Assembly: GCA_036939755.1 (NCBI GenBank)
Contig: JALLAZ010000019.1
Span: forward strand, 1-33,060
DNA from: Stephanodiscus triporus
Lineage: Eukaryota; Bacillariophyta; Thalassiosirophyceae; Thalassiosirales; Thalassiosiraceae
Length of the DNA stretch: 33,060 bases
Reading direction: 5' to 3'
The notes below the pieces were generated by a model, which saw nothing but the letters and a program-made list of their open reading frames with translations, had not been told where the DNA came from and ran no database searches. The position numbers and the translations under genes are program-made. Below are positions 1-33,060 of this stretch, piece after piece. Numbering within the stretch: the first letter of the stretch is position 1; each line of letters starts with the position of its first letter.

Positions 1-540
1 GAAATTCTCGATTTTCAGGGACCCGATGGTAAATTCAGGTCAAACGTACAGTACGTAGGAATACATTAGTTGAAGTAGGCATTGGTTTCTTTGTCCATCA
101 TGCTCACACTCTCCCCACGCCCCACCCCACTTGTCGCCTCCCAATCCCAAAACAAAAATAAATTACTCGTCCAAGGCTACACTCCTCATCTCGATCCTCT
201 TTTGTGCCAACCCATGCCGACCTTAGACCTTGCCAATGAGATGTCAGCAAATTCATCAACAAGGAAGTGCTGCCACGTTGATATTGTGGGAGGCAGCAAC
301 AGCAGTGTGCGCGTAGACAATGACAATGGCGACAAAGTTCATTCGAAGATTGACAATACAAGCAAGGGAGAGAAAGACCGCGATGACCATATTGGCGAAG
401 AGTCCTTTGATGAAAATGAGTCCTCCGATGAAGATGAAGAATGTTATCTGATGAAGAAATGATCTCAGAGGACAACAATGAGTCCTTTGAGTCCTTTGAC
501 TCAGAGGAAGACAACGAGACCTTCGACGAAAATGATATGA
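1..540. other. 5' flank of the LRR pseudogene, no confident gene
   Basis: No recognisable gene lies here. A plus-strand open frame (82-462) encodes 126 residues rich in Ser, Asn and acidic residues, ending in an Asp/Glu-rich tail. Another short acidic stretch follows at about 461-550. These could be remnants of the acidic N-terminal leader of the LRR gene that follows, since its recognisable LRR-type sequence starts soon after, but the frames do not join and no homology is visible. Confidence 0.35.
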
Positions 541-1342
541 GATTCTGAGAAGAATCGAGGCACTGGGTTTTACAAAAAAAACAGGTGTCTGCTTGAAATC
601 GAGATTGATAAGACTTTCTTTTTCCATACGATTGGGGCTGGGAATGATTTGGGGCAAGCATTGGTAGCAATACTCAGTTGAAAAATATGACCATTTCACT
701 GCATCCTAGGTGGGGTTGCAATTCTATCGAGCGGTTGCCATGAACAGGTCCATTGAGATATTGCACTTAGATGGATGCTGCCATGTGAAGACAAAAGAAT
801 GCTTCTTTCCTTGATCTTGTTCTTCCAGAATAATTGGGCCTTACAGTGTCCACCATGTACAGAATATAGGCAGTGGAGAAATGCTTGTCTTTGCACACTT
901 GCATTTGTGCTGGGGCAGTTTGATTTGCTGAAGACATTCACACTGGAATGTGATTCAATTATTGGCGTAATAGTTGAGATAAAGAAAATGAAGTATTTGA
1001 AGCATTGGCTGGCCATGTTGGTTTGATGATGATTACTCTCAAAGGTATTGCACTTGGAAGAGAAGGCTGTGCAGCATTGGCCACTTTACTTCAAAATCCA
1101 AGATCCAGCAAACTAATCGGGATTCAACTTCGTACACCTACAATTGATGATGAAGGGACAAAAATTATATCATCGGGTCTGAAAGGGAACAATACAATCA
1201 CAGAACTTGACATTGGTGAGAGTCACAGCATAACAGTAACTGGGTGGCAGGCTATCTTTGATGTGTTGATGGGTGCTAATTGCAAATTGGAGAACTTAAT
1301 CTAAGCGAGAATTCCATCAATGATACAGTGACTCATGAATGC

Positions 1343-1429
1343 TGTTAAATACTACGCTTTGCCAGTAGTATGTACCTCAAGGTACATACTACTGGCAAAG
1401 TGTAGTATTTAACAAAAGCACAAGTAGAG
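1343..1429 (+). repeat. Left terminal inverted repeat, palindromic
   Basis: The first 72 bp (1343-1414) fold on themselves around a centre near 1378. They are followed by AAAGCACAAGTAGAG, which is matched in inverse orientation at 1666-1680. Confidence 0.85.
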
Positions 1430-1563
1430 GCCCAGGGTTGAAATCCCGGTTGCTACGCTTCATGTACCGAGGCCCTGTGCCAGCGAGAATCGCCGCACAA
1501 ATAAAAATACACATAAAAAATGCACACGAAAATGCACTTACAAAAAGTATCATACGTACGTAC

Positions 1564-1616
1564 GTAGCCAGCAAGGACGCTCACTGTACTACGGTAGCCC
1601 GCAAGGACGCTTGCTG
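1564..1616. repeat. 30-bp-period direct repeat inside the element
   Basis: GTAGCCAGCAAGGACGCTCA at 1564 recurs as GTAGCCCGCAAGGACGCTTG at 1594 with three differences. It is an internal short duplication of the mobile element. Confidence 0.6.
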
Positions 1617-1665
1617 CAGCTATGGTCCAAATAGAGCCTACACGGAACAAAATGTCCATCGTAGG

Positions 1666-1752
1666 CTCTACTTGTGCTTTTGTTAAATACTATGCTTTGC
1701 CAGTAGTATGTACCTCAAGGTACATACTACTGGCAAAGCGTAGTATTTAACA
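1666..1752 (-). repeat. Right terminal inverted repeat, palindromic
   Basis: Inverse copy of 1343-1429 with only a few differences. Its outer 72 bp (1681-1752) is again a palindrome, so direct and inverted copies of the same arm occur four times in the element. Confidence 0.85.
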
Positions 1753-2636
1753 AATGCCATGCGCAACACAGCACACTCAAGACATTGTACCTTGTACCTT
1801 AATGGTATTTGCAACATTTTAGACTGGCGTGATCTCTTATTGGGGCTTTTACTAAGTCTGAATGGTACATGAGAAGGTCTACACATCAGCTATAGTGGGT
1901 GCAATAATGATGCAATACACTTTCTCACAACCGCTTGGCCAACAAAGGCAGACTACGGGAGTTGAATCATAGCGGTAAAGACAAAATTACCGCCATGGGA
2001 TGGAAGGCTTTCTCCACTGTTCTTTGCAATCCTTATTCAGCATTAGATAGATCTGAGTGGAAATGTCATTAACGATTATGCTATTGCTTCTTTTGCAGAA
2101 GCAGTGGCTATCAACAACAGGCTAAAAGACGAACTGAACCTCAGCCATGTTACCACTGCGGGATATCACAAGCTCTCTTATCTGTTCTTCGAAGCCCAAC
2201 ATCAACCCTTGGAAAAGCTTGATCTGAGCGGAAATGCCATTAATGACCAAGTTTTGCCTTCTTTTGCTGAAGCATTGGCTAACAACAGCAAGCTGAAAGA
2301 ATTGAGTGTTGGTTATTACGACAATGATGTCAACTCTGCCAGCATTTTGTGTTTGCTTTGCAATACATCCACCATTCTTAACACTTTTGATTACAATCAC
2401 ACACTTGCAAAGCTCAATGTAAACAGCCAGACTTCATTGCCTCAAAATCTCATTTGCCTTTTCAGATCAACAGAGAGAGCGGTAAAAGTGTCGGTGGCAG
2501 TGACATCAACCCGAAACCTTTCCCTGAAATTGATGCTAGCAGACATCCGAATGCCATTGCCTGGATGGCCAAAGGTGAATATGCTAACAGCAACAAACTC
2601 TCTTTGGTGTATCAATGCCATGCCGGCACAACTTGA

Positions 2637-3239
2637 ACGTTGAACAAAATGAGGATACAATTTTGAAATGTTGTCACCCTTCTTGCACGATGATCACAAT
2701 CCTCACATTACGTTGAAACAATTCTTTAATTATTTATTATTTGGGATAGGGAGGTAACATAAACATACATTATCATTACATTAGGTCATCAGTGTTGTTA
2801 AATACAAAAGACAAAAAGGATACAATTGAACCAGGGAACTGGAGCAGATTGAAAAACCAAAGCCGAGATGAGATTAGCTGTAGGTTCTTCTTAAGAGCCG
2901 ATGTGCCACAGAATAATATGCCTCAATTATCTACGAGGTCCAAATTGCAAACTCCTACTGGTGTAGATAATTATGTCCAAAATGGCGAAAGGACAAGACA
3001 GAGGCATACATCAGATGGCGATCAAACTTGGTCCGCCTAGGACAGGAAACACAGAGTATTAATTCACATTGAACATTATTAATTAGAAAACTGTATACTT
3101 ATTTGGCTAAGAAAAAATAATGGAACCAAACTCCGAGACATAACCATACCCGCAATCTTCTCAATGAGGTTTTGCGGAGGAAATGAGCAGCATGAAAACA
3201 CCAATACTATTATCGTAGGAGAAACATCGGAGGCTTGCT
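2637..3239. other. Spacer between LRR remnant and CxxC protein gene
   Basis: AT-rich spacer between two 3' ends. One open frame (2792-3040, 82 residues) has no recognisable domain and is preceded by AT-rich sequence. I see no RNA gene. It could hold the 3' UTR of the minus-strand CxxC gene. Confidence 0.4.
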
Positions 3240-4339
3240 TCACAACATCCCCTCAGTCGCAGGATTGGCGATTGCGGTGGAGATACCGGTAGGCACAGAT
3301 CCAGTAGGTAGAGAATGATGATCGTCATGGTGGTGCTCAGGCGCCCCCCCCTCTTGAGACTTTTGGTTCGCATATCTGGCTGCCTGCTGACTTCGACAGC
3401 GCTCACACTTGGAAGAGTAACCCTGAAAATTATCGAAACAAACTGATGTAGGATGACCTAGCATTGACGGGCCGCAAAATAAAGCAGAAAAGACTAACAC
3501 ACCTTCATTCCGAAGTCAATCCATTTGCGAAAGTTCTTGCATCCCTTACACCACTTGATATTGATCCCGCTGGGGTTTAAGACCCATATCGCAACGTCGC
3601 AATTGTTACAAACGCCCTTATTTTGCTTCGGGATGGCAAACTCCGACTCGTCGCACATGACACAAGTCCCGTAGTAACGCGCCGTGGGGAAGTTGACGAG
3701 CTGGCAGAACGCCGGAAGTTCGACGTCGGGAGCATTATCGACCTCGCATCGTGGGGGCAGCGGGGGCGTCATCTTCATGCACGGGACGGGAGAGGCCTTG
3801 GTCGATTTGATCGGCTTTTGTTTGGATACCTCCCGTTCGGCCTTGGTGACGCGTTGGCCGGTCTCCCAGCGCGTCACACACAACACCGGCGCGTTTTTGG
3901 TGTTATTCCGCTTAATTAAGGGTTTCGCGGGCGATTCCGCTAGGCCCGCCTGGCTGTTGGCCATTAAATCCATCGCGTTGGAGAGGTGCTGACTTCGGTT
4001 GCCCACCTCCGCCCGCGCGAGCATCTGCAACTCTAGAGCTCTGGAGAAGCATTCGTCCGAGGACATGGCAACGAGTTGGCCACGGACCTGGGCCATGAGG
4101 TTCTCCCAAACTTCAGGGTCAGCCGACGACTCGTACTTTGGCTTCTTGGCGGCATCCTCCTCTGTGTACTCCCCGGGGCGTTTTGCACCCGCCTCGACCT
4201 TCTCCGCCGCCGCATTGGCCAGGGCGCCCATGCCGACACTGTCGGGATTCGTTTCATAAGAAGCATCTTGCAGTGACACCTCCTCCTGCTTAAGGTGGTC
4301 CTCCGCTTGATGGATTGTCACGACCTCTTCGGTGACCAT
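3240..4339 (-). CDS. Putative zinc-binding protein with four CxxC pairs
   Basis: Two exons, complement(3503..4339) and complement(3240..3422), give 339 residues. The 80-bp intron (3423-3502) has a GTGTGT donor and TTTTCAG acceptor and sits in phase 0. The N-terminal 200 or so residues are low-complexity: acidic, then Lys/Pro-rich with an AAKKPK-type basic patch that could serve as a nuclear signal. The C-terminal part carries CVMC (226-229), CNNC (244-247), CKGC (264-267) and, across the splice, CERC (285-288). Spacing of 14-17 residues between pairs is enough for two four-cysteine zinc sites. The stretch around KWCKGCKNFRKW and KCERCRSQQAARYANQK looks like a conserved core. The tail is His/Asp-rich (EHHHDDHH). 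An 8-G run encodes part of the tail. It is divergent from the ARF-GEF gene. A nucleic-acid or protein-binding zinc ribbon is plausible, but I do not recognise the family. Confidence 0.8.
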
Positions 4340-4917
4340 GGTGTCGTGCGAATATCAGTAGAGCCGGAATACGAGATGAGGTATTACCGATCCGAATGTT
4401 TCATCAATCGCGGCGGGTCGATGCTCTTTAGAAGCGCCGCCGGTGCTTTTTTATGTTCGAATTCCTCGCCGAAGCGATGCAAAATTTCGCCGTTGTGCAT
4501 ATCGGCGAGTTGGTGGTGGAAAGGAAAAAAGAAAAAGGAGAAAGAGAACCACTTAAAAGGAGACGGTCAGATGGTCTACTCTGTCGTACTCAGTGTAATC
4601 TTCTACACACTCTCTCTTGTAAGTAGGATCGTACAACAGTTATGTGTATGTACTACTTACGAAGGAGACTCAGATAGATATCTTCAGAACAGAATGGGAT
4701 TCTAGGTGTTGTCTATTTTAGAAAACTAGATAGAGTACTACTCTACACTCTACATTGTAAGAAGTGTATGTGCATCGTATCGCAGTTACGATTAAAAGTA
4801 AGTACCATACGATACGATATTCATATATCACTTATCACTGATCACCAAAAATAATATTGTATCGTACTATCGTATCTACGATACTCTACATAGATACAAT
4901 TCCAGCAACGGGCAACA

Positions 4918-4949
<32 letters not shown>

Positions 4950-5064
4950 TCAACACAAATTATCTCCTCCATCCTCTATCGTACTCCACATTAGACGTGC
5001 ATTTCCTCCTCTTCGTCCAGAGGAGCAGGAGCGTTCCGAGACGAAAGCTCCTAAACCCAAGGCC
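4340..5064. other. Divergent spacer and likely shared promoter region
   Basis: These 725 bp separate the start codons of the CxxC gene (minus) and the ARF-GEF gene (plus), so both promoters and 5' UTRs should lie here. The middle (about 4560-4900) is AT-rich and repetitive in short GTACTACTCTAC and ATCGTAC-type words. I see no protein gene, RNA gene or clear TATA element. Confidence 0.5.
4921..4949 (+). repeat. (CAA)9 microsatellite in the ARF-GEF leader
   Basis: Nine and two-thirds CAA units lie 115 bp upstream of the ARF-GEF start codon. On the plus strand this would be an unstructured CAA-rich 5' UTR if it is transcribed. Confidence 0.8.
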
Positions 5065-8000
5065 ATGTTCGGGGGCAATTCCAAAAAGGCATCCTCTACC
5101 GCCGCTGTCGTCGGCGTCTCCACCGCCCCCGGATCCGAGGACGAAGCCGCCGCGACTGGCACTGCCACGAACGCGAACAGGCAACGGACACAGCATCGCT
5201 CCCTAATAACGATCGTTCATGCCAAGACTCTCGCCCTCGCCAGGACGGTACAAAAGTATCCGCGGAAGCATCGCGACCTGTCCTCCAATGGAGTACTGGC
5301 GGATGCCGTGGAGGCGCTCGAGGATTTCAAGGACGTGGAATGGCCGCCCCGTAGGGCGGAGATGGAGGTGGTCCTGGAACGGGTCCCCAGTTGGTTGGGC
5401 GGTGGGGGGAGCCGCAGTAGTAACAGCAGTAATAGTGGAGATGTCGTTGATATTCATGAGGAACAAGAAGTTTCTGACGCGGAGAAGCAGGATAGGGCCA
5501 TTTCTGAGCTGGAGAGAGATTTAGATCAGAGGCTCAGTTTGAGTGACAATGACAAAAGTGCTGCTGTTGATGAAGACGGGAAGGAGGATGTCGCTTCTTG
5601 CATCGTGGATGCCGCTTTGGAGAATGAGTTGGAAGATGCCAACGTCAATGATGAAGAGGAAGCCGAAGAGTTACACCAAGAGGTGTTGAATGCCATAGGG
5701 AGGGGGAAAGGAAATGATCAGAGAAGCGAGAGTCAATTGGGGAAGGAGGATGAGGTTTCTGTCCGAGAAAACGGCGTGTCATCTTTTTCAGTGGAGGATG
5801 AGGACCAAGAAAACAAAGACGATTTGAAGAAAGTTGCGGCCATCAAACGATTCGAACAAATCGTTGATAAAGATAAACCGATGGAAACGCCCATTTCGCC
5901 CGTTACAGGAAACACAAGCCTCAGATTCAACAATAACTCGACATCACCCAGGGTCGATGCGGCGGCGATGGAACCAATGCACCCCGCAGTGATCACCACC
6001 CTCCACGCATTGTGCATGGTCATTTCCTCCGAATCAAAAACGCTCAAAATGGCCGAAACGGCTTTGGAATGTATTTCAATCTTGACTAACGGCAGATATG
6101 TCAGTGGTGTCGCGGGCGGTAGAGTGAAGTTGGAAGTACAACGAAAGATAAGTGATCCCGTCATTGCCCAGCAGCCGGGTCAGCAATCTGCGCCGGGACA
6201 TGATGGTCGTGATGGCGGGTTATCGTTCCTGGGCTACGTCGTTGAGTCGATAACGCGTGCGTCGGACTTATCCTCCGAAGCGGTTCAAGGAGCCATGGCC
6301 AAAGCACTTTTGGCAATCATGACCTGTCCTAAGTGCGGAGTGCATGAAGCGGCGATGCTCCAGGCTGTGCGGAGTACATTTCACGTGTATTTGGTCGGGA
6401 AGTCTCCGAGTGGGAAGGAATTGGCCAGGAGGACATTAGTGGATATGTTGAAGTGTGTTTTCATGAGGATGGAGGCATATGATATTGTTAACAAGGGCAG
6501 CGGCAGCAGTCACGGCCTTGTCGAGGATGTGAAGAAAGAAGTGACTTTGAGAGGAATTCAAATTTCTCAGAGTACAGCGGCAACCAACATATCTTCCGAA
6601 GAGACGGATGCAGCTTCCACCTCTGTTGGGATCTTCGCATCGCAATACCATACCGACAGCTACCTCCTCTTTCGGGCGTTGTGCAAGCTCAGTTCCAAAA
6701 CCCTTCCAGGAGATGAGAATGTTGTCTCGATCACTAATCCCATCTCTGGAGTCGGATCCTCCATGGGTGGATCCTTCTTCTCGTCCACCCCCATAGTCGA
6801 TCCTCTCGCACTCAATTCCAAGATTTTGAGTTTGGAGTTGATTCTTGCTGTATTTGAACATTGTGGCGAAGCATTTAGGAATGGTGAAAAGTTTATCTAT
6901 GCAGTGCAGAGCTATTTGTGCGTGAGCTTGTTGAAGAATTGTATGAGTAATCAGACAGTTGTGGCTCATTTGTCATTGAAGATATTTCTGCTTTTGGTGA
7001 GTAGATTTAGTGTTTGTTACACCAACGGATAGTTTGGTTTCGTCCTGAGCCCTCATCGGCTTTCTTACAGACTTTTTTGATCGTTACATTATACCGTATA
7101 GGTTCGAAAATTCAAGACCCACCTCAAAGCTGAAATAGAAGTATTCGTGGCAAATATTTTCCTACGAGTACTCGAATCACCAAATTCACCCTTTGAACAG
7201 AAGGTATTGGTACTCGAAGCTTTGAGGGCACTATGCGCTGATCCGCAAATGCTGACACAATTATTCTTGAATTACGATTGCGACTTTGATGCAGTCAATT
7301 TGTACAAGGATATTGTCCATCACGTCACTAGGATTAGTGCCAAAGCATGCGCATCTAAATCGACGGCTGGCAGCGTTAACACAACGAAGAAGATTGTCGA
7401 TCAGGAGTTGGATTTGAGTCGAGCAGGGCTGGAAGTATTGGTGGTTATTTTGCGTAGCTTCTTGAAGTCGTTGGGTTTACCGGGGGGTGATGACGTCTTT
7501 GATGAATCGGGTGGTTCTTCGTCGATGTCACTGTTGAGGCAAAGTCTCAAGATTGATATTGGAGATGGTGTCACTATTTCTACGAACGACACTGAAAGTC
7601 AAAAATCGTCGAATAAGAGAAGTGATTTATCCCTCGATAACATTGACAGCTCCGAGAGTCGATTGGATGGCAGCAACTCTGGGGATGTCGCTGGTAAGAT
7701 TGTCGATGCCTTTGATAAAAAACGTACGAAAGAACAAAATTTCGAGATCGGCCGTGTCAAGTTCAAGCTTTCATTTAAAGACGGACTGAAATTCTTTATT
7801 GAGAATGGTGTTGTCGAGCTTGACGCCCAGGACATGGCACGCTTCCTTTATGAAAATAGTGAAGAGTTAGACAAGACACAGATTGGGGAAGTTTTGGGGA
7901 AGGAGATAGACGCAGCGTTTGTCAAGGGAGAGGATGTGGATGCCGACAAGGGGGGAAGTGGATTTTATTTACGAGTTCTGTATCATTACGTGGATAAGAT

Positions 8001-11000
8001 GGAGTTCACTGGCCTAATGTTTGACGATGCTATTAGGATTTTTTTATCGGGATTTCGTTTGCCAGGAGAAGCCCAAAAGGTGAGCACCGCTGCTCGATTG
8101 ACGACGGCGATCTTTGTTTTGATTCGACTCATCGTTAGCACTTCATTTCTCTATGCAGATTGATAGAATCATGGAGAAGTTTGCAGAGCGCTTCACTAGT
8201 CAAAACGAATCAGTATTCCCTTCACCAGACACCGCGTTTATCTTGGGATTCTCGGTTATAATGCTCAACACAGATCTTCACAACCCAAGCATCAAACCCG
8301 AAAGGCGGATGACAATGGATTCTTTTATTCGCAATAATAAAGGAATCGCTGATGGGGGTGATCTGCCGGAGGAGTTCTTGGCAGGTATATTTAATCGAAT
8401 CAAGGAAAAGCCTTTCTCGTTGAAGGAAGACGACGAGGCCCGTGAAAAGGTTTCTAAAGAGAGTACACGGGATTTGTTTGACTCTTTGTTTCTATTTGAA
8501 GGACCAGCAATATTTGGATCAAGTGCCGAGGAGAAGAGGCGTGAAAAGTTCCGCAAAGAACGAGAGGAAATGATGTCGGCATCCGAGCAGCTCTTCAAAA
8601 AACGTCCTGATAAGAATTATTCTAGAAAGCTCTCTCATGAAGCCTCGAGTCAGCTGACTGATTCGGTGTCTCCGGCGGATGTTGTTAAGCCTATGTTCGA
8701 TGTGACATGGGGCCCCCTGATTGGAACCCTTTCACAGGTTTTGGAAGCATCATCAAATGAAACAAGTATCGCCCTCTGTCTCAGCGGTTTTGTCTACTCC
8801 ATCAGAATATCATCCCATAGCGACATGTCTTTGGCTCGAAATACATTTGTGAATTCTCTTGCTAAATTTACAACGCTGGGTTCTATTAAAGAAATGAAGA
8901 GTAAGAACATCGAGTGCATTCGAACACTCCTGAGTATTGCTATTATTGACGGGGAATACCTCGGTGAAAGTTGGTCTCCAATTTTGCAGTGCATCTCCCA
9001 GCTTGGAAGACTCCACTTGTTTGCTTCGGGTCTTGATTCGCAGGACCAATTCCTCCAATCGAATGCGCATCAAACGACGAAAATTTCCGAGGCAGCTCGT
9101 GGGATGGAGGAAAGTAATGGAAAAGCGGTACTAGCTGCCATCAACGAAGTTCTCATAGACAAGGTATTCTCTTCGTCAGTCACGCTTTCTGCTCGTGGAG
9201 TTGTTAGCTTTATCGAGCAATTGATTGATGTATCCGAAGCAGAGATATCTGGTGATACAAAGAAGGGGATCAGTGGAGTAAGCTCGTCCTCGACCACAAC
9301 TGGGGGTCAAGGGGGTTCCGTTCATGGAATCGACGGCCCTCGCGTATTTTCTCTGCAGCGTCTTGTCGAAGTTGCTGACTATAATATGGCTATCCGTCCT
9401 CGATTGACCTGGTCCCAAATATGGGAAAAGATGGGTAATCACTTTGCGAAAGTCGGATGCAATAAGAACGCAATGGTTAGCATGTTCGCCATCGACGCCC
9501 TTCGTCAGCTGAGCCTGAAGTTTTTGGAAAAGCCCGAACTGACAGACTTCAACTTCCAGCGTCTTTTTCTCAAGCCTTTCCTTCTGATTATGAAAAACCC
9601 TGGCTCAAGAGAAGATGTTCGAGAGTTGGTATTACGCTGTGTTGATAATATTATTCGCATGTTGGCTCACAACCTTCGCAGTGGGTGGAAGATATTTTTT
9701 TCCATATTAATGCTTTCCTCGAGTGACCCCAGTGTCAAAATAAATACGTTGGGGTTGGCAATTCTTCAGCGGCTGCTTGACGATCATCTCGACGACCTTT
9801 GTCCATCGGGCATGGAAGGGCCGGTGACGGATGAGGGATTAGACCAACCGGAGGCAACTCTTTCTTCCTCGGAACGAAGTATGAGAAATGCCAACGCGGA
9901 TGACTTTGTTTGGCTTTGTCGTGCGTCTTTATCCTTCGTACAGATCGAGGAAAGTGAAACCCCTCTCCCTATCGGGCTGTCTATGAGAGCACTCTGTCAC
10001 ACAGCATGTTACGCCGATTTGATTGCGGGTAAGAAAGTTTTGCCTCCCGTTTCAGGATGTCAACATGGCGATCCTATGGCGCCGGGATTTACTTATGATG
10101 GACTAACAAATGAGGAATCACTTGAAATGGCCATCTGGAGACCTCTTTTTGATGGATTAGCATCTGGAATGTGTTCTCCAGCATCAAGTGTCAGTGGAGG
10201 TGTTGGCTGTTTGGTCCAACGTGGAAGTGCCATGGCTCTACGGGCTATTCTTTTAAGGCACGGGAAATTATTTTCAGTTTCACAGTGGTCGGCAATTCTA
10301 AGCGATGTAATACTGCCTGCTGTGCAGATTGGTGCTCAGAGCGATTCTTCCCCTGTAACCAAGATACTCTCTGAGTCGCCTTTAGTATCAAGTCTAGATT
10401 TTGTAGGCGAGCCCCTTTTGCTACCACCCGATTGTGACGACGAAGGCCTTGAGAAATTTGCAGCCATGACACAGTCTGATGAAAGCTCACCCAGCAGACC
10501 TCTTGGAGTTGCAGAACTCCTAGTGGAAGCTAGCTTTGCTGATTTGAGACATGGTGGAGATGGCAACTTGAGCAATGCTTACAGCCTCAAGACGAAAGAT
10601 GCAGACAAGAAGTTTGTTCATCTACAACCATTTCCTTACAGCTGGATAGCCACAACTGCGCCTATCGCACTAGGCATGCTGAGTGATATTATCTATTCAA
10701 TGCTCCTCGACTTAGGAAAAGAAGCAAGGGAAGTGCTGTGGCCCATTGTAACTCGTCAACTAGGACTGTGGTCTGTTGGTGCACTTCCCCAAAAGATCGA
10801 TGAACACAAAGATGACAAGATGCTCGTTGCTGTTGAAGAGTGGCAACCATGCGAAGCACTTGTGCGAATTTCTTGCAAGGAATGGAGTAGAGTTTTCTGC
10901 CGAGTGCTCGACGCGGCTCCTAAGCTGAGCAAATCAGAAGCACAAGCCTGGCTGAGAGTTTTGAGCGCAAGTCTAAGCGCGACAATGGTTTCCAACATTG

Positions 11001-11854
11001 AGCTAGAGGAGAAAGTTAGAGAGGATATAGTCAAAGCAAAGTTAGCAGCGCTTTCCCATAAGTTGAACAGTGACACAGACTGTAATAGAAGTGCCCCAAA
11101 TGTCAATTATCTTGGCATGCTCCCCATGCTCAAGACAAGGTGCATTGCCTCGCACTGTCTGCAGCAATACCTGTCGATGTATTTGGAGAGATTTGCTGTA
11201 CTCGCAGCAGAGGACGAAATCTCATGTCTGCTTGACGTCCTTAACCAATCTCGGTTTGCATCAAGCGTTGCCCGGAAAGATGAAGATTTGGCGCATGCTT
11301 TTCAAGAGGCGTTCATCAACCAATTCGGTGAGAGTGGTGGTGTGGAAGAAATTGAGGCAGCCTTGCAGGGCACCAGTGGCAGGTCAGGGCACCGTGGAAG
11401 TAGCCAAATATTTTTCTTAACGCAAGAGGCGAGCGCTACAAAAGCATTGATCATTCTTTTATCTTTATTGTACTGCGGGCGAGCTTCTGGTAAAGACGCA
11501 TGGGACGCTGAAGCATATTCCGAGCCTCTCTTGATGGAAAGTGTCATGGACGTGCTAAATGAGTTCTTAACGTCCGAAGAAAAAGATGGACTTTCGATCG
11601 ATCCGAATGTATGGAGAAGCGCGAGTGAAAGTGGAGGTCAAGTGGCCGTCTACTGCACATCATTTGCTGGTGTCGTTGTGATCATCCTCGAGATGATTCT
11701 TAAGTTGAAGGTGGAAAAATTCAGTCGTCAGAAGCAGTCTCTTTTTCCGGTTCTCTGCTCACTTGTTCGTGTCCAAAGTGGCGAGATCCGCCATTTGGTG
11801 TCGAATATATTCCGCCAACAAATCGGGCCCATGATTCTAACAGATTCGAAGTGA
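5065..11854 (+). CDS. SEC7: Large ARF guanine-nucleotide exchange factor, Sec7/BIG type
   Basis: Three exons (5065..6996, 7102..8079, 8159..11854) join in phase 0 to give 2201 residues. Introns are 105 and 79 bp, both with GTGAG donors. The family loads GTP on ARF GTPases at the trans-Golgi and endosomes to start vesicle coat assembly. Order of parts: acidic low-complexity N-terminus (to about 300); DCB-like helical region (about 307-480); HUS region, with KAEIEVF and the HUS-box-like LFLNYDCDFDAVNLY (N701); Sec7 domain about 858-1055; long helical HDS-type C-terminus. The Sec7 signature FRLPGEAQK-IDRIMEKF is split exactly by intron 2, and E967 is the expected catalytic glutamate finger. The second motif, FSVIMLNTDLHN, begins at F1001. 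BIG proteins are usually 1700-1850 residues; the excess is in the acidic N-terminus and linkers. F1001 stands where brefeldin-A-sensitive exchange factors usually have Tyr. Start is the first Met after the CAA-rich leader. Confidence 0.95.
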
Positions 11855-12091
11855 TGACTATTAAATATGCTCATACCAAAGCGTAATATTGATCACGTAT
11901 TAACACCTGAACATTTTTCAATAGTGGGTGTGTCTGTGCGTGTTTGCCAACTCCGTTTCGTTGATATATTCTAGATGTTAAAGTCTCCTATTCTAATTCT
12001 CTATTATTCCTGCAATGACTTGACGAATGTCTCCTCTAAAGAGAGAGGTCTGCAAATTGTGGAAACGCCAGATTTGTGGAAGGGCGAGTTT
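11855..12091. other. Spacer between convergent 3' ends
   Basis: A 237-bp gap between the stop codons of the ARF-GEF and CAP genes. It must hold both 3' UTRs. Only a short GAGAGAGG-type inverted pair is visible; no gene is seen. Confidence 0.5.
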
Positions 12092-14681
12092 CTAGAAACA
12101 CCCTTCAGGTGGACATTCAGGGCCACAAGCGGTATGCTCTTTTTCGAGGGGACGCAGGAAAAGAAAGAAAAAGAAAGCAGGTGGAATGAATTTAGATATC
12201 AATTTCAACACGAGGAACCAGCAAACTCTCCAATCTGGAGACCACTTACCCATTAACATGGGCACCAACCAGTTGTCTCCTTCTTTGGCATCGTAGCTGT
12301 CCATATTACAGTTTCCTGCTCTAACATACCTGTGTGTCAAGTTAGAGCAATAGTATGGATAGTATATAGAGCATGACATTCTGACTATCCTCACCTGCAA
12401 ACCTGTATCCGGCATATGGAACCGTCACTAAAACTCTTGACAGCGTCCCCACATCCCAAATAACGAGATGCCCTCCATAGCGCCTGTGTTAAGTGGGCAT
12501 TATTAGGATATGGCCAGGTTTCCTCGTTTTCTACCCATCGCTTGAGAATCTGAATCACGAAAGAGGGTTATTTGTGAGAACCACGTCGTATCAGAAAAAT
12601 AAGGAACGAAATAAAACCTTCCTCACATTATCCGCGGGATAGATCTTCCCCATTCCTCCAGCCGTCGATCCTCTGTTTTTTGCAAGATTCTCGCCCTGCT
12701 CGACACCCGGCTCGTGCTTTATTCCCTCGATTTCGCAATCATTAAGTAGCTCTGTAGCCCAAGACAGAGCGTCATTGGCCAGCTTCGCAGACCACATAAG
12801 GGGTACATAAGTCTCGCCATAGCGTTGATGCCAAGATTGCCTTCGAGTGTTATGAGCCACGAGCCATTCCATGTCGCGATCACTCATTGTCGATTCGGGG
12901 TCATTTCCTGCAATTATGTCATAACTCAGTTCAAACCTGTATGAGCCGCCGCGGATTAATTCTCGACCATCTAGATAAATGGCGAACATTCCGTCACTTC
13001 CGTTGCTACAGCAGAATCCATCTCCAAAAGAATCCTTAAGAGTGAAACGATATTTACCAGGGTCAAGATCAAGTTCGATGAAATCTTCCTCGAATGGATT
13101 GTATGTATTCTCCTCCACGGACGCGATCAGTCTGATCTGTCTATCTGTCGAGTCGACGGAATAGAGCGTCCACGACGTTTCTTCAGCGTGTTTGTCCGTC
13201 CGAATTTCAATGGAAAGACGAGACTTGGAGTCCACGGCATCGATTTTGCCTTCTGCAATTGATGATTCATCCTGTGCGCTGGCTAGCGGCGGACGTGTCG
13301 GTTGATCGGTGGGCTGGCGTATTTCGCAATATTTGGCGGTACTGCCACACCAGCCATAGTGGCTACAGCAATCCCCTTCGATTGGGCAGATCCCATTGCC
13401 TCGATCTCCATTTCCACATGTCGCAATGGGAGTATTCGCCAACTCGGATGGCGCGGTCGATGTCGACTCGGTTGGCATTGGTGCTGATGCTGTCGGCACA
13501 GTTGATGTCGATCCGACGGTCTCTGGAGGCATTGTGGGGATAATCGTCGGGTCTGCACTTCCAGGCGAGGGCGATGATGATGTCTGACCGATGGTGGGCG
13601 TGTGGCTAGCGGATGTCGGAGATATCGTCGAGCCGTCATTCACGACCCACGCGACTGAGCTGGGGTCCGACACTCCAGTTGGGCCGTACGACGGCGGTGA
13701 TGTTGTTGCAATCCACTCCACGGCATCTGCGTCCAAATCTTCGGCCGCTGCCGGACTCGCCCTGAAGACCGTGAGTTGCAAGGCAATGCCGACGAGAGCG
13801 ATGACGGCCACGATCAGTCCGAAAGCCGCGAACAAGAGTTTCCTTTTCCTGCCCGGCGCACAGACGACTGATTTGCGACCATTTTCGTCATAGACGATGG
13901 AATCGCTGGCACGGTGACTGTTGCGATAGAAGTTATCCTTGGAGACATAGTGGTCATCCCAGGACAAAGTTCGCGTCCTTGCCATAGTAGGGAGTTCGCG
14001 AACGATGCCGGAAGCGCCAACAGACCGAACAGTTCGTTCGACGCCAAGAGCAGGCGCTTGATCCTCACAATTTCCCGCATTCGCCACGGCCTCGGAATTG
14101 TCGAAGAATTCCGAAAGAGAGAGCGACACATTACCATACACAGATTCCCCATTCATCGTCGCGCTTTCCGAACCGCAGTCGAGTTCCTTGCCATCGCGTG
14201 CGCCTCTGTTTGCGGAAGGAACCGCGAGCCCGACGGCGTGGTCGGCTACGGCAGACGACGTATCGTCCGCGCCGATCCCGAACCGCCTGGTGCGAGCGTT
14301 GTCGCGCCCGAGCCTTCTGGCGAGGGACGATACCCTGGCCGCGCCACGCCTATTTTTGTCATCCGTCGCCCCCGAAGTCTCCAACGACATTGGGACCGGG
14401 GCGAGCTCGACGACGTCGTCGACCCCGGCGGATGCGGCATCGCAGGCGCGGTCCGCGCCGCAGTTGAACATCAGCGAGGCACCCGATTCGACGGCCGCGA
14501 CCCAGTCGAATCCATCGCAGTTGCCGGTCATCCCACGCCTGCTGCGGGACGAGATCTCCGCGAAGTCGTCGTCGACGTCGTCGTCGACGTCGTCGTCGTG
14601 GGCATCCTCCTCGTAGCCGTATACACGTTGGAGGACCCGCCGCTGCCGACGGTCCTCTGCGTGGCTGTTCATCATTGTCAT
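12092..14681 (-). CDS. Membrane-anchored chitin-binding (hevein-type) CAP/SCP domain protein
   Basis: Four exons, complement of 12627..14681, 12395..12549, 12250..12329 and 12092..12138, give 778 residues. Introns are 77, 65 and 111 bp. Residues 1-280 are acidic and Ser/Asp-rich with no signal peptide. One hydrophobic helix follows at 281-306 (KLLFAAFGLIVAVIALVGIA), preceded by RKRK, so a type II topology with the C-terminus outside is likely. A Ser/Thr/Pro-rich stalk comes next (about 320-420). Then a hevein-like chitin-binding module at 422-452 (CGNGDRGNGIC...DCCSHYGWCG). Then a beta-rich module with GDGFCCSNGSDG (about 480-590). The CAP domain begins at 604. All four tetrad residues appear: His in IKHEPG, Glu in QGENLA, Glu in VENEE and His in NAHLTQALW. 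The QVCRYVRAGNCN and CGPECPPEGC ends support the last two splices. A role at the chitin-containing cell surface is inference. The N-terminal start is the first Met and is less sure than the rest. Confidence 0.9.
12139..12249 (-). other. Stop-free, 3n-length last intron of the CAP gene
   Basis: The donor is G|GTAAGT and the acceptor AAAAAG, after a pyrimidine-rich tract. The 111 bases contain no in-frame stop, so an unspliced transcript stays open and adds 37 residues including a PPAFFFFLFL hydrophobic run before the Cys-rich end. Family likeness of the spliced end (a short link from LVPML to CGPEC) favours removal. Confidence 0.7.
14565..14599 (-). repeat. GTC/GAC triplet run coding Asp-rich DDDV units
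   Basis: Interrupted GTC triplets encode the DDDVDDDVDDDF stretch near the N-terminus of the CAP protein. The interruption by GTCGAC repeats every 12 bp. Confidence 0.75.
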
Positions 14682-15232
14682 TGGCGGATCAATTTACGCG
14701 CCGCACTTGCAGTCGTTGCATTCCTCCCTCACCTCGTTATCGTACACCCTCACAAGTTTTGTTTGCGGGGACAATGAAACAACTCTTACGAACTCTCTCT
14801 TTGAAAGACGAAATTCGTCGGAGTGAGGTGGATGGAGCCGATCGAGCGCATATCAATCTCTGTATGTACCTAGTTCGTATGTGCCATAGTACTCCATCCT
14901 AGAGAGTACTCTTTTTGTAAAACCAAAGAGAAAGAAGGGTTTGAATCGGATGATTCAAGTAATTGTGTATTTATTCCGTCATGGCTCACCGAGGAAAAGG
15001 AGAAAAGACTGCGCGCGCTGTTTGTAATCACCAAATCCACACAAGAACTGAAAAGTTGGCGGGAGAAACTATGGACAGACGAAGCGGAAAAAAGCCCTCT
15101 CCCCCAAACAAAGTGAAAAACGCTACGTCCTCTCCCCACACCACAACATCCCTTGGACGCTTTAGACGACGCGACGCCCGCCAACCCCAACCCCCAAACG
15201 CGCACGGCCACATTCGACAGAACAACGCCAGC
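14682..15232. other. Divergent spacer of the CAP and SmD3 genes
   Basis: 551 bp between two start codons, so it should hold both promoters. The frame leading into SmD3 is open without a stop from 14963, but the composition (Lys/Arg/Pro/His-rich, CCCCAA runs) and family length suggest 5' UTR. A small inverted pair AGTACTC...GAGTACT lies near 14888-14910. No RNA gene seen. Confidence 0.5.
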
Positions 15233-15739
15233 ATGTCCATCGTGGGAAATAACCGGGTGGGCATCCCCATCGTCCTCCTCCACGATGCCGAGGGAGCCGT
15301 GGTGACCGTCGAGACGAAACGGGGCGAGCTGATACGCGGACTACTCTTCGAGGCGGAGGACATGATGAACCTCTACATGAAGAAGGCGGTGGTCCTGGGT
15401 CCGAAGCCCGGTTCGAAGCGTATCGTCGAGCAGATATACGTCAGGGGGACGGAGATCGTTTTCATAGTGCTGCCGGAGATGCTCAGGCACGCTCCCATGT
15501 TCAACAGGATCAAGCACTGGAGGAAGTACGGCGGCGCACCGCCGGAGGGGGTGGGGGCGGCGGTGGGACAGGCCGCGGCCATCCTGAGGAAGGCCTCCGA
15601 GAGGAGAGGACGGGGGGGCTTCGCGGGGGGCGGGGGCTTCGGTGGGGGGGGGGGACGGGGAGGATTCGGGAGGGGCGGTGGAGGCGGTGGGGGTGGTGGG
15701 CTAGGACCCACGCCGGGGCATTACTCGTCGGGGAGATGA
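15233..15739 (+). CDS. SMD3: Spliceosomal small nuclear ribonucleoprotein SmD3
   Basis: A single exon of 168 residues. SmD3 is one of seven Sm proteins that form the ring on U1, U2, U4 and U5 snRNAs in the nucleus. The Sm1 motif runs from GIPIVLLHDAEGAVVTVET through ELIRGLLFEAEDMMNLYM, and the Sm2 motif is EQIYVRGTEIVFIVLPEML, followed by the SmD3-like APMFNRIK. Start: Met at 15233 (MSIVGNNRVGIP) matches the family start, although an in-frame Met at 14963 would add 90 residues of unlike composition. Human SmD3 is 126 residues. The extra length here is a Gly-rich tail with RGG-type repeats (from about residue 123), the place where other Sm proteins carry methylated RG repeats. The tail is encoded by long G runs, up to ten G, which are prone to slippage. 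Confidence 0.96.
   Translation: MSIVGNNRVGIPIVLLHDAEGAVVTVETKRGELIRGLLFEAEDMMNLYMKKAVVLGPKPGSKRIVEQIYVRGTEIVFIVLPEMLRHAPMFNRIKHWRKYGGAPPEGVGAAVGQAAAILRKASERRGRGGFAGGGGFGGGGGRGGFGRGGGGGGGGGLGPTPGHYSSGR
15603..15713 (+). repeat. G-rich tract coding the RGG/Gly-rich tail of SmD3
   Basis: Imprecise GGN triplets with several G runs, one of ten bases near 15647-15656, encode GRGG and poly-Gly units. Sequencing or slippage errors here would change the SmD3 C-terminus. Confidence 0.7.
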
Positions 15740-16291
15740 ACTTTTCCCCGATTGTTTGCTTTGGATCGACGTTTACTTTTCTCGGATTCGGGGGAAGCCG
15801 GGGGTGAAAAACAAAACATTGTCGAAGTGAACGTTCCATTTCGTTGTCACCCACCTGGTAATTATATTGAACTAACACGGGGAACAATATCTATTCACAC
15901 CGTCATCCAGAATGTATTCCTTGGACTCAAAAAACATGGTTAAGTATAGTATGGGTAAGTTTATCATAACAGCTCTTCAAAGGATGACTTGATACCCAAA
16001 GGCACTTAGTAAGTATGAGTCGAAACATCAGTAAGTATCCCTCCCATCCCAGCCTACTTATACAACTGCGGGTTCTTAGTAAGTATGAGTCGAAACATCA
16101 GTAAGTAGCCCTCCCATCCCAGCCTACTTATACAACTGCGGGTAAATATAACACCGCGTCGGTAAGGTTAGAAATCACTCATTTCTATTGCCGGGAAAAA
16201 TGATACCATAGGCGGAGGCAGGGGTGAGAGTGGGATATGCTGAATTCGGGTTACTGGATTATTTTGCATATGTTCACTATGTTACAAGCAA
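15740..16291. other. Spacer between convergent SmD3 and PanK genes
   Basis: 552 bp between two stop codons, with no protein gene. It holds a tandem duplication (16006-16145) and an unusual number of GTAAGT words. The remainder (16146-16291) is AT-rich with nothing recognisable. No tRNA-like or snRNA-like fold was spotted by eye. Confidence 0.5.
16006..16145. repeat. Two tandem copies of a 70-bp unit
   Basis: 16006-16075 and 16076-16145 differ at only two bases (16039/16109 and the last base). Each unit contains CTTAGTAAGTATGAGTCG and a second GTAAGT site, plus CCTCCCATCCCAGCC. The near-identity points to a recent duplication. Confidence 0.95.
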
Positions 16292-18491
16292 TCATTGATT
16301 CTTATTAGATGAGAAGGGAGAAATCGAAGCAACCGACTTGGTCCGGCTATGGAGACCGCCCTTTCCGTTCCTCGGTTGCTTTGAAGCATCTCCTTTGTCA
16401 GTATTATTGCCTTGTGGACCGCCATCATGCTCTATGCCCTGGTTCAACAAGAATGCCCCCAATGCCCCAAAATATCCCTAGATGAGGGTTCATTCACATT
16501 CGGACGGTAATTCCATAGAGTAGTACATGAGAAAGGAAAAGATGACTTAACAATCAAGCAACAAAGGCGACAAAGCAATTTACCTCGTGCTCTAAAAACT
16601 GGGCCTCCATTGTCCCCTGTGACCAGTAGTCAATCGAATATGCCAGCCTTTGTTGAGATATGACATTTTGTTGAAGGAAGGTGCCGATGAAATATATCTT
16701 CCTCGTCTTGTGTAATTTGGCATTTAGGTGCGCGACTTGGCCGATATTATTGGTCACCATCAACAGCAGTGCTCTAGCAAGATCTCCTTCCTTAATGCCC
16801 CTGGAGGGATTTTGATTCGCCACAAGTTTACCAAATGAAGACGCTACAATATCTGATGATAAGCCTATCTTTTCAAGAGCTTTGCTCTCCTTGCCATATA
16901 TATCGCCCACCATCATATCGACCTTAGAGGAATCTCCTTTCGATGCAAGATCTAAAATATCCTTGAAGCTGTCGGACCCAGTGAGTAGTCGACACAGCCC
17001 CCAATAAGTTCCACCACCGATGGTGCTGCCGGATATTCGCTCATGTTTTCGTGGGCCGTCCACTCGTAATATGCTTACGCCAGTGCCAATTGATACAAGT
17101 AAATACGGATACAACTCGGAAAGGATCACGTTATCGCGTTTGACCTTCTTCGACGTCCACCATTGGTCAGTGCGTGGCCTACTCGCTTCTGAGGTTGGTG
17201 TATCGTTCTGGGGCAATGATTCCTTTGGTTCAGAGGTCTGACGCTTGGGGATACTTTCATTGGTGCTGCCAGGGATCGATGCAGACTCCGGAGAAGAAAT
17301 CTCACCCACTCGCAATTGCTGAGTCGATTCGGCTATTGATCCAGCCGTGACCTGATCCTGATCAGAGGAAGGCTGTGGGGTCCAATCGCTAGGTTTGAAT
17401 GTAAAACATTCTCCGACAATGTCTGTCATAACAAATTGCATCCCTGCTACCAAACTGTCCATTTCGTCTTGTTTTGTTAACATGATCCCCAACTCTCTTT
17501 CCCAGTCGTTCGCATATTTGTGAGCCCCACCTCCCGTCGCGCCGATTTCTTTAATGCTAAGATGAAAATCATTGTAGCGAATCAGATTCATGGCATGATG
17601 CATTCGACGTGTTTCGAATCGAAAGAAGTGAAATGTACCGTTGAGAAATCTCGAGTAATACGAGAGATGTTTGTCTTTTAGGGCTGTTTCGTAGGTGTCT
17701 AACCGTCTTGCGAAGGAGTAAAAATTATCAAGAGCTTCTGCATGCTCCACTTCCATTGATTTTGTTAAGGTGACCATGGACCTAGTTCTCTTCATGGGCA
17801 TTCTCGACGATTCGACTGGTTGATTAGATTGGTTCCCGGGTGAAAATGATGTACGATTCAGATTGCATGACGACGCAAATTCATCCAGTCTATCCGGCAC
17901 CGACTCCTGTCTCAATCCCCAAAGACCCTGCAAGTCAGCATTCGAGTCAGTTTGATGCAACGCAGAAGAGGACCGCCGCGCCTGCAGCACTTCTAGCGCG
18001 GATGCAGCTATACTGTAATGTTCTCGCCTATGCAAACCCTCGTTAACAGAGTGCCGTTTATGTTCCTCAATACCCTGCTCGAAATAAACGAACTTCGTCA
18101 ATGTCCCTCCAACATCGAGACCAAATATCTCGCCTATGCAAGGGCCAGTCTTATTCTTGGCCGCTGTTACGGAAACGTCGCTCTCATGCCCCAGGTTAAA
18201 ATTAAGGAGAGAAGCAGATGCATAGATCACGGACTTCCGCAGCTCGTCCCAAGGCCATCGGGCCAATCTTCTTTTATGGAGAGGGACATTAACGGCGTCT
18301 AGTCTATTGTTGGAGCTGCTTTCTTCGTCGCTAGCTTCATCGTCACCATAGTCAAGTTTAGGCAGAGATTTATGGGGAAATAAAATACGCCGAGCGGCCC
18401 ATCCGAGCGACCAAACTACGCTTGCAGACAGTACCCCCGCTATGAAAGAGGTGAGTTCCGCCTTTTGCCGGCTCGGCATTCCCAACGGCAA
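16292..18491 (-). CDS. PANK: Type II (eukaryotic) pantothenate kinase
   Basis: Two exons, complement of 16584..18491 and 16292..16477, give 697 residues; the 106-bp intron is phase 0 (GTAAAT donor, CATCTAG acceptor). PanK phosphorylates pantothenate with ATP, the first and regulated step of CoA synthesis. The ATP-binding motif GLDVGGTLTKFVYFE starts at 124. EIGATGGGAHKY follows near 318. YPYLLVSIGTGVSILRVDG lies around 467 and GSTIGGGTYWGLCRLLTG soon after. The splice rebuilds the family end FLEHE-GYFGALGAFL. Additions compared with about 370-residue core enzymes: an N-terminal hydrophobic segment (about 12-37), which may anchor or target the protein (human PANK2 has a mitochondrial leader); a Ser-rich insert between about 165 and 235; a Ser/Gln-rich insert of about 70 residues before YPYLLV; and a polar tail of about 48 residues. 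The location in the cell is inference. Confidence 0.95.
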
Positions 18492-18584
18492 CGCAAGTCG
18501 GCGAGACTGGATAAATTTGGCCGCGGGGGGGGGGAGACTATTTTTGGGAACTCAACCAATAGGATTTCTACGTGTATGGTATGT

Positions 18585-18623
18585 AGGAATCGAATGCAGG
18601 AATCGAAGGCAGGAATCGAAGGC
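18585..18623. repeat. Three tandem copies of a 13-bp unit
   Basis: AGGAATCGAATGC, AGGAATCGAAGGC and AGGAATCGAAGGC are head to tail, about 95 bp upstream of the PanK start codon (minus strand). Confidence 0.85.
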
Positions 18624-18666
18624 AGACATTTAAAATAAACTTGCTGCTCTGTTTAGTTCTCTCTTA

Positions 18667-18687
18667 GCCAATGCTTTGGGCATTGGC
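18667..18687. repeat. Short perfect hairpin
   Basis: GCCAATGC and GCATTGGC form an 8-bp stem around TTTGG, between the TPR and PanK genes. The stem contains CCAAT in one direction and ATTGG in the other, so a CCAAT-type promoter element for PanK is possible but unproven. Confidence 0.4.
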
Positions 18688-18849
18688 GCAAACAAAATGG
18701 AGCCGGCAATGATAGTGAAGCCGAGAACAATGAATACAGAAAGTTCGACGAGTAAATGGACCACCCAACAGGATGACAAGGGGGCAACGACAACAGAGAC
18801 CATGAAACGGCAGCTTTAGCTGAAATCTCATCTAAGACAACAAGAACAC

Positions 18850-21800
18850 TTATATCTTATGCCTTTTACGTCTCTTTAGCTGGTCGACCAGACGCTGGTG
18901 ACCGAGAACTGTGGCAACAAGAGCATCATCATCACCTATACCATGCGTTCGATATATGGATAAAGCTTTGTTCCAACTCTTCAACGCACCCGACAAGTCA
19001 CCCTTGTTGCCTCGAACAACTCCGATGTTAACAACCACTTGCGCGACTGCCATGCTGTTGCTTCCAAAGTTTGATGATCGAATTCTCAGGCAATCGGAGT
19101 ATGCCTTCATTGCAGCACCATAGTCTCTTCTCTTTTCAAAGACGATTCCCATACCGAATAGTGTTTCGGCAACATCTTCATGATTGTTCCCCAAATGTAA
19201 CATACGAATACGCAAAGTCTCGTCAAATAGGATCATTGCCTTATCAACAGATCCAGCTCGCCCTTTCAAATTTGCAAGACGATTGAGAATCTTCGCAACA
19301 AATAGTGAATCGCGACCGAACAACAACTTGTATAATCGCATCGCCCGTCTATACTGTTTGAGTGCATTCACTTCGTTCCCCAATTTGTCCATGGCAGTAG
19401 CGAGACGGAAAAGTGTTTCTGCTAGATCTGAGTACAGGTCTACTTTTTTAGATGACTTTATGTCGTTATCAGGAGGATCAGCTCCAACATGAGATTGATA
19501 TATTGCAGTTGCTGCTTCTAGCTCAGTAACGAGGCAAATGAAAAGGGAAAGCTCGCGTTAACCAGACTGTTCTCTCAACAAAGAAATTCAATGAACCGAA
19601 GTTGCTCATGCGAAACGACTTACCTAGCTCGTTCACCGCCTGCATAAGCTCGTTAGTTTTCTCGTAGATCTCACCAATGCAAGAGTGACACTTTGCTATT
19701 TTCAAATCATTCGGATTATCCAAATGACGTTGATATTCTTTCAGAGCATCGGCGAAAAGCTGCATTGACCTTTGCGTATCCGATGTCCTTTGCAGCGCAG
19801 TTCCAAGGTCAAACAATGCATCCGCGACATGAATTTTTGAAACTGCATCTGTACCACGGGTTGCTTCTCTGATCTTAAGGCAGTCAGAAAAGACAGTTAC
19901 CGCAAGGTCGAAATTTGACTTCTTAGAATAAACATGACCTAGTCTCGCAAGATTCTCCGCTATTTCAGAGTCCATTTTATCGAGATTCTTTTGTCGTCCT
20001 GAGAGTGAGTCTTGAAGGCACTGAGCTGCCAGATCATACTCTCCTTTTCGCTCTGAGAGCAATAACGAAGATTCATAGATCAATAGAGTAAATTGTGCGA
20101 CAATTATTGATTACACACGGAAAGTCACTTACCACTGATGCATCCAAGATAAAATATTGAGTTTGCGACATGTATAGTCTGAGGACCAAGCTGTTTGTAA
20201 ATATCACGAGCTCTTTCAAAACAACGACTGGCTTCGTCGTAATCATTCCACATGAACAAAATTTTCCCCTTGCAATACTGTGAGTCGCCTGTTTTAACAT
20301 GATCTTCTCCAAGCAATACCTGTCGGAGGGTCAACGCTTCTTTTACACAGGAGTAGCCGCGCTCAAATTCTCTGACCTTGACAAAGTGATCTGCCATTCT
20401 TTGCAATACGTCTGCTATTGTTTGATGCTTCGTTCCAAAAATTTGTCTGTACGTGGAGAGCGCAGAAGAATACGATGAAGCCGCATTTGCGTCATCCCCC
20501 ACCTCTGAATACAAATCTCCCATTTGTGAAAGTATATCACCACTTTCTTTGGAAGGTGTATGCCCATCAATCGACTTTCTAATATCAAGACATTCTGAAA
20601 AACATGCGAGGGCTTTACGATAATGCTCACCGGAGCGCAAACTTTCGCCTTTTCCAGCGAGTGATGACGCGACACGATCGTTATTCTTTCCATATACCTC
20701 AACATAGATTTTCAACGCCTCGTCAAAGCAGAAAACAGATTTGTTGACATCCCCCATCGAACCGTGAACGACTCCCAATGAATGAAAAGTATGAGCCAAT
20801 TGAGAGTCTGCTTTTGCAAACTTTGACTTTTTGATGCGCAACGAACCCTCCAGGTACTTTAAAGCCTTCACATTGTCGTTTCGCGACATGTACACGCACC
20901 CTAGATTGTACATTGATTCTGCAACTAAATGGTCTTCACCCAATTGAATCGTTCGTATTCGAACGGATTCCTTGAAAGCTCTCTCAGCATCATCCAACAA
21001 TCCTTCTATAAAGTGGAGTTGTCCAAGTTCTTGCATGACAACGGCTGACTTTACGTCACCGCCACCTGTTGTTTGCTTTCGTACAAAGAGTGACTTTTCG
21101 TAGTAGCGTTTCGCATCATCATATCTCAGGAGAAGTTTGCTTGATTCGGCGATTTGTTCGTAAGTGTCTGCAACGTCAAGATGTTCTTCACCTAATTTTT
21201 GCTTGGAAATACGAAGAGCCTTCATAAAACAGCGTATTGCTTTATCGGGAGATCCTTTTGCATTCAATGAAACACCTAAGTTGAACAGCGTATTTGCTAC
21301 CGAGAGATGCGAGTCCCCGTGCTCTTCTTTGTAAATGCGCAATACTTCCACATATGCCTCAATGGCAAGGCAATGATCGTTCTTTTCACCATGCAAGTCT
21401 CCCTTCTTGTGCAAAAGCCTTGCGTATTTCGTATGCCGTGTTCCAAAAAGTTCCGAGACAGCTTCTAATGCGCCATCAAGGCAATTCATCAGATGGGCGT
21501 GATCCTTTACCGAATCGCTACAGTGACGAATTTTTATCTTCAATGCGTCTTCAAATGATTTTAGAGCCTCCTTTGAATTTTTCTTCCGCATCCATATGAT
21601 ACCTAGGTGCCGATGAATTTCTGCTAGATCATCATCAGCGTCATTGTCGCATTCCATGGCTTTCATGCGCAATGCCTCATCTAGACAGACAAACGCATTT
21701 TCATTTTCATTCATGTTCACCAGACAAATACCAAGACTTTGAAGATACATTTCTGATCTTTCGATCCGAACGGCATGTTCGAAGCATTTCAGGGCCTCTC

Positions 21801-24800
21801 CTTCGTCGCAGAGCTCTTGGTGGACAACACCGAGAGAGTGCCAGCAAAATGCAACATCAGCGTGATCATCCCCGAGCTCTTGCCGTAGTGATTCGAGTGC
21901 CTCTGCGTGGTAAACTTGGGCCTTGTCGAACTCTTTCATTTCGAAATATGCTATTCCAATGTTATTTAGAATCTCGGCTACGGCTACCTTGGTTGAGCCT
22001 CTGGCTTTATGAATCTGCAGCGATCTAAGGTATGCATCAATCGCCACGGAAAAGTGTTTCTGCTCAGTACTCAACACACCCAAACCGAACAATACGTCGG
22101 CAGTTTCAATGCTATCTGGATCTGCTTGCTCCGCAATAGCTAACGATTGTTCGAACTTTTTCTGTGCCGAGTCAAGATCTCCCACCTCACGCAGTAGGTT
22201 TCCGATGTAAAAAAGGAGTTCGCCAATGCTTGTGTGTTCTCTGCCGAGGAGTTGACGTCTTATATTAAGACATTGCTCAAAGCTATCAAGGGCCTGGCGA
22301 AATTTACCAGACTGCTGCTGAAGCTGACCAACTTGTATGAGAGCATCGGCATCGTCCATGCGTGCATGCATACCACCCAGCCGATCATCCCTTGCCTTTA
22401 CAGCATCAGTTAAAAAATAAAGCGCGTCACTTATGTTTCCAAGCTTTTGGTGGGTTCTCCCCAAACATAACAGGGTCTCTTCCAGATCAGGGTGGCTCTC
22501 TACTAAATGCAACTTTCTTACTCGTAATGCTTCTGTCAATAATTCAAGAGCCTCTTCTAAACTTTGTCGGCTGGTCGTTGAGTCGCTCATTTTTTCAAGT
22601 ACGAAACCGGTATAGTGGAGGTTTTCAGCAATTGTCAAGTGGTCGGAGCCGAACTTCGCCTGAAAAATGACATTGGAAAATCGAAAACACTCAAGAGCTT
22701 CTCTGAATTTGTCAATATTCATTAGAACTGACCCGTAAAACATTGCATTTTCTGCACAGCTGAGTAATTTTTTTTCACTGGTGTCAGTTTTCCGTTCTTG
22801 CAATTTTGCCGTCAGATCGTTTGATTGAGACACAGAGAGGCCCAACTGTTGGGCTGCATAGACACCTGCGTTGATGAACATTTTTTGGGCTTTAAACGGC
22901 TCGCCTCTCGATCGATAGATTACCCCACATTCCCGCTGCAACCAGGGCTTATCCTGCGAAATACACTTACGGAAGCATTGTATTGAATCTTCGAACTCTC
23001 TCTTGTTCATGTGGATGAGCCCGATGCATTCTAAAGTGCTCGCAGTGATGGCACTATTGTCCCCTACCGTCATCTTCTGTATTCTAAGTGCCTCTTTACA
23101 GTGCTTCATTGCGGTACTCCATGCACCTCTCATTTGATGTATAACGGCCAAGTTGTAAGTGGTAGATGCAACGTTGAGATCCCATGCCCCAAGATTTTTC
23201 TTCCGGATCGTCAAAGCTCTTTCAAAGTGCGAAATCGCCTCATCCAATTCACATTTCTTGACAAGTGTCAAGGCTAGGCAATGGCAGGTGTCCGCCACCT
23301 CTTCATTCTCGTCTTCAAAAAGCATTCGTAACAAAGAAAGAGACCTTGACAAACACTCAAAACTCTTCTCGAAATCAGAAAGGTCTCGATAACAGTTCCC
23401 AAGATTGTGAAGTGAGTGTGCGACACTAAGGTGTTCGGTGCCATATAGTTGCGACTGTATCATAATCGCCTCACGGTACATCAGAACCGCATCTTATTCA
23501 TGATCATGCATCAAAATCTTTGTCAGTAAACGATAGTGAATAAAAATAGCCAAGTACATTGGGGCCTTACCTTCAAGCTTATTGACATGGACATAACAGT
23601 TTGCAAGTTTGTAACATAGTTCGGCTCGAGCGTCAGTGATCGGGCCAGCGTCTTCAACATCCAGGTCAAGAAGACGCGCATAGCATTCCGCCAAAATTTC
23701 TTGTTTAGCTACGGTCTGAGCGTTGTTGATATCCCATTCAAATATTGCTACAGCTTCTTGATACCTTTCGAGCGAAATTTCATGCATATCTTTGTCAAAA
23801 TAGTAGTCAGCCAAATATTTGTGGGCGACACCTAGCTCCCAAGAATCGCTAGAGAGACCGCCTGACTCAATAACCTCTCTATAAGACTAGAAATAAAAGA
23901 CGATATTTGAGCACTTATTATCGAAAACTGCGCTATTTATAAGATTCAATCAAATACTCACCTCAATTGCGTGACGTTCGTCGCCAGCTTTGGCATATGC
24001 TGCGGCTAAGTCAATCACCGACAAGGCATACTCTTCGTCGGTGCGGCCGTGGAGATGTTTTTTTCTCTGTGCCGCATCAAAAAAATACCCAACCGCCTCG
24101 CGAAACCGCGTCAACGTAAACATAGAGCTACCAATAAAATGCAACAGGATGCAGATATCTCCATCATCGTCATCCAGAGACGTCCTCTTGATTGCAAGTG
24201 CTCTTTCGAACGAATGTATGGCATCTTCGTGGCACTCCATTTTCTGCTGTACAATTCCTATGCTTTCGTAGGTGTTTGCACAGTCAATATGCAAGTTTCC
24301 TAGCAACGTTGTTCTGATTTCTAGACACTCTTTAAAATTCTTCAGTGATTCAGGGTATTGATTTTTTTCACAGAAACATATCCCTAGTCGAAAAAGCGCT
24401 TGGGCGACGTCAGGGTGATTTTCTCTGTGCGATGATACCATGATGTGCCGAGCCTCTTCTAGATGTCCAATTGCAGTTTCGAAATTCCCCAACTCTTGGT
24501 ATGAGCTTCCAAGAAATAGTTGCGCTTTCGATACCTCTTCATCACCACATCCTAATTTTTGCAAGACGCGAAGATTTTCAACAAAACAATCAATTGCCTC
24601 TTCAAACTCATCTCTCAAGTAGTGTGCCTGCCCCAGACCATACAAAGTTCCTGCCACATCTTGATGTTCTGTTCCAAAGCATTCGACCCTTAGGGTTAGG
24701 GCGTCTCTCAGATGACAGAGAGCGGTTTCAGTTTCTTCTAATTCCATGCAGATGATACCGAGATAATGCTGAGATGCAGCGGTTTCGAAGTGACGAGCTC

Positions 24801-27800
24801 CTAAAGAAGCCGATTTTGTGTGAAATGCATCAGTCATAAAATCCAATGCAGTTTTGAAATTTTTCTGCCTTAAACAAACTGACGCAGCATTGTGTAGGCT
24901 GCATGCCATTGTGACATTCTTCTCAAAGTCACCGTTGTTCTTGAAAATGTCGATACTATGCAGATAAAATTCAAGAGCGCCTTCGTCGTCGGAAAGCGCT
25001 TCTTTAATTATACCTAGTTTGTGCATGCACGTGGCAATGTCTAGTTGGTTGACCTCAACATTAATTTGGAATATCCGAAGGCCCCGTTCACAGTATTTCT
25101 CAGCGCTGGTGTACAGCTTTTGGTCAATAAAAAGCTGGCCCATCTGAAAAGATAGTGTTATCGTCACAGGAGAAAGCGAGCAAAGGATTGAGCAAAAGCG
25201 AAGCAGAGCTATACGCTGAACAGGCGAGAATAGCAATGAAACAACTTACGTTGACAAGTGCCCTACCAGTCTCAACACTGTCACAGCCTAACCTTTCAGT
25301 CTTAATGCGAAGCGCCTCGGCGGAAAATGCCATGGCACGGTCCAACTCTTCCATTGCCGATAACACCGCCCCGATGTTATTTTTGGTATTTGCGATCTTC
25401 ATTTGGTCTCCAAGCTCTATCCGGATAGTCAAGCTCTGGTCATAACAATCCAAAGCTCGTTCAAACTCGGACACATTCCGCAGCAAATTGCCCATAGAGT
25501 TCAGAGCATCTGAGAGCTCAAGATCTTCCCCTTGGACTGCCTTAAGAATCTGCACCGACTCTTGAAAACAAGAGAGAGCATTCACATGATCACCCATACG
25601 TTCGTACGCTGCGCCCATTTGGCGTAATGTCTTCCCTTGGGCAGCTTCATCAAAAACAATCCCGTCGCCATTATTTTCTCTCGACCTCAGGACAGAGAGG
25701 GCGCGTGAGAGCCATTTCAATGCACTTTCATAGTCGGCGAGATTTGTCATGGCGACGCCCATCAAGTACATGGTGGAATGAAGTTCTTTGTTGTCTTCGC
25801 CCAAAGCCAACTTTGTTATTTCATAACTCTCACGCAGACACTCAGATGACTTCTCAGGACTACCCTGTTCAAGATGAATGTGTCCCATGTTGAACAGGAG
25901 ATCAGCAATACGAAGCTCATCTTCTTTTGTATCGCGCTGGGTCTCGAGAACTTCAGCGAAACACTCCATAGCTTCATCGTATCGTGCAAACGTTGCGTAC
26001 AGGTTCCCGAGGCGGTGAAGTACGTCTCCTATTTCATCGGACAGCTCAGCCTTCAAAGTCCTATCTCGTTCGATACCTAGCACCTGTCGCAAAGTAGCCA
26101 ACATCTCTGAGTAATACTGCAGTAGTCGCTTGTTCGGTTCATTATCTGACTTCTTAGACACCGCTGCCACTCTTTGCCGCTCATAAAACTCCTCCAAAAA
26201 TGAGACACAAGACCGATAGTGCTCCAATACTTCGACAGTATCCCCGTCCAAGCGCTGCAGAATTTTGGCAATATCCCGATGGAGAAGCCCCTTCTTTTCC
26301 TTCAGTGCCAATCCCTCGCAATATTCATAAATTCGCATAGCTTTCTCGCAGCACTGCATCGCCTTATCAAAATTTGACATCATTACAAATGATTTGCCCA
26401 TGCCAGTCAGCGTATCAGCGACATCGATGCTATTTTTGCCAAAGTGGGCGAAGTATGTTCGCAGGGACTTTGCGTAGCAATAAACCGATTTCTCGTAGTC
26501 TTGATCCTCGTGAAGAATTTTTGCCAGAGCAGAGTTTATTAGGGCATTGTTCAAGCTGTACTTTTTGGTGCACTGAGAGCGAATTCGCAACGCCTCTTCA
26601 TACAAACTGAATGAGTCCTCAACATTGCCTGTAACTTTGTCAATGTTTGCCATGTGGTACAAAACTCGCGCTACCCAAAGATTGATTGCCTTTAACTCCA
26701 TCGAAAGCTTTTCGTCATTGACATCTTTCTCGTTCATGCGTGACAATCTTCGCTTCCCTTCGACCTGGAAAAGCTGCATAGCATCGATGTAGTAAACTTT
26801 CGCTTCGTTGAGCTTAGATCGCGTTTCTTCGAGTCTACCAAGATAAAATATGCAATGTGCTTCCATAAGGACCGAAACCCCGTGTTCATCGGATGACTTG
26901 GGTTCATTGCTGCGATTGGCGAATGTATTGGTAAACGCCCTTCGTATTTCAAGTGCCGATGTCAAAGCTTTAAACGCCTTAGTCGTCTCGGAATGCATTT
27001 TATCGGCATCTGCCATCGCACGATAAAGATGAGCTATCCCAAGACTTTGATATGTGTCTGATATGCTTGTGTGATTTTGATCTAATAAAAGCTTGCGAAT
27101 ATCGAGGCTTTCTGACAGGAAATTTATGGCGTCTTCCACAAACTTATGAATTTCAACATCGTCAAATGAATAAGCTTCAGCAATCGAAACTTTTCTCAGA
27201 CACAAATCACCTAGATGCTGCAGGATGAAGGCCATCTCAAGGTCGTTTTGACTCCCGATTTCTCTTCTCCGTATTGACAAGGATTCTTTAAACGACTTGT
27301 ACGCAACCTCGTCGTCATTATCGCTGTTCTCTTCTTCCTTTGTTATGGCGAGACAAAGATTCCTTGTCGTGTGCAAAACGGCTAGACTTTGCAATGATTC
27401 GGCATAGGTCAAATGATGCTTCCCGAAAAGGACTTGTGATATTCGCATAGATTCTGAATAACAGCCAATAGCATCTATCTTGGCGGACCTACTTTCGCTC
27501 GACGAAGAAGACGCAGCAAGAGCTCTGTATGAGTTGCCGCAGTTATGATTAATATTCATAACAATGACATGGTCTTTGGTTTCAAGCCGGGCCACCGTAA
27601 GCTTTTCTGCTTCCTTATAGGAGCTGATGGCATCCTTAAATTGACCAGCGCTAGCTTGGAGATTTCCAATTCGGAACATGATATCTTCCTTTGTCCAGAT
27701 TGATTCGCTGTCTGAGCCCTGATCTATGTCATGACGTTTCCAGCTCACATCTTCTCCTCCTGATGCTTCGTTACCCTTTACTGATTCTCTGTTCTCAATG

Positions 27801-30800
27801 AGCAGAAGAATGGCCGAGTAACAGTCCATATCATTCCTATTCAATTTTGATTCTTCAAAACATTCCAGAGCACTTTCTGCATCCAAACTCGATATGAAGC
27901 CAACCGTTGTTGCAACGAATTCTCTTATTCCGATCGCTCGTTCAAAACAATTGAGGCTGTAGCGATCAGAGCCACTTTCCAAACTAATATTCCCAGAACG
28001 TTCATAGACATCACGTAGAACCATCGACGTAGATATCACTGGAATGTCTTCAATGAAACAACGAGAAGTGGATGGAAACAATTGCAAAGTTCTCCAGTTT
28101 GACAAGCCCGCCCTTATTTCATGGCTTTCATTCAAGACGTGAGCTGTGTCGTCAAAACATGTCATAGCTTTATCAGTTCTGCCTTGACTTTCATAACACT
28201 GGCCAAGACGGTGCAGCGCACAGGCTAATCCATTCTTGAGAACCATCTCGAGCTTTTTGCGTTGCCATTTATGAAGCGACGTGATCTTCCTTGCAACGTC
28301 TTGATCACGTTGATCAGAATCATCATTCAATATGCGTCCGCTTGAAAAAATGGGGTGACTAGCTGTTGAATTGAATGCCTTCACTGCCTCTTTGTAATTG
28401 GAAGCTGCCGATTCAACTCTTCCGAGCTCACTATCAATAAACCCGACTCTTAAGTTGAGGAATGCAATATCAAGAAGGAGCACAGCTTGTTCAAGAGTTT
28501 CATTTTCTCCATAGCCAGTTTCAGCGGAAAACCTTGCTGGATTGAGAAGAGCTTGCGCCTTTAGCAGAACTTTTTGAGCTTCGTCAAAATCATGGCTTCG
28601 CGTGTAAGTCACTCCAAGAACAAATAAAAGCTGAATCAATTCGATCCCGGCGCTGTCCGTAATTGAAGAAATGTCCAATAAATCTATCACAGTAAAGATA
28701 TTTTCTGGAACGTGAAATACTCCCCCCTCTGCTTCGAGAAAGCCACAGTTGAAATTGAGTAGGTTAGAAAATTGCCCTATTGCTTCATCATCATTCAATT
28801 TCCGTGAAAAGAGTAGACCACGGAGAAGAACAGATTCCCAACAGTATGAAAGAGCTGCTTTGTAAGAGCGCGACCGAAATTCTACCCGTCCTGCTACAAA
28901 TAAATCCTTCGCCAACGCCTCCATCTGCGCAAGTGGTGCATCTGTCGTAATTCGAAAGGAGATGTCTACGCTGTCGTCTATGAGCCGTGAGGAGCCCACC
29001 CCACTATTGTCTGCAATCAAGAATACTCCGCCATCAGGCTTGTCCTTATTCATCGGAGCGGTATAACAAATCCTTCTCCTTGAAAGGATTGACTTCATAA
29101 TACATTCTTTTCCTATTCGTTCTGCATTTAATTGCCGAGTCAATGAAAAGCCCTCGTCTTTTTTGTCCTTGCTCTCGGAAAATAACAACAAATGACACTG
29201 CCAATTAATAGCTTGGGATACTCTGACAGCTTCATTGAGATGTATCCTACCCAATTGAGACAGTACATCCCCAGCAAAAACGTCAGTGGCAGAGGGTTCT
29301 AGATCATCAATTTTGTTTATGATTTCTTGGAAACATGCAACAGAAGCATCGTATTGTCCAAGCTCAGCGAGCGAATTTCCCAAGCACTGTAAAGTGACAA
29401 ACATCTGTTGAGTTTCTTGACATGTGTTGGTTGCTTGATTGCGTTGACGCGAGGGCTGCCCAATTCGCTCTTTTTCCTTTATTCGTTTCAATATGGCCAG
29501 GCACTGTCTGAAACAGCTTGTAGCCTCCTTCCACTGACCGAGCTCGACGTGAATAGCACCCATGTTGTGAAGTGCATTGCTCACCATTTTGTGAAACCGT
29601 CCGACGTGTCTGATGTATAGTGACAATGACTCTCGGTATGCACCAAGAGATTTTTCATATTCAGAAAGCTTGTCATGGCAGTAGCCAAGACAATTGAGGG
29701 TGTCAGCTAGATGTAGCTCCACCGAGATATTTGCCTCCCTTATATCATGCAGCTCACTGTTTGGCATATCCCGCGCACTGGTGGTATCGCGACGGGTGTT
29801 GCTAGCTTCCCTCTCTTGTTCAAGTTCTCTCATGTTGTTTTTTTGCAGTCTTTCGTTTTCGAATTTCGTTGACCCGTTCAGTAAAGCGCAATTCTCTGCT
29901 TTTGTTAGAATGAAAATAGCGGCCTTGTATGCATCCAACGCGTTCTTGTATGATGACATTTCTAAGGATAAGGCTGCATTGACCTCATTACCTCTATCAT
30001 CTCCTACAACCAAGAATCCGTCTCCTTTTTGACACAATTTTTCGCCATCTCTTTGTCGGCGACCAAGACACACGCCGAGGTGATGAAGAGCACGTCCAAT
30101 CTCTAAGCAATTTGCTACGATGTTGGAATAGTTATGCATAGAAATGTAGTCCTCTCCCTCACTTTTGATACTGCCAGGCATGTTCGAGGAGTCGTCAGCG
30201 TTGTCAACTTTCTTGGCTTCGATGCAATGATACCCGGTATGAATCAGCGTGGTTATAAGATGGGTATGAAGTGCTGATATAATTAGAGTAGCTAAACTTT
30301 CATAGTTTTCCTCCTTGCTGTGCAGCCCTGAGCAATCTTCGTCGACATCGTCGCCACATATTTTGCGATTGTCGTTGCTGCCTTGAAAATAAAGATACCC
30401 TTGCCAGTTGGAAAGATGCGTAATTGTTGCATCGTAAGGCCCCTGCATTTCAAAACGTTTCATGAGGTATGACTCGTTAAAAAGTAGATCTGATAAGTCT
30501 TTATACGTGACTTCTTGGGACCCATCGATGCCCTTCACAGTACTGGATTTATAAGTACCAGACACGAGAAATTGCTGGGAAATGAGTGCTCGAAATAGGA
30601 AGGTCGGGGTATATCGCAGGGAGTATAACTGCGCCATAGGCTGTACACTTCGAGATAGAGCAAGCCGCGTATTTTGTGAGAACACTGAAACCGATTGATT
30701 GTCATCGTGGTCTCGCTCTCCTGATGTAGTTCTCTCCGTAAGTGTTGGAATATCCGAAAGCAGCACTTTACACATCACAGTATTTGCCCAGAGAAGATCA

Positions 30801-33010
30801 ATTGACTTTCCATCATCAGAAGATTTACTCAGGACCATCCTAACAATATCGTGACGCATCCGAACTTCATGCTCCTTTATCTCTAAAACATCGGGATCAT
30901 TGTTTTCTACCTCACCCAGCTCTTCGCCGGCATCAAGCATCTCCCCGTAAAGAAAATTCTCCAACTCTGCTTGAGCATCGTTAGACTTGGCCACACCTTT
31001 TCTCAGGCGCTTTCGGCGTTTCTTAGTATCACTTCCTATTTTCATCGTTGTCTTCATAGTAATAACTTGGTACCGTCGAAAGATGTTTAATACATCATCA
31101 ACAAGAATGGAAGTGACAAGATCAGCTTTTTTTTTTACGCCGATAGTAGAGGTGTCATTATTGTCGGTGTCAGCCATTTTTATCACTTCCAAGAAGAGTG
31201 CACGTGCCGTTGACAAAGGAACGTAATGATACACTTTTGGGGGTATAATATTAGCAGAGGACTTTCGAGATTGAATACTATCTTCCTCTCCTTCTTTACA
31301 GCTGCGATCGATGTCTCCAACTTTATGATGAAAGGCCTTGGCATAAGCCTCGATACACATAAGGAGTACAGATCTGAATATGAGAACACCTTTCTGCTCT
31401 GCGTCATAATTAAGTAGGTATAACTCCTCCTGATCCCTGACGCTGTGCTCATCAAGATCACAAACGCTGTTTGATTTCTTCTCCAGTAAACTATAATGTG
31501 AAATGTTCTCGCCGTCAGCATTGATATTATTCATTCCATCTCTGCTGTACTGCGAATAATGAGCGCGTGCAACCGACCATAGCCGCTCTTCCCAATCATC
31601 AACGTCCTCGTCTTCAACGTCAATAGTGGAAGTGTCACTATGATCGTCTAGGTGAGAATTCGGTTGACTTTCCCCACCGCCAACGACGGTGCCAGAAGTA
31701 GAGCGTTCTTGATTGTCGTCTGGAAACTCTTCGTTCAGGTCGGCGTCTTCGCCGACCAGGACTGCAGCGCCCGTCAATCGTCGTTTTGGGACCATCTTTT
31801 CGGAATAAACTTTTGTTGTATCATGTTGAAACCATCCCTCGTCATTGAGTTCTTTTATCCACCATGCCGTGGACGATGGGTCATCGCTGCCATCACCCGT
31901 GTCATCTCCTCTTAATAATGAGGTCGACGTGCGCTTCCTCTTCAAAACAGATGCGTCGCGATCCCCCTCATCGCAGTCCTCGGCATCCTCGCCCGTGACA
32001 TCGATACCAAATCCAAGACTCTCTAAGTTAGAGAGAGTTTCACTAAAATCAAACAGCATCCGCACTTCCTTTTTCGAATGATCGTCGCCATCAACCGCAG
32101 GCGTCATTGTTCCTCTCCCGTCATTGAACAAGAACGACCCCGAGGACGCATCGTCTTCATCGTCCGAGGAGGGAACGTCATCCCCCCCCCCTCTCATCCT
32201 ACTTCCCCTATCGACCGACGATGACGACGCTGGAGCGCTCCTCCTACGAGTCCTGCCACCGTCGTCATACCCTAATAACGAGCCGATGCTGCCATCGCTG
32301 ATTTCGTGCTGATCCTGATTGTAGTCGTTCCTGACTGCCGCCGCGGAGCGATACCTCTTCGGGAGGCGAAACGACGAATCCTTCCATGATGTTGACGACG
32401 TCGTCGTCATCGTCATCCCCGACGACTGTAGCGACGACCCTGACTCATGAGAAATCATCGAATCTCTGCTCGCCACGCTCAATGATCGGATCACTCGACG
32501 GGGGGAGTACGACGACGATTCCGAGAATTTCGACAAGTTGTCGTCTTCGTAGTTGTCGTCGTCGTTGTCGTCGTCGTCGTAATCCAATCCACTATTTCCA
32601 CCACCTCCACCTCGAATCCTTCTTCCGCCGTTCTTCATCCCGCGACGACCTTGATGACGATCGGGCAACGTTGAGAATGCAGATTTGCCGATGCTCCATC
32701 CTCCTCCTCCTGATCTTGAACCTGTTTTCCTCCCACCACTTCTAGTCGAAACATCAAGAAGTCCACCATAGCTCGATTCATCGTCGGATATTGACCTACT
32801 CCTTCTTTGTTCCTGCTGCGGTTGATGCTGTGCCTGTTGATGTTGCGGTTGTTGCCGTGGTTGTTGTTGCTGCTGACGCCTGGAATGAGAGGACGTGGAT
32901 CGTCCACTACCGGCCATGTAATCTTGCGGCGGTTGTTGCTGCTCCCGCCGCCTGGAATGAGAGGAGACGGATTGTCCGCCACGGACCGCGTAATCGTCAT
33001 GGTCATCGTA

Positions 33011-33060
<50 letters not shown>
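18850..33060 (-). CDS. Giant TPR-repeat protein, kinesin-light-chain-like repeats (5' end outside window)
   Basis: Six exons join with matching phases: complement of 25250..>33060, 23962..25143, 23571..23886, 20133..23492, 19624..20052 and 18850..19517. Introns are 106, 75, 78, 80 and 106 bp with GTAAGT, GTGAGT or GTAAGG donors. From the Met at 32917 this gives 4540 residues, but the frame is open to the window edge (47 more codons), so the true start is probably outside. The first 450 or so residues are low-complexity (Gln, Ser, Asp and Gly-rich). About 450-1050 is a partly helical region I do not recognise. From about 1060 to the end are degenerate 42-residue TPRs of the pattern HxxVAxTLxxLGxxxxxxGxxxxAxxxxxxALxIxxxxxG. 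I count about 25 in the first exon, 10 in the second, two or three in the third and about 34 in the last three, roughly 70 in all. The C-terminus is basic (KRRKRHKI). Such arrays form superhelical protein-binding scaffolds. No enzyme domain is visible, so the partner and role are unknown. Confidence 0.9.
32182..32191 (-). repeat. Ten-base G run in the TPR coding sequence
   Basis: A ten-C run on the plus strand encodes the Gly triplet in MRGGGDD. The frame is open on both sides with the length given, so it is consistent here, but it is a spot for slippage or assembly error. Confidence 0.7.
32877..33020 (-). repeat. 72-bp coding repeat at the 5' end of the TPR gene
   Basis: CGCCTGGAATGAGAGGA at 32877 recurs at 32949, a period of 72 bp or 24 codons. 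On the minus strand both copies encode SxSSHSRR, preceded by DYxxxGxxS and, downstream, followed by Gln/Pro-rich sequence. One copy lies upstream of the first Met in the window. Confidence 0.85.
33011..33060 (-). repeat. GAC triplet run (poly-Asp) at the window edge
   Basis: Sixteen perfect GTC triplets plus two bases run to the last base. In the TPR frame they read as at least 16 Asp codons. The tract continues beyond the window. Confidence 0.9.

Follow-up and report, generated by a model that had tools for sequence, protein, structure and literature searches.

The minus strand of a 33,060-nucleotide contig of the diatom Stephanodiscus triporus carries six open segments of 2,644, 431, 130, 1,122, 195 and 235 codons, successive or overlapping, that form a single reading frame for a giant TPR protein once five short GT-AG introns (75-106 bp) are removed (Table 1). 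Joined, the exons amount to 13,623 coding bases, whose only stop is the terminal one. Counted from the ATG at 32917, the protein has 4,540 residues; its predicted mass is 510 kDa. Upstream of this ATG the frame is open for a further 47 codons, as far as 33058 at the edge of the contig, which brings the length to 4,587 residues, and the true start therefore probably lies beyond the contig. The stretch of DNA analysed (the window) is the entire contig, and thus the 5' end of the gene is missing. In eleven relatives (P0123, P0125 and P0129-P0137), 134-455 residues precede the position of our ATG as judged from the first aligned pair; 40 do so in P0127 and 4 in the partial P0124. By the same measure, the starts of P0121, P0122, P0126 and P0128 fall inside the joined protein. 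P0123, P0129 and P0137 have a 'MDPP' start, located upstream of the aligned part. Subtraction of the 47 open codons from the relatives' upstream lengths suggests that about 90-410 residues are missing at the N terminus.

The window holds other coding regions. On the plus strand, three successive open frames (5065-11854) contain DCB, HUS, Sec7, HDS and BIG2_C domains and are probably one spliced gene for a BIG-type ARF exchange factor. Directly downstream of the giant gene and on the same minus strand, 16557-18551 matches the Fumble family (E 1.6e-101), which we take to be pantothenate kinase. A GC-rich frame of 696 codons (minus strand, 12594-14681) has a chitin-recognition match barely above its cut-off (28.9 vs 27.8 bits). 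Elsewhere in the same genome, a second large TPR locus extends over several open frames (L021, G000:C204:13281-19930) and includes a stretch with 51% identity over 1,034 columns to metagenome protein P0027. A third long TPR locus (L022, G000:C312:1979-6902) consists of four collinear pieces with 34-57% identity to P0021 (1,658 aa). The genome also has a silicon transporter match (PF03842, E 8.9e-228); one of 14 control genomes matched, below the cut-off. This match, like the 58% identity of the giant protein to one from Thalassiosira exigua, suits a diatom close to Thalassiosira.

Table 1. Features of the giant TPR gene, in positions of the window.
Feature	Position	Strand	Details
Low-complexity, less conserved N-terminal stretch, Asp/Ser/Arg/Gln-rich	32018..33058	-	truncated by contig end
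Conserved N-terminal region, mostly helical	29738..31780	-	about residues 380-1060
TPR array, 67 profile-defined repeats	18943..29707 (including introns)	-	residues 1071-4510
Exon 1, from first in-window ATG	25250..32917	-	2,556 codons
Intron 1	25144..25249	-	106 bp, phase 0, GTAAGT...TTTTCAG
Exon 2, TPR array	23962..25143	-	394 codons; TPR_12 E 1.3e-57
Intron 2	23887..23961	-	75 bp, phase 0, GTGAGT...TTTCTAG
Exon 3	23571..23886	-	316 bases; alone without Pfam match, yet spanned by homologues
Intron 3	23493..23570	-	78 bp, phase 1, GTAAGG...AATAAG; in-frame TAA inside
Exon 4, TPR array	20133..23492	-	3,360 bases; 54-helix model, mean pLDDT 89.4
Intron 4	20053..20132	-	80 bp, phase 1, GTAAGT...CTCTCAG
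Exon 5, TPR array	19624..20052	-	429 bases
Intron 5	19518..19623	-	106 bp, phase 1, GTAAGT...GAGCTAG
Exon 6, C-terminal TPRs	18850..19517	-	668 bases including stop 18850-18852

The earlier note had joined the six segments into a single gene for a protein of more than 4580 residues, on the strength of good splice signals and of joins that each continue a TPR. All five joins are present with GT-AG ends and with the frame kept, the ones it named (VN/MGQLF, IE/SYREV, KLE/DAVLMY, CIS/ERKGE and NEL/EAATA) all exist, and the length agrees when the frame is followed to the contig edge. Every junction cuts within a TPR, and the repeats restored by joining score 18.0-41.1 bits, as the note's reading would have them do. 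There are two candidate AG acceptors for intron 4 and eight for intron 5, and the choice among them rests on keeping the frame and on agreement with relatives. The acceptor of intron 3 (AATAAG) is atypical and lacks a pyrimidine tract; we dismissed the doubt that this raises, as P0007-P0009 and longer homologues support the join.

Relatives that cross the junctions support one spliced gene. Of 173 proteins, 49 align to the joined protein at E <= 1e-40, and we took one alignment from each, classing it at a junction as read-through (at most two gap columns), gapped (more) or ending (within 20 residues). Read-through, gapped and ending alignments numbered 16, 1 and 4 at junction 1; 15, 1 and 1 at junction 2; 20, 1 and 1 at junction 3; 12, 2 and 19 at junction 4; and 8, 4 and 0 at junction 5. 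Relatives at 24-30% identity may match merely as TPRs, so the set with at least 37% identity is safer; in that set, junctions 1 to 5 are read through by 11, 9, 13, 3 and 4 proteins. Seven uninterrupted proteins of 3,858-4,431 aa (P0127-P0133) span junctions 1-3, and a gene model of 4,473 aa from Thalassiosira exigua (P0124, marked partial) spans all five. P0127 and P0129, read as unspliced calls, would themselves lack introns 1-3. P0001 is gapped at junction 3 by 26 extra residues that resemble translated intron 3. Within the same genome, the relative P0018 has its best match at the giant TPR locus (474.6 bits; 63.4 for the best match elsewhere). Exon 1 matched itself and 18 short TPR stretches of 21-31% identity, all in residues 2059-2556 (18 of the 30 initial candidates were scored), and no second copy of exon 1 was among these 19 listed matches. 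Both results are consistent with one orthologous gene.

The 19 alignments that stop within 20 residues of junction 4 are what could be expected if two or more adjacent TPR genes merely appeared to be one, say with one of them ending at 'intron' 4. We consider this highly improbable. P0005 (75% identity), P0006 (73%) and the T. exigua model all stay in frame through junction 4 (the first two span junction 5 as well), and P0013 (63% identity) goes on past junction 4 after an insertion that resembles a translated intron. The gap itself is 80 bp long, has GT-AG ends and lies inside a TPR. In those relatives ending at junction 4 whose sequence was inspected, GK or GE follows the last matched residue, as from a translated GGTAAG or GGTGAG donor, and we therefore infer that most of the 19 would be unspliced gene calls that extend into a retained intron 4. 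An assembly chimera or a decaying pseudogene is extremely improbable: the assembly is a draft of 1,324 contigs, but the same collinear order recurs in separate homologues, the frame is open and all introns are GT-AG. The few near relatives that extend into exon 6 share a mean identity of 88% with it over residues 4401-4500.

The repeat content was defined with an iterated 34-position profile, which found 70 non-overlapping TPR sites in the joined protein; 200 shuffles gave 8.65 on average and never more than 16. The commonest spacing was 42 residues (30 of the 69 intervals in this first census). We dropped three sites, at 292, 924 and 974 (3.0, 17.0 and 19.3 bits), all of which precede the regular array. 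The final census is 67 TPRs, close to the roughly 70 proposed earlier, and a profile rebuilt from those 67 recovers 67, the first at residue 1071. The same profile, which favours the count of 67 because it was trained on this very protein, finds 63 repeats in P0124, 64 in P0138, 61 in P0139 and 58 in P0160. The repeats are mutually dissimilar (mean identity 19%, maximum 41%), which argues that the array is old and not freshly duplicated.

Pfam searches agree with a protein built of TPRs. TPR families match five of the six exons, with TPR_12 reaching E 4e-136 in exon 4; exon 3 (105 codons, searched without its neighbours) gave zero Pfam matches. The families that reach their cut-offs in the six exons are of TPR type only, if one counts SNAP (PF14938), which we take to be a TPR-like family and which exceeds its cut-off in exon 4 (35.9 vs 25 bits). 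Matches to SPO22, RNPP_C, HEAT_Nup120, ARM_TT21_4th, ANAPC3 and MIT fell below the Pfam cut-offs and were taken as cross-matches between helical repeats. Pfam detected no enzyme families in the six exons (E <= 0.001) or in two N-terminal parts (E <= 0.1), in keeping with the earlier description of a protein lacking an enzyme domain.

The array is predicted to fold as a TPR solenoid, in line with its 67 repeats and the TPR_12 match. For exon 4, the structure model shows 54 helices arranged as a solenoid; its mean pLDDT is 89.4 but its pTM only 0.53, which leaves the overall shape of the superhelix uncertain. The 54 helices may be read as 27 hairpins, compared with the 23 complete and two truncated repeats that the profile finds within exon 4, and the true number of repeats is therefore probably slightly greater than 67. 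In a Foldseek search, the best 50 rows for this model included IFT-A, Ski3, Ctr9 and OGT with query-length TM-scores of at most 0.28; an 8-repeat consensus TPR gave a target-length TM-score of 0.73. We take these matches to indicate just a predicted TPR superhelix.

A conserved region precedes the array. It contains consensus or invariant blocks such as DWEERLW and GPYNATITHLSNW, and it matches no Pfam family at E <= 0.1. The model of residues 350-1200 has a mean pLDDT of 58.9 and is weak over this region. In a fold search with that model, the leading matches lay on the TPR end, and model residues before about 416 were barely covered. We rejected a PRP1_N match on the low-complexity tip, which was below threshold (16.4 vs 22.4 bits).

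The length and order of the repeats are conserved among homologues. Taken singly, every one of the 67 repeats matches its collinear counterpart best in the T. exigua model, and so do 59 of 60 in P0129 and all 59 in P0130; in homologues with 26-27% identity, fewer than half do so (31 of 67 in P0138, 30 of 67 in P0139 and 26 of 61 in P0160). The alignments to these distant homologues are collinear from the N-terminal domain (in part) through the array, and each local alignment covers almost as many residues in one protein as in the other (4,092 vs 4,086 for P0138, 4,178 vs 4,144 for P0139 and 3,903 vs 3,872 for P0160). Both close homologues with a named organism, P0124 of T. exigua and P0137 of Cyclotella meneghiniana, are from diatoms, which is a partial test of the suggestion that the protein is lineage-specific. 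P0161 was excluded as a family member, as it aligned only from residue 1736 on at 24.5% identity. At 3,864 aa and with 55 profile repeats, P0161 is another giant TPR protein.

Several known proteins resemble parts of this one. The closest is T. exigua hypothetical protein ACHAWF_018004 (P0124), with 58% identity over residues 39-4537 and all five joins crossed; it is unnamed in function, partial, and a gene model rather than a transcript. Kinesin light chain has the same sequence type of TPR but a short array of roughly six repeats, whereas the diatom protein has 67; the heptad repeats at the N terminus of kinesin light chain bind kinesin heavy chain. Exon 4 exceeds the cut-off for TPR_NPHP3, the repeat region of nephrocystin-3 (196.8 vs 100 bits), and four further exons match but score below it. 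Nephrocystin-3 has a P-loop NTPase domain upstream of its TPRs; no such domain was found in the six exons (E <= 0.001) or the two N-terminal parts (E <= 0.1) of the in-window protein, which is also far longer. The same searches retrieved long TPR proteins of animals that are TTC28-like (P0144 and P0168). Unlike the giant protein, these have PF12770 (CHAT) in their precomputed Pfam lists, and CHAT is absent from all six in-window exons at E <= 0.001; 19% (P0144) and 17% (P0168, to P0138) of the query regions aligned. A 2020 review has the TPR protein family spanning 2 to 20 TPRs (PMC7279152). A TPR protein named in a T. pseudonana proteomics study has an NB-ARC domain, and for that reason we do not equate it with the giant protein (PMC5599023). 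TPR proteins as such are well known; such a length, a conserved N-terminal domain without a Pfam family and a nearly fixed span are undescribed in the open-licence papers searched. Those papers gave no description of the giant protein, which does not establish its absence from print.

We think it fairly likely that the giant TPR protein is a non-catalytic scaffold with many binding sites, a function that we infer. It would consist of a low-complexity N terminus, a conserved helical domain outside known families, and a solenoid of about 67-75 TPRs whose sequence type is that of kinesin light chain or nephrocystin-3; the searches revealed no catalytic domain. The many separate concave grooves of the superhelix could accommodate peptides or helical segments from several partners, which would be kept at fixed distances along it, and the N-terminal domain may anchor the scaffold.

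If the grooves bind partners, their residues might be expected to vary less than those of the outer face. We compared five concave with six outer positions per repeat, on 42 repeats and then on all 67, with position classes that follow general TPR rules rather than a complex. Over the whole array, concave positions averaged 0.96 bits of variability vs 1.20 for outer ones and were lower in 36 of 59 usable repeats (Wilcoxon p 0.013, or 0.035 with ten outer positions instead of six); these and the following p values are generous because the relatives are not independent. From residue 2297 on, the values were 0.86 vs 1.19 bits (28 of the 41 usable among 49 repeats, p 0.005). The 18 repeats that precede residue 2297 showed no stronger conservation in the groove than on the outer face (1.19 bits vs 1.21; lower in 8 of 18, p 0.73), and a binding groove is therefore unsupported there. 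The N-terminal third of the array is possibly structural.

The first 18 repeats would also suit a mechanical role, in which the solenoid is a long spring, ruler or spacer that joins two ends and whose grooves bind little. The nearly constant length of the array in homologues at 26-27% identity favours such a role, but the stronger conservation of the groove than of the outer face from residue 2297 on would be needless in a pure spacer, and we regard this alternative as unlikely. A transport adaptor, an enlarged analogue of kinesin light chain that links motor and cargo, is decidedly unlikely. Kinesin light chains 1 and 2 are among the best solved-structure sequence matches of exon 4, with kinesin light chain 1 at the top (E 6.7e-20 in the search with exon 4). 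However, this type of repeat is common to many unrelated TPR proteins, and the array is about ten times as long as that of kinesin light chain.

A bolder reading is that diatoms use the protein as a molecular ruler of fixed length, or as an assembly-line scaffold, in which about 70 TPRs would space many partners over tens of nanometres. Conservation of length while the sequence drifted to about 27% identity prompts this speculation, which we consider quite unlikely to be right as it stands.

One chain of about 67 TPRs, conserved as a whole along with its own N-terminal domain, would amount to a giant protein family not yet described, one that unspliced gene calling would split at its short introns. 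The protein is a concrete target for asking what use one cell has for a 510-kDa binding solenoid in which no enzyme domain is recognised.
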